Shown here in pieces: positions 1 through 64,000 of a stretch of 64,000 nt of DNA. Position 1 is the stretch's first letter; each line of letters opens with the position of its first letter. Under the pieces are notes generated by a model. The model was not told the origin of the DNA. It made no database searches and saw only the letters and a list, made by a program, of their open reading frames with translations. A program made the translations under genes and the position numbers. Source of the DNA: Haloplanus sp. CK5-1 (lineage in GTDB: Archaea; Halobacteriota; Halobacteria; Halobacteriales; Haloferacaceae); assembly GCF_037201915.1 (NCBI RefSeq), contig NZ_CP147505.1, positions 2,480,001 to 2,544,000 on the forward strand, in the 5' to 3' direction.

Positions 1-151
1 GCCGGCACAGGTAGATGTCGTACTTGCCGACGAGTCCCTGCTTGCGGCCACACCGGCGACACTGGTGTCGCTCGTCGGTGCGGGGCGTGGCGTGCTCTCC
101 GGTCACGTCGCGGTCGTTCTGGGTCGTTGTCTCACTTTCGCTTTCGCTCAT
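1..151 (-). CDS. rps14: 30S ribosomal protein S14 (uS14), C-terminal part outside window
   Basis: Reading the minus strand from an ATG at 151 gives a Ser/Glu/Thr-rich start, then a [20 protein letters not shown]-type segment, the zinc-binding CxxC and GLVGKYDI signature of archaeal/eukaryotic uS14. The protein binds 16S rRNA in the head of the small subunit. The ATG overlaps the stop of the L5 gene by 4 bp (ATGA), as between most genes of this cluster. The reading frame leaves the window at base 1, so roughly the last third is missing. The N-terminal extension before the zinc motif is longer and more acidic than in non-halophiles. Confidence 0.9.
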
Positions 152-672
152 TCCGTTACCTCCACGTCGAAGGTGTCTTCGACGAATGCGACCGCGTCGG
201 CCGCGTCGAGTCGGTGCCCCGACGGGATCGATCGCGACATCTTGTCCCGCTTCGCGACCCGGTAGCCGGGGCGAACCAGGTTGACCGTCACGTCGAGCCC
301 GTAGATACCGATGTTCGGGTCGTACTCCTGGCTCGGGAACGCCGTGTGTTCCTCGATGCCGAAGCTGACGTTGCCCGTCTCGTCGAACTGCGAGGCAGAG
401 AGGTCCACCAGCGGCAGCGCCGTCCGGAGGAACTCTTCGGCCTCGTCGCCGCGGAGCGTCACCTTCGCGCCGATGGGGTCGCCCTCGCGGATGTTGAACT
501 CCTGGACCGTCCGCCGGGCGCTCGTTCGCACGCTCTGCTGTCCGGTGACGTCCTCGAGGATGTCCTCGGCGTCCGCGAGTTCGCGGCCACCTTCGCCGAC
601 ACCCATGTGGACGACGACCTTCTCGATGCGCGGTTCGCGCATCTCGTGGAAGTCCGCCCTGGACTCACTCAT
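148..672 (-). CDS. rpl5: 50S ribosomal protein L5 (uL5)
   Basis: A 174-residue uL5 that binds 5S rRNA in the central protuberance. It begins [19 protein letters not shown] and contains the conserved [11 protein letters not shown] and [19 protein letters not shown] segments of the archaeal family; length is normal. It overlaps the S4e stop upstream and the S14 start downstream by 4 bp each, so translational coupling is likely. No irregularity is seen apart from the acidic composition expected of a halophile. Confidence 0.95.
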
Positions 673-1430
673 TCGTCGTCACCTCCGTCGGACTCCGTCC
701 GACTTGCTGCCGACTCGTCGTCGGCACCTCCGTCGGTGAAGTTCTCATCGATCACGACGACGTACTCCTCGATCGTCTCGAAGCCGTCGCCGTCGTCCTG
801 CGTGACGGTGACGGCGTTGTCGCCGCTACCGGGCGTGACGGTGATCGTGTCGATCTCGCCGATCTCGCCGGCGTGACTGCCGGCGACGGCGGTCACGAGC
901 GCGCCCTCCTCGTAGACGAAGTGGGCAACGATCTCCTTGGTCTCGTTGTCGATCACGAGCGATTCGCCGGGCGAGTAGGTCCCAGCCTCCGCCTCGTCGA
1001 CGCGAAGGGTCGCGCCGTCGTGGAGGGTGAGCTGGAACGCACCGCCGGTCACCTGCGTCTTCCGAACGATCTTGCCGAGGCGGCTGTCCGCCGCGTCGGC
1101 GTCGATGGGCGTCAGCGCGAGCCGACCGCCCTCGTCGGGGAACACGCGGTAGAACTCCTCGCGCTCCGCGAACGCCAGGATGTCGAACATCCCGATCGGT
1201 CGCTCGACGTCGGAGACGGCGTCGCCGTTCACCAGGACGCTGTCCTGATTGAGTGCGTAGTTGGCCTCCTTGCGGGAGTCGGCGTAACCGAGCACGTCCC
1301 GCAGGACGATCAGCAGGGGAACCCCCGCCTCGCCGTGCGGGCCGGCTCCGGCCTTGACCGTCCACGTCGCAGTCTTCCGTTCGACCGGCCAGGATTTCGG
1401 CACCGAGAGTCGTTTCTGGTGTCGCGTCAT
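669..1430 (-). CDS. rps4e: 30S ribosomal protein S4e (eS4)
   Basis: A 253-residue archaeal/eukaryotic-specific small-subunit protein. It starts [19 protein letters not shown]. An S4-type RNA-binding region follows (about residues 40-100), then the central eS4 domain and a KOW-like segment near residues 180-195 ([10 protein letters not shown]). The C-terminal ~25 residues are a halophile-type acidic tail rich in Asp, Glu and Gly. The gene overlaps L24 upstream and L5 downstream by 4 bp, its standard place in archaeal spc operons. Confidence 0.95.
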
Positions 1431-1783
1431 TCGCTATCCTCCTCCAGGCGCGCCTGCCGCCGTTCGTCCTCCAGGTCCAGGTCGGTCACGCGAAGGTTGC
1501 TCGCGTCTAGGGGCCGGGGCACTTCCTCGCCGTCGGCCTTCTCGACGGTCACGTCCTCGACGTGGACGACCTCCTCCGCGAGGTCTACGGCGATCACTTC
1601 GGCTTCCTCGCCGGCGTGGTCGCCGCGGAGCACCTCGACGGTGTCGCCCGCGTTGACGCGGACGTTACGCTGCCCGTACTCCTCGCGGAGGTCGTCGGCC
1701 AGCGTCGCACGAACCTGGTCGTGTCGCTCGTGCAGGGGCGCCGTTCGCTTCCGTGTGCGCTCTTTGTGTGGCTGTCGAGTCAT
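1427..1783 (-). CDS. rpl24: 50S ribosomal protein L24 (uL24)
   Basis: Taking the ATG at 1783 gives 118 residues beginning [20 protein letters not shown], the basic N terminus of archaeal uL24. A KOW motif follows around residues 45-65 ([20 protein letters not shown]). uL24 starts large-subunit assembly near the exit tunnel. An upstream in-frame extension exists but is a shadow of the L14 gene; the ATGA overlap with the L14 stop decides this start. The C terminus is acidic ([16 protein letters not shown]). Confidence 0.93.
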
Positions 1784-2178
1784 ACGATCATGGTCGCTGT
1801 CGATGCGATGCTCCCGAAGCGTTCGGCGACTTCGCGCGCGACGGGACCCTTGATCTCGGTCCCGCGAGGCTCCTCCATGTCGTCGATGACGACGGCGGCG
1901 TTGTCCTCGAACTTCACGCGCGTGCCGCTGGGGCGACGGATGGGCTTGCGCTGGCGGACGACGACCGCCTCCAGCACCTGACGCCGCATCTCCGGCGTAC
2001 CCTTGGTGACCGAGACGGTCACCTTGTCGCCGATGCCCGCTTTGGGGTGTCGGTTCTTCGTTCCGGAGTAGCCCGCGACGCTGATGACCTTCAGTTCGCG
2101 CGCTCCGGTGTTGTCCGCACAGTTGATGAGCGACCCCTTGGCGAGGCCACGGGTGACGTCGGCCTTCAGCGCCTCCAT
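1780..2178 (-). CDS. rpl14: 50S ribosomal protein L14 (uL14)
   Basis: A 132-residue uL14 located at the intersubunit bridge region. Visible signatures are the [20 protein letters not shown] block and the [19 protein letters not shown] block of archaeal L14. The ATG at 2178 is preferred to an in-frame GTG one codon earlier because it forms the usual ATGA overlap with the S17 stop. Length is normal and there is no anomaly. Confidence 0.95.
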
Positions 2179-2504
2179 CACTCGTCACCTCCCAGTCGCT
2201 CGACGACCACGTGTGATTTGGTCTTCGAGAGGGGTCGCGTCTCCGCGATCCGGACCGTGTCGCCCTCCTCGAGGCCCAGGCACGGGGGTGCGTGGGCCGG
2301 GATGCGACTCCGGCGTTTCATGTATCGGTCGTACTTGGGAACGCGAACGTCGTACTCGCGTTCGACGACGACCGTCTTTTCCATTGCTGTGGAGGCGACC
2401 GTGCCCTCCAGCGTCTGTCCGCGCACGGCCAACGAGCCGTGGAACGGACAGTGCTGGTCGGAGCAGGCCTCCTCCGGTTCGGTTACGTTCAGTCCTATCG
2501 CCAT
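2178..2504 (-). CDS. rps17: 30S ribosomal protein S17 (uS17)
   Basis: A 108-residue archaeal uS17 with the N-terminal [17 protein letters not shown] segment found in archaeal and eukaryotic members. An OB-fold core follows ([19 protein letters not shown] and the [15 protein letters not shown] motif). It binds 16S rRNA helices early in assembly. The start overlaps the RNase P component 1 gene by 10 bp and the stop overlaps L14. Length and motifs are normal. Confidence 0.95.
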
Positions 2505-2890
2505 GTGGGTTCACCTGCCTTCTCGGTTCGCAGTTCGGGTCGTGAGAGCAGTCGTGCGCCATCCACCGTAACGTAGGCCACGGCCTCGCAACCGCCCGAC
2601 TGACTGGCCCGGAGGCCGGCAGTTTCCGACGGAAGTTCGGTCGCGGTCCCCGACGCCTTCCCGGCGTCGGCGGCTTCATCTGTGCGCTCGCGTGGCAGGG
2701 CAAATTCGAACGTCGCTCCCCGCTTGGGGAGTTGCCACACCCGATCCCCCTCGGCCAGCGACAGCGTCCGCATCGTCTCGCTTACGACGCGGCCGCCGAT
2801 CCCGACGGCGTCGGGATTCGTCGACTCGACGACCCGCGCGTGCAGGCCGTTGAGTTCGTGTCTGGTCAGGGTCTCGGGTGTGAGCGCCAT
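2495..2890 (-). CDS. rnp1: Ribonuclease P protein component 1 (Rpp29/Pop4 family)
   Basis: A 131-residue protein in the position between L29 and S17 where archaea encode the Rpp29 subunit of RNase P, the enzyme that trims the 5' leader of pre-tRNAs. The [20 protein letters not shown] start and the later [17 protein letters not shown] segment fit the Sm-like Rpp29 fold. Residues ~70-100 hold a Gly/Ala/Ser/Thr-rich insertion, a halophile feature. It overlaps L29 by 1 bp and S17 by 10 bp, suggesting co-expression of tRNA maturation and ribosome synthesis. Confidence 0.88.
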
Positions 2891-3096
2891 TATTCGAAGT
2901 CGCCTTCCTCGCCCTGGATCGTCTTGATCCGGGCGATCGTCTTCTTCAGTTCGCTGATGCGCGAGGGACTCTCGGGCATCCCGCCGGCGGCCTGGACGGC
3001 CTTGGCGTTCAGCAGTTCCGTCTCGAGGTCCTCGAGTTCCGCCTCGCGCTCTGCGGGCGTCATGTCGCGGATCTCCTCGACGTGGAGGATCGCCAT
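2890..3096 (-). CDS. rpl29: 50S ribosomal protein L29 (uL29)
   Basis: A 68-residue two-helix uL29 beginning MAILHVEEIRDMTPAEREAE. The segment ELLNAKAVQAAGGMPESPSR, followed by ISELKKTIARIKTI, is the archaeal L29 pattern with the GG(M/A) turn between helices. It sits at the peptide exit tunnel beside L23. The gene abuts S3 (shared base at 3096) and RNase P component 1. Normal size. Confidence 0.95.
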   Translation of the reverse strand: MAILHVEEIRDMTPAEREAELEDLETELLNAKAVQAAGGMPESPSRISELKKTIARIKTIQGEEGDFE

Positions 3097-4034
3097 TATG
3101 CGTCCTCCTCCTCGTCGGCGTCCGCGTCTTCCATCTCCTCGACGAGGTCCGCGGCTTCGTCCATCGTCTCCTCGTCGACGTCCTCGTCGTCGTCGTCAGC
3201 GTCCTCGGCCTCGTCGGCCTCGTCCGCGTCCTCCGGCTCCTCCTCGTCGGGGAGTTCCTCCTCGACGACTTCCTCGACGATCTCCTCGTCGAGGCCCTCG
3301 TCGAGGTCCTCGGGCGTCTCGGTCGGGACGTCGACGTCCTCGTCCTCGCCGACGTCGGGGATCTCCTCGGGCTCTTCCTCGAGGAGGTCCTCGACGCCCT
3401 CGCCGGTCTCTGCGGCCTGCTCGACGGGTTCCACGTCGGCGTCCTCGGCGATCTCGAAGTCGTCGGGCAGTTCCGCGCCCGGCGGGATGATCTTCACCGT
3501 CACGCCGATGGTGCCGAGTTTCATCACGGCGACGCCCTGTCCCTCGTCGACGATCGACTCGGCGGGTTCGCCGTTGTGCTTGATGTAGCCGCGGTTGAAC
3601 TTCTCGACGCGGCTCCGTGCGCCGGTGACCTTCCCGGAGAGGACGATCTCGGCGCCGAGTGCGCCGGCCTCCATGATCCGGTCGATGGTCGTGTGACCCG
3701 CCTTGCGGAAGTACCAGCCGCGCTCGAGGGCGTTGGCCAGGCGGTCCGCGACGATGCGGGCGTTGAGGTCCGGTTCGTCGACCTCCTGGACGTCGATCTG
3801 GGGGTCGTCGAGGTCGAACCGCTCTTCGAGTTCGGTGGTCACCTTGCGGATATTCTTCCCACCCTTGCCGATGACCATGCCGGGCTTCTCGGCCTTGAGG
3901 ACGATCTGGGTCCCCATCGGGGTCTTGGCGACGTCCATGCCGCCGTAGCCCGCACGGCCGAGTTCGTCGGCGAAGAACTCGTCGATCTGGGAGCGCTGCA
4001 GCCCGTTCTCGATGAACTGATGTTCGTCAGCCAT
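3096..4034 (-). CDS. rps3: 30S ribosomal protein S3 (uS3) with long acidic tail
   Basis: A 312-residue uS3. The N-terminal half holds the KH domain (about residues 18-90, with VIGKGGKNIRKV near 60). The uS3 C-terminal domain follows to about residue 195 (AGHTTIDRIMEAGALGAEIV, SGKVTGARSR). Residues ~215-312 are almost purely Asp/Glu with Val and Ala, making the protein ~100 residues longer than a minimal uS3. Acidic S3 tails are known in haloarchaea; this one is at the long end. uS3 lines the mRNA entry site. It sits between L22 and L29 without gaps. Confidence 0.95.
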   Translation of the reverse strand: MADEHQFIENGLQRSQIDEFFADELGRAGYGGMDVAKTPMGTQIVLKAEKPGMVIGKGGKNIRKVTTELEERFDLDDPQIDVQEVDEPDLNARIVADRLANALERGWYFRKAGHTTIDRIMEAGALGAEIVLSGKVTGARSRVEKFNRGYIKHNGEPAESIVDEGQGVAVMKLGTIGVTVKIIPPGAELPDDFEIAEDADVEPVEQAAETGEGVEDLLEEEPEEIPDVGEDEDVDVPTETPEDLDEGLDEEIVEEVVEEELPDEEEPEDADEADEAEDADDDDEDVDEETMDEAADLVEEMEDADADEEEDA

Positions 4035-4495
4035 TATTCGTCGTCCTCCTCGATGATCAGTTCCACGTCACAGAGCGTGGTGTTCCACGGGTCCGCGCGA
4101 CCGAACGCGCGGGGCTTGCGGCCCTGGCGCTCGCCGACCTTGTGGGCGGCGACGTGTTTGATCGTCATCGACTCGCCGTCGAACCCCTGTTCGTCGGCGT
4201 TGTTGCTCGCGTTCGTGAGCAGTTTCTGGAAGTCCTTGCTGGCCTTCTCGGGGTAGCGACCGGCGTCCCAGCCGTCGATGTCGCTCCGGTGACCGACACC
4301 GGTGTTGTGCTGTTTGAACGGGACCGACCGCTCTTCGTCGATGACTGCCTGGAGGTACTCCTGGGCGTCGCCGACGGTCATTCCCTTGATCTGCCGGGCG
4401 ATGGCCTTGCTGTGCTTGATGCTGATGGGCCGCTCTCGGAGCATCGCCTTGGCGGTCGTCTCCGGGTCGGCCTCGACGCTGTAGTTGATTCCCAT
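4034..4495 (-). CDS. rpl22: 50S ribosomal protein L22 (uL22)
   Basis: A 153-residue archaeal uL22 starting MGINYSVEADPETTAKAMLR. It contains the RPISIKHSKAIARQIKGMTV helix and a VGHRSDIDGWDAGRYPEKA segment typical of the archaeal/eukaryotic form. A C-terminal hairpin region (GRKPRAFGRADPWNTTLCDV) reaches into the exit tunnel. Its stop abuts the S3 start (shared base), and 3 bp separate it from S19. Normal. Confidence 0.95.
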   Translation of the reverse strand: MGINYSVEADPETTAKAMLRERPISIKHSKAIARQIKGMTVGDAQEYLQAVIDEERSVPFKQHNTGVGHRSDIDGWDAGRYPEKASKDFQKLLTNASNNADEQGFDGESMTIKHVAAHKVGERQGRKPRAFGRADPWNTTLCDVELIIEEDDE

Positions 4496-4498
4496 GTG

Positions 4499-4921
4499 TT
4501 ACTTGAGTGGCACGAACTTCGAGGACCGTGTCGCGCCGATACCGGCCTGCCCGTGTTCGACCGAGGTCCGGGTGAGCTGGAACTCGCCGAGGTAGTGTCC
4601 GATCATCTCGGGTTCGACCGCGACGCGCTGGAACGCCTGGCCGTTGTACACCTCGAAGGTCAGTCCGACCATCTCGGGGACGATCGGCATGTCCCGTCGG
4701 TGGGTCCGGATGGGGTCGTTGGCCGTCTCCTCCTCGCCGGCCTCGCGGGCGCGGTCGAGGAGCTTCTCGTGTTCGAGCGACAGGCCTCGAGTGATGGTTC
4801 GCCGCTGTCGAGCGGGGAGCAGTTCCGCGACCTCGTCGAGCGACATTGACTGCAGCTCGTCGAGCGTGTGACCGCGGTAGGTGAACTCACCTTCGCGGCC
4901 GGTTCGGTATTCGGAACTCAT
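4499..4921 (-). CDS. rps19: 30S ribosomal protein S19 (uS19)
   Basis: A 140-residue uS19 with the archaeal N-terminal extension ([19 protein letters not shown], then [15 protein letters not shown]). The conserved [20 protein letters not shown] and [13 protein letters not shown] motifs of the family follow. It contacts 16S rRNA in the head together with S13. The start shares one base with the L2 stop. Length and motifs are normal. Confidence 0.95.
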
Positions 4922-5643
4922 TATTTGTTACCTCCGCGACCGGTTCGCTTCGAGGCGATGTCGCCCACTTTCCGTCCCGGCGGGGCATCCCGTGAGACGG
5001 ACTTGGGCTGGCCGGGGTGCTGGCGGCCGCCGCCACCGAACGGGTGGTCGACGGCGTTCATAGCCACCCCGCGAACCCGCGGGTACTTCGTCCCTCGGGC
5101 TTTCATCTTGTGGTGCTTGTTGCCGGCCTTGACGAACGGCTTTTCGGTTCGCCCGCCGCCCGCGACCACGCCGACCGTCGCCCGGCAGTCCGGGTTGAGA
5201 CGCTTGACCTGGCCGCTCGGCAGTTTCACGACCGCGACGCGTTTGTCGTGAGTCATGAGTTGGGCGCTCGTCCCCGAAGCTCGGGCGAACTTGCCGCCGT
5301 CGCCGGGGCTACTCTCGACGTTACACACCGGCACGCCCTCCGGGATCTCCGCCAGCGGGAGCGTGTTCCCGGGCTTGATCTCCGCGGAGACGCCGACCTG
5401 AATGGTCTCGCCGACGGTCACGCCCTCGGGCGCGAGGATCAGACGTCGGTCGCCGTCCTCGAACTCGACGTCCGCGATCGGTGCCGAGCGCGCCGGGTCG
5501 TGTTCGATGCCGACGATTTCGCCGGCCGTCGTGTCGCGCTGTTCGTCCTTCTTGTGCTCGAGATTCGCCTTGTAGCGGTGGCTCGGGGCACGGAACGTCG
5601 GTCCCCCGCGGCCACGCCGTTGGCCTTGAATGCGTCGTCCCAT
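4921..5643 (-). CDS. rpl2: 50S ribosomal protein L2 (uL2)
   Basis: A 240-residue uL2 beginning [20 protein letters not shown]. It carries the family signature around [16 protein letters not shown]-like sequence (here [20 protein letters not shown]), close to the peptidyl-transferase centre, where the conserved His is needed for peptide-bond formation. The ATG at 5643 is chosen because the longer frame upstream is an L23 shadow. It lies 1 bp after L23. Confidence 0.95.
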
Positions 5644-5644
5644 C

Positions 5645-5899
5645 TTAGAACACCCCGATCCGCGAGGCGATTTCCTGTGCGTCGTCGTCCGCCGAGAGCT
5701 GCACGACCGCCTTCTTCTCGCCACGGGCGGTGATCTGCGTGTTCACCTTCGTGACCGTCACGTCGTAGCGCGACTCGATGGCGTCCGTGATCTCGGGCTT
5801 GTTCGCGTCGATGTCGACGATGAACTGGAGCTTGTTGTCGAAGTCCATCTCGTCCATCGCCTTCTCGGTCACCAACGGGTGCTCGATGATCGAACTCAT
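5645..5899 (-). CDS. rpl23: 50S ribosomal protein L23 (uL23)
   Basis: An 84-residue uL23 starting MSSIIEHPLVTEKAMDEMD, with the family's LQFIVDIDANKPEITDAIE helix-strand unit and a VTVTKVNTQITARGEKKAVV hairpin. It forms the docking site for SRP at the tunnel exit. The start overlaps the L4 stop by 4 bp; the in-frame upstream extension is rejected as an L4 shadow. Confidence 0.94.
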   Translation of the reverse strand: MSSIIEHPLVTEKAMDEMDFDNKLQFIVDIDANKPEITDAIESRYDVTVTKVNTQITARGEKKAVVQLSADDDAQEIASRIGVF

Positions 5900-6642
5900 C
5901 GGTCGGCCACCTCCGCCACCGCACTCTCGGTCCACAGCGTGAGTCGGCCGGCGTCGGTGCCGGGAGCGAGCTCCTCGGCGTTGACCTCCGCCGCGGTCGT
6001 CACGTCCGCGCCTGCGAGGTTGCGCGCCGCCTTCGACGGCTCCTCGCTCGTCACGAACAGGATCGACGAGGGTTCGCGGTACTTCCGGCCACGGGCCTTG
6101 CCCTGTCCGGCCTTGACCGATCGCCCCTCGTCGGCGCGTTCGACGTCCGCGTGGACGCCCAGCGACTCGAGGAGATCGACGACCTCGCGGGTCTTGACCA
6201 GGTCCTCGAACTCGTCGTCGACGACCAGCGGGAGGTCGAGGTCCTCGTCGAACTCGTGGCCGCGTTCGGCCACGCGGTCGGCGTCGGTCGTCGCCGCGAT
6301 GGCCGACCGGATCGCCAGCTTTCGCTCCTTGTCGTTGATTCCCTTGCCCTGGTCCTTCTCCGCTTTCGGTGGGTGTGCCTTGCGCCCGCCGACGGTCTGG
6401 GGCACGCGGGCCCCCTGCCCGTTCTCGCGTGGCACATGGGCCATACCGCGGCCGCTACCGAAGGACTCCGCCGGGGTTCGCAGCCCGGCGTAGGGGTCGG
6501 CTCCGTACGCCTGCTTTCGGTTCGCCTGTGCGGCCAGGACGGCACGCTTGATGAGGTCCGGCCGGTAGGCCGTCTCGAAGACCTCGGGGAGGTCCACCGT
6601 GCCCGCATCCTCGCCGTTCAGATCGCGTACTGTTGCTTGCAT
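5896..6642 (-). CDS. rpl4: 50S ribosomal protein L4 (uL4)
   Basis: A 248-residue archaeal uL4. It starts MQATVRDLNGEDAGTVDLPE. The long basic loop that lines the exit tunnel is visible (GSGRGMAHVPRENGQGARVP, then GGRKAHPPKAEKD) around residues 60-100. It lies 3 bp after L3 and overlaps L23 by 4 bp. Length is typical for archaea. Confidence 0.95.
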   Translation of the reverse strand: MQATVRDLNGEDAGTVDLPEVFETAYRPDLIKRAVLAAQANRKQAYGADPYAGLRTPAESFGSGRGMAHVPRENGQGARVPQTVGGRKAHPPKAEKDQGKGINDKERKLAIRSAIAATTDADRVAERGHEFDEDLDLPLVVDDEFEDLVKTREVVDLLESLGVHADVERADEGRSVKAGQGKARGRKYREPSSILFVTSEEPSKAARNLAGADVTTAAEVNAEELAPGTDAGRLTLWTESAVAEVADR

Positions 6643-6645
6643 TGG

Positions 6646-7662
6646 TTATCCCTGGTTGGATGCGGTCGAAACGTAGCGCACCTCGGGGTCGAGGCGCGGT
6701 TGGTCGGTCGGTCGGATGGCCGGGCGGAAGCGCAGGAGGCGCTGGTCCGGCCCCGGCAGCGAGCCCTTGACGAGCGCGTACGGCCCGTCGACCTCGCCGT
6801 AGTTGACGAAGCCGCCGTCGACGGAGGGTTCGTCGCCGTCGCCGACGTCGATCAGGCGCTTGTTGAGCTCCGTCCGCTGGTGGTAGCCCGTCTGCCCCTG
6901 CTGGGGAACCGTCGAGCGCACGCGGGACGGGTTCCACGGACCGAGGTTCCCGATGCGTCGTCGCCACCCCTGGCGGGCGTGTTTGCCCTTCCGCTTCTGG
7001 ACGCCCCAGCGCTTGACCGGACCCTGGGTGCCCTTGCCTTTCGTGATGCCGCTCGCGTCCATGTACTCGCCCGCACGGAACACGTCGGCCATGGCGTGCT
7101 CGCCGCCGTCCTCGACGAGGTCCAGCGCGAAGTCGACGCGCTCGTCGAGCGAACCGCCGCCCACGCGCGTCTCCATCACGTCGGGTTTCTTCTTCGGGAC
7201 GTTCGCCAAATCGCTCGGCGTCGTGTGGGTGATGACCCGCAGGTCGTCGACCGCACCGCGCTCGACGGCCTCGCGGAGCGACTCGGCGTCGTCCTCGAAG
7301 CTGTCTTCGGCCGGCAGGTCGAGCGTGCGGTCGAGTTCCGGGTGGAACTCGTCGGTCCACACTTCGGTTGCCGGCTTCAGTCCGTACGACGTCTGTTCGT
7401 AGGCTCGCAGGGCGACGGCGCGCATCGGTGGCGTCTCGACGACGGTCACCGGGACCGACTCCTCCATCCCTTCGCGGGGGGAGTTGGCCTCGTCGTTGAC
7501 CATGACGACGTGGGTCATTCCGGCCTTGTAGCCGGCGAACCCCTGCAGCGCAGGGGCGCCCTCGTCGTCGGGCCACGAGCGGATACGCGGGACTTCGCTG
7601 GTCGCGCGCTTGCGCGGGCCGAATCCCATCGAGCCTTTTCGTGGTCTGCTTGGTTGTGGCAT
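6646..7662 (-). CDS. rpl3: 50S ribosomal protein L3 (uL3)
   Basis: A 338-residue archaeal uL3. It begins MPQPSRPRKGSMGFGPRKRA, shows FAGYKAGMTHVV near residue 43, and carries the loop with GITKGKGTQGPVKRWGVQKR that reaches the peptidyl-transferase centre. It is one of two proteins that start 50S assembly. It is the first ribosomal protein gene of the cluster and follows the SPOUT methyltransferase gene by 4 bp, so both probably share one transcript. Confidence 0.95.
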   Translation of the reverse strand: MPQPSRPRKGSMGFGPRKRATSEVPRIRSWPDDEGAPALQGFAGYKAGMTHVVMVNDEANSPREGMEESVPVTVVETPPMRAVALRAYEQTSYGLKPATEVWTDEFHPELDRTLDLPAEDSFEDDAESLREAVERGAVDDLRVITHTTPSDLANVPKKKPDVMETRVGGGSLDERVDFALDLVEDGGEHAMADVFRAGEYMDASGITKGKGTQGPVKRWGVQKRKGKHARQGWRRRIGNLGPWNPSRVRSTVPQQGQTGYHQRTELNKRLIDVGDGDEPSVDGGFVNYGEVDGPYALVKGSLPGPDQRLLRFRPAIRPTDQPRLDPEVRYVSTASNQG

Positions 7663-7666
7663 GGAT

Positions 7667-8509
7667 TTACTCCGTGAGTGTCAGGGGGGCGAGCGACGCG
7701 AACATCGCCTCCTCGGTTCGCACCGTCTCGCTCCCCTGTCGCGGAATCGTATTCAGCCAGAGGTCGAACCCCGGTCCGGGTTCGACGTCCGTGTCGCCCG
7801 CTCGGGCGACGTCCTCGACCGATACGTCGAGGATCGCCGGAAGCCCGCGGCCCGGCGCGCCGAAGGCGACGGTCATGTCGCCCGCACGTCCGGCCATGTC
7901 GGCCAATCGATCGACCGACAGCGGCGTCCCGTGACGGGACGTCGCGATTCGGAGCCCCGCGTCGGGGCGTCCCAGCGCTTCCGACAGGTCCGCGCGCCGA
8001 ACCGCGAACCCCGGTGGGGGCTCGTCGACGATTCGGGCGCGGACCGGTTCTCTCGAAGAGATCCTGATGGCGACGCGCTCTCCAACGCTCGCCTCCATCC
8101 CGTCAGGGAGGAGGAGGGAGATCGGGTGTTGCAGTGCGCAATTGACCCGAACGCGGCCGTCAGGTCCGACCTCGGTCACGATTCCTTCTTGCAACGACCC
8201 CGGACGATCAGGTCCGGAGCCGGTCCGTGACGAGATGCGGAGGGGCGGCAACACGCCGGCGTACTCCAGTTCGTCCCGCCGGCCCCACGCCTCCTTTCGG
8301 AGGTAGGGGGGCGTGGCGGCGTACCGGAGCACGACCTCGACGAACCCGCCTCCCCAGCGCCGTTCGCCGTCTTCGTCGGGGAAGACGACGAGGCGGTCCG
8401 CCCGGAACACCGTCGCCGCGCGGGCGACGTAACCGAGTTTGCGAGTCGCCTCGCGTTTGTCCTCGGCTTCCCGGACGAGGGAAGACGGCACGAGCACACC
8501 GAGCGTCAT
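7667..8509 (-). CDS. SPOUT-family RNA methyltransferase (C9orf114/SPOUT1-like)
   Basis: A 280-residue protein beginning MTLGVLVPSSLVREAEDKRE. The N terminus and the C-terminal knot-like part (GDMTVAFGAPGRGLPAIL, then GFDLWLNTIPRQGSETVRTE) match the archaeal SPOUT methyltransferase family routinely found ahead of L3. A central OB-like insertion lies around residues 100-165. The substrate is probably a uridine in 23S rRNA, by analogy with characterised members; this is inference. It is the first gene of the ribosomal operon, followed by L3 after 4 bp. Confidence 0.8.
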   Translation of the reverse strand: MTLGVLVPSSLVREAEDKREATRKLGYVARAATVFRADRLVVFPDEDGERRWGGGFVEVVLRYAATPPYLRKEAWGRRDELEYAGVLPPLRISSRTGSGPDRPGSLQEGIVTEVGPDGRVRVNCALQHPISLLLPDGMEASVGERVAIRISSREPVRARIVDEPPPGFAVRRADLSEALGRPDAGLRIATSRHGTPLSVDRLADMAGRAGDMTVAFGAPGRGLPAILDVSVEDVARAGDTDVEPGPGFDLWLNTIPRQGSETVRTEEAMFASLAPLTLTE

Positions 8510-8559
8510 GCCGGGCCTTTCCGCGTCACGTCACTAGACTGTGCCATTCGTACCGCATC

Positions 8560-8575
8560 CTCCTGTAAAAGGGTA
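8560..8575 (-). promoter_or_regulatory. Probable TATA box of the ribosomal operon
   Basis: On the minus strand the sequence CCCTTTTACAGGAGG lies about 55-60 bp before the SPOUT methyltransferase start. It is the only TA-rich stretch in a GC-rich upstream region, so it is the best box A candidate for the whole cluster. No Shine-Dalgarno sequence is close to the ATG at 8509. Confidence 0.35.
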
Positions 8576-8680
8576 GCGGAAATCGGTTCGGGCTGTGAGC
8601 CGCTCACACGCCGAGAGACGCCGGTTCGTGGGGAGTTCTCGCACGACACGCTCCCCCACGCCTGCCCCGGATTTCGGAAC

Positions 8681-8690
8681 GCTTAATAAT
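8681..8690 (+). promoter_or_regulatory. TATA box of tRNA-Gly
   Basis: GCTTAATAAT is centred about 33 bp before the mature tRNA 5' end, the expected position of an archaeal box A for a tRNA gene. The surroundings are GC-rich. Confidence 0.6.
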
Positions 8691-8718
8691 CCGACCCCGG
8701 TTGGTGTAACTGCGAAGC

Positions 8719-8789
8719 GCGCTGGTAGTGTAGTGGTATCACGTGACCTTGCCATGGTCACAACCTGGGTTCAAATCCCAGCCAGCGCA
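8719..8789 (+). tRNA. tRNA-Gly (GCC anticodon)
   Basis: A 71-nt cloverleaf. The acceptor stem GCGCTGG pairs with CCAGCGC, followed by discriminator A. The anticodon stem TGACC/GGTCA encloses loop TTGCCAT with anticodon GCC. The T arm is CTGGG-TTCAAAT-CCCAG. CCA is not encoded. It lies upstream of a degenerate copy of its own 3' half (8854-8884) and an IS6 element. Confidence 0.95.
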
Positions 8790-8853
8790 TTCCTGCGGCC
8801 TTCTTCCTCCCGAATTCCGCCGTTTTCGCTGGGAGCAATGAATGTACGTTACA

Positions 8854-8884
8854 GGTCACGAGGTGGGTTCCAAATCGGAGCCCC
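8854..8884 (+). repeat. Degenerate copy of the tRNA-Gly 3' half (possible relic attachment site)
   Basis: The stretch starting GGTCACGAGGTGGGTTC matches the tRNA-Gly segment from the 3' anticodon stem to the start of the acceptor stem (from 8756) at about 23 of 28 positions, with one inserted C. Duplicated tRNA 3' ends are typical marks of integration by tyrosine recombinases. No integrase is nearby, so if this is an att relic the element has gone or moved. Chance similarity is not excluded. Confidence 0.35.
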
Positions 8885-8959
8885 GGAGCGGTACAGCGAT
8901 TAGAAAACATGTCAGGGTCACTTCAAAAATACGTATAAAAAAGTCGGGGAGAGCTAGTC

Positions 8960-9650
8960 GGTCGCGTTAAGTTAGAGGATGAGGCGGACGAGTTCTGAGT
9001 GCTTATGCCAGAATTCGACCGCCTCAACGGATGTATCGAGTGGATCGACTTGTCGTTTGTGGAGCGAAAGCGGACTCCCGAGTGGGCGATTCAAGTGGGC
9101 ATCCGGTGTCATCTCGCCGGTATGTCAACAAGGGATGCAAGTCAGTTTCTCGATGAGTTGGGAGTCAAACGTAGTCACGTCGCGGTTCACAACTGGGTGC
9201 ACAAGGCCGATCTACAGCCGATGTCGACGGTGAGTGCGGATCAACTTGCGGTTGACGAGAAAGTGATCCGCATCAACGGCGACGACTACTGGCTGTACGG
9301 TGCCGTCGATCCCCAAACAAACGAAATCCTGCAGTTCAGGCTGTTTCCAGCGACGACGAAACAGACGACGCGATGGTTTCTGACCGAACTTCATCGACGA
9401 TATCGGCTAGATGGCGTCGAATTTCTCGTCGATGACGCCGATTATCTAGTGAACGTCCTCGACGAAGACGGGTACCGATTCCAGATGGTTTCACATGGGA
9501 ATCGGAATGCCATCGAACGTGTCTTTTGGGAAATAGAACGACGAACCTCCTCATTTGCAACTAGTTTCAGCCATGTCGAACCGCAGACAGCAGAATCGTG
9601 GCTCCAAGCCCTCGCCGTCCGGCACAACTCACGCCAAAGTTAACGCGACC
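8960..9650 (+). mobile_element. IS6-family insertion sequence, copy 1
   Basis: A 691-bp element bounded by inverted repeats GGTCGCGTTAAGTT (left) and AACTTTAACGCGACC-like sequence (right; read inward GGTCGCGTTAACTT with one change). It holds a single transposase gene. It has the same length as the copy at 48586-49276, which is inverted. Flanking 8-mers (AGCTAGTC left, GTCGTTGC right) do not match, so no target duplication remains. This suggests a rearrangement or adjacent deletion after insertion. Confidence 0.88.
9005..9643 (+). CDS. IS6-family DDE transposase (copy 1)
   Basis: A 212-residue transposase. The N-terminal helix-turn-helix region (MSTRDASQFLDELGVKRSH) is followed by a DDE catalytic core with LAVDEKVIRINGDDYWLYGAVD (first Asp), FLVDDADYL (second Asp) and NAIERVFWEIERR (Glu). 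The size and arrangement match haloarchaeal IS6-family enzymes of the ISH14/ISH15 type. It carries out replicative transposition, usually giving 8-bp duplications. The ATG at 9005 is preferred to a GTG two codons earlier. It differs from copy 2 at only a few residues (for example Lys/Glu in FVERK, Gln/Lys near the end). Confidence 0.92.
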   Translation: MPEFDRLNGCIEWIDLSFVERKRTPEWAIQVGIRCHLAGMSTRDASQFLDELGVKRSHVAVHNWVHKADLQPMSTVSADQLAVDEKVIRINGDDYWLYGAVDPQTNEILQFRLFPATTKQTTRWFLTELHRRYRLDGVEFLVDDADYLVNVLDEDGYRFQMVSHGNRNAIERVFWEIERRTSSFATSFSHVEPQTAESWLQALAVRHNSRQS

Positions 9651-9722
9651 GTCGTTGCAGCCCCACACCGGTATCGACCGGTGGGGAGTAGCCGACGGTA
9701 CGGACGAACCGACTCCGATATT

Positions 9723-9736
9723 TTAGGCAGACCTAA
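9723..9736. promoter_or_regulatory. DtxR/IdeR-like iron-box palindrome 1
   Basis: TTAGGCAGACCTAA is a palindrome of form TTAGG-N4-CCTAA, the core recognised by DtxR/SirR/Idr-type metalloregulators. It overlaps the AT-rich promoter stretch (GATATTTTA) of the GT75-like gene, so binding would block transcription initiation. A second site begins 26 bp further on. Confidence 0.7.
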
Positions 9737-9747
9737 TCGACAGTTAC

Positions 9748-9763
9748 TTTAGGTGGGCCTAAA
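9748..9763. promoter_or_regulatory. DtxR/IdeR-like iron-box palindrome 2
   Basis: TTTAGGTGGGCCTAAA is a TTTAGG-N4-CCTAAA palindrome ending 11 bp before the ATG at 9775, where a leaderless or short-leader transcript would begin. Together with site 1 it gives a double operator. Confidence 0.72.
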
Positions 9764-9774
9764 GAGGGGTCGAC

Positions 9775-10941
9775 ATGGAAACGGACGTCTGCGTGATCGT
9801 TCCGACGATACGGGAGTACGAGTGCGTGCGGTCGTACGTGGCGAACGCCGAGCGCCACGGCTTCGACACGGACCGACTGGAGTTCGTGTTGGTGACCGAG
9901 GACTTCTGTCCGACGGGGGAGATGGAGGCGATGCTCGACGAGTTGGGCGTCGCGGGCGAGGTGTTCGACGGGAGTCGACGCGAGGAGTGGTTCGACGACC
10001 ACGGCGTCGACGACTACGATCACCTGATCCCGGCCGCGAGCCACGCCCAGACGAGTTTCGGTCTGCTGTACCTGTGGGCCAACGACCACCCCTACGCCGT
10101 CTTCATCGACGACGACACCCGTCCCCACGAGACCGTTGACTTCTTCGGCACCCACCTCGACAACCTGACCGAGGAGCGGACCGTCGAGTCGGTACGCTCC
10201 GATACGAACTGGGTGAACGTGCTGTACCACGCGGCTGACGACCACGGCCTCTACCCCCGTGGCTACCCCTACTCCGCGATGGACGAGACGGTCGAGACGG
10301 GGGAGGCCGAACTCACGGACGTCGTCGCCTCGCAGGGGTTGTGGACGAACGTGCCCGACCTCGACGCGGTGCGCATCCTGATGGACGGCGACCTGCAGGG
10401 ACAGGCCGAGACTCGGCTCACCGCCGACGACTTCGGGCCGGACTTCGTCGCCGGGCCCGGCCAGTATCTCACCGTCTGCTCGATGAACCTCGCCTTCCGT
10501 CGCGAGGTCGTCCCGGCGTTCTACCAGTTGCCCATGGACGACAACGAGTGGTCGGTGGGGCGGTTCGACGACATCTGGAGCGGGGTGTTCCTCAAGCGCG
10601 CCGCGGACCTGCTGGACAAACAGGTCGTCACCGGCGACCCACTCTGCCGACACGACAAGGCGCCGCGGTCGACGTTCGACGACCTGCACAACGAGGTGGC
10701 GGGGCTGGAACTCAACGAGCACCTCTGGGAACTGGTCGACGACGTCGACCCGGCCGTCGAGGGCCGGGACGCCGACGCCTACGCCACGGTCTTCGCGGCG
10801 ATGGCCGACGCCCTCGTCGACGCCGAAGCCGACTACCGCAACGGCGACTTTCTCGCCCACGTCGGCGAGTACATGCACGACTGGCTGGACTGCCTCGACG
10901 AACTCCAGTCGGCGACGCGGACGGTCCCGGCCGACGACTAG
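9775..10941 (+). CDS. GT75 / reversibly glycosylated polypeptide-like protein (annotated in relatives as alpha-1,4-glucan-protein synthase)
   Basis: A 388-residue soluble protein. METDVCVIVPTIREYECV is a GT-A-like N terminus, and YAVFIDDDTRP near residue 105-117 carries the Asp-rich motif for nucleotide-sugar and metal binding. The middle (GYPYSAMDE, VASQGLWTNVPDLD, MNLAFRREVVPAFY) resembles the plant RGP/UDP-arabinose mutase family. Its archaeal substrate is unknown. The striking point is control: two iron-box palindromes cover its promoter, and an iron transporter operon with the same box follows. A role in iron-limited metabolism or a glycosylated iron carrier is possible but unproven. Confidence 0.7.
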   Translation: METDVCVIVPTIREYECVRSYVANAERHGFDTDRLEFVLVTEDFCPTGEMEAMLDELGVAGEVFDGSRREEWFDDHGVDDYDHLIPAASHAQTSFGLLYLWANDHPYAVFIDDDTRPHETVDFFGTHLDNLTEERTVESVRSDTNWVNVLYHAADDHGLYPRGYPYSAMDETVETGEAELTDVVASQGLWTNVPDLDAVRILMDGDLQGQAETRLTADDFGPDFVAGPGQYLTVCSMNLAFRREVVPAFYQLPMDDNEWSVGRFDDIWSGVFLKRAADLLDKQVVTGDPLCRHDKAPRSTFDDLHNEVAGLELNEHLWELVDDVDPAVEGRDADAYATVFAAMADALVDAEADYRNGDFLAHVGEYMHDWLDCLDELQSATRTVPADD

Positions 10942-11000
10942 GGGCGGCGGCGAGCGCCGACGCGGACGTTCCGACGCACCAGGCGCTTCCCCGAATCGGC

Positions 11001-11010
11001 AAGTATAAGT
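11001..11010 (+). promoter_or_regulatory. TATA box of the iron ABC transporter operon
   Basis: AAGTATAAGT lies about 28-34 bp before the ATG at 11035, so the transcript is probably leaderless or nearly so. It immediately precedes the third iron-box. Confidence 0.6.
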
Positions 11011-11012
11011 GT

Positions 11013-11028
11013 TTTAGGGCGGCCTAAA
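11013..11028. promoter_or_regulatory. DtxR/IdeR-like iron-box palindrome 3
   Basis: TTTAGGGCGGCCTAAA, again TTTAGG-N4-CCTAAA, sits between the TATA box and the ATG of the iron-binding protein. Repression by a metal-loaded regulator is the simplest reading. It shares its pattern with the two sites at 9723 and 9748. Confidence 0.75.
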
Positions 11029-11034
11029 TCAACC

Positions 11035-12198
11035 ATGCGCGATAGTCCAAGTTCTCGACGTCGGATACTGCGGATCGGAGGCGCTGCCGGCCTGGCATCG
11101 ATCGCCGGATGTAGCGGGCTTCTCGGGGGGTCAGAGACCGGCGACGGTGGCGACGGTGGTGACGGTGGCGGCGACACGGTCGGACAGATCGGCTCCGGAC
11201 GCTCCCCGTTCGGCGAGCGCGACCTCTCCGGCGGCACCTCGATGTCCGAGATGCCCGAATTGAGCGGCGAACTGACCCTCTACTCCGGCCGCGGCGAACC
11301 GCTGGTCGGTCGCCTCGTCTCCTTCATCGAGGACCTCTACCCCGACCTGACGGTGCGCCCGCGGTACAACGCGGCGGCGGACCTCGTGAACCAGATCGAG
11401 ACCGAGGGCGAGAACAGCCCAGCCGACGTGTTCTTCTCGGTCAACGCCGGGTCGCTGGGCGCACTCAAGGACCGTGGGCGGACGGCGGACCTCCCGAGCG
11501 AGGTTCTCGACGCGGTCCCCGACCAGTTCCACGACCCCGACGGGACGTGGGTCGGCACGTCCGGCCGCGCACGGACCATCCCCTACAACACGAACGCGCT
11601 CTCCGAGTCGGACGTCCCGGACGACATCTTCGCGTTCCCGGAGACGGAGGCGTTCCGCGACGCCATCGGCTGTGCCCCTTCGTACAGTTCGTTCCAGGCG
11701 TTCGTCACGGCGATGCGCGCGCTCAACGGCGAGGAGGAGACTCGCCAGTGGCTCGAAGGGATGCTGGAACTGGGACTCGACTCCAACTACGCCGACGAGT
11801 TCCTCGTGAGTCAGGCCGTCGCGGACGGTGAACTCCGCGCCGGCTTCGCCAACCACTACTACATCCAGCGAGTGCTCGCCGGCCGACCCGACGCCCCCAT
11901 CTCCACCGCGTTCACCGAGGGTGATGCGGGTGCCATCTTCAACGTCGCCGGGGCGTGCGTCCTCGATACGGCGTCGTCGCCCGATTTCGCGTCGAACTTC
12001 GTCCATCACTTGCTGTCGGCCGAGGCACAGGACTACTTCGCACGGGAGACCTTCGAGTACCCACTGGTGCCGGGCGTCGACCCCATCGGCCGCCTGCCGA
12101 GTATCGATGAATTGAACCCGCCCGAAGGATTAGACCTGACTCAGCTGTCCGACTTGGAGGGAACGGTCTCCCTCCTGCGTGACGTCGGAATGCTCTGA
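11035..12198 (+). CDS. Fe(III) ABC transporter substrate-binding lipoprotein
   Basis: A 387-residue extracellular binding protein. The N terminus has a twin-arginine motif (SSRRRILRIGG) and a lipobox ending at Cys26 (LASIAGC), so it is a Tat-exported lipoprotein. A Gly/Asp-rich linker follows. The body (GELTLYSGRGEPLVGRLVSF, then VFFSVNAGSLGALKDRGRTA) is typical of the FbpA/FutA/Sfu type 2 solute-binding fold, which binds ferric iron. The linked permease, ATPase and iron-box support iron as substrate. Confidence 0.88.
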   Translation: MRDSPSSRRRILRIGGAAGLASIAGCSGLLGGSETGDGGDGGDGGGDTVGQIGSGRSPFGERDLSGGTSMSEMPELSGELTLYSGRGEPLVGRLVSFIEDLYPDLTVRPRYNAAADLVNQIETEGENSPADVFFSVNAGSLGALKDRGRTADLPSEVLDAVPDQFHDPDGTWVGTSGRARTIPYNTNALSESDVPDDIFAFPETEAFRDAIGCAPSYSSFQAFVTAMRALNGEEETRQWLEGMLELGLDSNYADEFLVSQAVADGELRAGFANHYYIQRVLAGRPDAPISTAFTEGDAGAIFNVAGACVLDTASSPDFASNFVHHLLSAEAQDYFARETFEYPLVPGVDPIGRLPSIDELNPPEGLDLTQLSDLEGTVSLLRDVGML

Positions 12199-12207
12199 CA
12201 CCACACC

Positions 12208-13809
12208 ATGGCAGCGGACCACCACACCGTCGACGACGGCGGCGAGAGCCTCCCCCTCCCAACGACGATAGCGAGCGGTGCGGTCGCCGCCGCGGTGTTG
12301 CTCCCGCTGGTGTGGTTGGTCAGGACCGCCCTCGACGTCGGCCTCGACGACGCCATCGCCATCTCGACCCGGCCGGCGACGGTCCAAGTGTTTCTCAACA
12401 GCGCCGCACTCGTCGCCGTCGTCACCGTCGCGTCGGTGCTGATCGGCGTCCCCTTCGCGTATCTGACGGTGCGGACGGACCTCCCCTTCCGCCGGGCGGT
12501 CACCGTCGCCGTCTCGCTTCCCCTCGTCATCCCCAGTTACGTCGGCGCCTTCGCCTTCGTCTCGGCTTTCGGCCCACAGGGTGCCTTCCAGCGGCTGCTC
12601 GCCCCCCTCGGCGTCGAGCGACTCCCCGACATATACGGCTTCACCGGCGCGGCGCTCGTCATCACGCTGTACACCTACCCGTACGTGTTCATCACGACGC
12701 GTGCGGCGCTGAAGTCCCTCGACACGACGTTGATCGACGCCGCGCGGACGCTCGACCACGACCGGTGGGAGGCGTTCCGCCGCGTGACGATTCCCCAGAT
12801 ACGGCCGGCCGTGACCGCCGGGTCGCTGCTGGTCGCGCTGTACACCCTCTCCGATTTCGGTACGCCCGCGATCATGCAGTTCGACGCCTTCACCCGCGTC
12901 ATCTACGTCGAGTTCACGAGCTTCGGCCGCGACGTCGCGTCCCTGCTCTCCCTCCAACTCGTCGCGGTGACCCTGCTCATCCTCGGCCTCGAATCGCACG
13001 TCCGTGGCAACGAACCGCTGCACGCCGGGCGACAGGGGGGACGGACGGGCGGGACCATCCCGCTCGGGCCGTGGAAGTACGTCGCGCTCGCGGCCTGTCT
13101 GATCGTCGCCGGCATCGCGTTGCTCGTGCCCCTCGGCATCCTGTTGACGTGGCTGGCGCGGGGCGGAGCGGAGGTGGGGAGCGCGCTCGCCTTCCGCCCG
13201 GAGTACGCCCTCAACTCGGTCGGCGTCTCGGCCGGGGCGGCCCTCGTCGCGACGGTCGTCGGCCTGCCGGTGGCCTACCTCGCCGCCGGCTACCGCTCCC
13301 GGCTGGCCGACGCCTTCGAGCGGGCGACCTACGTCGGCTACGCCGTGCCGGGTGTGGTGCTCGGTCTCGCGCTGGTCTATCTGGGCACCTCGTACGCCCG
13401 TCCGCTCTACCAGACGGTCTACCTGCTGGTCGCGGCCTACGTCATCCGGTTTCTACCACAGGCGGTCGGATCGATGCGCGCCTCCTTCCTCCGAATCAAC
13501 CCCGCGCTCCCCGAGGCGGCGCGGACGCTCGGTCGCTCCTCTTTCGGTGCGTTCCGCGCGGTGACGCTGCCGCTGATCGCCCCCGGCCTCTTCGGCGGCG
13601 CGGCGCTCGTCTTTCTGACGACGATGAAGGAACTGCCGGCGACGCTGTTGCTCCGGCCGTCGGGGTTCAAGACGCTCGTCACCCACATCTGGACGGCGAC
13701 CGAAGCCGGCTACTACGGTCACGCGGCCGTGCCCGCGCTCATCCTGCTGGGTGTCTCCGGGCTCTCGATGCTTGTTATCCTCTCACAGGAGGGGTACGAT
13801 GTCAAATAG
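12208..13809 (+). CDS. Iron ABC transporter permease (FbpB/SfuB-like, two fused halves)
   Basis: A 533-residue membrane protein with about 12 hydrophobic segments. It shows two BPD-type EAA loops, one near residue 175 (DAARTLDHDRWEAFRRVTIP) and one near 430 (EAARTLGRSSFGAFRAVTLP). This duplicated layout is that of FbpB-type ferric permeases. It begins 9 bp after the binding-protein stop and overlaps the ATPase gene by 11 bp, so the three genes form one operon. N- and C-terminal halves should each contact one ATPase subunit. Confidence 0.9.
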   Translation: MAADHHTVDDGGESLPLPTTIASGAVAAAVLLPLVWLVRTALDVGLDDAIAISTRPATVQVFLNSAALVAVVTVASVLIGVPFAYLTVRTDLPFRRAVTVAVSLPLVIPSYVGAFAFVSAFGPQGAFQRLLAPLGVERLPDIYGFTGAALVITLYTYPYVFITTRAALKSLDTTLIDAARTLDHDRWEAFRRVTIPQIRPAVTAGSLLVALYTLSDFGTPAIMQFDAFTRVIYVEFTSFGRDVASLLSLQLVAVTLLILGLESHVRGNEPLHAGRQGGRTGGTIPLGPWKYVALAACLIVAGIALLVPLGILLTWLARGGAEVGSALAFRPEYALNSVGVSAGAALVATVVGLPVAYLAAGYRSRLADAFERATYVGYAVPGVVLGLALVYLGTSYARPLYQTVYLLVAAYVIRFLPQAVGSMRASFLRINPALPEAARTLGRSSFGAFRAVTLPLIAPGLFGGAALVFLTTMKELPATLLLRPSGFKTLVTHIWTATEAGYYGHAAVPALILLGVSGLSMLVILSQEGYDVK

Positions 13810-14956
13810 AACGATGCACGCGACGAACGAGGCGGTGGATCGACGGACAGAGACGGACGGCACGACCGTTCTCGAACTGGACGGGGTCGACAAGTCGTAC
13901 GGCTCCGAACGGGTCATCGGGGACCTCTCGCTGTCGGTCGAGGAAGGAGAGATACTCACCCTCCTCGGCCCCTCGGGGTGTGGGAAGACGACGACGCTCC
14001 GGCTCATCGCGGGGCTCGAACGCCCCGACGCCGGCACCGTCGAACTCGACGACGCGACCGTCTCCGGAGCCAGCCGGTTCGTCGCACCCGAGGACCGCGG
14101 CGTCGGCGTCGTCTTCCAGGAGTTCGCGCTCTTTCCCCACCTGACCGCCGCCGAGAACGTCGGCTTCGGGCTGGAGGGGTGGAGCGACGAGGACCGCCAG
14201 GCCCGGATCGACGAACTGCTCGACCTCGTGGGACTCGAAGCACAGGGCGACTCCTACCCCGACGAACTCTCCGGCGGGCAACAGCAACGCGTCGCGCTCG
14301 CACGGTCGCTCGCACCCGAACCCGAGGTGCTCCTGCTCGACGAACCGTTCTCCAACCTCGACGTCGACCTCCGTGTCCAGATGCGCGAGGAGGTGCGCGA
14401 GATCATCAAGCAGACCGGCGTGACCGCCGTCTCGGTCACCCACGACCAGGAGGAGGCGATGTCGATCAGCGACCGCGTGGCCGTCATGAACGACGGCCGG
14501 ATCGAACAGGTCGGCGACCCCGAAGGGGTGTTTCAACAGCCCGAATCCCGCTTCGTCGCGGGCTTTCTCGGCCACGCCAGTTTCCTCCCCGGCTACGTCC
14601 ACGGCGGCGAGGTGACGACCGGTCTCGGGCCGATCCCACAGTCCCAGATCAACGGGTTGGCGAGCACGTACGACCGGACGCGCATCGACGTGCTCGTCCG
14701 CCCGGACGACATCAGAGCGATCCCGGTCGACGGCGACGCCACCGACGGCCGGATCGTCTCGCGGCGCTACCTCGGCCCGACGATCCTCTACGAGGTCCGC
14801 CTCGACGACGACACGAGCGTCCAGTGTATGCACAACCACGACGAGTCCATCCCGCTCGACACGCGGGTCCGCATCGAACTCGACGCCGACCACGAACTCG
14901 CGTGGTTCCCGGGCGACCAGCGGCCGACCGAGGCGTCCGACGTCGACACGGAATAG
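13799..14956 (+). CDS. Iron ABC transporter ATP-binding protein (FbpC-like)
   Basis: A 385-residue ATPase. Walker A is GPSGCGKTTT (residues 57-66), the signature is LSGGQQQR and Walker B is LLLDEPFSNLD. The switch His is in SVTHDQEEAMSISD. A C-terminal TOBE-like domain follows (VRPDDIRAIPVDG). The ATG at 13799 overlaps the end of the permease gene; longer upstream frames are permease shadows. It energises the ferric transporter. Confidence 0.92.
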   Translation: MSNRTMHATNEAVDRRTETDGTTVLELDGVDKSYGSERVIGDLSLSVEEGEILTLLGPSGCGKTTTLRLIAGLERPDAGTVELDDATVSGASRFVAPEDRGVGVVFQEFALFPHLTAAENVGFGLEGWSDEDRQARIDELLDLVGLEAQGDSYPDELSGGQQQRVALARSLAPEPEVLLLDEPFSNLDVDLRVQMREEVREIIKQTGVTAVSVTHDQEEAMSISDRVAVMNDGRIEQVGDPEGVFQQPESRFVAGFLGHASFLPGYVHGGEVTTGLGPIPQSQINGLASTYDRTRIDVLVRPDDIRAIPVDGDATDGRIVSRRYLGPTILYEVRLDDDTSVQCMHNHDESIPLDTRVRIELDADHELAWFPGDQRPTEASDVDTE

Positions 14957-17034
14957 TGCCCCGTCGACCCCGTCGCGACCGCCTCCTCGCCGCCGCGCTC
15001 GTCGTCCTCGCCGGCGTCGTCGTCTACTGGCTGGCGGTCGACCTCTTCCCGTACCACTCAGTCAACGACGACGAGGGCGTCTACCTCACGCAGGCGGCCA
15101 TGCTGCTGGAGGGACAGTTGTACCTCCGGCCTGGACCCCTCGGCGACCTCGTGCGACCGTGGTTTTTCGTCGAGGAAGCGGCCGGCGACGACCTCCGGTA
15201 CTACTCGAAGTACTCCCCCGTCGCGGCCGGGTTCTTCGCCGTCGGGCAGGCACTCGGCGATCCGAACCTGAGCCTCGGCGTCGTCGCCGCCGGCAACGCC
15301 GCCCTCGTGTACGTACTGGCGACCGACGCGTTCGACCGGCGGACCGCCCGATTCGCCGTCGTCGCGCTCGCCGCGACCCCGCTGTTTCTCTTCTCCTCGG
15401 CCGTCTTCCTCCCCTACGCCCCGACGACGCTTTGCAACCTCGCGTTCGCGGTGGCGTACGTCCGGACGATGCGCCGCGACTCACCGCGGTGGGGTGTCGT
15501 CGCTGGCGCGGCCATCGGCCTCGCCTTCTTCGCCCGCCCCTACACCGCCGTCTGCTTCGCCGCGCCCTTCATCGCTCACTCGCTGGGATCGCTGTGGTGG
15601 ACGCGCGGGACGGACCGCTTTCGCCCGACACTCGCTCGACTCCTCGCCGTCGCGGGCCTCGGTCTCGCCGGCGTCGCGGCCACCCTCGGCTACAACGCCC
15701 TCGTGACTGGCGATCCGCTCCTGTTTCCCTACCAGGTGTTCGGCCCGCAGGACGGACCCGGCTTCGGCCGGCGCGAACTGCTGGGGTACGACCGCCTCTA
15801 CACGCCCGCACTCGCCGCGGAGACGACGGTCAGACTGCTCACCCTCCTGTCGACGGAGTGGACGGTCGCCGGTCCCGTCGGCACGCTACTCGCGTTGGTC
15901 GGACTCCGCCGGCTCCCGACCGATCGGGCGTCGGTCACCGACCCGACGCTCTCCCCGCCCACGCTCCGGGCCGTCGTCGTCGGCATCGTCCCGGCCGTCG
16001 TCCTCGGTAACGCCTACTTCTGGGGGACGCTCAACGGACTGGAAAACGGGCTGATCGGCCTGCTTGGGCCGTACTACCACTTCGACCTGCTCCTCCCGCT
16101 GTCGGCGTTCGCCGCCGCGGGTGCGTTCGTCCTGTGGGACCGATTCACCGAGAGGGTCCGCCGACTCGACGGGCGGGAACGGCGGGCCGTCCTCGCCGTC
16201 GCTCTCCTCGTCGGGACGGGCGTCGGCGGCGCCGCGGCCGTCGACGCCGTCGACGGACCGTACGACGAGAACCGTCTCCGCACGTCGAACCTCGCGACGG
16301 CGTACGAGCCGGTCGAGGAGCGGTCGTTCGACGACGCCGTCGTGTTCCTCCCCACGCCCTACGGCGACTGGCTCAACCACCCGTTTCAGCACCTCCGCAA
16401 CGATCCGGGACTGGACGGCGACGCCCTCTTCGTGCAAAATCAGGGCGACGTCGAGCGGTTCGAGACGATCGACGCGACCGGCGACCGGCGACCGTACCGC
16501 TTCACCTACCGCGGGGACTGGACCGGTGCGGTGACGGCGGTCGATCCGGCGCTGGTCCCCCTGTCGGTCGAACGGGGCGACCGCGTGACCGCGACGACGA
16601 CGCTCGGCGTGCCGGCGCGGGCGACGACCGCCAGGGCGCGGATCGTCACGGAGGCCGGCAGCGCCCGGTACGGAATCGGTCGCGTCGACGACTCGGTGAC
16701 GGTCGACTGGGAGGTCGGCGGGGAGCGCGCCGGCGTGACCGGGCGCGACCCGGCCGGGAACGCGACCGCACCGCTCCCGACCGGCGTGAGCGAGGTGACG
16801 CTGCTCGTGACGTTCGTCGAGCCACAGGGAACGACGGTCACCTACCGGCAGACGGTGAGCGTCGAGCGGACGCCGACGGGCGTTCGCGTCATCTGGCCGC
16901 CCGAGACGCGGATCTGTTCGCTCACGACCGACTGCGGGCGTGAGGGGACGTACGTCGGTCCGGACGGCGACTACGTCTCGGGCGTGTCGGTCGAGACGAG
17001 CGCGGCGAGTCGGAACGCGTCGTGGGCAGGGTAG
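14956..17034 (+). CDS. Multi-pass membrane protein, GT39/mannosyltransferase-like
   Basis: A 692-residue protein. It starts with a GTG whose first base is the last base of the ATPase stop (TAGTG), so translation is probably coupled. About 10-12 membrane segments fill residues 10-430. An early HSVNDDEGVYLTQAAMLLEG motif, with an Asp-Asp-Glu in the first external loop, resembles the catalytic loop of PMT/ArnT-type (GT-C) glycosyltransferases. The C-terminal ~250 residues are soluble and beta-rich, likely outside the cell. Its link to iron uptake is only positional. Function is unassigned. Confidence 0.6.
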   Translation: MPRRPRRDRLLAAALVVLAGVVVYWLAVDLFPYHSVNDDEGVYLTQAAMLLEGQLYLRPGPLGDLVRPWFFVEEAAGDDLRYYSKYSPVAAGFFAVGQALGDPNLSLGVVAAGNAALVYVLATDAFDRRTARFAVVALAATPLFLFSSAVFLPYAPTTLCNLAFAVAYVRTMRRDSPRWGVVAGAAIGLAFFARPYTAVCFAAPFIAHSLGSLWWTRGTDRFRPTLARLLAVAGLGLAGVAATLGYNALVTGDPLLFPYQVFGPQDGPGFGRRELLGYDRLYTPALAAETTVRLLTLLSTEWTVAGPVGTLLALVGLRRLPTDRASVTDPTLSPPTLRAVVVGIVPAVVLGNAYFWGTLNGLENGLIGLLGPYYHFDLLLPLSAFAAAGAFVLWDRFTERVRRLDGRERRAVLAVALLVGTGVGGAAAVDAVDGPYDENRLRTSNLATAYEPVEERSFDDAVVFLPTPYGDWLNHPFQHLRNDPGLDGDALFVQNQGDVERFETIDATGDRRPYRFTYRGDWTGAVTAVDPALVPLSVERGDRVTATTTLGVPARATTARARIVTEAGSARYGIGRVDDSVTVDWEVGGERAGVTGRDPAGNATAPLPTGVSEVTLLVTFVEPQGTTVTYRQTVSVERTPTGVRVIWPPETRICSLTTDCGREGTYVGPDGDYVSGVSVETSAASRNASWAG

Positions 17035-17037
17035 CGC

Positions 17038-17955
17038 TCACAACAGCGTCAGTTCGACGGTGGAAAACGAGCGGTATGCGTCGCCGAGCGCCGCCTCGGG
17101 GTCGCCGGTCGCGTCCACCGGCGCGACGGCGACGGCGCCGCGGTCCAACTCGTCGAGGACCGTCCGCTCGCCCAGGAGGACGAGACGATCGGGGTCGCGC
17201 CGGTCGAGGACCGCCCGGCAGTCGTCGAGGTGGGCGGCCACCTGTTCGTCGCGGCGGCGCTCGAACCGCGACTGGGAGAACCCACCCTTCGAGTGGGTTG
17301 CCTGCACGTCCGTCTCGACGGTCTCGACGTCCCGCAGCTCGCCGCCCTCGTCGACGATACCGACGGCGAACAGGTCCGAGCGCACCAGCGCGACGGTGAG
17401 TCCCTCGGGTGGTCGAAACCAGTCTCCGTCGAGACGGAAGCCGGCCCCCCACTCGACGAACGGGGCGGGAGCCAACGGCGGATCGAGCGCGACGCTCACG
17501 AGACCGGCGTCGTCGGCACAGACCAGACAGGGCGCGACGCGGCGCGCGAGGGCGGCCCGGTCGCCGAGGGCGTCGGTGAGGGCCTCGGTCGTCGGGTCGT
17601 CACGCGAGCCCGATCCCTCGTCTCCTCCGACCATCGTCGTCAACGCTCCCTCCGGCCCGGTCTCGACGCTCCGGAGCCGGGCGAGCACCTCGTCGAGACG
17701 GTCGTCACGGAGCGACTCGGTCCCGCGCGGTGTGAGGTCGGGTGCGTCCGCCGACTCCTCGGCGACTCGATCCTCGAGTTCGGCGATCCGGTCCTCGAGA
17801 CGGTTGACCCGCTCCTCGGCGGCCTGTCGGTCCGTCACCGCGTCGGCGCGACGGTCGCTCTCGGCGTCGAGGCGACGCTCTAGGTGGCGCTTCTCCTCCT
17901 CGAGTTCCTCGATGCGCGCCTTCAGTCCGGCCCGCCCGAGCAACCTATCGAGCAT
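17038..17955 (-). CDS. Vms1/Ankzf1-family (VLRF1) peptidyl-tRNA hydrolase-like protein
   Basis: A 305-residue protein. An N-terminal coiled coil (about residues 5-70, with many Glu/Arg heptads) precedes an eRF1-like VLRF1 domain. The motif HSKGGFSQSRFERRRDEQ around residue 220 matches the catalytic loop in which Gln acts as in the release-factor GGQ. Family members free stalled peptides from tRNA during ribosome quality control. It stands alone, convergent with the upstream membrane protein gene (3 bp apart). The archaeal role is inferred. Confidence 0.75.
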   Translation of the reverse strand: MLDRLLGRAGLKARIEELEEEKRHLERRLDAESDRRADAVTDRQAAEERVNRLEDRIAELEDRVAEESADAPDLTPRGTESLRDDRLDEVLARLRSVETGPEGALTTMVGGDEGSGSRDDPTTEALTDALGDRAALARRVAPCLVCADDAGLVSVALDPPLAPAPFVEWGAGFRLDGDWFRPPEGLTVALVRSDLFAVGIVDEGGELRDVETVETDVQATHSKGGFSQSRFERRRDEQVAAHLDDCRAVLDRRDPDRLVLLGERTVLDELDRGAVAVAPVDATGDPEAALGDAYRSFSTVELTLL

Positions 17956-18099
17956 AGGGAAGCGAGCGTGCGCCGACGCCTTCTACCCTGTGGCTGAGGC
18001 GAGGGGGGCGAGACCGCAGCGACCGGAAGCGAGGCTTCGTGGCGGCGCGGCGAGCGCGCCGAGGCGCGGAGCGGGCGGTGGACCGAAGCACCGACCCGA

Positions 18100-18453
18100 T
18101 CAGACGGCCGAGTCGCCGGGGTCGTAGCCCGCGTACCGCAGGAGTTCGGCCGCGCGGTCGGGTTTGGCGAGGAACACCTCGCGCCGATCGGGGAGGTCAC
18201 CGTCGCTCTCGACGACGCTCGGGGGGAGGCCGAGCGTCCCGGAGGGGACTCCCTCCTCGCCGTGGACCGGGAAGTGTGCCCCGTCGAGTTTCATCACGAG
18301 CGGTGCGTCCAGCCGTTCGACGCCCTCGCCGGTGGCGTACAGCCGCTGGTTCATCCGTTCGTGGTCGGCCTCGTGGATGACCGCGTGGTCGTGCTGGTGG
18401 GGTTCGACGTACAGTCGCCCGAGGTAGTAGCCGGCGGAGAACTCTTCGAACAT
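18100..18453 (-). CDS. Conserved haloarchaeal protein (DUF5802-like)
   Basis: A 117-residue soluble protein with an aromatic- and His-rich N terminus (FEEFSAGYYLGRLYVEPH, then QHDHAVIHEADHERMNQRLY) and a central VMKLDGAHFPVHGE segment. It resembles a small haloarchaeal family of unknown function. No catalytic motif is evident. It is a single gene; an AT-rich stretch (CACGATATAAGTC, plus strand 18479-18491) just upstream on the opposite side may hold its promoter. Confidence 0.6.
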   Translation of the reverse strand: MFEEFSAGYYLGRLYVEPHQHDHAVIHEADHERMNQRLYATGEGVERLDAPLVMKLDGAHFPVHGEEGVPSGTLGLPPSVVESDGDLPDRREVFLAKPDRAAELLRYAGYDPGDSAV

Positions 18454-18528
18454 GCTGTTCGATGCGTGGTAACGTGCACCACGATATAAGTCTTGTCGGC
18501 AGCGTTTATTACGAACCGCTCGCGGCCG

Positions 18529-18798
18529 TCACCGGGGTCGCCCGACCGTCATCGACCAGACGGCGACGAGACCCAGGAGGACCGCCGGAAACAGCGGCAG
18601 GACGAGCATGGCGGTCCGGTAGTGCGCGCCGAGGATCCCTCCAGCGGCGGGCCAGAGGTAGATGATCAGCGGGACGACGAGGACGGCGACGACGACGGCG
18701 GCGACGAGGACCCACCCCTCGCGGCCGAGTGCCTCCTCGTCGGGCGGGTCGTCGGAACCGGCGTCGGGGCCGACCCCGGGACTGGTATCCGCGCTCAC
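18529..18798 (-). CDS. Small membrane protein, two transmembrane segments
   Basis: An 89-residue protein starting at GTG. An acidic 27-residue N terminus is followed by two hydrophobic helices (about residues 29-50 and 60-84). The protein is the size of many uncharacterised haloarchaeal membrane proteins. No family is recognised. The start is the first GTG with the halophile-typical acidic lead. Confidence 0.5.
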   Translation of the reverse strand: MSADTSPGVGPDAGSDDPPDEEALGREGWVLVAAVVVAVLVVPLIIYLWPAAGGILGAHYRTAMLVLPLFPAVLLGLVAVWSMTVGRPR

Positions 18799-18969
18799 CG
18801 TCGGAGGTGTCGTCGGGGTCGGTCACGTCGCGGGGACGGGGTCGGACTCGACCGGGAAACCACGGGCTGGGCCGGCATCATGGTCGATGGACCGCCTCGA
18901 CGGACAAAACGCTGTGGCTCGACGGTCCGGTTCGCACGACTGCTCCGGACGACCGTCGGGGAACGGGGA

Positions 18970-19152
18970 TCACCGACTCGTCGTGTCCGTGCTCCCGCAG
19001 TCGGGACACTGGAGGAGCGATCCCAGCGACGGGTGGGTCGCAGTCTCCCAGTCGTCGCTCTCGGTCGCTGCCTCGAAGCCGCAGTCGAGACACCTGACGA
19101 CGGTGGTTGTCGTGTCGTCGACCATACGGGTCCGTACGTCCCGACGTGTCAT
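18970..19152 (-). CDS. Short zinc-ribbon protein (CPxCG-type)
   Basis: A 60-residue protein with two Cys pairs, CLDCG (about residue 21) and CPDCG (about residue 49), forming a zinc ribbon. Such CPxCG micro-proteins are abundant in haloarchaea and often regulatory. An alternative ATG nine codons in (19125) would give 51 residues and keep both pairs. It is divergent from the MoaB-like gene. Confidence 0.6.
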   Translation of the reverse strand: MTRRDVRTRMVDDTTTTVVRCLDCGFEAATESDDWETATHPSLGSLLQCPDCGSTDTTSR

Positions 19153-19206
19153 AGTAGTTTCTCGTCGACGGCAACCCCTTTGGTCGGCGGGCGCCGAACC
19201 GATCAC

Positions 19207-19773
19207 ATGAGCGACGGTGACGACCACGACCACGGACACGACGGCGACCACGACCACGGACACGACGGCGACCACGACCACCACCATCACGACGTCGAGA
19301 CTCTCGGTGCGGGCGTCGTGACCGTCACCTCCTCGCGAACGCTCGACGACGACTCGGCGGGCGACGCCATCGCCGCGGCGTTCGAGAGCGAGGGCCACGA
19401 GGTGGCGACCCGCGAACTGGTCCCGGACGACCACGATCGGGTGCAGGCGACGCTCGCGAACCTCGCGCGGCGTGGCGACGTCGACGTCGTCGTGAGCACC
19501 GGCGGGACGGGCGTGACCCCCGACGACGTGACCGTCGAGGCGGTCCGACCGCTGTTCGAGAAGGCGCTTCCGGGCTTTGGCGAACTGTTCCGACGACTCT
19601 CGTACGACGAGATCGGAACGCGCGTGGTGGGGACACGGGCGGTCGCGGGGGTCGTCGACGGCACGCCGACGTTCTGTCTGCCGGGGAGCGAGAACGCCGC
19701 GACCCTCGGTGCGGAGGAGGTGATCGTCCCCGAGGCCGGCCACCTGTCCGGACTGGCGACGCGAGAGGAGTGA
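19207..19773 (+). CDS. MoaB/MogA-family molybdopterin protein with His-rich N terminus
   Basis: A 188-residue protein. Residues ~32-188 form a MoaB/MogA domain with the conserved VVVSTGGTGVTPDDVT motif and FCLPGS...A near the end, which bind molybdopterin during adenylylation or insertion of Mo/W. The first 29 residues contain 11 His alternating with Asp and Gly (HDHGHDGDHDH repeats), an unusual metal-binding extension like those of nickel and zinc chaperones. It precedes ilvD by 48 bp on the same strand. Confidence 0.88.
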   Translation: MSDGDDHDHGHDGDHDHGHDGDHDHHHHDVETLGAGVVTVTSSRTLDDDSAGDAIAAAFESEGHEVATRELVPDDHDRVQATLANLARRGDVDVVVSTGGTGVTPDDVTVEAVRPLFEKALPGFGELFRRLSYDEIGTRVVGTRAVAGVVDGTPTFCLPGSENAATLGAEEVIVPEAGHLSGLATREE

Positions 19774-19821
19774 TCGAGCGTCGTCGTCAGGATTTAAGCC
19801 CCCGGCCGAGTAGGTCGGGCC

Positions 19822-21570
19822 ATGAGTCAGCAGGAACCACCCGAGCGAGACGACGAGTCGCCGTACGCCGGGAGCAAGGACCGGGACCTCCGGAGCCGCG
19901 AAGTGACCGAGGGGCGCGACCGCGCGCCTCACCGATCGATGTTCCGAGCGATGGGGTTCGACGACGACGACCTCGAGTCGCCGATGGTCGGCGTCCCAAA
20001 CCCCGCCGCCGACATCACGCCGTGTAACGTCCACCTAGACGACGTCGCCGAGTCGGTCGTCGACGGCATCGACGGAGCGGGCGGCATGCCCATCGAGTTC
20101 GGAACGATCACCATCTCCGACGCCATCTCGATGGGGACCGAGGGGATGAAATCCTCTCTGATCTCGCGGGAACTGATCGCCGACTCCGTCGAACTCGTCT
20201 CCTTCGGCGAGCGGATGGACGCCCTCGTCACGGTCGGCGGCTGTGACAAGAACATGCCCGGCATGATGATGGCCTCCATCCGGACCGACCTGCCCTCCGT
20301 CTTCTGTTACGGCGGGTCGATCATGCCCGGCGAACACGACGGCCGCGAGGTCACCATCCAGAACGTCTTCGAGGGTGTCGGGGCCGTCGCCGAGGGCGAC
20401 ATGTCCGACGACGAACTCGACACGCTCGAACGGAACGCTTGCCCCGGTGCGGGCTCCTGTGGCGGGATGTTCACCGCGAACACGATGGCCTCGATCAGCG
20501 AGGCCATCGGCTTCGCGCCGCTGGGCTCCGCGTCCCCGCCCGCCGAGGACGAGGCCCGTTACGAGGTGGCCCGCGAGACGGGCGAACTCGTCGTCGACGT
20601 GATCGAGGCCGACCGCAAACCCTCCGACTTCCTCTCGGTCGAGTCCTTCGAGAACGCCATCGCGCTCCAGGTCGCGGTGGGTGGCTCGACCAACGCCGTC
20701 CTCCACCTGCTGGCGATGGCCGCGGAGGCCGGCGTCGACCTCGACATCGAGGACTTCAACCGTATCAGCGCCCGCACCCCAAAGATCGCCAACCTCCAGC
20801 CCGGCGGCGAGCGGGTGATGAACGACCTCCACGAGGTCGGCGGCGTGCCGGTCGTCCTGCGGGAACTGCTCGACGCCGACCTGCTCCACGGCGACGCGCT
20901 CACCGTGACCGGCGAGACGATGGGCGAGGCGCTCGACCGCTACGATCCGCCCGCGGTCGCCGACCTCGACGCCGACTTCCTGCACACGGTCGACGACCCG
21001 ATCCACGAGCGCGGTGCGATCCGGATCCTGACCGGCAACCTCGCCCCCGAAGGCGCGGTCATCAAGATCACCGGCGAGGACCACCTCCACCACGAGGGTC
21101 CGGTTCGGGTGTTCGAAGAGGAGAAAAACGCCATGGAGTACGTCCAGGAAGGTCACGTCGAGTCCGGGGACGTCATCTGCATCCGGAACGAGGGCCCACG
21201 CGGCGGCCCCGGAATGCGCGAGATGCTCGGCGTCACGAGCGCCGTCGCCGGCCAGGGCCACGCCGAGGACGTGGCACTATTCACCGACGGCCGGTTCTCC
21301 GGTGCGACGCGTGGCTTCTCCATCGGCCACGTCGCCCCCGAGGCGTTCGTCGGCGGTCCGATCGCCGCCCTCGAAGACGGCGACGTGGTGACCATCGACA
21401 TCGACGACCTCGAACTCTCCGTGGATCTGAGCGACGAGGAACTCGAGGCGCGTCTCGACGGCTACGACGCCGAACCGAACTACACGTCCGGGGTACTGGC
21501 GAAGTACGGTGCCATGTTCGACTCGGCGGCAAACGGCGCGGTCACCGACCCCGGCTCGAAGCAGGACTGA
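19822..21570 (+). CDS. ilvD: Dihydroxy-acid dehydratase
   Basis: A 582-residue IlvD that converts 2,3-dihydroxy-isovalerate and its methyl homologue to the 2-oxo acids of valine and isoleucine synthesis. Iron-sulfur ligands are visible in [10 protein letters not shown] and [14 protein letters not shown]. The C-terminal [12 protein letters not shown] and [20 protein letters not shown] motifs are intact. Length is standard. It has its own short upstream region and no other branched-chain genes beside it. Confidence 0.96.
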
Positions 21571-21645
21571 GACGGCGACCGACTGGCCACCGACGGAGTG
21601 TTCCGTCCCGTGCTCGTGACGACGGTGGGGGGAGTTTCATAGTGT

Positions 21646-22715
21646 TTAGTTCGAATCTTTACCGGTGAGATACGGCCAGATGTTCGGTTCGGTGATCGCG
21701 CTCAATCCTCGTGGAATGCATTCTTTCAGCGTCGAGAGATCTGGCATAAGGCGATACTTGAACCACTCTTGCAATTGGTCCCAGCACCCTTCGACAGCGT
21801 TCAATTCGGGAAGTTTCGACGGGAAGTACCACACTTCGAGATCATCCCCTCGCACGCACGAGACCGAACTGTCTCCGACAGTTTCGGTCTCGCGCTCACC
21901 ACTCACGTGCTCCCACAGATCCCTCGCGTAGAAGTAACCCGCTCGATCCAGAAACACCACTAACTCCTCACCGAACTTGTCTTTCAGCGCTTCTAACAGC
22001 CGAATCCCGTGGTTCCGTGTGAGATTCTCTTCTGTCCAGCAGAAGAAGCTGTCACCGTCGTCGGTGACAGCGCCCAGCACCGTCACTGAATCCCACGCTG
22101 TTGCAACCTCTATTGTCGGGTTTGAGCCAATTGGGTAGAAGCCACGTCGCTGAACAGTTCCGACGTGCTTGGTGAACTGATCGACAACAACGACAGTTTT
22201 CTCGGTTAGTTCGGGCCGTTTTTTTCGACTGTCTCCTGAAACTCAGTTTTCTCTTCAGGGTCGGCTTCATGATGTTGAGGCCGTGCTGTCCGCAAGGACA
22301 GCCCGGCCTCTTTCAACAAGTCATACGCGTAGGTTTCGTGGTATTCGACGCCGTATTCCTCTTTGGCGTGATGAAGCAAGAGTTTCGCTGACCACGCTTG
22401 CTGGTCGTATCCGAGTTCGGTCGGCGGCTGTTGCAACTGCTCGAACAGTCGCTCACGATCTTTGCCCTCGATTTTTGCTGGACCTCCTGGTCGAGGAGCG
22501 TCGTAAGGTGCCTGCTCGATCGGTTCTTCCTTGAACCGATCGAGCCAGTTGCGAATCGTTTTCTCGACAACACCGTGGCGGTCAGCCAGTGTATCCAGTT
22601 GATCGCCCTTCTTGCGCCCGATCGCCGCGAGAACACGTTCTCGCGGCTTCCCTTCGTCGATCTGGTCCTTGAGATCGTAGAGTTCTTCGAGCGTGATATC
22701 GTCAAGCCGACCCAT
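21646..22715 (-). CDS. IS630-family transposase, two phases joined by -1 frameshift
   Basis: Phase A (22715 to 22206) encodes an HTH domain (TLADRHGVVEKTIRNWLDRF) and ends in EKNGPN-stop. Phase B (to 21646) holds the DDE domain: VVVVDQF (first Asp), EELVVFLDRAGYFY (second Asp) and ELNAVEGCWDQLQEWF (Glu). The phases overlap at an A7-C run that forms the classic slippery heptamer A AAA AAC in phase A. A -1 slip gives EKNRPELTEKTVVVVDQF and a continuous ~350-residue enzyme. Programmed frameshifting is known in IS630 elements, so this is probably functional, not broken. Confidence 0.82.
22218..22224 (-). promoter_or_regulatory. -1 ribosomal frameshift heptamer A AAA AAC
   Basis: On the minus strand the 0-frame codons GAA AAA AAC contain the canonical X XXY YYZ heptamer, 11 bp before the 0-frame stop. 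Slipping back one base continues into the DDE-encoding frame. Confidence 0.65.
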
Positions 22716-22761
22716 TACCAACGCCAGCGTCTCTATCGGTAAAACAGTTCCCTAGACACTA

Positions 22762-24642
22762 TCAGTCGTCGATCGAGAACTCACCGCTCGTAGGAGGCAA
22801 CTCCACGACAAATACGCTTCCGTCCGGATCGTTGTCCTCGACCCAGACGGTTCCCCCGTAACGGTTCACGAGCGTTCGAACGAGGTAGAGCCCCAATCCG
22901 GTCCCCTCGCTGTCGAAACTCTTCTCGCCCTCCTCGAAGATCTGCTCTTTCTGGTCGTCGGGGATGCCCGGGCCGTTGTCGGCGACACGAATCCGAACCG
23001 CCTCGTCGTCAGCAACCGCCGAAACGGAGACTTCCGGGAGTTGCTTGTCGTTGTGTACGATCGCGTTGGTGAGCACGTTCCGGAACACCGAACCCAGCAT
23101 GTCGTCGGCAAGCACCTCCGTGTCCGGAATCTCTCCTTCGACGGTGACGATGGCGCGTTCGTGACTAGTTCGTACGTCGTCGATCTGCTCTTCGAGGACG
23201 GGACGGACGGTCACCGGGATGCGGTCGGCCTCCGAGCGAAGCAACACTTTGGTGACATCGCCGGCGGTTCGAGTGATGTCGACGGCCTCACGACCCGCCT
23301 CCAAGATCTGCCGGAGGTACGCCTCCCCGTCGTCCTCGGCGTACTCTTCCAGCATACCGGCATACGCGAGCACAAGCTGGAGGGCGTTGCGAACGTCGTG
23401 GCGTACGACCTGGTTGAGCACCTCGAGGTTGTCACGCTGGCGCTCGAGGGTCCGTTCGTACTCCTTACGCTCGTCGATGTCGAGATGGATACCGACGGCT
23501 CGAACCGGCTCGCCGTCCGCGTCGCGACTGACGATTCGTCCGATATCTCGGATCCATTTCCAGCTACCGTCGGCGGTTCGCATCCGGTGTTCCGTATCGT
23601 AGAGGCCGGTGTCACCCAAGAGGTGGTCGTTCAGTGCGTCCTCGACCCGATCGAGGTCGTCGGGATGGACGCGCCGTTCCCACGCTTCGACGTGGGGATC
23701 GATCTCGTCGGGCGAGTATCCGAGCATCCGGGCCCACTGCTCGTTGAACTCCACCTCGTCGGTGGTCAGATCCCAGTCCCAGATGCCGAGATTCGCACCC
23801 TCGGTTGCGAGTTCCAACCGCTCTTTGAGCCGTTGGAGCTCTCGTTCTCGCTGTTTCTGTTCGGTGATGTCGGTCGAGACACCACAGAGGCCGGTGATCT
23901 CGCCGTCTTCGTAGACCGGGGATTTCCGTGTGAGCCGGACCGTGTTTCCCGACACCGTCGGGACCGTCTCCTCGATTTCGAGGACTTCGCCCGTCTCGAT
24001 AACCCGTCGATCGTCCGCCCTAGCCTGTTCGGCGACCTCCGGAGGGACGAGGTCGTCGTCGGTCAACCCGACGATATCCCGGTCGTCCACGTTGAACAGT
24101 TCACGGCACGCTTGATTCATCATGAGATACTGCCCGTCGGTGTCTTTCAGAAAGACCGCCGCGGACATGGTCTGCAGGACGGTCTCGAACTGGCTGTGGA
24201 TGTGCTCCAGTTTCCGTTCGTGCTCTTTGCGTCCCGTGATGTCCCGTGCGACTCCGACGATCCGGGTCACCGTTCCGTCGTCGGTGATCGGGGTGAGTTT
24301 CGTCTGCCAGTGACTCGTCCCGCCTGGGAGAGTGAGCGTCTCCTCGTACTCGATCGTGTCACGCTGTTCGACACAGCGACGGTAGTTCGTTGCGACGGCT
24401 GCACCCTGTTCGTCGCCGAGAAGGTCACGAGGGGTCTGGCCTCGCAGCTCGTCCTCGGACAGCCCGGTTCGCTGTCGGTGCGAGGCGTTGTTCCGCTGGA
24501 AGGTGAATCGGTAGTCGTCGTCCGTCTGCTCGACGTCGATCAGGAAGACTGCGTCCTGCATTTCACGAAAGATCGCCTCGTAGATCTTCGTCGACCCGTC
24601 ATCGATCGCCCGAGCACCCCCGACGTCGGAGTCTTCGTTCAT
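22762..24642 (-). CDS. PAS-domain sensor histidine kinase
   Basis: A 626-residue soluble sensor. Three PAS/PAC units cover about residues 20-140, 150-270 and 280-400 (each ending in a PAC-like ITGRKEHERKL, ITEQKQRERELQ or IDERKEYERTLE). A HisKA-type helix follows with VVRHDVRNALQ (phosphorylated His near residue 418). The HATPase domain carries N-box NAIVHN, VADNGPGIP and GTGLGLYLV. There are no transmembrane helices, so it senses internal signals such as redox or light. No receiver gene is adjacent. The stop lies directly against the IS630 target TA. Confidence 0.9.
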   Translation of the reverse strand: MNEDSDVGGARAIDDGSTKIYEAIFREMQDAVFLIDVEQTDDDYRFTFQRNNASHRQRTGLSEDELRGQTPRDLLGDEQGAAVATNYRRCVEQRDTIEYEETLTLPGGTSHWQTKLTPITDDGTVTRIVGVARDITGRKEHERKLEHIHSQFETVLQTMSAAVFLKDTDGQYLMMNQACRELFNVDDRDIVGLTDDDLVPPEVAEQARADDRRVIETGEVLEIEETVPTVSGNTVRLTRKSPVYEDGEITGLCGVSTDITEQKQRERELQRLKERLELATEGANLGIWDWDLTTDEVEFNEQWARMLGYSPDEIDPHVEAWERRVHPDDLDRVEDALNDHLLGDTGLYDTEHRMRTADGSWKWIRDIGRIVSRDADGEPVRAVGIHLDIDERKEYERTLERQRDNLEVLNQVVRHDVRNALQLVLAYAGMLEEYAEDDGEAYLRQILEAGREAVDITRTAGDVTKVLLRSEADRIPVTVRPVLEEQIDDVRTSHERAIVTVEGEIPDTEVLADDMLGSVFRNVLTNAIVHNDKQLPEVSVSAVADDEAVRIRVADNGPGIPDDQKEQIFEEGEKSFDSEGTGLGLYLVRTLVNRYGGTVWVEDNDPDGSVFVVELPPTSGEFSIDD

Positions 24643-24859
24643 TTGGTCTTCTCCGAGGCACGTACGTCTCCCGGCTAATTATAGTTCAAGGATCGGTTCC
24701 GTGGAGCGAGCGTGGTCGTGACACCGAGAGACGATCGCACTCGTCGATCACGGGTGCGTCGCGATCGCCAGCCGTGTAGCGCCGATTCGTCCGAGTTCGG
24801 GATGGTGGTCCAATCCGGCCGTTCGGACGGGGCGACGGTGGCTACCGAACGGAGCGGAA

Positions 24860-26020
24860 CTAATCGCCCAGGTCACGTAGCGTCTCGTGAACGCCGACGA
24901 CCATCGTCGGGACGATCAGCATGAACAGGTGTTCCTCCAGCGGGATCCCGAGCAGGTCGATCCCCGTCCGCATCGGAATCGAGAAGACGCCGACCGAAAG
25001 CGTGTACCAGTCCCAGACGTACGCGAAGGGGTAGAGGACGGCGGCCGTCCGCGCGGCGGCCCGGACCGCGCCCGCTCGGACCACCAACGCCACGGCGACC
25101 GCCCCCCACAGCACTTCGGTCGCGAGGTAGGTGTACGGGCCGAGGACGGTGATGTCGGGGAGTGCGACCCCCGAGAGCGGGCGGACCCAGACGGCGACGA
25201 CGAGGAGGGCGAAAAAGAGGTAGGACGCCCGTACCAGCAACATCGTCGCGAGTTCGGCGTCGGCGCGGCGGGCGACGAGGGCGACGGCGAGGAAGGGGAG
25301 CGTCGCGAACGCCGATCCACGGGGGACGACACCCGTCGCGGCGAGGGCGACGACGGCGGCCATCCCCGCGCTCATCAACGCCCCGGCGACGAGTCGTGCC
25401 CGGTCGCGTCCGACGATGACGGCGACGGTCCGCTTGTCGACCGAGCGGTCGTACGCGTAGTCGGTGGCGTCGTCGACGACCTTGATCCCCGCGAGGACGA
25501 CGACGAACACGACGGCGAAGGCGACGGCGGTCGTCGAGAGCGCCAGGGACTGGACGTAGTAGCCGCCGAGGAGGGCGAAGCCGATGCCGACGGGGTAGCC
25601 AAGCGTCGCCCCGAAGGGGTTCGTGTCGAGGTGAGGCGCGTGGAGGACGGCGACGATCCATCCGGGAAGCGAGAGTAGGGCTGCGACGGCGTCGACGCGG
25701 AGGGCGAGGACGACGACCCCGACGAAACAGAGGAGGGTCGACCCGGCGAGCGCGAGGTGACAGCCCCGACGGGTGAGCGGGTGGTCGTCGTCCTCGCCGC
25801 GGCGGTGGAAGTCGACGAGACCGTCCTTGACGTGGGCGGTGTAGAGCGCACAGAAGGCGACCGCGAGGTGGAGGGCAGCGAGGCGGGGCGCGCCGAGGCC
25901 GCCGAGGACGGCACCGAACCCGGAGGCGGCCAGGGGCGGGAGCATGAACACCGGGTGGATCTGGGAGGCGATGGCCCCGAGAGTGGCGCGGGGGCCCGAG
26001 CCGTGTCGGGCGATGGCCAT
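24860..26020 (-). CDS. UbiA-type prenyltransferase fused to a lycopene-cyclase domain
   Basis: A 386-residue membrane protein. Residues ~10-285 are a UbiA prenyltransferase with Asp-rich motifs KDGLVDFHRRGEDDD (65-79) and VVDDATDYAYDRSVDKRT (181-198) for prenyl-diphosphate-Mg binding. Residues ~290-386 resemble one CarR/CrtYcd lycopene-cyclase repeat, with VWDWYTLSVGVFSIP and the signature PLEEHLFM (360-367). UbiA enzymes add C5 units to lycopene in C50 bacterioruberin synthesis, so a carotenoid role is likely. The ATG at 26020 is chosen because the upstream frame is Pro/Arg-rich non-coding sequence. Confidence 0.78.
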   Translation of the reverse strand: MAIARHGSGPRATLGAIASQIHPVFMLPPLAASGFGAVLGGLGAPRLAALHLAVAFCALYTAHVKDGLVDFHRRGEDDDHPLTRRGCHLALAGSTLLCFVGVVVLALRVDAVAALLSLPGWIVAVLHAPHLDTNPFGATLGYPVGIGFALLGGYYVQSLALSTTAVAFAVVFVVVLAGIKVVDDATDYAYDRSVDKRTVAVIVGRDRARLVAGALMSAGMAAVVALAATGVVPRGSAFATLPFLAVALVARRADAELATMLLVRASYLFFALLVVAVWVRPLSGVALPDITVLGPYTYLATEVLWGAVAVALVVRAGAVRAAARTAAVLYPFAYVWDWYTLSVGVFSIPMRTGIDLLGIPLEEHLFMLIVPTMVVGVHETLRDLGD

Positions 26021-26127
26021 ACCGTGGACACGTTCCACACCCACATATACTGCCGGTCGTGGTGGGGGTCGAGGAGGGGGAGCGACGCCGGGGTCGATCG
26101 AGAGTGGACGGCCGGTGTCACCCCCGG

Positions 26128-26520
26128 CTACGCGAAAACCGAGCGGACGGCGCGTCGAACCCGGGCGAACACGCCCGCGGACCGTTCGTCGACCGACTCG
26201 GGGGACTGGTCGGTCACACACGTGATCTCCAGACCCTGGTCCCGGCGGAGCGTTATCGTCACTTCGTCGGTGGTCGGTGCCCAGTCGCCGTCGTCCTCGA
26301 CGACGCCGTGTTCTTCGAGCGCCTGCAGTCGGTCCTTCACGTCCCGCATGTCCATGTTCAACCCGCGAGCGATGTCGCCCGTCGCAGCGGGGCCGTTCGC
26401 GTAGAGGTACTCGAGGATTCGGAGGCTGGGCCAGGACGCCACGGTTTCGACGAACTGTACGTCTGCAGCCAGATCCGTGTCGAACAGCCGTTCCAACTCC
26501 GTGCGTGATGGAATCTGCAT
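26128..26520 (-). CDS. Winged-helix transcriptional regulator
   Basis: A 130-residue protein. A winged helix covers about residues 25-85 (SLRILEYLYANGPAATGDIA, then MRDVKDRLQALEEHGVVEDD). A short C-terminal part ends in a basic stretch (RVRRAVRSVFA). It resembles haloarchaeal ArsR/HVO_A0163-type regulators with no sensing domain recognised. It lies 1 bp after the AAA+ ATPase on the same strand and is probably cotranscribed. It could control the divergent ubiquitin-like operon through the palindromes at 27709-27748; this is inference. Confidence 0.65.
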   Translation of the reverse strand: MQIPSRTELERLFDTDLAADVQFVETVASWPSLRILEYLYANGPAATGDIARGLNMDMRDVKDRLQALEEHGVVEDDGDWAPTTDEVTITLRRDQGLEITCVTDQSPESVDERSAGVFARVRRAVRSVFA

Positions 26521-26521
26521 A

Positions 26522-27658
26522 TCAGCTCTGAGTGAGGTTGGAGAGCTCTCTGCTCGCCTGGTCGGTCAGTTTGTACTCGATCCCTCTCGTGCCCTCGGTC
26601 GCCCGGATCAGCCCCTCCTTCTCAAGGTCGGTTAGCGACTCTTGGACGTGATAGGGACTGACGTCGAGTACCTCGGTGACGGCGTTGGCGGTGTTCGGTC
26701 CGTCGTCGTCGAGGTGCCCGACGATGTCCCTCGCGAGATCCGACAGCTGTTCGAGTTTCTGTGAGGCGTCTTCGGCGAGGACACGCCGGACGAAGTCGAA
26801 GTCGATGCGCTCGCGTTCCGCCCTGGCACCCTCCTCGATGACGGTGTTACACTGCCGTCGAAGGTGCCGCGGGTAGGGGGTGACGTCCTGGTGGATGAGG
26901 TCGATGGCGTCCCTCGTGAAAGGTTCGACGCCGTCCTCGTCGTGAGAACAGCCCACCCGCTCCCCCCGCTCGCTCGCCGCACAGTAGTATCGGAGCCGTT
27001 TGTTCACGAGGTCGAAGGCGCCGTCCGAATCCAGCCCCGAGAGCGTGATTTCGTCGCCGATCCGGTCGGACAGCGGCTCGATCTTCGACTGAATCTGATC
27101 GAGCATGTGTGCCGTCCCGTTGAAGACGAAGACGGGTTCCCAGTCCTCGATGTCCCGCTGCAGGTGGAGGATCTGCCGGAGCGTCCCGTCGCTCCCGTTT
27201 ATCACCTCGTCGTAGAACATGACCGTCCGGACGTCGTTTTCGTACCGCTCCTGTAGTGCCGCGGTGACGTCCTCGTAGAGGTCGGCCTGTGCGGCGGCCG
27301 GGTCGACCGGCTCGCCGAGTTCGTCGAGGATCCGCTTGGCCATCGCCTTGCTGTATCGTCCCTTCTGGACGGAGACGAACACCGGCAGATAGCCGTCCAC
27401 GTCCGCGAGAACGTCGTACATGGTCTTCGTGAGGATCGTCTTCCCGGTCCCGAACGGGCCGATGATGAACGTGTTGACGTTTCGCTGGATGTTCTCGCGG
27501 AGTCGGCGCAGTTCGTCCTCGTAGCCGGCGAAGAGCCTCGGATCGGGCCACTTCTCGGCGAACGGGTTCGCCGTGAACCCGTGCTCCCCCGGTTCGTACG
27601 GCCAGTTCCCTCCCGATTCGAACTCCGCTTTCATCTCGGAGATCAGGTCGTCCGTCAT
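26522..27658 (-). CDS. AAA+ ATPase with C-terminal winged helix (Orc1/Cdc6- or ExeA-like)
   Basis: A 378-residue protein. Walker A GPFGTGKT lies at residues 67-74 and Walker B RTVMFYDEV near residue 150. A sensor-like VFVFNGTAH follows, then an Orc-like lid region (TPYPRHLRRQCNTVIEEGAR). The last ~65 residues form a winged helix (TEVLDVSPYHVQESLTDLEK). The architecture is that of ATPases that act as DNA- or complex-remodelling switches. ATG 27658 is preferred to a TTG ten codons upstream. It is divergent from the ubiquitin-like/E2/E1 genes across ~150 bp. An unfoldase or regulatory role for that system is only a hypothesis. Confidence 0.7.
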   Translation of the reverse strand: MTDDLISEMKAEFESGGNWPYEPGEHGFTANPFAEKWPDPRLFAGYEDELRRLRENIQRNVNTFIIGPFGTGKTILTKTMYDVLADVDGYLPVFVSVQKGRYSKAMAKRILDELGEPVDPAAAQADLYEDVTAALQERYENDVRTVMFYDEVINGSDGTLRQILHLQRDIEDWEPVFVFNGTAHMLDQIQSKIEPLSDRIGDEITLSGLDSDGAFDLVNKRLRYYCAASERGERVGCSHDEDGVEPFTRDAIDLIHQDVTPYPRHLRRQCNTVIEEGARAERERIDFDFVRRVLAEDASQKLEQLSDLARDIVGHLDDDGPNTANAVTEVLDVSPYHVQESLTDLEKEGLIRATEGTRGIEYKLTDQASRELSNLTQS

Positions 27659-27708
27659 TGCCGGCCGTTCGAAGTGGGCGATATTCAATATGGCGGCGCC
27701 AGTGACTA

Positions 27709-27748
27709 GATAATAGTTATCGGCTTAATCGGCTTTGATAGGTTTATC
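27709..27748. promoter_or_regulatory. Paired GATA...TATC palindromes in the divergent promoter region
   Basis: GATAATAGTTATC (27709-27721) and GATAGGTTTATC (27737-27748) are inverted repeats starting 28 bp apart in an AT-rich patch inside GC-rich DNA. They lie between the ATPase start (27658, minus) and the ubiquitin-like start (27810, plus). Both promoters must be here, so these are candidate operators or promoter elements. Confidence 0.45.
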
Positions 27749-27809
27749 TCACTTACTAGAAAAAACAACTATAACAACCGAGGCCGACACCGAGAGTGTG
27801 GTGTCCATC

Positions 27810-28031
27810 ATGGGAGATCGAATCCGCGTCGACGGAACCGACGTTCCGGTTGCGGACGGAACGACAGTCGAGGACCTCAAAGAGCGACTCGGTCGCGAGG
27901 ACGACGAACTGGCGACCTACGAGGAGAACGGGGAGGTGAAAGTGCTCGGCGACCGGGACGTGGTCGCCGACGCCGTCCCCAGCGGGACGAACATCAGCTT
28001 CCAGCCCGGCGAGGGGAACGTCTTCGGATGA
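27810..28031 (+). CDS. Ubiquitin-like beta-grasp protein ending in Phe-Gly
   Basis: A 73-residue protein from ATG 27810. The pattern RVDGTDVPVADGTTVEDLKE, then a short helix and late VVADAVPSGTNISFQPG, fits a ThiS/ubiquitin beta-grasp fold. The last residues are GNVFG, so a C-terminal glycine is exposed without processing, as needed for adenylation by an E1. It differs from SAMP and MoaD proteins, which end in Gly-Gly. It overlaps the E2-like gene by 4 bp (ATGA). An in-frame TTG (27735) would add 25 Thr/Glu-rich residues; the ATG start fits the fold better. Confidence 0.78.
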   Translation: MGDRIRVDGTDVPVADGTTVEDLKERLGREDDELATYEENGEVKVLGDRDVVADAVPSGTNISFQPGEGNVFG

Positions 28032-28432
28032 AGCGGGGGCGCGCGTACGAGGAAGCCGAGAAGCTCGGGCACCGGTATCCGGTCCGGTACAGCGAGGCCG
28101 ACCGGCGTGTCGTCCTCGAGCGGTTCGACTACCCCGAGGGGTGGTCGCCCCGGTTCGCGCCGATGCGATACGACCTCCCGACGACCTACCCACGGGACAT
28201 GCCCACGGTCTACGTGTCGAACGAGGTCACCCACGAACACGGGAAACCGGAACACCTCCTCAACAGGATCGGTCCGGCCGACGACGCCGACGACGAGTGG
28301 TCGAAGTGGTGCATCGAGGACCACAACGTCGGGTGGGATCCGGGGACGGACACGCTGGTCAAACTGACGACGATGATGCGTGCGTCGCTCGCGAACCCGA
28401 ACGCCGACAACCCGTTCGCGGGGGACGCCTGA
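28028..28432 (+). CDS. Ubiquitin-conjugating E2-like protein (prokaryotic E2 family E type)
   Basis: A 134-residue protein with the E2 layout. Strands run from VVLERFDYPEGWSPRFAPMR. The LPTTYPRDMPTVYVSNE segment corresponds to the Pro-rich P-x-x-Y-P...P core of E2 folds. WSKWCIEDHNVGWDPGTDTL contains the only Cys (Cys95), where an E2 active site is expected, and is followed by a helix (LVKLTTMMRASLAN) and PNADNPF, like the post-active-site W...L..PN..DP pattern of true E2s. It is wedged with no gap between the ubiquitin-like gene and the JAB-E1 gene. Family assignment is from memory of motifs; activity is inferred. Confidence 0.7.
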   Translation: MKRGRAYEEAEKLGHRYPVRYSEADRRVVLERFDYPEGWSPRFAPMRYDLPTTYPRDMPTVYVSNEVTHEHGKPEHLLNRIGPADDADDEWSKWCIEDHNVGWDPGTDTLVKLTTMMRASLANPNADNPFAGDA

Positions 28433-29827
28433 ATGCGGACGCTCCGCATCCCCGCCGCGACGGTTCGGCGACTCCGGGCGGAACTGCTCGACGACGACGA
28501 ACGGGAGCGGTTCGCGTTCCTGTACGCGGGCGACGAGGGTGATCTGCTGGCCAGCCGCGTCGTCCCCGTCGACGACGACGCCATGGCTCGCCAGTCGAAG
28601 ACGGCGTGTCGACCGGACCCAGCCGTCGAGCGAACCCACGTCGGGGCCTGTTACGACGAACGACTGGCTCCGGTGTTGGTCCACAGTCACCCGTTCGCCG
28701 ACACCCCGCGATTCAGCAGCGTCGACGTCGAGTCGATGGGTCGGTTTCGGGAGTGGCTCTCCGGGCTCTACCCCGACGAGTCGTTCGGGTTCTCGGTCGT
28801 CGGCACCCGCGGCATCGAGGCCGTCGGCGACGCGCCGGGCCGCCTCCAGGCGCTCGACGTCGAAGTCCTCGGCGAGTGGAAGCTCGACACGCCCGTCCCG
28901 GGGGCCACGTCCCGGTTCGACACGCCCGCCGACGCCGACGCGACGGCGGACGACGACCGGTTCGACCGGAACGTTCGCGCCTTCGGCACCGAGGGACAGC
29001 GTCGGCTGCAGGAGGCCACGGTGGGTGTCGTCGGCGTCGGCGGGCTGGGGTCGATGGTCGCACAGCAACTGGCGCGTCTCGGCGTCGAGGACCTCGTCCT
29101 CGTCGACGACGACGTGGTCGAGGAGAGCAACCTCTCGCGGCTGACCGGCGTGTACGACCACCACGTGGGCCGGCCGAAGGTGATCGCCGTCCGGGAGCAT
29201 CTCTGGCGGGCGGGCAGCGACGATATCGCCGTCGAAGCGGTCGACGGGCGCGTTCAGGACCACACGGAGGCTCTCGACCGGTGCGACGTCGTCGTGGGCT
29301 GTGTGGATTCGATGACCGCGCGCTCCGTTTGCAACGAGTACGCGGTCAAGCACCTCACGTACTACCTCGACGCCGGGGTCCGAATCGACACGGCGGATGA
29401 TCGAGCGGTCGAGATGACCGGGTACGTCCACCTGGTGGCCCCCGGAAGCAACGCCTGCCTCGACTGCTTGGGACGCCACGACCAGGACGCCACACGTCTC
29501 GAACGGATGGACCCAGCCGAGCGGAGCGCGGAACTGGAACGCGGGTACATCGACGACGACGACCTGGCGCCCGAACCCGCCGTCGTCCACCTCAACGGCC
29601 AGTGTGCCTCGAAGGCCGTCTCCGTCCTCGTCGAACTGGTGACCGGCCGGACCGATCCGCCGGATTTCATTCGGTACGAGGACCACGCCCACGAGATGAC
29701 CGAGCTGACGACCGACCCGTCCGATGCGTGTCCGACCTGCGGGTCGGACGGTGTTCTCGGCGTGGGTCGGCGGTCGTTCGGCGACGCACACTTCGAACCG
29801 GCCGAGGACGCGGCGGCGTCGGACTGA
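28433..29827 (+). CDS. JAB/JAMM isopeptidase fused to E1-like ThiF adenylyltransferase
   Basis: A 464-residue fusion. Residues ~1-150 form a JAB domain with JAMM metal ligands HSHP (His84, His86), Ser95 and Asp98 (SSVD). Residues ~180-430 form an E1/ThiF domain: GVGGLGS nucleotide loop (201-207), LVDDDVVEESNLSR with the adenylation Asp/Arg, GRPKV, and CVDSMTARSVCNEY. A zinc site is likely from ACLDC (342-345) and CPTC (433-436). Cys391 (LNGQC) is one candidate for a thioester Cys. One polypeptide could both activate and remove the modifier. It starts directly after the E2 stop. Confidence 0.85.
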   Translation: MRTLRIPAATVRRLRAELLDDDERERFAFLYAGDEGDLLASRVVPVDDDAMARQSKTACRPDPAVERTHVGACYDERLAPVLVHSHPFADTPRFSSVDVESMGRFREWLSGLYPDESFGFSVVGTRGIEAVGDAPGRLQALDVEVLGEWKLDTPVPGATSRFDTPADADATADDDRFDRNVRAFGTEGQRRLQEATVGVVGVGGLGSMVAQQLARLGVEDLVLVDDDVVEESNLSRLTGVYDHHVGRPKVIAVREHLWRAGSDDIAVEAVDGRVQDHTEALDRCDVVVGCVDSMTARSVCNEYAVKHLTYYLDAGVRIDTADDRAVEMTGYVHLVAPGSNACLDCLGRHDQDATRLERMDPAERSAELERGYIDDDDLAPEPAVVHLNGQCASKAVSVLVELVTGRTDPPDFIRYEDHAHEMTELTTDPSDACPTCGSDGVLGVGRRSFGDAHFEPAEDAAASD

Positions 29828-29958
29828 ACACACGCTCCGGCACCGAGAGGTGCCACTCCCCCACGTTTCGGGCGTGTCGTCCCGTCGAATCGCCCGCGTG
29901 CAGTACCCGTCGACGACCGATCGACAGCTTATCGGTCCCTCCGCCGTAGCCGTCGGGT

Positions 29959-31263
29959 ATGACCGCACGCGAGCGACAGGGACCGCTGGACGGTCTCCGC
30001 GTCGTCGACTGCTCCGGCATGATCGCCGGCGGGTTCGCGACGACGCAGTTGGCCGACTTCGGCGCGGACGTGATCAAGGTCGAACACCCCGAGGGGAGTG
30101 ATCCCCTGCGCGAGTGGCCTCCCTACGACGAACGGGAGGAGCCACGCCCCTCCGAAAAGAGCGAGGAACTACCGCCCTCGGAAGGGAGCGAGGACCCACG
30201 TCCCTCGGGAGACGGCGACCCCGTGTCGCTCTGGTGGAAGTCGATCGGGCGCAACAAGCGCTGTGTGACGCTGGATCTGAGTACGGCCGAGGGGAGCGCG
30301 CTCCTCCTCGACTTGCTCGCCGACGCCGACGTCCTCTTCGAGAACTTCCGGCCGGGCACCATGGAGAAGTGGGGACTCGGCCCGGACCGCCTCCACGAGG
30401 AGAACTCGGGACTGATCGTCGTCCGACAGTCGGGGTACGGACAGACCGGTCCACGCTCTCAGAAGCCGGGCTTTGGCACCGTCGCGGAGGGCATCACGAA
30501 CTGGGCACACGTCAACGGCTTCCCGGACAGCAAACCCCTGTTGCCGCCGATCAGCCTCGCCGATCTGACCGCCGCCACCTTCGCCGTCCAAGGCGTCATG
30601 TTCGCGGTGTTCGAACGCGACGTGGGACGGAGTGGCGGGAGCGGCGAGGGGCAGGTGATCGACATGAGCCTCTACGAACCCCTCTTTCGGCTCTTCCTCT
30701 CGGAGGTGGAAGCGTACGACCGCCTCGGCGAGGTGAGAGAGCGGATCGGCAACCACCACGAGAGCGCCGCCCCGCGGAACGTCTACGAGACGACCGACGG
30801 CTACATGACCCTCTCGGCGTCGGCCCAGTCCATCTTCGAGAACGTGGCCGAGGCCATCGGCCGGCCGGAGCTGGTCGACGACCCGCGCTTTGCCGACAAC
30901 GAGAGCCGCGTCGAACACGCCGACGAACTCGACGACGTGATCGAGGCCTGGACCCGGGAGCGCTCGACCGAGGAGGCCATCGAGGAGATGGAGGCCGCGG
31001 ACGCCATCGTCGGTCCTGTCTACGACATGGCCGACATCTTCGAGGACGAACAGTACGCGGCGAGAAACGACATCGTCGAAGTCGAGGATGACGACCTGGG
31101 AACCCTGAAGACGCCGGCCCCGGTGCCTCGTTTCACCCGCACGCCGGGAGCGGTCGAACACGCCGGCCCGAGACACGGCCAACACAACGACGAGGTGTTC
31201 CTCGACGAACTCGGCCTCGACGAGGGCGAGTACGACCGCCTGCGCGACGCGGGCGTGATCTGA
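29959..31263 (+). CDS. CaiB/BaiF-family (type III) CoA transferase
   Basis: A 434-residue enzyme. It opens GPLDGLRVVDCSGMIAGGFA and has the family's QLADFGADVIKVEHPEGSDPL. The catalytic-Asp region follows, NKRCVTLDLSTAEG with FENFRPGTMEKWGL, then QSGYGQTGPRS. Type III CoA transferases move CoA between organic acids. Residues ~58-86 hold a low-complexity insert of three near-repeats (PRPSEKSEE, PPSEGSED, PRPSGDGD) not expected in the fold. Its stop shares a base with the downstream lyase gene, so the two are coupled. Substrate unknown. Confidence 0.88.
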   Translation: MTARERQGPLDGLRVVDCSGMIAGGFATTQLADFGADVIKVEHPEGSDPLREWPPYDEREEPRPSEKSEELPPSEGSEDPRPSGDGDPVSLWWKSIGRNKRCVTLDLSTAEGSALLLDLLADADVLFENFRPGTMEKWGLGPDRLHEENSGLIVVRQSGYGQTGPRSQKPGFGTVAEGITNWAHVNGFPDSKPLLPPISLADLTAATFAVQGVMFAVFERDVGRSGGSGEGQVIDMSLYEPLFRLFLSEVEAYDRLGEVRERIGNHHESAAPRNVYETTDGYMTLSASAQSIFENVAEAIGRPELVDDPRFADNESRVEHADELDDVIEAWTRERSTEEAIEEMEAADAIVGPVYDMADIFEDEQYAARNDIVEVEDDDLGTLKTPAPVPRFTRTPGAVEHAGPRHGQHNDEVFLDELGLDEGEYDRLRDAGVI

Positions 31264-32363
31264 TGGCGACCCTTCGCGACGTGACCATCCGGGAGGCCGC
31301 CCAGACTCCCGGACGGAGCTACGGGGTCGACGAACGGATCGCTGCCGGGCGAGCGCTCGACCGTCTGGGCGTCGACGCCGTCCAGGCGGGCTTCCCGGTC
31401 GTGGGCGAGACGGACCGCGAGACCGTCCGTCGCCTCGCCGACGACGGCCTCGACGCCGCCATCGTCGGCCTGGCGCGGGCCACGACCGGCGACGTCGAGG
31501 CCGCCCTCGACGCCGGTGCCGACGTCGTCGAGGTGATGATCCCGACCTCCGACCGGCAACTGGCCCACGTCCTCGGCGCGTCCCGCGAGGAGGCGCTGGC
31601 GATGGCCGGCGAGGCCCTCGACCGCGCCCGGGAGGGCGGCGCGGACGGCCACCTCACGCTCGTCGACGGCTTCCGGACCGACCCCGCCGCCCTCGCCGAC
31701 GTCTTCGCGTCGGCCTCGTCGGTGCCGACGGTCACCGTCGCCGACACCGTCGGGGCGCGCACGCCCGAGACGGTCCGACGGATCGTCGCCGACCTGCTGG
31801 ACCGGGGCGTCGACGCCGACCGACTCGGCGTCCACTTCCACGACGACCTGGGGGTTGGGGCGGCGAACACGCTGGCGGCGACCCGGGCTGGCGCGACGAG
31901 CGCCGACGTGAGCGTCGCGTCGCTGGGCGAGCGGGCGGGCAACGCCGCGCTCGAACGGGTGGTCGTCGCGGACGCCGTCGACGGCGATGGCGACGGCGCG
32001 TTCGCGGTCGACAGGTCGGCGCTCGTGCCGGCGTGCCGGGCCGTCCTCGACGCACTCGGCGAGGACGTCGACCCGCGGACGCCCGTCCTCGGCGAGGCGG
32101 TGACGACCCACGAGTCGGGCATCCACACCGCGGCGATGCTGCGCGATCCGGGGGTGTTCGAGCCGTTCGATCCCGCGACGTTCGGGGGCGAGCGCCGCCT
32201 CGTCTTCGGCGAGGGGAGCGGTCGAGGGAGCGCCCGGGCGCTTCTGGAGCGGGCGGGCGTCGACCCGACGGCCGAACGCGTGGACCGGCTCCTCGACCTA
32301 CTCGCCGAGCGCGGCCCACTGGACGTCGAGGCCGCGACGGCGCTGATCGAAGAGTCGTTCTGA
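31263..32363 (+). CDS. DRE-TIM metallolyase (LeuA / citramalate synthase / HMG-CoA lyase-like)
   Basis: A 366-residue alpha/beta-barrel enzyme. The start LRDVTIREAAQTPG corresponds to the usual DTTLRDGEQ loop, with Glu in place of the second Asp. The metal-binding HxH is in GVHFHDDLGVGAANTLAATR, and a SVASLGERAGNAALE motif follows. The late segment TTHESGIHTAAMLRDP is found in isopropylmalate and citramalate synthases. The gene overlaps the CoA transferase gene, which suggests a pathway using an acyl-CoA. Exact reaction unassigned. Confidence 0.75.
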   Translation: MATLRDVTIREAAQTPGRSYGVDERIAAGRALDRLGVDAVQAGFPVVGETDRETVRRLADDGLDAAIVGLARATTGDVEAALDAGADVVEVMIPTSDRQLAHVLGASREEALAMAGEALDRAREGGADGHLTLVDGFRTDPAALADVFASASSVPTVTVADTVGARTPETVRRIVADLLDRGVDADRLGVHFHDDLGVGAANTLAATRAGATSADVSVASLGERAGNAALERVVVADAVDGDGDGAFAVDRSALVPACRAVLDALGEDVDPRTPVLGEAVTTHESGIHTAAMLRDPGVFEPFDPATFGGERRLVFGEGSGRGSARALLERAGVDPTAERVDRLLDLLAERGPLDVEAATALIEESF

Positions 32364-32428
32364 GGCCGGGCGAGGCGTGCCAGCGTGGCTCACGGAATCG
32401 ATTTACGACGCAAGCCCGTGTCGGAGGT

Positions 32429-33040
32429 ATGAACTACGATTCTGCGCTCGACCGTGCGTACGACACGCTCCCCGAGCGAACGCGGGAGGCGGGCGACCGC
32501 CTGCAGGTTCCCGACCCAGTCGGCGAGACGGACGGTGCGTTCACGCGGCTGACGAACCTCGGCGACATCGCGGAGGCACTCGACCGGGACCCGGAACACG
32601 TCCACCGGTCGATCCAGCGTGAACTCGGGACGAACGGCCAGTTCGACGGCGACCGAGCCCGCTACAACGGCTCCTTCACGGCCGACGAGTTCGACGCCGC
32701 CATCGACGCGTACGTCACCGAGTTCGTCACCTGCTCGGAGTGTGGGCTCCCCGACACCAACCTCGTCCGCGAGGACGGCGTCGACATGCTCCGGTGTACG
32801 GCGTGTGGGGCCTTCCGCCCGGTCGCCAAGCGCCCGAAGCAGACCGAGAGCGAGGAACAGGCCGTCCTCGAGGAGGGGAAGACCTACCAGGTGCAGATCA
32901 CCGGCACCGGCCGCAAGGGCGACGGCGTCGCCGAGCGGGGCAAGTACACCATCTTCGTCCCCGGCGCACAGGAAGGGCAGGTCGTCGACGCGTACATCGA
33001 GAACATCAGCGGGACGCTCGCGTTCGCGCAGTTGGCGTAA
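32429..33040 (+). CDS. Translation initiation factor aIF2 subunit beta with TRAM domain
   Basis: A 203-residue protein. Residues ~1-135 match aIF2-beta, with a core and a C-terminal zinc ribbon (CSECGLPDTNLV, then CTACGAFRPV). Residues ~140-203 form a TRAM domain (LEEGKTYQVQITGTGRKGDG, GKYTIFVPGAQEGQVVDAYI), the haloarchaeal fusion. It delivers initiator tRNA as part of aIF2. The GGAGGT just before ATG 32429 is a good ribosome-binding site but very close, so the start could be leaderless. Confidence 0.9.
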   Translation: MNYDSALDRAYDTLPERTREAGDRLQVPDPVGETDGAFTRLTNLGDIAEALDRDPEHVHRSIQRELGTNGQFDGDRARYNGSFTADEFDAAIDAYVTEFVTCSECGLPDTNLVREDGVDMLRCTACGAFRPVAKRPKQTESEEQAVLEEGKTYQVQITGTGRKGDGVAERGKYTIFVPGAQEGQVVDAYIENISGTLAFAQLA

Positions 33041-33078
33041 ACCGAAACCGATAGCCGGGGGGCCGCCGTCGTCGACCC

Positions 33079-33792
33079 ATGCGACTGGCGCGCATCTCCA
33101 CCGCGAAGGGACCGCTGACCGGCGAGTACGACGACGGCGTCGTCCACGCCGACGGCGACGCGTACGTCGTCGGCGAGGACGCCGAACTGATGGCGCCCTG
33201 CGAGCCGACGGCGATATTCTGCACCGGCCGGAACTTCGGTGCGAAGATCGAACAGATGGGCGAGGGCGACCGCCCGGACCGGCCGGACTGGTTCGTCAAG
33301 CCGCCCCACTCCCTGCACCCGCCCGACCACCCGATCGCGTACCCCGACTGGGTGGAATCGTTCACCTACGCCGGGGAGCTCGCGGCCGTGATCGACGAGC
33401 GGTGTCACGACCTCTCGGTCGAGGACGTCGACGACGCCCTGCGGGGGTATACGATCCTGAACGACCTCGACGCGTACGAACAGGACCGCCGAACGGCCCG
33501 GAAGGCCTTCGACGGGTCCGCACCGCTCGGGCCGTGGGTCGAGACCGACGCCGACCTCGACGGGATGGCGATGGAGACGGTCGTCTCGGGGGAGCGACGA
33601 CAGTCCGCGACGACCGACGAGATGATATTCTCGCCCCCGGAAATCGTCGCCTTCCTCTCGGAACGGTACACGTTCCGTCCGGGCGACGTGATCTCTTTCG
33701 GGAGTCCGGCCAACCCCGGGTTGCTCGAACCCGGCGACACGGTCGAGATCACCTACGAGGGAGTGGGGACGCTCCGAAACACGATCGAGTAG
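33079..33792 (+). CDS. Fumarylacetoacetate hydrolase-family protein
   Basis: A 237-residue FAH-fold enzyme. Visible signatures are FCTGRNFGAKIEQ, WFVKPPHSLHPPDHPI, the metal-ligand region YAGELAAVIDER with RGYTILNDLDAYEQDR, and the C-terminal GDVISFGSPANPGLLEPGDT. Members hydrolyse C-C bonds in aromatic catabolism, decarboxylate or isomerise. The substrate here is unknown. Adjacent CoA transferase and lyase genes hint at organic-acid metabolism. Confidence 0.85.
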   Translation: MRLARISTAKGPLTGEYDDGVVHADGDAYVVGEDAELMAPCEPTAIFCTGRNFGAKIEQMGEGDRPDRPDWFVKPPHSLHPPDHPIAYPDWVESFTYAGELAAVIDERCHDLSVEDVDDALRGYTILNDLDAYEQDRRTARKAFDGSAPLGPWVETDADLDGMAMETVVSGERRQSATTDEMIFSPPEIVAFLSERYTFRPGDVISFGSPANPGLLEPGDTVEITYEGVGTLRNTIE

Positions 33793-33830
33793 CCGAAACG
33801 TCTTTGCGCCGCGCGTGCGCCGGCGACTCC

Positions 33831-34079
33831 ATGGCCGAGCGTCTCGACGTGTCCGACGGGTTCGACGTCCACGACTACCGCGCGGGGTTGAAACTCCAGC
33901 AGCAGGACGGCGACTCGATGCACTTGGAGAACCGCGAGGGGTACGGCTGCCCGGCCTGCGGTCGACCGTTCGACCGACTCTTCGTCTCGTCGGACGACCG
34001 GGTCACCTTCGGCAACCCGCCGGATTCGCCGTTCTGTCTCGCCCGAACGGACGGGAAACTGCTCCTGTTGACACACTAG
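33831..34079 (+). CDS. Small zinc-finger haloarchaeal protein (DUF7385-like)
   Basis: An 82-residue protein. It begins MAERLDVSDGFDVHDYRAGL, followed by a CPACGRPFDRLFVSSDD zinc motif and a SPFCLARTDGK segment supplying a further Cys. The size and pattern fit a small conserved haloarchaeal family linked in some genomes to flagella or signalling; no function can be given. ATG 33831 is the first in a frame that otherwise shadows the FAH gene. Confidence 0.6.
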   Translation: MAERLDVSDGFDVHDYRAGLKLQQQDGDSMHLENREGYGCPACGRPFDRLFVSSDDRVTFGNPPDSPFCLARTDGKLLLLTH

Positions 34080-34199
34080 TCCGGATCGACACCGGCCGTG
34101 CCCACTGACGTCACGGGGAGCCGTCGAGGCGTGGACCGAAGGCGTGGCGTCCGGGGAAACCGAAAAGGGTGTGGGCGTACGCCCGAAACCGGCCACACG

Positions 34200-34628
34200 A
34201 TGTACGAGGAGATCCTGCTCCCGACGGACGGGAGCGAGTCGATGGACACGGTGGTCGACCACGCGGCAGACGTGGCGGGGCGTCGCGACGCGACCGTCCA
34301 CGTCCTGTACGTGGTCGACGACCGGTCGTTTCTGACCCTGCAGGATGGCATGCAGACGGACGTGGAGGACGAACTCCGGGCCGAGGGGGAGAGTGCCACC
34401 GCGTCGGTCGCCGACCGTCTCGACGACGCGGGCGTGACCGTCCGGACGGCGATCCGCAAGGGGGACCCGGGCGACGAGATCCTCGCGTACGCCGAGGCGT
34501 CGGGGATCGACCTCGTCGTGATGGGGACCCACGGCGACGACTACCAGCAGACGATGCTCGGGAGCGTCTCCCAGAAGGTCGTGACGATGGCCGACGTGCC
34601 CGTCCTCACCGTCGGTATCGACGACTAG
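34200..34628 (+). CDS. Universal stress protein (UspA family)
   Basis: A 142-residue UspA-fold protein. It starts MYEEILLPTDGSESMDTVVD. The ATP-binding motif G-x2-G-x9-G-S/T is present near residues 115-130 (VVMGTHGDDYQQTMLGSVSQ). Haloarchaea encode many such proteins for stress and energy sensing. It is convergent with msrB, their ends overlapping by 4 bp. Confidence 0.92.
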   Translation: MYEEILLPTDGSESMDTVVDHAADVAGRRDATVHVLYVVDDRSFLTLQDGMQTDVEDELRAEGESATASVADRLDDAGVTVRTAIRKGDPGDEILAYAEASGIDLVVMGTHGDDYQQTMLGSVSQKVVTMADVPVLTVGIDD

Positions 34629-35029
34629 CTCTCGGGGTCGAACTCCAGTGCGACGGAGTTGATGCAGTAACGTTCGCCCGTCGGGTCGGGGCCGTCCTCG
34701 AAGACGTGGCCGAGGTGACCGCCACACCGTGCACACGACACCTCGGTCCGCGTCATCCCGTGGCGGGTGTCCGTCTCGAAGGTCACCGCACCCTCGATGG
34801 CGTCGTAGAAACTGGGCCACCCGCTCTTCGAACTGAACTTGGTGTCGGAGTCGAACAGCGGCGCGCCACACCCCGCACAGGCGTAGGTGCCGTCCTCGGT
34901 CCGCTCGATGAGGTCGCCGCTGAACTTCGGTTCGGTGCCGCGTTCGCGGAGGACGTCGTACTCCTCTTCGGACAGGCGGTCACGCCACTCCTCCTCGGAC
35001 AGGTCGGCAGGGGATCGTTCCTCACTCAT
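34625..35029 (-). CDS. msrB: Peptide-methionine (R)-S-oxide reductase
   Basis: A 134-residue MsrB. Zinc ligands are CAGCG and CARCGGHLGHVFEDGP. The catalytic Cys is in RYCINSVALEF near the C terminus, and SKSGWPSFYDAI is the substrate-binding loop. It repairs methionine-R-sulfoxide in proteins. It stands alone and converges on uspA. Confidence 0.95.
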   Translation of the reverse strand: MSEERSPADLSEEEWRDRLSEEEYDVLRERGTEPKFSGDLIERTEDGTYACAGCGAPLFDSDTKFSSKSGWPSFYDAIEGAVTFETDTRHGMTRTEVSCARCGGHLGHVFEDGPDPTGERYCINSVALEFDPES

Positions 35030-35078
35030 ACACGCTCTAGGGACTGGGGACTCATAGCCTCGGCGACCGGCGCGACGG

Positions 35079-35753
35079 TCACGTCCGGGTCGGTACGCCG
35101 TCGAGAGCCAGCAAGTCGGTCAGTCCGTCGAGTTCGAACGTGGGTGAGACCGAGAGGTCGTACGCCTCGCGGTGGGGGCGGCGGACGAACGCCGAATCGA
35201 GGCCGGCGTTCCGGGCCGCCAGCACGTCGGACTCGCTGTCGCCGACGAAGAGGACGTCCGCGTCGGCGTCGAGATCGGAGAGGGCCCGCCGGAGGTAGTA
35301 GGGATCGGGCTTTTTCCGTATCAGGCTCCGGATCGTGGGCGAGCGACCGTACATCGGGTCGAAGAGGTCCCGCGTCGCGAAGAAGTCGTGCATGAACTCG
35401 ACGGTCGTCTGCTGGTTCGAACTGACGATGCCGCGGGGGGCGTCGATGGCGCGGACGGCGTCGAAGTCGTCGTACAGCGTCGCTCGGCCCGCCCGGAGTT
35501 CCGCGCGCTGGGCGTGTGAGGAGTAGTGGTCGCGGGCACACCAGAACCGCGACGGGTCGAGGCCGTACCGCGCACACACCGACGAGAGGCGGTCGGGTGT
35601 GACACCGATAGAGAGACGCTCGACGTCGTCGTCGTCCGGGTCGGGGACGCCGAGGGCGTCGAACGCCTCCCACGTCGCGCGCCGGAGCACGGGTTTGCCG
35701 ACCGGCTCGACGAGGACGCCGTCGTTGTCGAACAGCACCGCCTCGTAGGGCAT
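35079..35753 (-). CDS. HAD-superfamily phosphatase
   Basis: A 224-residue HAD hydrolase. Motif I is AVLFDNDGVLVEP (nucleophile Asp, with Asn-Asp in place of the common Asp-Leu-Asp order). Motif II is in GIVSSNQQT. The Lys motif and motif III are in KKPDPYYLRRALSDL and FVGDSESDVLAARNAG. It fits phosphoglycolate-phosphatase-like family members; substrate unknown. ATG 35753 is chosen over the longer upstream frame, which covers promoter-like, Pro/Ser-rich sequence. Confidence 0.88.
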   Translation of the reverse strand: MPYEAVLFDNDGVLVEPVGKPVLRRATWEAFDALGVPDPDDDDVERLSIGVTPDRLSSVCARYGLDPSRFWCARDHYSSHAQRAELRAGRATLYDDFDAVRAIDAPRGIVSSNQQTTVEFMHDFFATRDLFDPMYGRSPTIRSLIRKKPDPYYLRRALSDLDADADVLFVGDSESDVLAARNAGLDSAFVRRPHREAYDLSVSPTFELDGLTDLLALDGVPTRT

Positions 35754-35853
35754 ACGTGGGAGTTGGGGTCGACGGCGAAAAGCGTTACCGACCCCCGCGT
35801 CGCGTACCGCGGGAAAGCCGGGGTTTAATTCGCTCGCCCGCGATGTGCGCCCG

Positions 35854-36462
35854 ATGGGTGACGAGCGCGTGGACCGACGGACGATCATCGGGGCCGGGGT
35901 CGGGTTGCTCGCGTCGCTATCCGGCTGTGGGCGGCTGTTCGTCGAACCGGAGACGACGACGCCCGGTGGCGGCGAGACGCCGACACCGACGCCGACCGCC
36001 ACGGCTACGGGGACACCCACACGGGGGCCCCCGGCGACGCGGACGCCGACACGGACGGCCACCGCCGCTCCGCTTCCGAGCGACGGGATCGAGGTGCGGG
36101 ACCGACGGCTCTCGATCCGGCTGAACCCGACGAAGTCGTACGCGTTCGTCGGCTACCGATTCGAAGTGGAGAACACGGGCGACCGGCCGATCAGGGACGT
36201 GGAGTTCCGTGTCGATGTCCGCTACGCACACGAGGACGTCTCCCGGATCGTCGCCACCGACTACCCCCGGTTCTGGTTCGTCCCGCTGGAGGACCGGGAC
36301 GATGCCGACGAGGACGACGAGGACGACGAGGGACTGGACACGGACGACAGCGAACGGGTGACCGACGAGGTCCGGTTCGAACGCGACGGCCGCGCGGAGA
36401 AGTCGACCGCACTCGATCGGTTCGACATCGAACTCACGCTCCGCCGGGTCCGGCGGCGCTGA
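35854..36462 (+). CDS. Secreted Tat-type lipoprotein, haloarchaeal unknown
   Basis: A 202-residue protein. The N terminus MGDERVDRRTIIGAGVGLLA, with Cys soon after (SGCG), reads as a Tat signal with lipobox. A Thr/Pro/Gly linker of ~40 residues follows, then a beta-rich domain with VEVENTGDRPIRDVEF-like sequence (FEVENTGDRP). An Asp/Glu run (residues ~150-165) lies near the C terminus. It is probably anchored on the outer face of the membrane; function unknown. Confidence 0.7.
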   Translation: MGDERVDRRTIIGAGVGLLASLSGCGRLFVEPETTTPGGGETPTPTPTATATGTPTRGPPATRTPTRTATAAPLPSDGIEVRDRRLSIRLNPTKSYAFVGYRFEVENTGDRPIRDVEFRVDVRYAHEDVSRIVATDYPRFWFVPLEDRDDADEDDEDDEGLDTDDSERVTDEVRFERDGRAEKSTALDRFDIELTLRRVRRR

Positions 36463-36571
36463 AGCGGGGCGACGGAACGGGCGCCGAGCGTGGGGGACGA
36501 CCGCCGTGACAATAACTAAGTCGGTCGCCGTCCGAGTGTCGGCATCTAGCCGGCCCCGTTCGGCACTACCC

Positions 36572-37642
36572 ATGCTCGCGCTCGCCACCCTCGCACTGTT
36601 CCTCGCCGTCGGCCTACTGGTCGGTGGATACGCCGTCGCCCGGATCGACGGAATCGGCCACCGCCGGACCCTCGTCGTCGTGGCCGTTCTGCTCGCGGCG
36701 GGCGGTGTGACCGCACAGGCGATGCCGGTGTCCGTGACTCCGTCGTCGGAGTCGACGCCCGCGGCCGCACCGACCCCGGAGGCCGCGGCCGTCGCCGACG
36801 CGACTGGGGGGACGGAGGTGGTCGAGCGCAGTGAGGCGGCGAGCGACGCGTCGACGCCGTCCGACCCGGTCGGGAACGCGACGGTCGTCGCGGTGAGCGC
36901 ACCGGACCGCCTCACCTACCGGACCGAGTCCGGTGCCCGGCACACGGTGGGCCTCGCCGGTGTCGACGCTCCGGGCCTCGACGGGGGCGACCCCGAGACG
37001 TTCGACGGCGTCCTGACCAGCGACCGGGGGCGACGGTGTCTCGCCGACCACGGCCGGCGAGCGCTCGTCGACCTGCGCACCGACCTGCTCGACGAACAGG
37101 TGACCGTCCGAACGGTGGGGACGGCGAAGGGAACGAGGGTCGCCACCGTCGCCGTCGACGGGCGGCTCGTCAACCGGCGACTCGTCGAACGGGGTGACGC
37201 CCGGGCGACGGACCGGCGGTACGCCGACGCCGAACGGGCGGCGCGAAGCGCCCACCGGGGCGTCTGGTCGTGCGGCGTCGTCGAACCGGACCGGCCGCTC
37301 CGCGAGTCCAACACCTCGACACTCCGAATCGCGGCGGTCCACCCCAACCCGCCGGACGACGCCACCCCGGGAATCGGTGGCGAGTACCTCGTCGTCGAGA
37401 ACACCGGGGAGCGGGCGGTCGACCTCTCCGACTGGCACGTGGTCGTCGACAGCACGCACTACTACTTCTTCGACGACCGGCGACTCCAACCGGGGGCGGA
37501 ACTCGTCGTCCACGTCGGGGCGGGGCGCGACACCCAGGGTCACGTCTACTGGGCGGCCGGCCGTCCCGTCCTCGACGACGGGAGCGGGACGATCCGACTC
37601 GTCGACGGCGACACCGACCGCGCGGTTCGGCTGTCGTACTGA
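36572..37642 (+). CDS. Thermonuclease-like plus lamin-tail domain surface protein
   Basis: A 356-residue protein from ATG 36572; a GTG 66 bp upstream is also in frame. Two N-terminal hydrophobic helices (about residues 1-20 and 30-50) anchor it. Residues ~115-240 resemble a staphylococcal-nuclease domain (VGLAGVDAPG, then VNRRLVERGDARA, GVWSCG), but with DAPG replacing DAPE. Residues ~250-356 are a lamin-tail domain (GEYLVVENTGERAVDLSDWH). Such secreted pairs occur in haloarchaea; nuclease activity is unproven. Confidence 0.72.
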   Translation: MLALATLALFLAVGLLVGGYAVARIDGIGHRRTLVVVAVLLAAGGVTAQAMPVSVTPSSESTPAAAPTPEAAAVADATGGTEVVERSEAASDASTPSDPVGNATVVAVSAPDRLTYRTESGARHTVGLAGVDAPGLDGGDPETFDGVLTSDRGRRCLADHGRRALVDLRTDLLDEQVTVRTVGTAKGTRVATVAVDGRLVNRRLVERGDARATDRRYADAERAARSAHRGVWSCGVVEPDRPLRESNTSTLRIAAVHPNPPDDATPGIGGEYLVVENTGERAVDLSDWHVVVDSTHYYFFDDRRLQPGAELVVHVGAGRDTQGHVYWAAGRPVLDDGSGTIRLVDGDTDRAVRLSY

Positions 37643-37674
37643 CAGCCCCACGCGCCGACCGTGGCCGGCCGCCG

Positions 37675-37683
37675 AGTATAAAT
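37675..37683 (+). promoter_or_regulatory. TATA box ahead of the S-layer-like/RND exporter pair
   Basis: GTATAAATC lies ~80 bp before the ATG at 37761 in otherwise GC-rich DNA, so a leader of ~50 nt is expected. A GGTGAG element 4 bp before the ATG could act as a ribosome-binding site. Confidence 0.5.
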
Positions 37684-37760
37684 CGAAAGAACGTTCAACG
37701 AAGTTGTAGTTTGACTTATCGGATCGTCATCGTTATCATCGGCCGACCGCAGGTGAGATC

Positions 37761-39389
37761 ATGAAGCGGATCACGATTCTGTTCGTCGTCGGCCTGCTGT
37801 TGGTCGCGCCGGTCGTTCCCGCAGTCGCGTCGAGTCTTGTCTCGGGGAATCCGGTGTTGAGCGCCAGCGTCGCCGACGAGACCTTCCAGTCGAACGAGGA
37901 GGCACGACTCACGGTCGCCGTGACCAACGACGGCAACATCGAGGACGGCGGCCCGGGGCGGTTCGAGGAGCAGGTCCAGACGGCCCGGAGCGTCCAGATG
38001 CGGGTCGAAGAGGGGCGAATAAACGCCCCGATAGACGTGAAGACGGGGACGGTCACGGCCGGGAGCATCGGCCCCGGCGGGACGGCCCAGTTCGGCTTCG
38101 ATCTGGATATCGGCGACGCCGAACCGGGGCGGTACACCGTCCCCGTCGAGATCACGTACCGACACGCGCGAGCGGTGCTCTACGACGAGACGAGCACCGG
38201 CCCGGCCCAGATCGATTACGTATGGTTGGAGGAGGAGCGGACGGTCGATCTGACGATCCGAATCGAGGAGCGCGCGGAGTTCGACGTGGTCTCGGAGGGG
38301 TCGAACGAACTGCTCGCCGGCGACACCGGATCGCTCGCGTTCACCGTCGAGAACACGGGGAGTCAGACGGCGCGGAACGCGACGGTCCAGTTGGAGTCGC
38401 GGGCGTCGGGGCTGTTCTTCGGTAACGCCGACGCGCCGTCGGCGACCACCGGCGTGTTCGTCCGCTCGCTCGCACCGGGCGAGACGCGACGGGTGTCGGT
38501 ACAGGTGGGGGCCGACACCGACCTCTCGCCGGGCGAGTACCCCGTCGACGCCGTCGTCTCCTACCGCGACCGAAACGACGTCGCCAAGCGGTCGGACACT
38601 CTGACGGCGGGCGTCGTCGTCAAACCCGAGCGGAGTTTCGTCGTCGAGGACCTGACGACGCGGGACTTCCGGGTCGACGAGTCCGAGGCGACGGTGTCGG
38701 GGCGAATCGTCAACACGGGACCGGCACCGGCCCGGAACGTGGTCGTCAGGATGCGCGACGCCGGGCCGGTGACGCCGACGAACGGCGAGTCGGCGGTCGG
38801 CACCCTCGATCCGGGCGAGTCGGCCCCGGTCACGTTCACCGTGGCCATCGCGGGTGACGCCGAACCGGGGACCAACTCCTTCACCTTCGACGTGGAGTAC
38901 GAGAACGCCGACGGCGACGTGCAGATGGCGTCGAACCCGATTCGGAAGCGGGCGACGATCGACGAGTCACGCGACCGATTCGAGGTGGGGAACGTCTCGA
39001 CGACGGTGACGCCCGGCGGCACGGCACGGCTCACCGCCGACGTGCGATACGTCGGCGACGACCCCATCTCGGCGACCAACGCCAGGCTGTTCACCAGCGA
39101 TCCGCTGTCGACCTCCGACGACGGGGCGTTCCTCGGTCGGATGGAATCGGGCGAGACGGTGACCGCTTCCTTCCGGATCAGCGCGACGAGCGACGCCATC
39201 CCCAAACAGTACGACGCGTCGATCGAAGTGCGGTACGACGAGGCCGACGGGGACACGAAGTTCACGGACGGGATGCCGATCGGCGTGTCGGTGAACGAGA
39301 CCGAGGGCGGGCCGCCGGTCCTCCCGATCGTCGGCGGCGTGGCACTGCTCGTCGTCATCGTGGGTGGGCTCTGGTACCGCGGACGATGA
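37761..39389 (+). CDS. Secreted CARDB/S-layer-like protein (COG1361 type)
   Basis: A 542-residue protein. A Sec signal (MKRITILFVVGLLLVAPVVP) is followed by repeated Ig-like/CARDB modules at about 40-150, 175-280, 290-400 and 410-500 (each with FTVENTGSQTARNATV-like sequence). One C-terminal transmembrane helix (VLPIVGGVALLVVIVGGLWY) is followed by an Arg. In archaea such proteins are often encoded just before an RND/MMPL exporter, as here (45 bp), suggesting an extracellular partner of the transporter. Confidence 0.82.
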   Translation: MKRITILFVVGLLLVAPVVPAVASSLVSGNPVLSASVADETFQSNEEARLTVAVTNDGNIEDGGPGRFEEQVQTARSVQMRVEEGRINAPIDVKTGTVTAGSIGPGGTAQFGFDLDIGDAEPGRYTVPVEITYRHARAVLYDETSTGPAQIDYVWLEEERTVDLTIRIEERAEFDVVSEGSNELLAGDTGSLAFTVENTGSQTARNATVQLESRASGLFFGNADAPSATTGVFVRSLAPGETRRVSVQVGADTDLSPGEYPVDAVVSYRDRNDVAKRSDTLTAGVVVKPERSFVVEDLTTRDFRVDESEATVSGRIVNTGPAPARNVVVRMRDAGPVTPTNGESAVGTLDPGESAPVTFTVAIAGDAEPGTNSFTFDVEYENADGDVQMASNPIRKRATIDESRDRFEVGNVSTTVTPGGTARLTADVRYVGDDPISATNARLFTSDPLSTSDDGAFLGRMESGETVTASFRISATSDAIPKQYDASIEVRYDEADGDTKFTDGMPIGVSVNETEGGPPVLPIVGGVALLVVIVGGLWYRGR

Positions 39390-39434
39390 GAGAGGAGACG
39401 GAGGCGGACTCGGACGCCGACGGAGGGGTCTGAC

Positions 39435-41723
39435 GTGGGACGACTCAGTGACCTCTTCGGCGGCGTCGGCCACGAGGTGCAGGCCCACCCAGCCGCGACG
39501 CTCCTGGTCGCTGTGATCCTCCTCGTCGCCGCCTTCGGCGGGGCCGCCCAGATCACGAGCGTCACGGGCGATCAGGCGTTCACCGGCGAGAACCCGACCC
39601 TGGAGACGTTCGACGAGACGTTCGACCGGGGATCGATCTCCGTGTTGGTCCGGGGTGAGGTGAGCGATCCGGCGACGATCCGGGCGATCGACCGGTTCGA
39701 CGATCGGATGTCCCAGGTCGACGACGTGGCCTACGTGTCGAGTCCCGCCGATCGCGTCCGCGCGGAGTACGGTCGGATCCCCGACTCTCGGGCGAAGATC
39801 GAGCGAGCGATCGGTGATCCGGACACCGCGTTCATTCGGGTGACCTTCGAACCGGGGCTGACACAGCCCGAAGAGCGGCCGATCTACGAGGAGGCGACGG
39901 GGGCCGAGGAGTGGGCGCGCTTCCCCGCCGGCGTCGACGTGATCGTCACCGGATCGGCGGCCTTCTCCGCACAGCTGTCGGAACTGATCCAGCAGAGCAC
40001 GAACCAACTGCTCGGGCTCGCGGTCGGGCTGATGATCGTCGCCCTCTTTTTCCTGTTTCGGGGCGTCCGACTGCGACTCCTGCCGATCGTCGCGGTCTTT
40101 ACCGGCGTCCTGTACACGTTCGGCGCCATCGGCTACGCCGGCGTCCCCAACTCGACGCTGACGAGTTCCGTCTTCCCCATTCTGATCGGTCTCGGCATCG
40201 ACTACTCCGTCCAGTTCCACGAGCGCTACGAGGAGGAGTTGGAGGCCGCGCCGCCACGCGAGGCGTTGCCGCGGGCGCTGTCGGGGATCGGCCCGCCGGT
40301 GTTCGTGGCGATGCTCGCCGCGGCGCTCGGCTTCGGCGCGACGTGGATCTCGACACAGGGCACGCCCGCGTTCGTCTGGTTCGCTCAGACCTCGATCTTC
40401 GGCGTCCTGCTCACCTTCCTCGCGGCGATCCTGATCTTGCTCCCGACACTGACGCTGTACGCGCGGTGGCGGGGGCGAAGTGGCGGGACGGACGGCGATA
40501 GCCGGACGGACGGCGGTGACGGAAACGGGGGGCCGACGCCCGACCCCGACGAGTCGGAGCGTATCGGGGTCTTCGGGCGGATGCTCGGGCGGAGTGCCCG
40601 GACGCTCGCGGCCAACCCGGGGATCGTGCTGGTCGTCGCGATACTCCTGATGGGCGCGGGGTTCCAGGCGGGCACCGAACTGGAGACGCTCGCGGACACC
40701 GAGGAGTTCGTCCCGCAGGACCTGCCGGCGTACGTCGACCTCCAGCAGTTCCGTGCCCAGACCGGCGGCGGGAGCGCCGTCCAGTTCGACGTGATCGTCC
40801 TCGGGAGCGACCTCACACACCCCGAGGTGTTACACTGGATGGAGCGGTTCGAACACGTCGCCGTCGGTGCGCCCCTGGTCCAGGGGGTAGACTCGCCGGC
40901 GACGCTCGTCGCCGAACACAACGGCGGCGAGATCCCCGAGACACGGGCGGGCGTCGAACGCGTCCTCGAGGACGTGCCCGAGGAGGAGCGCGCGAACTAC
41001 TACAACGACGGCTACGCCCACATCACCGTCGTCGGGGCCGAGGACATGACGACCGACCAGACGCTGTCGTTCATCACGAACGTCGACAAGGCGATCACGT
41101 TCAGCAACCCGCCGCCGGGCGTCCAGGCGACGCTCACCGGCACGGCAGCCATCTCCCCGCCGTCGATCGTCGAGCAGATCGAGAACCGGAACGTGACGAC
41201 GGGACTGGGCGTCCTGTTTGTGTTCGGCCTCCTGCTCGCCTACTACCGACGGCTGACGAAGGCGGTCGCGCCGCTGATCCCGATGGTGTTCGTCATCGGG
41301 TGGCAGAACCTCTACATGGCTGCCCTGAACATCTCCGTCTCGCCACTCGGGGCGTCGCTGGGGGCCATGAGCGTCGGGATCGGGGCCGAGTACACCATCA
41401 TCGTGATGGAGCGCTACTACGAGGAGAAGGGACTCGCGGGCGTGGGCAGACTCGACGCCGTCGAGACGGCGGCCACGCGGGTCGGCAAGGCCATCTCGGT
41501 GTCCGGGATGACCACCGTCTTCGGCTTCTCGGCGCTGACGCTCTCGCCGTTCCCCATTCTCGCCGACTTCGGCTACCTCACTGTCGGCGTCATCTTCCTG
41601 ACGCTGGTGGCCGCGCTCGCGACGCTGCCGCCGACGCTGATCGTCCTCGACGGACTGGTCGACCGGCTGCCGACGCCGTTCTGGGCGGCGACCCCTGTGG
41701 ACGAGAGGGGAACGCATAACTAA
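39435..41723 (+). CDS. RND/MMPL-superfamily exporter (HAE3-like)
   Basis: A 762-residue transporter with 12 transmembrane helices in two repeats. Each repeat has one helix, a large external loop, then five helices (first repeat helix at ~15-38; clusters at ~185-340 and ~590-740). Signatures include GIGAEYTIIVMERYYEE in the second half and GLGIDYSVQFHERYEEE in the first, carrying the Asp/Glu residues for proton coupling. It starts at GTG 39435. Substrate could be lipid or isoprenoid; unknown. Probably works with the preceding surface protein. Confidence 0.9.
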   Translation: MGRLSDLFGGVGHEVQAHPAATLLVAVILLVAAFGGAAQITSVTGDQAFTGENPTLETFDETFDRGSISVLVRGEVSDPATIRAIDRFDDRMSQVDDVAYVSSPADRVRAEYGRIPDSRAKIERAIGDPDTAFIRVTFEPGLTQPEERPIYEEATGAEEWARFPAGVDVIVTGSAAFSAQLSELIQQSTNQLLGLAVGLMIVALFFLFRGVRLRLLPIVAVFTGVLYTFGAIGYAGVPNSTLTSSVFPILIGLGIDYSVQFHERYEEELEAAPPREALPRALSGIGPPVFVAMLAAALGFGATWISTQGTPAFVWFAQTSIFGVLLTFLAAILILLPTLTLYARWRGRSGGTDGDSRTDGGDGNGGPTPDPDESERIGVFGRMLGRSARTLAANPGIVLVVAILLMGAGFQAGTELETLADTEEFVPQDLPAYVDLQQFRAQTGGGSAVQFDVIVLGSDLTHPEVLHWMERFEHVAVGAPLVQGVDSPATLVAEHNGGEIPETRAGVERVLEDVPEEERANYYNDGYAHITVVGAEDMTTDQTLSFITNVDKAITFSNPPPGVQATLTGTAAISPPSIVEQIENRNVTTGLGVLFVFGLLLAYYRRLTKAVAPLIPMVFVIGWQNLYMAALNISVSPLGASLGAMSVGIGAEYTIIVMERYYEEKGLAGVGRLDAVETAATRVGKAISVSGMTTVFGFSALTLSPFPILADFGYLTVGVIFLTLVAALATLPPTLIVLDGLVDRLPTPFWAATPVDERGTHN

Positions 41724-41744
41724 CCGCGCACCGAGACGCCGGAT

Positions 41745-42656
41745 ATGCCCACGGCACCCGCCGATTCGGAGTACGGTACCAGCCTCGTCCCGACGGTCAC
41801 GCCCTTCTCGAACGGGTCGGTCGACGCCGACGCGGTCGCCGACCTCGCCGAGTTCGTCCTCGAGAACGGCGCCGACGGTCTGATCCCCTGCGGGACGACC
41901 GGCGAGTTTGCCAGTCTGACCGACGAGGAGTACGAGACGGTCGTCCGGACGAGCGTCGAGGCCGCCGACGGCGCGCCGGTCCTCCCGGGGGCCGCGGACA
42001 CGAGCGTCGCCGGTACCCTCGACCGGATCGACATCGCGGCCGACTGCGGCGCGGACGCCGTCCTCGTCGTCCTGCCGTACTTCCACGGCGCGAACGACCC
42101 CGCCGGCAACGAGCGGTTCGTCCGCGCGGTGCTCGAGGAGACGGCGCTGCCGGTCGTCCTCTACAACATCCCCTCGTGTGTCGGGCAGTCGATCGACGCC
42201 GACCTGGTCGACGCCGTCGCCGACCACCCCGACCTCGCCGGGATGAAAGACACCAGCGGCGACCTGACTCACCTCCTCGAGGTCGTCCGACGGACGGGCG
42301 ACGACTTCCACCTGTTCCAGGGGTTCGACAGCCAACTCGCGCCCGCGGTGTCGATGGGGGCGACCGGCGGCATCAACGCCGTCGCGAACTACCTGCCCGG
42401 CCTCATCGAGGACACCATCGACGCGGCGGCGGCCGACGACGTGGCGCGAGCGCGGGACCTGCAGGTCGACCACATCGGTCCGGTGTTCGACGTGTCGCTC
42501 GACCACGGGTTCGCCCCGGCGACGAAGGCGGCGCTGGTCGAACGCGGTGTCATCGACGACGACGAAGTCCGCCCGCCCCTGGTCGAACTCGACGACGACG
42601 CCCTCGCCGCGGTACGGTCGGTCCTCGACGACACGCTCGACGCCGTCACCGAGTGA
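41745..42656 (+). CDS. DapA/NanA-family aldolase (dihydrodipicolinate synthase-like or KDG aldolase)
   Basis: A 303-residue class I aldolase barrel. The GTTGEFASLTDEE motif binds pyruvate carboxylate. The Schiff-base Lys is in LAGMKDTSGDLTHL, and the Tyr in VVLYNIPSCVGQ. The family includes 4-hydroxy-tetrahydrodipicolinate synthase and 2-keto-3-deoxy-gluconate aldolase. An enolase-superfamily gene 1.6 kb downstream could fit a sugar-acid route, but no dehydrogenase is nearby. It follows the exporter by 21 bp. Confidence 0.85.
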   Translation: MPTAPADSEYGTSLVPTVTPFSNGSVDADAVADLAEFVLENGADGLIPCGTTGEFASLTDEEYETVVRTSVEAADGAPVLPGAADTSVAGTLDRIDIAADCGADAVLVVLPYFHGANDPAGNERFVRAVLEETALPVVLYNIPSCVGQSIDADLVDAVADHPDLAGMKDTSGDLTHLLEVVRRTGDDFHLFQGFDSQLAPAVSMGATGGINAVANYLPGLIEDTIDAAAADDVARARDLQVDHIGPVFDVSLDHGFAPATKAALVERGVIDDDEVRPPLVELDDDALAAVRSVLDDTLDAVTE

Positions 42657-42679
42657 GCACGGGGTCTGCCCACTCCCGA

Positions 42680-43369
42680 TCAGTAGAAAGACCAGTCGTC
42701 GTACACGTCGGAGGGATCGGCCTCGGCCACCTCGTCGTCCGCGACGAACTCGTCGACCTCCGCCACGTCCTCGCGGAGGCTCCGACAGACGGCAGCGAGG
42801 CGCTCGCGTTCGGCCTCGGCGATGGTGTCGTCGTTCTCCTCGACCCGTCGGAGCAACTCGCCCGTGCTCGCGACGATGCTCCGGGCGAGTCGGAGCGACT
42901 GGGAGGGCGGGTGGACGAACTCACAGAGCGCCACGTCGCCCGAGTACAGGTCGTAGTCGAGGCGCGGCAGGTTCGTCGAGTTCGAGTAGCCAAAGCCGCA
43001 CTTGAGCGCCGGCATCGGGTTCTGGAGACCGTTGACGCGTTCGGTGAACACCAGTTCCAGATCGTCGGCGAGGCGGCCGTACTCGTCCCCCAGCGCCCGC
43101 AACTCCTCGGTCGGGGGTGACTCCCCGTCGTCGTACTGGTCGTCGAGATCGTCGTAGAACCCCTCGAGGTCGAGGACGGTGAGCGCCACCAGTTGGAAGA
43201 TGCCGGTTTCGGCCTCGGCCAGCGCCCGGAGTCGGTCCCGCACCTCGTCGTACTCGCCGAGGAGGTGCGCCTCCCGGACGTCGTCGAGGACGCTTCGCAC
43301 CTCTCGCTCGCTGTCGTAGAACGCTTCGACCCATCGTCGTGGCGGATCGGCGTCGGTGGAGTCGGACAT
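42680..43369 (-). CDS. Haloarchaeal conserved hypothetical protein
   Basis: A 229-residue soluble, helical, acidic protein starting at ATG 43369 (a GTG two codons upstream is possible). Glu/Leu-rich helices run throughout (EREVRSVLDDVREAHLLGEY, AEAERERLAAVCRSLREDV). A mid-section contains ALKCGFGYSNSTNLPRLDYD. No catalytic or binding motif is recognised. It is convergent with the aldolase gene and divergent from the PHP gene. Confidence 0.6.
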   Translation of the reverse strand: MSDSTDADPPRRWVEAFYDSEREVRSVLDDVREAHLLGEYDEVRDRLRALAEAETGIFQLVALTVLDLEGFYDDLDDQYDDGESPPTEELRALGDEYGRLADDLELVFTERVNGLQNPMPALKCGFGYSNSTNLPRLDYDLYSGDVALCEFVHPPSQSLRLARSIVASTGELLRRVEENDDTIAEAERERLAAVCRSLREDVAEVDEFVADDEVAEADPSDVYDDWSFY

Positions 43370-43469
43370 CGTCACGGCATGTCGCCTTCGACAGCAAATG
43401 GTTTGTGCCGGAGCGGGCGAGCGACCCTCGAGCCACGAGGCTTATCCTTCCGCCCCGCGAACGGGAACC

Positions 43470-44228
43470 GTGAGCCAGACGACGATCCGGATCGATCCAC
43501 ACGTCCACTCCGAGGCCTCATACGACGGCCACGACCCCGTCGAGTTGCTGCTGGAGCAGGCGGCGGAGATCGGTCTCGACGGCATCGTCGTCACCGACCA
43601 CGACGTGATCCACGAGTCGCTCCGCGCGGCCGAACTCGCCCCCGAGTACGGCCTGTTCGGTATTCCCGGCGTCGAGGTGTCGACTGCCGTCGGCCACCTG
43701 CTCGCCATCGGAGTCGAGGAGATGCCGCCCCGACGGACCGGCCTCGAAGAGACCGTCGAGTGGATTCGCGACCACGGCGGCATCGCGGTCGTCCCCCATC
43801 CGTTCCAGCGGAGCCGGCACGGGGTGCCCCGGCGACACCTCGTCGACTGCGACGCCATCGAGGTGTTCAACTCGTGGCTGTTCACCGGCTACCGGAACCG
43901 GCGGGCGCGGCGGTTCGCTGCCGAGGGCGACTATCCTGGGGTCGCCGCCAGCGACGCCCACTCGGTCCCCCACGTCGGCCGGGCGTACACGGAATTCGTC
44001 ATCGACGACGCCGACCGGGCGTCCCTCGACGGCGATCGAGTGCTCGACGCCGTCCGGAGCGGCGCGACGCGGATGCGGGGGCGGCGACAGCCGGTGTTGA
44101 CCTCGGCGCGCCACTACGCCGTCGGATCGGCGCGCAAGAGCGGCTACTACGCGAAGGTCGGCGCGCTGAAGGGGCGATCCGGACTGACCCGTGGCGCGCA
44201 GTTGCTGTCCGACGCCGCCTCCCGCTGA
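43470..44228 (+). CDS. PHP-domain metal-dependent phosphoesterase
   Basis: A 252-residue protein from GTG 43470. PHP motif I is RIDPHVHSEASYDG, motif II is GIVVTDHDVIHES, and later ligands are in PGVEVSTAVGH, VVPHPFQRSRHG and AASDAHSVPHVG. These His/Asp residues bind a trinuclear metal centre that cleaves phosphoesters. Members range from nucleases to RNase AM-like enzymes; substrate unknown. It precedes the enolase-like gene by 39 bp. Confidence 0.85.
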   Translation: MSQTTIRIDPHVHSEASYDGHDPVELLLEQAAEIGLDGIVVTDHDVIHESLRAAELAPEYGLFGIPGVEVSTAVGHLLAIGVEEMPPRRTGLEETVEWIRDHGGIAVVPHPFQRSRHGVPRRHLVDCDAIEVFNSWLFTGYRNRRARRFAAEGDYPGVAASDAHSVPHVGRAYTEFVIDDADRASLDGDRVLDAVRSGATRMRGRRQPVLTSARHYAVGSARKSGYYAKVGALKGRSGLTRGAQLLSDAASR

Positions 44229-44267
44229 CGGCCACACCGTTATGCCCGTGGCCGGTCTGGTACCCGT

Positions 44268-45326
44268 ATGCCCGCGTACGATCGCCTCGCCGACCGCACC
44301 CTCTCGGTCGACGCGACCGCCCGTACTCGCCACGAACGCGAGACGTCGAGCGACTTCACCCGCGTGACCACCGTCTTCGAACTCCACGGCGACGGCGCCG
44401 TCGGCCGCGGCGAGGACGTGACTTACGACGCTGCCGATCACGACGCACTCGCGACGGTGCCCGACGACCACTTCGACGACGTCCTCGCCGGGACGTGGAC
44501 GTTCGACGAGTTCTCGACGGCGCTCGACGACCTCGACCTCTTCCCGACGAAACCGCCGGAACAGCCCTCCGCCCACCACTACCGGCGCTGGGCGTTGGAG
44601 AGTGCCGGCTTGGATCTGGCGCTGAAACAGGCCGGCGTCGGCTTCGCCGACGCCCTCGGACGCGACCGGGATCCGGTCGCGTTCGTCGCCAGTACCCGTC
44701 TCGGCGACCCACCGACGACCGACCGGGTCGACTCGATCCTCGACTGCCACCCCGATCTGGGGCTGAAACTCGACCCGACGAGCGACTGGACCGACGACGT
44801 CGTCGACCCCCTCGCCGACACGGGGGCGGTGCGAGTGCTCGACTTGAAGGGCCACTACGTCGGGACGACGGTGGACCAGAAGCCGGATCCCGATCTCTAC
44901 GATCGCGTGCTGGGGGCGTTCCCGGACGCGGTGATCGAGGACCCGGCGCTCACCGATGCGACGCGACCGATCGTCGAGGAGGCGCGGGACCGTCTCTCGT
45001 GGGACGCCCCGATCACGGGTGTCGAGAGCGTCCGTGACCTGCCGTATCGCCCCCGGTGGCTCAACGTCAAACCATCCCGCTTCGGAACCGTCGAGTCGCT
45101 GCTCGAGACGCTCGAGTACGCCCGCGAGAACGACGTCGTCTGCTACGGCGGCGGCCAGTTCGAGCTCGGCGTGGGCCGGGACCACATCCAGACGCTGGCC
45201 GCGACGTTCTACCCCGACGCGCCCAACGACGTCGCCCCCGGCGGCTACAACCTCCCCGACCTGCCCGACGACCTACCGGGGAGCCCGCTCCGCCCCGACC
45301 CGACGGCCGGGGGCCTCGACTTCTAG
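44268..45326 (+). CDS. Enolase-superfamily (mandelate racemase-like) protein
   Basis: A 352-residue protein. The N-terminal capping region is followed by a barrel with LGLKLDPTSDW, RVLDLKGHYVGTT, VIEDPALTD, WLNVKPSRFG and CYGGGQFELGVGRDH, which parallel the Lys and the acidic metal ligands on successive strands of the superfamily. The exact reaction (racemase, dehydratase or epimerase) is not visible. The last codons overlap the stop of the convergent CARF-like regulator by 4 bp. Confidence 0.72.
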   Translation: MPAYDRLADRTLSVDATARTRHERETSSDFTRVTTVFELHGDGAVGRGEDVTYDAADHDALATVPDDHFDDVLAGTWTFDEFSTALDDLDLFPTKPPEQPSAHHYRRWALESAGLDLALKQAGVGFADALGRDRDPVAFVASTRLGDPPTTDRVDSILDCHPDLGLKLDPTSDWTDDVVDPLADTGAVRVLDLKGHYVGTTVDQKPDPDLYDRVLGAFPDAVIEDPALTDATRPIVEEARDRLSWDAPITGVESVRDLPYRPRWLNVKPSRFGTVESLLETLEYARENDVVCYGGGQFELGVGRDHIQTLAATFYPDAPNDVAPGGYNLPDLPDDLPGSPLRPDPTAGGLDF

Positions 45327-46261
45327 TCCGCGTCCGGTGCGTCGTCGCCGTCGGCGTGGGCACGCACCCAGAGTTCGCCGATCCGCGAGAGGCGCGTCCG
45401 GTAGGACTTGCCGTGTTCCTCCTGTTCGACGTACCCCTTCCCGCCGGGGCCGAGGCGGTCGACGTTGTAGATCACCTTCGACCGGAAGCTGTCGGTGTAC
45501 TCCTCGCCGAGTTCGGCGGCGAGCGCCTCCGCGAGTTCGGAGACGGAATCGAACTCGCCCCGCTCGCCGAGTTCGAACAGGATCACCTCCTCGAACGGTT
45601 TGACGTTCGAGAAGGAGGCGACCGGCAGTTCGACGATGTGGTTGCCGTCGATCCGCTTCGCACCGATGGTGGTCCCGCGTTCGTCGAACTCGTCTAAGAG
45701 TTCGGCGGTGCCCTCCAGTCGCTCTCGGACGCGCTCGTCCGCCACCTCGTCGCCGTCGCCGTCGCCGTTGCCGTCGAGGACGTCCGAAAGCAGTTCCCGG
45801 TTGGCGCGCAACTCCTCGGCGAGTTCCGTCTCCAGGTACTTCTCGGGGGCGGTGTAGTAGGTGTGGATGCGGTCCCGGTCGGCCTGCCGTTCGAGCGTGA
45901 TGGAGTGGGCGGCGGTGGCGAAGGCGAAACTCACCGGCCGGGGCATCGAACTCACGTTGACCCACACCTCGCCGTCGGGCGCGCCCTCGTCGAGTTGGTC
46001 GTTGATGAGGTCGTAGGCGTCCTCGAAGGCGGCGTCGTAGTCGTAGACGTCCTCGATGACGATCCGGCGGGTCTCCGCCCCGAGCAGGTTCCGGAAGTCC
46101 TGTTCGAGTTTCGCCGAGAGGTCACGGGAGTACTCCACGTTGGCCTCGCTCCCGACCGCACCCTCCAGTAAGATCACGCGGTCCACGTCGAACTGGTCGC
46201 GGATCAGCGGCGCGATCAGCCGGTCGTAGTCGAAGCCGACCGGGACGATGTGGGTCTGCAT
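45323..46261 (-). CDS. HFX_2341/DUF6293-type regulator: CARF-like domain plus winged helix
   Basis: A 312-residue protein. The N terminus (MQTHIVPVGFDYDRLIAPLI, then RVILLEGAVGSEAN) has the Rossmann-like start of CARF-family ligand sensors, and WVNVSSMPRPVSFAFATAAH follows at about residue 95. The C-terminal half has a winged-helix region (SFSNVKPFEEVILFELGERG, then VIYNVDRLGPGGKGYVEQEE). It may sense a nucleotide signal; no CRISPR array or cas gene is in the window. It has a clear TATA box upstream. Confidence 0.7.
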   Translation of the reverse strand: MQTHIVPVGFDYDRLIAPLIRDQFDVDRVILLEGAVGSEANVEYSRDLSAKLEQDFRNLLGAETRRIVIEDVYDYDAAFEDAYDLINDQLDEGAPDGEVWVNVSSMPRPVSFAFATAAHSITLERQADRDRIHTYYTAPEKYLETELAEELRANRELLSDVLDGNGDGDGDEVADERVRERLEGTAELLDEFDERGTTIGAKRIDGNHIVELPVASFSNVKPFEEVILFELGERGEFDSVSELAEALAAELGEEYTDSFRSKVIYNVDRLGPGGKGYVEQEEHGKSYRTRLSRIGELWVRAHADGDDAPDAD

Positions 46262-46274
46262 ACACTGGCGTAGC

Positions 46275-46292
46275 GAGGCTATTTATAAAAAC
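46275..46292 (-). promoter_or_regulatory. TATA box of the CARF-like regulator
   Basis: Minus-strand GGTTTTTATAAATAGCC is centred about 22-25 bp before the ATG at 46261, indicating a leaderless transcript. Confidence 0.55.
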
Positions 46293-46341
46293 CTCCAGTC
46301 TCGCGGTCGGGCACTGCAGCCGAGGCCGGGACCGGAGCGAC

Positions 46342-46351
46342 GTTTTATACC
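46342..46351 (+). promoter_or_regulatory. TATA box of the PD-(D/E)XK gene
   Basis: GTTTTATACC lies ~27 bp before ATG 46374, fitting a leaderless start. It diverges from the regulator promoter ~60 bp away. Confidence 0.55.
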
Positions 46352-46373
46352 ATCCCCGTCGGTGGTGTCCGTC

Positions 46374-47661
46374 ATGGCGACGAGTGACGAACTGGCGGAT
46401 CGGCTCCGCGAACTCCGGACGTCGCTCGAAGCGCTGCCGGAGGTGACGGAGCCACCCAAACCGACGCTTCGGATCCTCGGCTCGATGCGCTCGGAACGCC
46501 GGTGGAACACGCTGCTGTCGTACTTCCTAGACCCATCCCAACCCCACGGCTTCGGATCGGACCTGCTCAAGCGGTTCCTCGACAAGGCGAGCGAGGAAAC
46601 GCGCCGGGAGATCGACTACTACCACCGCGACATCGAGGCGGTCAGGGTCGAGACGGAGGTGCAGTCGTCCCAACGAAACAATCAGCCGGACATCGTCGTT
46701 CGCGTTCCCGGCAAGTGGTTCGTCTGTATCGAGTCCAAGGTCGAGTCGACCGAAGGGCGGCGACAGACTCGGCGCTACGTCGACGACCCACACATCGGGA
46801 CCGAAAAGAAGAGTTCGTACCGCGAGGACGGCCGGTACTACGTGTTTCTCTCCAAGGGATTCGCGCCCGATTCCCGCGCCGAGCGCTTCGAAGACCTGTA
46901 CTGGCGGCACGTCGTCGAGGCGTTTCGGACCGCCCTCGACCCAGTCCCACGGCCGGTATCCCCAACGCAGCGTCAGCCAACTGATCGACTTCCTCGACAC
47001 CATCGTTACGGTCACACACATGGACGACGACGACTTCACGAAGACCCAGAAAGAGAAGGTTCGACTGCTCGGCGAGTACAAAGACGACATCGACGAACTG
47101 TTCGACGCCGCGGAGACGCTCCGCAAGCAGGCGATAGAGGACTGGCCCGAACTGTTCTTGGCGCAGGTCGACGGGGAACTGTGGACGGACGGGTGGCACT
47201 ACCGGTACGAAGACTACCGCGAGTACGGCTGTCTGTTCAGAGACGGTTGGTATCTGGACGACGAGGCACTACGTCCGACGATCGATCACACCGAAACGAA
47301 GGGGAGCACCGGATTCCGACTCCACTTCAACCACCTGATCCGGAACGAGGAGTCCTTCGCCGAGGGGACCCTCACGTACCGCCTGCGGTCCCCGACCCGT
47401 GTCGACCTCCGCGACGAGTTCAACCGCGTCTACAACAGCACCGAGTGGCAGGACGACCTCGACCCGCTCCTGGCGGAACACGACATCACGAACTTGGGAA
47501 ACAAGGCGAACTACACGCGAAAGACCTACGAGTTCGGCCAGTCCGGGCTGCCCGAGAGCTACTTTCAGACGCTCGCCGTCGCCTTCGAGGAGCACCTCGA
47601 AGTCGCCACTCTCGTCGACGAGATGCTCGCAGCGGCCATCTCGAACCTTGACGACACCTGA
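46374..47661 (+). pseudogene. PD-(D/E)XK nuclease-superfamily protein, interrupted by a +1 frameshift
   Basis: The first part (46374 to ~46940) shows NNQPDIVVRVPGKWFVCIES, followed by KV: Pro-Asp then Glu-x-Lys, the PD-(D/E)XK core. At about 46939-46943 (GACCCAGTCC) the frame breaks. Removing one C joins it smoothly to the second part, which reads SHGRYPQRSVSQLIDFLDT and runs to a stop at 47661 with a C-terminal domain (DIDELFDAAETLRKQ, YEFGQSGLPESYFQ). Without correction the first frame continues as Arg-rich nonsense to 47651. It is either a recent inactivation or a sequencing error; restored length would be ~428 residues. Related to defence-type PDDEXK_4 proteins. Confidence 0.72.
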
Positions 47662-47715
47662 TCGCGTTCGTCTCGCCGCCCGACGCGCCTTCGTGTCGTC
47701 CCGAGGTGTCGACAG

Positions 47716-48537
47716 TCAGTCGTCCGCCGGCACCGTCACCTCGTCCCCGACCCGAAGCGTCCGCCCCCGCGACCCCTCGGGCACCTGCGAGATGAGCATC
47801 ACCGTGTAGTAGTGGTCGAACGCGTCGGGGTCGGCCCACTCCGGGAACGTCTCCTCGCGTTTCTCGACGAACCGCTCCCGAAAACGGTCCAGCGGGTCGC
47901 CCGTCTGCGGGTCGCGACTCGGGACCACACACCGCGAACAGGGTTCGTACCCCTCGAACCGGACCGGGTCGTCGTCGCCGACGACGAACCCCGGCGCGTC
48001 CGGACCGACGAAGCGGTCCTCCCAGAACGCGGGGACGTCCCCAATCTCGACGTTGGCCCGGAGGCGACGGCGCGCACTCTCGACGGTCATGTCGTCGAAC
48101 CACGACGCCACCGCCTCCAGTGTCGCGGTGCTGATCACCGACGGGCCGGCGTCGGGGCGGTCGACGAACGCGGGCGGCTCGTGCCGGCGGACCTCCACGT
48201 CGTCGCCGACGAACGCGCCGAACCACTCGCTTGCGGCCGCCCGGCCGTCGTCGGCCGAGAGGTCGAACTCCCGGCGCTCGCCGCCGGCTTTCGGGTCGAC
48301 CGCCAGCGTCCCCGCGTCGAACGCCGTCCGCAGGTCGTGAAACCGGTCGGTCTGCTTGCCGTTGTAGGCCAGCGTCTGCATCTGATCGCCAGTCTCGATC
48401 CGGCCGGCGGTGGGCTCACACATGGCGAACTCGCGGTCGCCGACGACCGTCCCCGACTCGGAGATCCGCGCCGATTCGACCTCCATCCCGTCGAGTCCCT
48501 TCACCGGATAGCGTCTGAGTCGTGCGACGTGGGCCAT
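47716..48537 (-). CDS. MOSC-domain protein with N-terminal MOSC beta barrel
   Basis: A 273-residue protein. It starts MAHVARLRRYPVKGLDGMEV, the N-terminal beta-barrel domain. The MOSC domain has ARRRLRANVEIGDVPAFWED and the molybdenum-binding Cys in YEPCSRCVVPSRDPQTGDP. Relatives (YcbX, mARC) reduce N-hydroxylated compounds using a sulfurated Mo cofactor. It is convergent with the nuclease remnant and 48 bp from the second IS6 copy. Confidence 0.9.
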   Translation of the reverse strand: MAHVARLRRYPVKGLDGMEVESARISESGTVVGDREFAMCEPTAGRIETGDQMQTLAYNGKQTDRFHDLRTAFDAGTLAVDPKAGGERREFDLSADDGRAAASEWFGAFVGDDVEVRRHEPPAFVDRPDAGPSVISTATLEAVASWFDDMTVESARRRLRANVEIGDVPAFWEDRFVGPDAPGFVVGDDDPVRFEGYEPCSRCVVPSRDPQTGDPLDRFRERFVEKREETFPEWADPDAFDHYYTVMLISQVPEGSRGRTLRVGDEVTVPADD

Positions 48538-48577
48538 GTGCCCCCGCTACGCCCGTCGCTCCCATAATCGTTGGTGC

Positions 48578-48585
48578 GTTCGCGA
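48578..48585. repeat. Target-site duplication, left (GTTCGCGA)
   Basis: GTTCGCGA directly precedes the left inverted repeat of IS6 copy 2 and is repeated at 49277-49284. Confidence 0.85.
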
Positions 48586-49276
48586 GGTCGCGTTAACTTT
48601 GGCGTGAGTTGTGCCGGACGGCGAGGGCTTTGAGCCACGATTCTGCTGTCTGCGGTTCGACATGGCTGAAACTAGTTGCGAACGATGAGGTTCGTCGTTC
48701 TATCTCCCAAAAGACACGTTCGATGGCATTCCGATTCCCGTGTGAAATCATCTGGAATCGGTACCCGTCTTCGTCGAGGACGTTCACTAGATAATCGGCG
48801 TCATCGACGAGAAATTCGACGCCATCTAGCCGATATCGTCGATGAAGTTCGGTCAGAAACCATCGCGTCGTCTGTTTCGTCGTCGCTGGAAACAGCCTGA
48901 ACTGCAGGATTTCGTTTGTTTGAGGATCGACGGCACCGTACAGCCAGTAGTCGTCGCCGTTGATGCGGATCACTTTCTCGTCAACCGCAAGTTGATCCGC
49001 ACTCACCGTCGACATCGGCTGTAGATCGGCCTTGTGCACCCAGTTGTGAACCGCGACGTGACTACGTTTGACTCCCAACTCATCGAGAAACTGACTGGCA
49101 TCCCTTGTTGACATACCGGCGAGATGACACCGGATGCCCACTTGAATCGCCCACTCGGGAGTCCGCTCTCGCTCCACAAACGACAAGTCGATCCACTCGA
49201 TACATCCGTTGAGGCGGTCGAATTCTAGCATAAGCACTCAGAACTCGTCCGCCTCATCCTCTAACTTAACGCGACC
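48586..49276 (-). mobile_element. IS6-family insertion sequence, copy 2 (inverted)
   Basis: A 691-bp copy of the element at 8960-9650 in opposite orientation, with the same GGTCGCGTTAA ends. It is flanked by a perfect 8-bp direct repeat GTTCGCGA, the hallmark of an intact IS6 insertion. A few base changes separate the copies. The intact duplication shows that this copy has not been recombined with copy 1 since it inserted. Confidence 0.92.
48593..49231 (-). CDS. IS6-family DDE transposase (copy 2)
   Basis: A 212-residue transposase with the same DDE core as copy 1: LAVDEKVIRINGDDYWLYGAVD, FLVDDADYL and NAIERVFWEIERR. It differs at a few positions (MLEF for MPEF, Glu for Lys in FVERE, Ile for Val in QMIS, Lys for Gln near the end). 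It is full length and probably active. Start at ATG 49231. Confidence 0.92.
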   Translation of the reverse strand: MLEFDRLNGCIEWIDLSFVERERTPEWAIQVGIRCHLAGMSTRDASQFLDELGVKRSHVAVHNWVHKADLQPMSTVSADQLAVDEKVIRINGDDYWLYGAVDPQTNEILQFRLFPATTKQTTRWFLTELHRRYRLDGVEFLVDDADYLVNVLDEDGYRFQMISHGNRNAIERVFWEIERRTSSFATSFSHVEPQTAESWLKALAVRHNSRQS

Positions 49277-49284
49277 GTTCGCGA
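49277..49284. repeat. Target-site duplication, right (GTTCGCGA)
   Basis: Second copy of the 8-mer next to the right inverted repeat of IS6 copy 2. Confidence 0.85.
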
Positions 49285-49323
49285 CGGGCCAAGCTACTTG
49301 CCGTCCGCGACCCAAGCGGCGGT

Positions 49324-49563
49324 ATGGCTATCACGCTCTACGCGCTCGACGGCTGTCCGTACTGTGAGAAGGTCCACGACGCGCTCGACGCGGCGGGAAT
49401 CGACTACGACACGGTGTGGGTCGAGGCGCTCCACTCCGACAGAAACGAGGTCAAGCGCGTCAGCGGTCAGCGCGGCGTGCCGGTACTCGTCGACGACGAC
49501 CACGGGGTCACCATGGCCGAGAGCGACAACATCCTGCAGTACGTCGAACGGACGCTCGCATGA
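49324..49563 (+). CDS. Glutaredoxin-like protein
   Basis: A 79-residue thioredoxin-fold protein beginning MAITLYALDGCPYCEKVHDA, with the redox-active CPYC motif at residues 11-14. GQRGVPVLVDDDHGVTMAES supplies the cis-Pro and the glutathione-binding-like loop, although haloarchaea use other low-molecular thiols. It overlaps the adenosyltransferase gene by 4 bp. Confidence 0.92.
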   Translation: MAITLYALDGCPYCEKVHDALDAAGIDYDTVWVEALHSDRNEVKRVSGQRGVPVLVDDDHGVTMAESDNILQYVERTLA

Positions 49564-50093
49564 AGATCTACACCGGTCGCGGTGACGAGGGGATGACCGA
49601 CCTGCGGGACATGTCCCGCGTCTCCAAGACCAGTCCCCGGATCGAGGCGTATGGCACCGTCGACGAGGCCAACGCGCTCATCGGCACGATCCGACCGACG
49701 GGGTACGACGACGTGGACGAACGCCTCGAACGGGTACAGAACCACCTCCACATCGTGCAGGCCGACTTCGCCAACCCCGCGCCCGACGAGGACGACCCTG
49801 TCGTCCGCGAGGACCACGTCGAGGAACTCGAAGCGTGGATCGACGAGGCCGACGAGGAACTCGACCCGCTGGATTCGTTCGTCCTCCCGGGCGGGAGCGA
49901 CACCGGCGCCGCCCTCCACCACGCCCGCACCGTGGTCCGCCGGGCCGAACGGCGGGCGGTCGACCTCGCCGGCACCGATCCCGTCAACGCCGAGGCCATC
50001 GCCTACTTGAACCGTCTCTCGGACGCCCTCTTCACCTTCGGGCGACTCGTCAACGCGCGGGACGGCGTCCCGGCGGATCGACCCACGTACTGA
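49560..50093 (+). CDS. Cob(I)alamin adenosyltransferase, PduO type
   Basis: A 177-residue helical-bundle enzyme that transfers adenosyl from ATP to cob(I)alamin. It opens MKIYTGRGDEGMTDLRDMSR, the ATP-binding N terminus, has EAYGTVDEANALIG, and ends with LNRLSDALFTFGRLVN. These are the PduO/MMAB signatures. The 4-bp overlap with the glutaredoxin gene suggests coupled expression, sensible for a reaction needing a reduced cobalt. Confidence 0.93.
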   Translation: MKIYTGRGDEGMTDLRDMSRVSKTSPRIEAYGTVDEANALIGTIRPTGYDDVDERLERVQNHLHIVQADFANPAPDEDDPVVREDHVEELEAWIDEADEELDPLDSFVLPGGSDTGAALHHARTVVRRAERRAVDLAGTDPVNAEAIAYLNRLSDALFTFGRLVNARDGVPADRPTY

Positions 50094-50299
50094 CGCGCCG
50101 AATCGCGTGTGTGTCACCGCACACCCGTCGGGATTGGCGGTTGCGACGGGCCCGGGACGGCCGCGACGACTCGTTTTCGGGGTCGGCTCCCCAGCCACCG
50201 CCGCCGGTGCTCGCACGTGGTACCGTCGTCCCGCTGTCACGGGCGCGAGACCGGCGACCGCCCACAAGAGCTATATTCGTCCTGTGCATTCGGTCAGAT

Positions 50300-50566
50300 A
50301 TGAACAAACACTTCGAAGACACCCTGTACTACCTCGGTCGTGCCGGCGAACACGCCAAGGAAGGCGTCATGGAAGAGATCGAACCGCTCGAAGAGCGGGT
50401 CCGCGAGTTCACGGGGGCGGAGGAGGACGAACCCGAACCTTCGCGGCTGCAGAACCTGCAGGACGACTTGCGGGACCTAGAGGAGCGGGCGGAGGGGGAG
50501 GCCAAGACCGCAATCTCGGACGCTCGCGAACGACTCCGTCGGTACCGCGGCGACTCGTCGGAGTAA
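50300..50566 (+). CDS. Small helical haloarchaeal protein (DUF7553-like)
   Basis: An 88-residue protein starting MNKHFEDTLYYLGRAGEHAK. It is almost entirely helical and charged (EEIEPLEERVREFTG, DLRDLEERAEGEAKTAISDA), so probably a coiled-coil dimer. It is conserved next to tRNA genes in other haloarchaea as far as memory goes. Function unknown. ATG 50300 follows a TATA-like GCTATATTC at 50271-50279. Confidence 0.65.
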   Translation: MNKHFEDTLYYLGRAGEHAKEGVMEEIEPLEERVREFTGAEEDEPEPSRLQNLQDDLRDLEERAEGEAKTAISDARERLRRYRGDSSE

Positions 50567-50608
50567 GACAATCCTTAAGTCGCCGTCGCAAGTACCCGCA
50601 CACGGCGC

Positions 50609-50683
50609 GGGTTGGTGGTCTAGCCCGGTTATGACGGCTCCTTCACACGGAGCAGGCCGGCGGTTCGAATCCGCCCCAACCCA
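50609..50683 (+). tRNA. tRNA-Val (CAC anticodon)
   Basis: A 75-nt cloverleaf. The acceptor GGGTTGG pairs with CCAACCC plus discriminator A. The anticodon stem GCTCC/GGAGC has loop TTCACAC (anticodon CAC). The T arm is GGCGG-TTCGAAT-CCGCC. Base composition changes abruptly after its 3' end, marking the start of an AT-rich island. No second copy of the tRNA 3' end is in the window. Confidence 0.95.
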
Positions 50684-50912
50684 CTTGCTCGCTTGACGCT
50701 CGCAAAGGACCGCAAGCCGCATCTTCAGGCCTTGATTCAGTGGTTCCCGCAGTGAGAGCCACTTCAGGGAGGGGAGAAGGAGTCACGCGAGTTGTTGGCT
50801 CCTCCTCACCGTAGCCACGTATAGCGATTGTACCAAAAGGAGATACTCGTGTGAGGGTACTAAGTGTTCCGACTGTTAAAGGTCGTTAAGATTTCTCGCC
50901 CCGCGTGAACGC

Positions 50913-51563
50913 TCACGCCCCTTCGTCATTCAGCAATTGCTCGGGGTAGAGGTCGGAAACTAATCCGATAATCTGGTACTCCAGTTGTTCGAGCGGAGCC
51001 TCGAAGTCGTGATAGAGGCCGACATCTTCCTCTCGCCACGCCTTCGTCCAGAAGTACGTCTGTTGTCGGAGTTGCCTCCCTTCCTCGAAAAGCCGGTCGG
51101 CCCACTTCTCGTACTTCTGCTTCTGGTTCTTGTCGTGGTCAAAGATGATCGCACTTAGATTCCCGATGTGGTAGTAGTGGCCGTCTCCCCATCTGGCGAA
51201 TTTTCCGGTACTCGTTCGACGAAGGCCCTTCAAATTCGCACTTAGCCCCTCTCCATCTCTCCCGTATTTGCCTGCCTTTCCCACGTAGAGAGGGACGACG
51301 TAACCATCCTCCAACCAGTACATCAAGTAGATCAGACCGTCGTAGGTGTCGTCAGTCGTCTCCCAGTCATTGATGACCTTTCGTCCCTCCTCTCGGACGA
51401 GAGTCTCCATCTCCTCACTTCGTTTCAAGATTCGACGGTCATCTTTCCCGTAGTGCTTGAACTGGGCATTGAGATTATCGTCAGTCTCGAAGAGAGGAGT
51501 TGGATTCTCCGTGTCGACGTATTGTTGAGCCCACTCCTGCCAGAGATCTTTCTTTGTCGTCAT
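50913..51563 (-). CDS. GIY-YIG-like nuclease-family protein (tentative)
   Basis: A 216-residue protein. The central stretch DGLIYLMYWLEDGYVVPLYV, followed by GKAGKYGRDGEG, resembles the strand-turn-strand of GIY-YIG nucleases (Ile-Tyr ... Leu-Tyr-Val-Gly) with a downstream Arg. The catalytic Glu could be in the LEQLEYQIIGLVSDLYPEQL segment. The N terminus is charged and helical. It is the first gene of the island after tRNA-Val. A role in restriction or element mobility is possible; the assignment is uncertain. Confidence 0.5.
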   Translation of the reverse strand: MTTKKDLWQEWAQQYVDTENPTPLFETDDNLNAQFKHYGKDDRRILKRSEEMETLVREEGRKVINDWETTDDTYDGLIYLMYWLEDGYVVPLYVGKAGKYGRDGEGLSANLKGLRRTSTGKFARWGDGHYYHIGNLSAIIFDHDKNQKQKYEKWADRLFEEGRQLRQQTYFWTKAWREEDVGLYHDFEAPLEQLEYQIIGLVSDLYPEQLLNDEGA

Positions 51564-51703
51564 AGTCGCTCCTTGTACCAGCTTTGCTTCTCTCCAATTC
51601 CTAAACCTTCGGTCGGGTAATCCAAGAGCCTACCCAGTGTTTCAGTCAATCGTATTTTATTTTGTGGGGAACTATTATGTGTGTATAAAATGGCTATGTC
51701 CTA

Positions 51704-52594
51704 ATGACAGAATTTGACGAGATAGTGAGTCCAGAAAATCGAGCACTTATTTGGCCGGTATTGTTGGCAGCGTCTCTATTTATTCCGTGGATTAGGGTGT
51801 CTGGTTTGATCAGTATCCGTGTCATCGGATTTGATATGGATATTGGTCCAATAATTCTCATTATATCCGTTTTAATAGCTGGTTCATGGTTGTATAAAGA
51901 TGGCCAGCACCGAGAGAAAGTATGGCTTGGGGGCGGTATTACTGCTACTTTACTAACTATTGCAGCTATGTGGAATCTACAAGATGGTATCAGTCAGTAT
52001 CAGACCGAAACGGAAGGGAATTTGTTTGCTAACTTGGTTACACTTAATTTCGGTGTCGGTGTATATCTGGCAATTACCGCTTCCGCAGCGATCACTTATA
52101 TTGGTTACAGCATATACACAACAGAAAATTCGGAGAATAAAGTTGATCATGATAAAGATAGTACCGTCATGTCTTCTAATACACTGAAAAAGTATGGTAT
52201 CATAGTTATCGCACTAATTTCTCTTGTCAGTATTGCTGCCTATGGATTCGGAATAGGCGACTTAATCTCTGACCCTGCATCTAATCTTGAAGTTGACGGT
52301 GAGGGGTACTCCCAAGGGACAACAATGGGAGCCGTAGTGGATGTTTCAAATCCCGGTGAGGAGGAAGCTACAGCTACACTTACTGTTAGAATGAAAATTG
52401 ATGGAGAAGTAAAAAGCAGTTTCACCAATGAACGAGAAATCACAGTTCAGTCGGAAAATAGTATAACAGAAGACTTTCGATTAGGAAGCTTTAATGACTT
52501 AACAGATAATGAGGCAGAAAGTATTTCTAACGGTGATTTTACTATCGAATTTCTAATTAACGGAGAAATCAAAGACACTTATTCAGAATCATAG
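51704..52594 (+). CDS. AT-rich membrane protein with C-terminal CARDB-like domain
   Basis: A 296-residue protein. Five hydrophobic segments lie at about 14-32, 42-62, 72-92, 110-135 and 160-182. A soluble outer domain of ~110 residues follows, with AVVDVSNPGEEEATATLTVR, an Ig-like strand pattern. Codon use is clearly AT-rich compared with chromosomal genes, showing foreign origin. No family is recognised. The ATG is preceded by an AT-rich promoter zone (TGTGTATAAAATGG, about 51678-51691). Confidence 0.65.
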   Translation: MTEFDEIVSPENRALIWPVLLAASLFIPWIRVSGLISIRVIGFDMDIGPIILIISVLIAGSWLYKDGQHREKVWLGGGITATLLTIAAMWNLQDGISQYQTETEGNLFANLVTLNFGVGVYLAITASAAITYIGYSIYTTENSENKVDHDKDSTVMSSNTLKKYGIIVIALISLVSIAAYGFGIGDLISDPASNLEVDGEGYSQGTTMGAVVDVSNPGEEEATATLTVRMKIDGEVKSSFTNEREITVQSENSITEDFRLGSFNDLTDNEAESISNGDFTIEFLINGEIKDTYSES

Positions 52595-52669
52595 GCACTT
52601 TTTTGATAGATTTCTATTTTGAAAGAATATAAAGCGACCCCCGCTCACCCATTATGGAAAGCACAGGTT

Positions 52670-52716
52670 GCGGAAGTTTCCCATATTGGAATACTATATG
52701 CAATACTTCCGCAAAA
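52670..52716 (+). repeat. Island repeat, copy 1
   Basis: This copy has GCGGAAGTTTCCCATAT on the left and ACTATATGCAATACTTCC-GC on the right, followed by AAAA. The AGTTTCC and ACTTCC half-sites start 30 bp apart. It lies between two convergent genes. The outermost GCGGAAGT and ACTTCCGC form an inverted repeat in this copy only. Confidence 0.7.
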
Positions 52717-52823
52717 CTAACTCCCCTACGTGCTTCTTCGAGAGAAGAGCGGTTCTGTTACTTCATAGAAATCGGGTGGTGCGAATCGTCGCTGGTGAGC
52801 TGTTCAGACCTTACCTTTGAGAA

Positions 52824-53126
52824 TTAAACCGTGGTAACAGGCTTGCCCTCCGCGTGTTGTGGGGTCGGTTCCGTCCGCGATTCGTTCAGTTGAAGCGTCT
52901 GGGTCGGCTGATGGTAGACCGGCGATAGCTCAACACCACGGTAGTACAGTTCTCGGAGGAGGGCGTTATGCTCATCTATTACCTCACGGTCGAACTCCAA
53001 TTCGCCTGTCTGCCGAAGGAGTGGCCGGAGTCGCCTTTTTAGTTCCTTAATAGTACCTGACGTGTCATACTTCTCATCGCAGCTTTGCGGTCGGCTGTCG
53101 TATTCGATATTTACGTTATTTGCCAT
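52824..53126 (-). CDS. Hypothetical island protein
   Basis: A 100-residue soluble protein. A charged helical middle (GTIKELKRRLRPLLRQTGEL, REVIDEHNALLRELYYRGVE) is followed by a Pro/Thr-rich tail. No motif points to a function. It has moderate GC and lies between two copies of the island repeat. Confidence 0.5.
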   Translation of the reverse strand: MANNVNIEYDSRPQSCDEKYDTSGTIKELKRRLRPLLRQTGELEFDREVIDEHNALLRELYYRGVELSPVYHQPTQTLQLNESRTEPTPQHAEGKPVTTV

Positions 53127-53459
53127 AGTTATGACTCACTATTTGAAGTTATGCACCGCTCTTGAGAAAGCGAATGCGTACTACTATTAGGGAGATTAGT
53201 ACTTAAATCATTTGGACATATATCATATATTTAGGGATTGGAATATGCGTGATATAAGGCCTGAAACGCCTATTTTTACCATTACCAGCTATCCCGATAT
53301 ATTGAGATTATCAGATGGCAAACCTAATAACGATACATATCTCTGGCACAAGCACAGAGCTTCCAAAACTTCCCGATATGGTAGTACCATATACAATACT
53401 TCCGCAAACTTAGAGACTTCGGAAAAGACCGTCCGTGTGCCTCTCCCAAGGTCAAGCGG
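53127..53459. other. AT-rich intergenic region with island repeat copy 2
   Basis: This 333-bp stretch holds the promoter zone of the minus-strand gene ending at 52824 and, near its far end, repeat copy 2. A 103-codon plus-strand frame across it lacks coding character and overlaps the next gene, so it is not called. Confidence 0.5.
53366..53408 (+). repeat. Island repeat, copy 2
   Basis: ACTTCCCGATATGGTAGTAC continues to a second ACTTCCGCAAA, half-sites 30 bp apart. The centre ATATGGTA-G-TACCATAT is a perfect palindrome, the clearest of the three copies. Confidence 0.75.
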
Positions 53460-54341
53460 TCACGGGGGAACGTTCTCTGTATGCCCGAACTGTGCGAGCG
53501 GCGCTTCCCCTACCCCAAGGTAGTATGCTCCGATGAGGTCCGTCTCGATTTCTTTACGCTTGTGCGAGGTGTCGAGGTCACTCCGTTCGGCGAAGGCGAA
53601 GAGCGCATCTTCACCGAAGGTTTGCTCGTGATTGTAGAGCCGTGAGGAGATGTTACTGGATTCCCCGATGTACGCCAAGGTCGATTCCTGCCCCTCGTAC
53701 CAGATACGATAGACTCCCGTATCGGGCGGATTGGCGTCGAGACGTTGTGCCAGTCGGTATGGCTCGGACCAGTCGAGATTCATCCAGTCTCGGGCCAGTG
53801 GTGTACGCCAGTTCTGCCAGTTGGGAGGAGCGATACCACTTGCAGAATTAGGTTCATCCTCGCCCGATTCGAGGCGGCCACCCTTGTACGCAGGGTCGTT
53901 GTAGCTGTAGGAGGATTGCTTGTAGCCGTCGATGATACGACCGAAGTTCGCTGTCGGGCTACGGTCTACCTCTCGTCGGTGTAGGGCGATGAGAGCCGCT
54001 TCTATCCCCTTCCGATGTTGTTCGTCCTCTGCTCTCGGAGGAATCGTGTGCGAGACTTCGAGCGCAGAGCCAACGTCATCTCGAACTGCCCAGAGACAGG
54101 GAGCCGCCGTATGTGGGTCTCGGTAGGGCATCTCCTCTGCGTGGACACCTCTTGCGAGGCTTTGGATTCGTCTTCGGGTATCGCCGGATTCACCGATGTA
54201 TTCGAGGTGGTCACGTTTCTCGCTCCCGTGACAGATACGGTACAGTCCCGGTTCTTTCGGAACGTTAGAGAATGAGTCTGCATCGAGTAGGTTCCATTCA
54301 GACCAGTCGAGGTTCATCCAGTCGACAGAGAAAATACCCAT
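53460..54341 (-). CDS. Protein with two GIY-YIG-like domains
   Basis: A 293-residue protein that repeats one unit. In the first, an MNLDWSEWNLLDADSFSNVP lead is followed by EPGLYRICHG...LEYIGESGDTRRRIQSL (about residues 30-68). In the second, MNLDWSEPYRLAQRLDANPP is followed by TGVYRIWYEG...LAYIGESSNISSRL (about 200-240). Both carry the GLYRI/YIGES pair and the Arg of the GIY-YIG fold. A linker of ~100 residues contains basic and Tyr-rich sequence. The duplicated array suggests dimer-like cleavage. It lies 33 bp downstream of the restriction-methylase gene on the same strand, so the two may act together. Confidence 0.75.
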   Translation of the reverse strand: MGIFSVDWMNLDWSEWNLLDADSFSNVPKEPGLYRICHGSEKRDHLEYIGESGDTRRRIQSLARGVHAEEMPYRDPHTAAPCLWAVRDDVGSALEVSHTIPPRAEDEQHRKGIEAALIALHRREVDRSPTANFGRIIDGYKQSSYSYNDPAYKGGRLESGEDEPNSASGIAPPNWQNWRTPLARDWMNLDWSEPYRLAQRLDANPPDTGVYRIWYEGQESTLAYIGESSNISSRLYNHEQTFGEDALFAFAERSDLDTSHKRKEIETDLIGAYYLGVGEAPLAQFGHTENVPP

Positions 54342-54374
54342 TTCTATAGATGTTTAATTACCAGTCAAGATGGT

Positions 54375-57300
54375 TCAGTCGTCCTGACGCTCCTGATAGG
54401 CCTCTATAACATTTCTTTTCTCTCTTTCACGGACATCAACGTTGTTCAGAACCGCTCTAATCCCGCTATCGCTGACAGAATACAGTTCCATTACGAGCGC
54501 GTTCGTTTCATTCCATAATGAGGATATCTTCTCATCTAATTTTCCAAGAGATGATATAATATTCTCATCCGAATGTTCCATTACTGCATCGGATTCAAAA
54601 CTGCTTTCGATATCATCCACTACATTCCGTGTATTTTCGGCGCTGTCTTGTCGAACAACCGGTATTTCTGTCTTGTCCAAGATATCCTCTACGCACTCAA
54701 TTTTCTTCCGCGTTCGGAATAGGGTCAACTTCATAGCGGCTAAGACGTGGTCTCGCAGTTGCCGAGTGTCGAACTCTGCTTCAAACAACTCGGTTTCTGA
54801 CTGGTCATCAACTCCGTGGACGAGAACGCTTTTTGTACCCTTTGACTCTGCCGAAAATTCTGGGTATTCTTCTGTTAGCTCATCTTGGTCAGTGTCAGGG
54901 TAGAAAGTGACCGAGTCTGTCCACGCTTGGTCCCGATTTCCGCTCTGGATATACGTTTTATCGTTTGAGAGGATAGTAGATAGGGAACGGTTCTCATCGC
55001 TAAGAAGTTCACTCTTTTCCTCCCAAATGTTGAGAAGTAACTCTCTATGATGGTTTCTGTCCAGAAGCTCCCCAACTGTCTCTTCGAGAGTTTCGATTTC
55101 GTCCTCATCTCCGTTTATATCCGGAATTGATAGATTCCTCAATTGTGGTGCTTGGAATTGGAAGTCTCCTCCCCTCATACGCAGGGCTCCGAACAAACCA
55201 GCATACAAGAAATCAGCCACATAACTATTCAATATTCCACCATAATACAGCATACTTTCGTCGCCATCATAGAATAGGTTAGTGTCAACAGAGGAATATG
55301 AACCATCAACATCTGGATATGCCTCAATTGTAGACGCTACCTTAGCAAACACCAGCTTCTCCTTCTGATATTGGTCACGGCGCAAATCGGTGATAATGTC
55401 GTGTGTGGTGTCAAGAACTGGTTGGCCGTAATCATCGCCTTGATGTCTAATCTCCTCAAACTCCCAGAAAGAGAGAAGCGGGTCAATTGCACCAGTTTTG
55501 ATGAACTTCTTTTTGTGGTTGTCTGGGTCGTCTTCGGAAAGAGCTACGGTGAACTCTTCAGCTTCACTCGCGGTACTTGATGCTTGGACAGTTCCCGCAT
55601 TCTTGAGCATTTGACAGTTCTCATAAATATCCCAGAAAACGCTGTCGTCAGTCAATAGCAGGAAACTCCAAATATTCTCATCAAGCTCATCCAAATAATC
55701 ATACTCGTGCTCGTGGTCGTAATCGGAATCGCCAAGAGTGTCTTTCGTAGGCGGGCTATGACCTCTTATCGCCGCATCATCTGGAGCACTGTTTGCTTGA
55801 TAGACCGGGATTACCGGATAGACACTGGGGTCATCAAAGACGTTGAGTTGGGAAACATCAGAGAGGCTCACGAAGTGGTTCTCGTTGTCGATTAAGTATT
55901 CACGGAATCCCTGAGCGTAGGGGGCGGCCAAGTGTTTGTTCGGGACAATATACGAGACATATCCCTCATCTTGGACAAGGTCAAAACCAAGCTGGAGAAA
56001 CAGTAAATATACGTCATAGGCTCCGCTGGCAGATTCGTCGAACTTGTGTTCCCAGAAGTCACGTTCACATTCTTCAAAGTGCTTATTCCGAGCGATAGCG
56101 TTGATATATGGCGGATTTCCAATTACAAAATCAAATCCTGTATTCTCCTGCAATTCCCCATCATCGGTAAAGTAGGTATGCCAGAATGCGGCAGGCCAGT
56201 GTTGGGGAATTGTTTCATCGAAAATATCTGTCGACAAGTCCTCAGATATTAGATAATCCTCGAACTCTTCATTAAGTGCCTCTTTTAAGTCATCCTGCTC
56301 ATCAAGGATATCATCGGCAATTCCCTCCTGAGTATGGTCACTGACATAATCGTTTCTCAGGCTGGATAAGTTCTGAAGAGTGTTCGTATGGTCTTCGTTC
56401 AAGTTGTCAATTGCATCCTCATCCGGTAATCCAGCGAGTGCGTCACCATTCTGTAGATTTAATTCGAGATTGGGAAGAGTGTAGCCTCCCCCGCGTGGAA
56501 TATTGCTGTAACGGAATGCCTCTGGTACCTTTTTGATGCTTTCTAACCAGATATTCACTTTCGCAACTGCTAACGCATCAGCGTCCTTATCATTCCCAAA
56601 GATATGACGGAGAATGATTTTAGCCACTAACTCTCGGTCATTTTTATATCCAACAATATCTCGGAGTTCTTGAACACTGGCGGCATTTTCTTGGTCTTCC
56701 TGTGAAATATCAAGCGAACCGTTGAAATCCAGATATTCTATTTCTTCAAGCTGGTCGATTATTTTCCGATATCGTTCCCAGATAACATCAAATGCCTTAA
56801 TCAAGAATGAGCCAGACCCGCAGGCAGGGTCAATAACTTTGAGTGACTGCATCTCCTTCAGCGTCTCCTTAGCGGTCTCAAACTCTTCATTTTCAACCGC
56901 AGTATGGAAGTCGGAGACATACTCGTCAAAGGTTTCCCCCACAGTTTGTTCAACCATATAGCGAGTCACCTCTTTTTCTGTGTAGTAGATACCTTCTTCT
57001 TCCCTGCGTTCGGCAAGTGAGGTCTCATACGCCTTGCCGAAGATATCCTCGTCAATTTGTCGATAGTTAAAGTTTGTAATTCCCTTTCGACTGGAGGTTT
57101 GTTGCCAATCTTCAAGACCGAGTATTTGCGGCAGAATTTCGTAAAACTCCTCAAGATTCTCCTTCTCGTCGTCTAGAAGCTCTATGAAATCAATCTCCTC
57201 TTCATCGAATAGTTCGGTATCATAATATGCGAAATACCAATCGTTGACTTCGCTGAGGAATTTTTCGAGGACTTTCTCGCCACCGATATGTTCCCAATCT

Positions 57301-58097
57301 CGCGTAATTTGGTTCCAGCGTTTCTCTATCCAATTAAAATTGACAACGAAATGGTCGTCCAGTGTCTGAATAAATATGAACTTGTTTATGAATGTGATGA
57401 CTGCTTCAGTTTGCTCTCTTTCCGAGACACTGTCTTTGAAATCCAGTTCGTGTAAGCTTTCTCGCCACGAGTCAAGGCCCTCAAAGAAAGATTCGTCTAA
57501 CGCTCCTCGCTCTGCTCGCCCCTCCACTCGTTCCAGATAATCTCGGAGCTCCCCGATAGTCTGAAGGTCATCGTATACTTCATCAAATTGTAATTCAGCT
57601 ATAGGCTCACTTTGCCGTTTACTGAAAAAGACCCATTCATCTAAATTTGTAAATACGAGATACTCATTTTCTCCTCTATACCGCTCTATCTGTTCTTGGT
57701 GGTTTCGCCAATTCAAACGGCGCTTATCAATTCGTTGAATATCTCCATCACGTTCGTAGGCCTCAAACGGCGGTTTGATTTCAAGCAAAATAGGCATTCC
57801 ATCAGCTTGGAGCCGATAATCCACGATACCGTTCTCTATCCGTATTTCTGGACTCATTCGACCAAAAATGGCCCTTGCCAAGACTGAGGCGCTCGTGACA
57901 AGCTTATCTTTTAGTGCTGGCTCAGGTTCTGAACCGTTCCTCAAATCATCAAGATACTCTAAGACTAATGAACTCTCCAAGTTTAGGTCTCGAAGTTCGT
58001 CAAGTTCGATTTGGTCCCTATCAAAGATTGTCTGTAAATCAGACACTATCGAGTGGAGTTTCGCACGTTCCTCTGAAGACAAATCAGACGTACTCAT
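54375..58097 (-). CDS. Type IIG-like restriction enzyme / N6-adenine DNA methyltransferase
   Basis: A 1240-residue single-chain enzyme. Near residue 105 ILLEIKPPFEAY, preceded by IVDYRLQADG, is a PD-(D/E)XK-type nuclease core. The methyltransferase has motif I IDPACGSGSFLIKAF (about 422) and motif IV FVIGNPPYINAIAR (about 660), the D/N-PP-Y signature of N6-adenine methylases. The C-terminal ~450 residues are probably a target-recognition domain. No separate S or R subunit and no BREX pglZ or brxC gene is near, so a stand-alone type IIG system is likely. AT-rich codon use marks it as acquired. Confidence 0.88.
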   Translation of the reverse strand: MSTSDLSSEERAKLHSIVSDLQTIFDRDQIELDELRDLNLESSLVLEYLDDLRNGSEPEPALKDKLVTSASVLARAIFGRMSPEIRIENGIVDYRLQADGMPILLEIKPPFEAYERDGDIQRIDKRRLNWRNHQEQIERYRGENEYLVFTNLDEWVFFSKRQSEPIAELQFDEVYDDLQTIGELRDYLERVEGRAERGALDESFFEGLDSWRESLHELDFKDSVSEREQTEAVITFINKFIFIQTLDDHFVVNFNWIEKRWNQITRDWEHIGGEKVLEKFLSEVNDWYFAYYDTELFDEEEIDFIELLDDEKENLEEFYEILPQILGLEDWQQTSSRKGITNFNYRQIDEDIFGKAYETSLAERREEEGIYYTEKEVTRYMVEQTVGETFDEYVSDFHTAVENEEFETAKETLKEMQSLKVIDPACGSGSFLIKAFDVIWERYRKIIDQLEEIEYLDFNGSLDISQEDQENAASVQELRDIVGYKNDRELVAKIILRHIFGNDKDADALAVAKVNIWLESIKKVPEAFRYSNIPRGGGYTLPNLELNLQNGDALAGLPDEDAIDNLNEDHTNTLQNLSSLRNDYVSDHTQEGIADDILDEQDDLKEALNEEFEDYLISEDLSTDIFDETIPQHWPAAFWHTYFTDDGELQENTGFDFVIGNPPYINAIARNKHFEECERDFWEHKFDESASGAYDVYLLFLQLGFDLVQDEGYVSYIVPNKHLAAPYAQGFREYLIDNENHFVSLSDVSQLNVFDDPSVYPVIPVYQANSAPDDAAIRGHSPPTKDTLGDSDYDHEHEYDYLDELDENIWSFLLLTDDSVFWDIYENCQMLKNAGTVQASSTASEAEEFTVALSEDDPDNHKKKFIKTGAIDPLLSFWEFEEIRHQGDDYGQPVLDTTHDIITDLRRDQYQKEKLVFAKVASTIEAYPDVDGSYSSVDTNLFYDGDESMLYYGGILNSYVADFLYAGLFGALRMRGGDFQFQAPQLRNLSIPDINGDEDEIETLEETVGELLDRNHHRELLLNIWEEKSELLSDENRSLSTILSNDKTYIQSGNRDQAWTDSVTFYPDTDQDELTEEYPEFSAESKGTKSVLVHGVDDQSETELFEAEFDTRQLRDHVLAAMKLTLFRTRKKIECVEDILDKTEIPVVRQDSAENTRNVVDDIESSFESDAVMEHSDENIISSLGKLDEKISSLWNETNALVMELYSVSDSGIRAVLNNVDVREREKRNVIEAYQERQDD

Positions 58098-58258
58098 TAG
58101 ACCCTCATTCTTACACCATCCTTTTTAAAGTTGCTCAGGACCGATGGTGTGTCACTGGTGTCAACGGTTTCTATCGATTGGATGAAAAGGAAAATCTGCG
58201 TGTTGATATGGTAGCGTGTTTTCGAGAACTGTCGTGACACCGTGGTAAAGATGGTTTC

Positions 58259-58540
58259 TTACATCTTGGGCAAGTCTCTGTCTCGCTCCTCAACCGAGAT
58301 TAGACGGTTGTTCCAGAAGACCGCCTCGACTATCACCTCATCGGCTCCGTCTGTCTCTTCTCCGATAGTCGTCTCTCCACACTCATCGCACCACACTCGT
58401 CGGAGTACCCACCCATCTCGGTCGTAGTGAGTCGCATACGCTCGCACGAGGTCGCCAGTCCGAATTCGCTTGTTACATTGGTCGCAGATATGCCCCGACC
58501 GAACTCCGTTGAGGGCCTTCGCAGGGTTGGTATGAGCCAT
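58259..58540 (-). CDS. Small two-zinc-knuckle protein
   Basis: A 93-residue protein from ATG 58540. It has HICDQCNKRIRTGDLVRAYA and VWCDECGETTIGEETDG, two CxxC pairs with HNH-like spacing, followed by a short beta-rich end. It lies 4 bp after another zinc protein on the same strand. Such proteins are common in haloarchaeal plasmids and viruses; function unknown. Confidence 0.6.
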   Translation of the reverse strand: MAHTNPAKALNGVRSGHICDQCNKRIRTGDLVRAYATHYDRDGWVLRRVWCDECGETTIGEETDGADEVIVEAVFWNNRLISVEERDRDLPKM

Positions 58541-58544
58541 CGGT

Positions 58545-58691
58545 CTACACCTCCAGCGAGGAGTAGACGACATTACACTCGTCACAGACCCATCCTCGCT
58601 GACCCGTCACTGTATCGAGGAGCGCACCATATTCGAGAGAGTCGCCACACTTCGGACACTGCTTGCCATCGGTCGACCGAGTGCGACTCAT
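58545..58691 (-). CDS. 48-residue zinc-ribbon micro-protein
   Basis: Minus-strand ATG 58691 to stop 58545 encodes MSRTRSTDGKQCPKCGDSLE, then a link and GWVCDECNVVYSSLEV. The CPKCG and CDEC pairs form one zinc ribbon. The start overlaps the SWIM-protein stop by 4 bp (ATGA), and the next gene begins 4 bp after its stop, strong evidence that it is translated. Confidence 0.7.
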   Translation of the reverse strand: MSRTRSTDGKQCPKCGDSLEYGALLDTVTGQRGWVCDECNVVYSSLEV

Positions 58692-59146
58692 TCGTCTTCC
58701 CCCACGTTCGGGTTCGGCTCCTCGAAGCCGTCACGGTAACACGGCCAACAGGGAAGCTCCTTGAACAGAGGGCTACAATCGCAGTCGTCGGGTCGCTCGT
58801 TGAGGTGGTTGGGTTCCTCTGGTTCGACCGTCACGCCACCATCTGCCCTCATTGCAGGTTCGGTAGTCGCGGCTTCAAGAACCGGCTTGCGGATAGCGAC
58901 TGCCAGCAAATGTTTACACGCGCCTTCTTGATACTCGAAGGCGGGACAGGTGCAATCAGACGGAATCCCGCTCTCGACGTGAACCGTGTAGGTGTGTTCC
59001 TCAGGCTCGTCGTGCGAGCCATTCACGACTTCGACATTACTCCCTTCGAGAATCGTGAACTCGAAGCCTTCCCACTGTGCCCGCTTCTCGACTATCGTAT
59101 TTGCGTCGAGTAGTTCGACCACTTCGGAAGGGGCTAATTCCGACAT
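58688..59146 (-). CDS. SWIM zinc-finger protein
   Basis: A 152-residue protein with the SWIM motif CxC-x9-CxH: Cys65, Cys67, Cys77 and His79 (DCTCPAFEYQEGACKHLLAV). SWIM domains bind DNA or proteins and often accompany mobile elements and helicases. A second Cys cluster (DDCDCSPLFKELPCWPCYRD) near residues 117-136 may hold another metal. It follows a small Cys-rich gene by 2 bp and overlaps the micro-protein gene. Confidence 0.8.
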   Translation of the reverse strand: MSELAPSEVVELLDANTIVEKRAQWEGFEFTILEGSNVEVVNGSHDEPEEHTYTVHVESGIPSDCTCPAFEYQEGACKHLLAVAIRKPVLEAATTEPAMRADGGVTVEPEEPNHLNERPDDCDCSPLFKELPCWPCYRDGFEEPNPNVGEDE

Positions 59147-59148
59147 CT

Positions 59149-59364
59149 TTAGCCCTCGATGAAGATGGTGAACTCATTTCCACAATCGCTACATCGGTGG
59201 GTGAAGATGAGCGAATCGGAGTAGCCCCGTCGCTTGCTCGTCGTGATAGCCTCGATTGAGCACAGGCAGGGAACTCCTGAATCGAGACGGAATCCCGGTA
59301 GTTGTCGCAGTCGGTCGATTTGCTGTTCGCCAAGTTCTTGTCCGCTGGCTTGCGTAGTTGGCAT
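59149..59364 (-). CDS. Small Cys-rich protein
   Basis: A 71-residue protein. CLCS (about residues 33-36) and CSDCGNEFTIF near the end suggest a zinc ribbon split by a loop (EAITTSKRRGYSDSLIFTHR). ATG 59364 gives the shorter form; an in-frame ATG at 59406 would add 14 residues. It heads the minus-strand operon of four small metal-binding proteins. Confidence 0.55.
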   Translation of the reverse strand: MPTTQASGQELGEQQIDRLRQLPGFRLDSGVPCLCSIEAITTSKRRGYSDSLIFTHRCSDCGNEFTIFIEG

Positions 59365-59460
59365 TGGCCTGTCTCTCCTGAGAAGGCCACCGTCCGCCTG
59401 CTCCAACAGGCGGGCATTTTCCGAACGATAATCCCCGAAGGGACGGCTTCCTTCTCATCT

Positions 59461-59496
59461 TTTCCTATAAACGGAAGGAACTTAGTTCTTTCCTAT
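59461..59496. promoter_or_regulatory. Palindromic operator ahead of the winged-helix gene
   Basis: GGAAGGAAC-TTA-GTTCTTTCC (59473-59493) is a near-perfect inverted repeat. TTTCCTAT occurs twice, at 59461 and 59489, 28 bp apart. The block lies ~40 bp before the winged-helix start and may bind that protein. Its architecture (half-sites ~3 helical turns apart) resembles the dispersed island repeat. Confidence 0.5.
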
Positions 59497-59536
59497 TGTG
59501 GGAAATCTTATTGCGCTCCGATGAGAACCGTCGGAT

Positions 59537-59749
59537 ATGACCGAAGAAGACCCTCGACGCCAATATTCAGACGTTGACTTCCTTGATGCAGTTGCAAAAC
59601 ACACGCCTGCATCAACCTCCGAGGTAGCTGATGAAGTGGGTTGTACGCGCCGTAATGCTGATATGAGGCTCAAGAAACTGGCTGATGAAGGAAAGGTGAA
59701 GCGGAAAAAAATCGCCGCATCGCAAGTCTGGGCGCTCGTAGAAAGTTAA
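59537..59749 (+). CDS. Winged-helix DNA-binding protein
   Basis: A 70-residue protein. PASTSEVADEVGCTRRNADM, then RLKKLADEGKVKRKKIAASQ, is a compact winged helix (recognition helix at about residues 35-48) and fills nearly the whole protein. It is probably the element's repressor, given the palindrome just upstream. It diverges from the zinc-protein operon. Confidence 0.75.
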   Translation: MTEEDPRRQYSDVDFLDAVAKHTPASTSEVADEVGCTRRNADMRLKKLADEGKVKRKKIAASQVWALVES

Positions 59750-60333
59750 GAAAGCGTGTTTTGCATCAGGTAGTTTATTTTTATACGAATAGGAATGAAG
59801 CCGTATATTATTAGAACGCACTCCTTTCGCGGACTTACCTCTCGCTGGGGTAGGGTAAATGCGGTTGTTAACAACTCACATGGATCGAAATCTTGAGTCA
59901 AGAAAACCGGCTACCCCCAAATTTCATCCCGTCTCAAAATGCGGTCAGGTTAATGCGGCCCCATCGAGAATTATGCTGAATTCTGCTAATGGTCCTAAAT
60001 ATGCGCTATATGCATATATAGGATACACCCTATGCAGCCCAAGGATAGGGGCCAATGAACTCACCTCAAGAAGTGGCAAAATTCTTATCGTATTGGTTGC
60101 CACACCCGACAAACCGGAGAGCATCACGCCTTAGTATAATTTTTCTTATGAAGCGGTAGAAGTCTTATAAACACTAATATAGCCACTCTTAGAAAATACG
60201 GATGCAAAAAATCGCCGGACAAGAAACCGGTTCATATTCCTACTCGGCAATCATCAAATCCTTAATATTAAGTACCTATCAGCCCTATACTGTAGTACAT
60301 CCCGACGAAAAGAACTGGGATGTCTGAGAACCA
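59750..60333. other. AT-rich non-coding region, possible replication origin or control region
   Basis: The 584 bp hold no convincing gene. A 91-codon frame (59859-60134) lacks a motif and coding bias. The region contains the perfect 12-bp palindrome TATATGCATATA (60007-60018) in a longer AT-rich run, and AT-rich blocks at 60155-60200 and 60260-60275. It sits within a probable replicating or integrative element near a primase-helicase gene. Confidence 0.4.
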
Positions 60334-60420
60334 ATGATAGCAGAATACCTACACGCAGAGCGGATGCTGTACGATTCGCAGAACGAGAGCGGCCAGTTCG
60401 GGGTGTCGGCGAATGAGTGA
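60334..60420 (+). CDS. Possible 28-residue leader peptide gene
   Basis: ATG 60334 to TGA 60420 encodes MIAEYLHAERMLYDSQNESG, ending QFGVSANE. Its last 8 bases overlap the ATG at 60413 of the next gene. This is the overlap style of coupled genes in this genome, and the codons are GC-richer than the flank. A TATA-like TTAATATTAAG lies ~65 bp upstream. It may be real or only a leader. Confidence 0.4.
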   Translation: MIAEYLHAERMLYDSQNESGQFGVSANE

Positions 60421-60802
60421 GTCTGAGGCAAAAATGACCTCGGAGATGAGTGCTGAAGAAGAGCTTCAGATGAGAGTGTCAGGCAAAGAACCGTCTATCC
60501 AGACTATCAGCCCTGATGAGCTCCGTGAAATTCGCCCCTCCCCAAACATGGATGAAAAGATAGAACGCGACGTGATGGGATCACATACTGCGCATGTTAT
60601 TTGTGGGAGTACTATTTTCATCGCGTCAGAGACGGGCGATGTGACTCCCGAGATGGCAGCGAGTCTGTTGTCACACGAAATGATGCACCACATTTTACTG
60701 GCAGAGATCGGGGTCAAAGCCGCTCAAAAGTATGATGCGGTGGCTGACGATCACTACGAGGGATTTGAAGATAAAATGCAGAAAATGAAAGAAGTAGAGT
60801 AG
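60413..60802 (+). CDS. Small HExxH-motif protein (putative metallopeptidase-like)
   Basis: A 129-residue protein. The C-terminal half carries ASLLSHEMMHHILLAEIG; HEMMH is the HExxH zinc-peptidase motif inside a helix. It is preceded by IFIASETGDVTPEMA and followed by an acidic helix. A third ligand could be a downstream Asp/Glu/His (VADDHYEGFED). The N terminus is short and charged, with no signal peptide. It could act inside the cell on a regulator, as ImmA-like proteins do, but this is inference. Confidence 0.6.
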   Translation: MSESEAKMTSEMSAEEELQMRVSGKEPSIQTISPDELREIRPSPNMDEKIERDVMGSHTAHVICGSTIFIASETGDVTPEMAASLLSHEMMHHILLAEIGVKAAQKYDAVADDHYEGFEDKMQKMKEVE

Positions 60803-61150
60803 CCAATTCGTGTCTCTGTCGTCTGGTTAACATTGGAGTGAAATGCCCCGCTCGTCTCTCGAAGAAGCACGTGGTCAAGTTACGGAACTTCCCCATATAG
60901 AAAGACGATATACAAGACTTCCGCAAAGAGAAAAGCGGCAATAAAATCTGGTACCAGTAAGTTTACCAAAAGGTTTAAGTAGGAGGAGTTCCTACATAAT
61001 GTTACGAAGAGAAACACTACCGGTTGGTATATCGGTAGGACACGGATCGGACGACTATCTTTGCTGATTCGTGAGTTGTCTAGTGACTCCGCGAGCTACG
61101 AAGCAGTCGGAAGTCTGCAGTTGTAAATCACTCCACAAGGAGAACACAGT
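60803..61150. other. Intergenic region with island repeat copy 3
   Basis: The 348 bp between the HExxH gene and the 60-residue gene hold repeat copy 3 and an AT-rich promoter-like block (AAAAGGTTTAAGTAGG, about 60967-60982). No gene is called. Confidence 0.5.
60882..60928 (+). repeat. Island repeat, copy 3
   Basis: ACTTCCCCATATAGAAAG continues to ATATACAAGACTTCCGC followed by AAA. The two ACTTCC half-sites start exactly 30 bp apart (60887 and 60917), as in copies 1 and 2. Confidence 0.72.
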
Positions 61151-61333
61151 ATGACACGAGACAATACGATCGTCCTCAGCGACGAGGAGAAAGCACTGGT
61201 AGAAGAGACAAAACAGACGCTCTATGGTGAGGAGAGTATCCCTCACTGTCACGTTATCGGCCACGCACTACGCCAAGTCCTACACGACGCTCGGACGACA
61301 GGCGCGCCTACGGAGGTCTCTGTCGAGAACTAA
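61151..61333 (+). CDS. 60-residue island protein
   Basis: A small protein beginning MTRDNTIVLSDEEKALVEET, then KQTLYGEESIPHCHVIGHAL and RQVLHDARTTGAPTEVSVEN. It is helical with His/Cys in the middle. It resembles short antitoxin- or regulator-like proteins of haloarchaeal elements but no family is certain. It precedes the replication gene. Confidence 0.5.
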   Translation: MTRDNTIVLSDEEKALVEETKQTLYGEESIPHCHVIGHALRQVLHDARTTGAPTEVSVEN

Positions 61334-61465
61334 CATCTGAACCAGCTACGACAATAGCTGGCTCAGTTCTGGAGGAAAAGATATGACTTCATTCCATAGT
61401 ACGAACTGTCGAGACTTAAATCTTTCGGTTGGGATAGTGCTGAAATTAATTGGAGGTGGCTCTGT

Positions 61466-64000
61466 ATGAGCACCGGTGTGAGTAAGCCGGATGATGAGTG
61501 GAAACCGTTTGGCCAAGCCCACCTGACTGACGCAATAGAGCGTGCCAATGCTCTCAATCAGTCGGTTTCCGAAGCTCATCCGAATCTGCTCACCATCTGG
61601 AACACCTCTGACGAGGAGCGGGCCAAACTCTTGGACGAGTATCTCGACGCTCTCGAAGCAGTCTGTCCCGACCCTCGGCTCATACCGCTTGATGAAACAG
61701 GGAAAGCGCCTGCCATCAGGGGAACGTGTAGCCTCGACTCTCAGCAAGCGCAAGAGATGCTCTACACGCCAGAGGAGGCTATCAAGGCCATCGAACGAGG
61801 GGCTAACGGCTTCGCCCTCTATGCAGGACGCTCGGACCACGGAACAGAGGACCTCGTCTTCGCAGACCACGACGACCTCCACGCATTCCCGCTTGACACC
61901 TTGCCCGATACCCTTACTGTCGTCTCTGGGTCGGGGGAGGGCTATCACGAGACCTTCGTGAATGCGGGCGACGTACGAAATGCGATGAGCGACGGTGGTG
62001 AAATTCGGGCGAGCAACTGGTACGTAGTAGTTCCCGGTTCCATCCACCCATCTGGCGGTATCTACCATCTCGAAAAAGAGCGCCCTATCGGGGAACTGGA
62101 AACCGACGACATTCCCGAAAGGCTCCGCCCCGCTACCGATTCCTACGACGGCGAGAACATCGAACTTTCGGGAGATTCGACAGACCGCTGTTTCACGAAT
62201 GAGTTGGGTATGTCACTCGATGAGGTACGAGAGTACGATGAGAAACTCGATGAACTGCTGAGAACCCCACCTCGGCCAGACCTCGACGCTGACATACAGG
62301 ATGACAGTGCTGTTGACGGCCACCTCATCTGGCGACTTCGATGGCATCACTTCCAGTTAGCCGACATCGAGGCTATCTGGCGACAGTACCGCCCTCGCTC
62401 GAAACTGGAGCGCGACGAGTGGGTCAAGCGACGGCTCCGCGAGTGTGGGATGCACGACGAACGCTGTCGCTATGATGGAAGCGAGCAATCCATCACCCTC
62501 CCCGAAACCCCGTCATACTCTGACTGGGACTGGCAGACTGGCACTACGGGCGATGAGACAGCCCTGACGCTGGAAGAAGCGCGTACCCGATGCCAGAGAC
62601 GCATCGATACGGCTCTCAGCAACGGGGCGCACACGCTGATAGACGCCCTGCCAGCGATGGGGAAAAGTAGCGGTGTCATTCGGGGAGCAGCGAAGACTGA
62701 GACTCCCATCAGTGTGTTCACTGCTCGGCACGACCTCTATGGTCAGTACAGCGAATGGTGCGAGGAACACGGCCTATCGTATCATCGGCTTCCGTCCTTC
62801 CACGAGGACTGTCCTACGGCTCGTGGCGAACACGGTGATGACTGGCGCGAGAAGGTACTCGACATCTACGACGAGGGAGTGATGGCCAACGAGATTCACA
62901 AGTGGGCCGAGCAGTATTTCGGTCAGTCACTCCCCTGTGATGACGGGCAAGAGTGTCCCTACAAACAGGGATGGGATTTCGAATCTGACGAGTACGATGT
63001 CCTCATCGGTCACTACCAGCACGCCTACAATCCAGACATCACGGCAGGGCGAGTCGCCGTCTTCGATGAGTTCCCTGCCGATTCGTTCCTGTTGGAATTC
63101 GAGGGCGACACGGTTACATCAGCGGTGTCGGCCTACGTTTCCGAACACGACGGCCTTCCCTTCGAAGACTTCACCGAACTGGTCGAAGTTCGTAACTCCG
63201 AAGAAGGGAAAGAAGCGCGCGAGTGGTTCGATGCCGACGACCTCGAACGAGACGGTGAGCCTGTCCTGAAAGATACGAGCGGGTCGGCCAATGCCTACGC
63301 GCCCCTACTCACATACACGATCCTCATCGGAGAGAACCTCGGGAACGGATGGGAACACGCCGACCTTGATAAAGGAGCAGGGGTCGGCACTCACCGCAAG
63401 GCGGCACAGAACCGAGATTCGGGCGAGGTGTTTCTACTCCTGCCGCCAGAACTGGATGGCGCGAGCGGTGTCATCGCCCTCGACGGAACGCCGACGCCCG
63501 ACCTCTGGCAACTGGCGGTCGATACTGGATTGAGCCACGCGCAAGTACTATCGGACGAGGAGCGGGCCGACTATCTCACCGATGCACTCGGTGATTCCAT
63601 CATCCAAACGACGGAGGCCACCAAGACGTATTCGAGCGGTACCTATGTCTCCCCAGAGAAGGATGGCCTTCTCTTCGAAGCGGTGGCCGAGCGTGAAGAG
63701 ACGAAGCCTGCCCTCATCTCGACAACAGAGGCCATTCGCCAATACGAGCAAGAAGGTGTACTCGCCTCTATCGGAACGCACGAGCACTACGGCAATCTGA
63801 AAGGGACGAACGAATTCCAACAGGAGCGGGTCGGCATCGTAGCAGGGAGCCAGCACTACGGAGACGATTACGTCGAACGATGGGGCGCACTCGCTGGCCA
63901 GAGTGTCGAACGCGGGGACGGCAAAGGGATGGACCTCGACTATGGCGAGTTCGGGAATAAGGTTCTCCGTCATATGCGAGAGCACGAGGTACTCCAAGCC
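61466..64000 (+). CDS. Primase-helicase-like replication protein, 3' end outside window
   Basis: At least 845 residues with no stop before the window end. ATG 61466 is preceded by GGAGGTG, a good ribosome-binding site. The N-terminal ~220 residues resemble a PrimPol-type primase (DLVFADHDDLHAF with acidic residues; WYVVVPGSIHPSGGIYHLE near 188, the VxPxS-xHPSG motif). A P-loop follows, DALPAMGKSSG (about 394-404), and Walker B VAVFDEFP near 530, so a helicase domain comes second. A mobile-element replication protein is the best reading. The middle has a Cys cluster (CPYKQ, CDDGQEC). Confidence 0.75.
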   Translation, partial: MSTGVSKPDDEWKPFGQAHLTDAIERANALNQSVSEAHPNLLTIWNTSDEERAKLLDEYLDALEAVCPDPRLIPLDETGKAPAIRGTCSLDSQQAQEMLYTPEEAIKAIERGANGFALYAGRSDHGTEDLVFADHDDLHAFPLDTLPDTLTVVSGSGEGYHETFVNAGDVRNAMSDGGEIRASNWYVVVPGSIHPSGGIYHLEKERPIGELETDDIPERLRPATDSYDGENIELSGDSTDRCFTNELGMSLDEVREYDEKLDELLRTPPRPDLDADIQDDSAVDGHLIWRLRWHHFQLADIEAIWRQYRPRSKLERDEWVKRRLRECGMHDERCRYDGSEQSITLPETPSYSDWDWQTGTTGDETALTLEEARTRCQRRIDTALSNGAHTLIDALPAMGKSSGVIRGAAKTETPISVFTARHDLYGQYSEWCEEHGLSYHRLPSFHEDCPTARGEHGDDWREKVLDIYDEGVMANEIHKWAEQYFGQSLPCDDGQECPYKQGWDFESDEYDVLIGHYQHAYNPDITAGRVAVFDEFPADSFLLEFEGDTVTSAVSAYVSEHDGLPFEDFTELVEVRNSEEGKEAREWFDADDLERDGEPVLKDTSGSANAYAPLLTYTILIGENLGNGWEHADLDKGAGVGTHRKAAQNRDSGEVFLLLPPELDGASGVIALDGTPTPDLWQLAVDTGLSHAQVLSDEERADYLTDALGDSIIQTTEATKTYSSGTYVSPEKDGLLFEAVAEREETKPALISTTEAIRQYEQEGVLASIGTHEHYGNLKGTNEFQQERVGIVAGSQHYGDDYVERWGALAGQSVERGDGKGMDLDYGEFGNKVLRHMREHEVLQA

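Follow-up and report, generated by a model that had tools for sequence, protein, structure and literature searches.

The regions from which mobile elements start their replication have been described for several well-studied systems. Iteron plasmids have sites for the Rep protein in ori, in the operator of rep and in a distal control locus, and in phage lambda ori lies inside the coding sequence of the O gene. The Rep of SaPI elements is part of a satellite-type replication module with a winged-helix initiator. The P4 alpha module is of the same type (PMC4234260). The closest tested precedent for the locus described here is the plasmid pRN1 of Sulfolobus, in which a stem-loop of ~100 bp located downstream of orf904 is required for replication and remains functional when relocated (PMC4234260; PMC3869888). 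The Rep of pRN1 showed no specific binding to this stem-loop in gel shift or footprint experiments (PMC4234260).

The element under study here, from the haloarchaeon Haloplanus sp. CK5-1, resembles pRN1 in encoding a Rep with a Prim-Pol domain and a C-terminal winged helix (some relatives have a DNAG_N-like or no primase part), in a palindrome of ~100 bp that lies directly, by tens of bp, downstream of rep (copy c4 and its counterparts in the related elements G158 and G229; among relatives, 26 of 29 have it at the 3' end of rep) and in a small gene before rep (orf56 in pRN1, a 60-aa gene here). Unlike in pRN1, where structure is found without conserved sequence, the arms of the palindrome are conserved and correlated with the protein; furthermore, the helicase motifs, read by eye, look SF2-like instead of SF3, three to four copies are dispersed over each element, and the element integrates in tRNA genes. 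Because of the different helicase motifs, the conserved sequence and symmetry and the dispersed copies, we do not file the locus as a member of the pRN-type origins, although it probably works like one.

The proposed split of Rep sites among an origin, the rep promoter and a distal control site recalls iteron plasmids, with single gapped palindromes in place of arrays of direct iterons. As in P4 alpha and SaPI, an integrated element encodes a primase/helicase-type initiator with a C-terminal winged helix and a putative origin near its gene, whereas the origins of those satellites consist of repeats around an AT-rich region, and no packaging genes were identified here. The initiator gene and its binding site would form one inheritable unit as in lambda, the dyad being coding in many relatives, although the proteins are unrelated and one dyad stands against four iterons. 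Orc1/Cdc6-dependent haloarchaeal origins lie next to an orc1/cdc6 gene, but the proteins of this element include no member of that family. A search of the literature on haloarchaeal plasmids with winged helices and inverted repeats returned nothing matching.

Repeat copies and their host element

The window, i.e., the whole stretch of 64,000 nt that was analysed, contains most of an AT-rich island, an integrated element of 14.85 kb that occupies tRNA-Val (Table 1). Among its cargo are a type IIG restriction-methylation protein, a GIY-YIG protein, and SWIM and winged-helix proteins. In Rep, the N-terminus matches Prim-Pol (E 2.8e-10, above the cut-off) and the C-terminus a FaeA-like winged helix. 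The helicase-like part between them matched no helicase family or solved structure, and its conserved motifs are GKS, DEFP and QAxxRFGR. A fold predicted from the single Rep sequence was too poor to use (mean pLDDT 37), and the 60-aa protein encoded upstream of rep had no family match.

Table 1. Repeat copies and associated features of the element (window numbering; positions above 64000 lie past the window).
Feature	Position	Strand	Description
tRNA-Val(CAC)	50609-50684		3' end supplies attL
attL	50659-50683	+	last 25 bp of tRNA-Val, GGCGGTTCGAATCCGCCCCAACCCA
Copy c1	52639..52752	+	imperfect ~114-nt palindrome between two convergent genes
c1 core dyad	centre 52691		15/17 scored positions paired
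Copy c2	53335..53460	+	degenerate; at 3' end of GIY-YIG gene (minus strand)
c2 core dyad	centre 53384		11/17 paired
70-aa winged-helix protein	59537..59749	+	distant relative of Rep C-terminal domain
Copy c3 (class b)	60847..60942	+	~30 bp upstream of BRE/TATA-like block before rep operon
c3 core dyad	centre 60903		12/17 paired; left outer box full, right truncated
Promoter-like block (putative)	60955..60985	+	CCAGTAAG(T/C)TTAC..AAAAGTTTAA(A/G)TAGG, from alignment
60-aa protein gene	61151..61333	+	precedes rep; also conserved in G158 and G229
Rep, 957 aa	61466..64339	+	Prim-Pol, helicase-like part, C-terminal winged helix; window ends at 64000
Copy c4	64326-64442		past window; directly after rep, before convergent integrase gene
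c4 core dyad	centre 64378		38 bp past end of rep; 12/17 paired, imperfect
Tyrosine integrase gene	64443 to ~65470		convergent with rep; adjoins element right end
attR	65506-65530		outside window; identical to attL, bounds element

A first-pass annotation of the window had reported three dispersed repeats, restricted to the AT-rich island, with half-sites 30 bp apart. All three are present, at 52664-52715, 53357-53408 and 60876-60927, and are 75-81% identical over 52 nt. The restriction to the island holds, since the longer repeat has no further match in the 3.24-Mb genome. The count was incomplete, as the genome has a fourth copy (c4), matched at 64353-64440 and so 353 bp past the window end. 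The copies lie between genes or extend a few codons into gene ends, and they are spaced 0.7 to 7.5 kb apart with one palindrome per site and no cluster of direct repeats. The annotation's own pattern, ACTTCC-N24-ACTTCCGC, fits the three window copies with 0, 0 and 2 mismatches and has four matches in the window against 0.7 expected, the fourth (at 1521) being unrelated; at 0 mismatches, its genome-wide matches are two island copies only, instead of many copies outside such islands. Matches resembling ACTTCCGC at 75213-75407 (window numbering) were rejected because they fall in the coding sequence of a neighbouring integrase gene. Beyond this genome, a scan with the exact pattern found only two unrelated chance matches, both bacterial, in GTDB contigs and none in IMG/VR, blastn searches with the repeat gave no match in plasmids or phages, and an Rfam search returned tRNA only.

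Alignment of 11 copies (four from this element, three each from G158 and G229 and one from G186) reveals that each is a gapped palindrome, composed of TTGCGGAAGT, CATAT, a 9-bp centre, ATATG and ACTTCCGCAA, with the consensus TTGCGGAAsTyTnsCATAT-n9-ATATGnnAnAsTTCCGCAA. The repeat profile also matches every copy on the opposite strand. The ACTTCC-like blocks noted earlier do lie exactly 30 bp apart in all three window copies, but their reading as a direct repeat mistook a dyad: the left block forms the inner margin of the left arm (TTGCGGAAsTTyCC), the direct spacing, though real, is a side effect of the longer dyad, and distant relatives retain the dyad without the direct repeat. As read from the alignment, inverted outer boxes (CCGCTCaTCTCTCGAAGAAGCACGTGGG and its complement) flank the element-end copies as well as those that follow rep. 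Class b copies (c3, G158b and G229b) keep the left box, whereas the right one is reduced to AGCGG and followed by the promoter-like block. This block is conserved downstream of copy b in the G158 and G229 elements, and from its sequence it may be a promoter.

A dyad that accompanies Rep

Relatives of Rep were found in 91 of 392 genomes of the order, and searches for them in phages and in viral contigs found none. The part most widely shared is the helicase-like and winged-helix region, while the N-terminus varies between Prim-Pol, DNAG_N-like and missing. In a first set of 29 loci, a dyad of matching geometry occurs in 26. Its position behind the region coding for the winged helix is fixed, either ~10-40 bp past the rep stop or, in long-tailed versions, ~133 nt before it; some of these 26 dyads (L034, L043, L045 and L046) are weak. 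In 14 of the 29 relatives, this dyad is the strongest of the ~4.8-kb locus. Clear dyads were also found in four of seven further loci (L073, L075, L076 and L077). The dyad is missing at the expected place in L044, L050, L072 and L074, and L041 has one 388 bp downstream. In the distant relatives tested, it is always single-copy.

Across the 26 sites, the outer arms pair at 235 of 286 positions (82%), compared to 122 +/- 6.5 (43%) and a maximum of 148 in 2000 shuffles, and the inner arms at 128 of 182, compared to 82 +/- 5, while the gap and the centre have no pairing excess. All four pair types occur in the outer arms, whose letters differ among relatives with complementarity kept. In a gap-free alignment of 15 coding versions, third codon positions inside the dyad are conserved at 0.80, level with the other positions, compared to 0.50-0.57 in the flanks, and GC3 drops to 0.50 from 0.73-0.80.

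The arms also follow the protein. Arm distance correlates with winged-helix distance (r 0.56; partial r 0.42 given the helicase, reached in 0 of 2000 permutations) and not with the helicase given the winged helix (partial r -0.09), although the relatives share ancestry, and therefore these Mantel tests and the shuffles above overstate independence. The recognition helix RQVR goes with GCGGAA arms, RQQVF with TTCGTnAACT and RQVG with TTTCCGAACT. Reps with RQVR mostly have GCGGAA arms even at 38-50% identity elsewhere (the Rep studied here, L029, L035, L051 and L073); in L034 and L039 the match is less clear.

Related elements and the borders of homology

The elements G158 and G229, of 11.2 kb and 14.7 kb, are integrated in tRNA-Arg(GCG), and their Reps are 79-85% identical to that of the element studied here over the aligned parts. 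Each has three syntenic copies, one close to the left end, one preceding the 60-aa gene and rep, and one immediately behind rep. At the last of these, DNA homology stops exactly at the palindrome (64440, the outer edge of c4, in the element studied here; 19939 in G158; 15129 in G229), and the integrases past this junction are unrelated between this element and the other two. Homology with the related elements also ends at the edges of the left copies. Copy a of G158 resembles c1 yet bears the right flank of c2, as would result from a deletion between c1 and c2. Between these two copies the element studied here has a 100-aa gene. In G186 and G229 the DNA of this gene comes after the copy, and G158 lacks it at this position; recombination between flanking palindromes would give such a distribution.

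Proposed function and alternative explanations

We infer from these comparisons that the repeats are probably recognition palindromes of Rep. Two Rep winged helices would bind the two outer arms of 10-11 bp in opposite orientation, and the inner arms with the AT-rich centre would be the likely site of loading or melting. Copy c4, whose place just after rep recurs throughout the family, most likely serves as the replication origin once the element has been excised from tRNA-Val, and c3, like the other b copies before the rep promoter, most likely serves autoregulation of Rep expression. The end copies (c1, c2/a) may be additional Rep sites for copy control or extra origins; they may also act as borders for past module exchange, perhaps as recombination anchors. 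This explanation is least certain for the roles of c1, c2 and c3, and the roles of the extra copies are without family precedent because no other tested Rep relative has more than one.

The first-pass annotation had offered a regulator or Rep as the binding protein, and its two suggestions fare differently. For Rep speak the palindrome that accompanies rep across the family and the arms that follow its winged helix. That the copies are instead operators of an element-encoded transcription regulator such as the 70-aa winged-helix protein and play no direct part in replication is unlikely: the dyad is of a size fitting a dimeric regulator, the copies of the c3 type lie just upstream of the promoter-like block of rep, and the 70-aa protein is similar to the Rep winged helix, but c1 and c4 are located between convergent genes, away from promoters, the family-wide copy sits at the rep 3' end or in its coding tail, no relative of the 70-aa protein was detected in most dyad-bearing elements, and its recognition-helix region (CTRRNADMRL) is unlike the RQVR of Rep. 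The exact ends of homology at palindromes, with unrelated integrase modules beyond, and the hybrid copy a of G158 could also be expected from sites of site-specific recombination or dimer resolution (Xer/dif-like, or an integrase core) used for module exchange. This is improbable, however, as Rep is the sole family common to all 18 elements compared, whose integrases fall in separate groups and two of which (L061 and L062) show no recombinase in the same clustering. Several directly repeated sites would permit the deletion of rep and int, the right halves of c4 and of G158 copy c are still alike, so that no exchange is seen at the centre, and homologous recombination at repeats explains the junctions.

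Function as a hairpin in RNA or single-stranded DNA, be it a transcription terminator, a structured RNA or a rolling-circle nick site, would agree with two of the copies lying between convergent genes and with single-strand DNA folds far beyond shuffles in c1 (z -5.5) and G158 copy a (z -6.4), c2 reaching z -3.1. The folds of c3 and of G158 copies b and c are near chance (z -1.1 to -1.4), the outer boxes pair within one copy no better than across copies and hence lack within-copy compensation, GT pairs are not prominent among the departures from outer-arm pairing, the dyad lies inside coding sequence, 133 nt before the stop, in many relatives, and Rfam has no match. The uneven fold strength and the non-compensatory outer boxes favour a duplex recognition site over a hairpin, which we consider very improbable. 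We give hardly any credence to the small mobile repeats (MITE-like) that had also been suggested, to which several similar intergenic copies with inverted symmetry would conform; all copies are within one element and none elsewhere in the genome, their positions are syntenic in three elements, and distant plasmids have a single copy fixed at the rep 3' end.

Recognition by Rep would bear on the question of how origins are located by the primase-helicase initiators of archaeal plasmids. Tentatively, the arrangement may extend to haloarchaeal plasmids and integrative elements of a large family, in which the initiator gene would carry its own dyad after or inside its 3' end with arms that follow the winged-helix code, and of which one branch would have copied the site to the rep promoter and the element ends, where it would mark the borders of integrase and cargo exchange. 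The compensatory, DNA-constrained and winged-helix-correlated dyad offers directly testable protein-DNA pairs in culturable hosts, and it could supply compatible replicons for haloarchaeal genetics. Several of the Rep relatives are small circular plasmids, such as those of Halomarina sp. BCD28 (10.8 kb) and Halorientalis litorea (8.9 kb), and two further contigs with Rep relatives, of ~9.1 kb, have overlapping ends.

Conserved and variable parts of the element and its relatives

Upstream of the rep operon lies a block of about 650 bp (window 59774-60427), which is 83-87% conserved in the related elements of G158 and G229, two genomes in which these occupy tRNA-Arg(GCG). In comparison with both elements, substitutions fall evenly on all three phases of the block, which matched nothing in Rfam. 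Judged from these alignments, the block is a conserved non-coding locus. The cargo of the element (see table) includes a type IIG gene without DNA homology at the corresponding position of the G158 or G229 element, and a GIY-YIG gene which contains a DNA repeat (53764-53789 and 54298-54323) and whose product weakly matches PDC-S14 in PADLOC.

Cargo genes of the element and recombinase genes of small Rep-family plasmids
Feature	Locus	Position	Remark
GIY-YIG protein gene	window	53460-54341	two halves of the protein alike
Type IIG restriction-methylation (Eco57I-like) protein, 1240 aa	window	54375-58097	cargo
Tyrosine recombinase, small Rep-family plasmid	L055	9758-10393	211-212 aa across L055/L057
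Tyrosine recombinase, small Rep-family plasmid	L057	7811-8449	211-212 aa across L055/L057

The two plasmid recombinases are unusually short; the integrases encoded by the G158 and G229 elements are related to them. Among Rep proteins (L055 3447-7226 and relatives), the helicase-winged-helix module is shared and the primase part variable, being Prim-Pol, DNAG_N-like or missing. About 240 bp past attR, another tRNA-Val(CAC) gene, differing from the first, is located at L009 17771-17846 (window numbering 65770).

A lone palindrome

The genome G186 carries a single palindrome copy (L018 14409-14592), 140 bp beyond a tRNA-Ile gene and adjoined by DNA resembling the 100-aa gene that separates c1 and c2. 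No Rep relative was found around it in the 35 kb of L018 examined. Palindrome and adjoining DNA are possibly a remnant. They are followed by 297-bp tandem repeats (L018 16928-18399).
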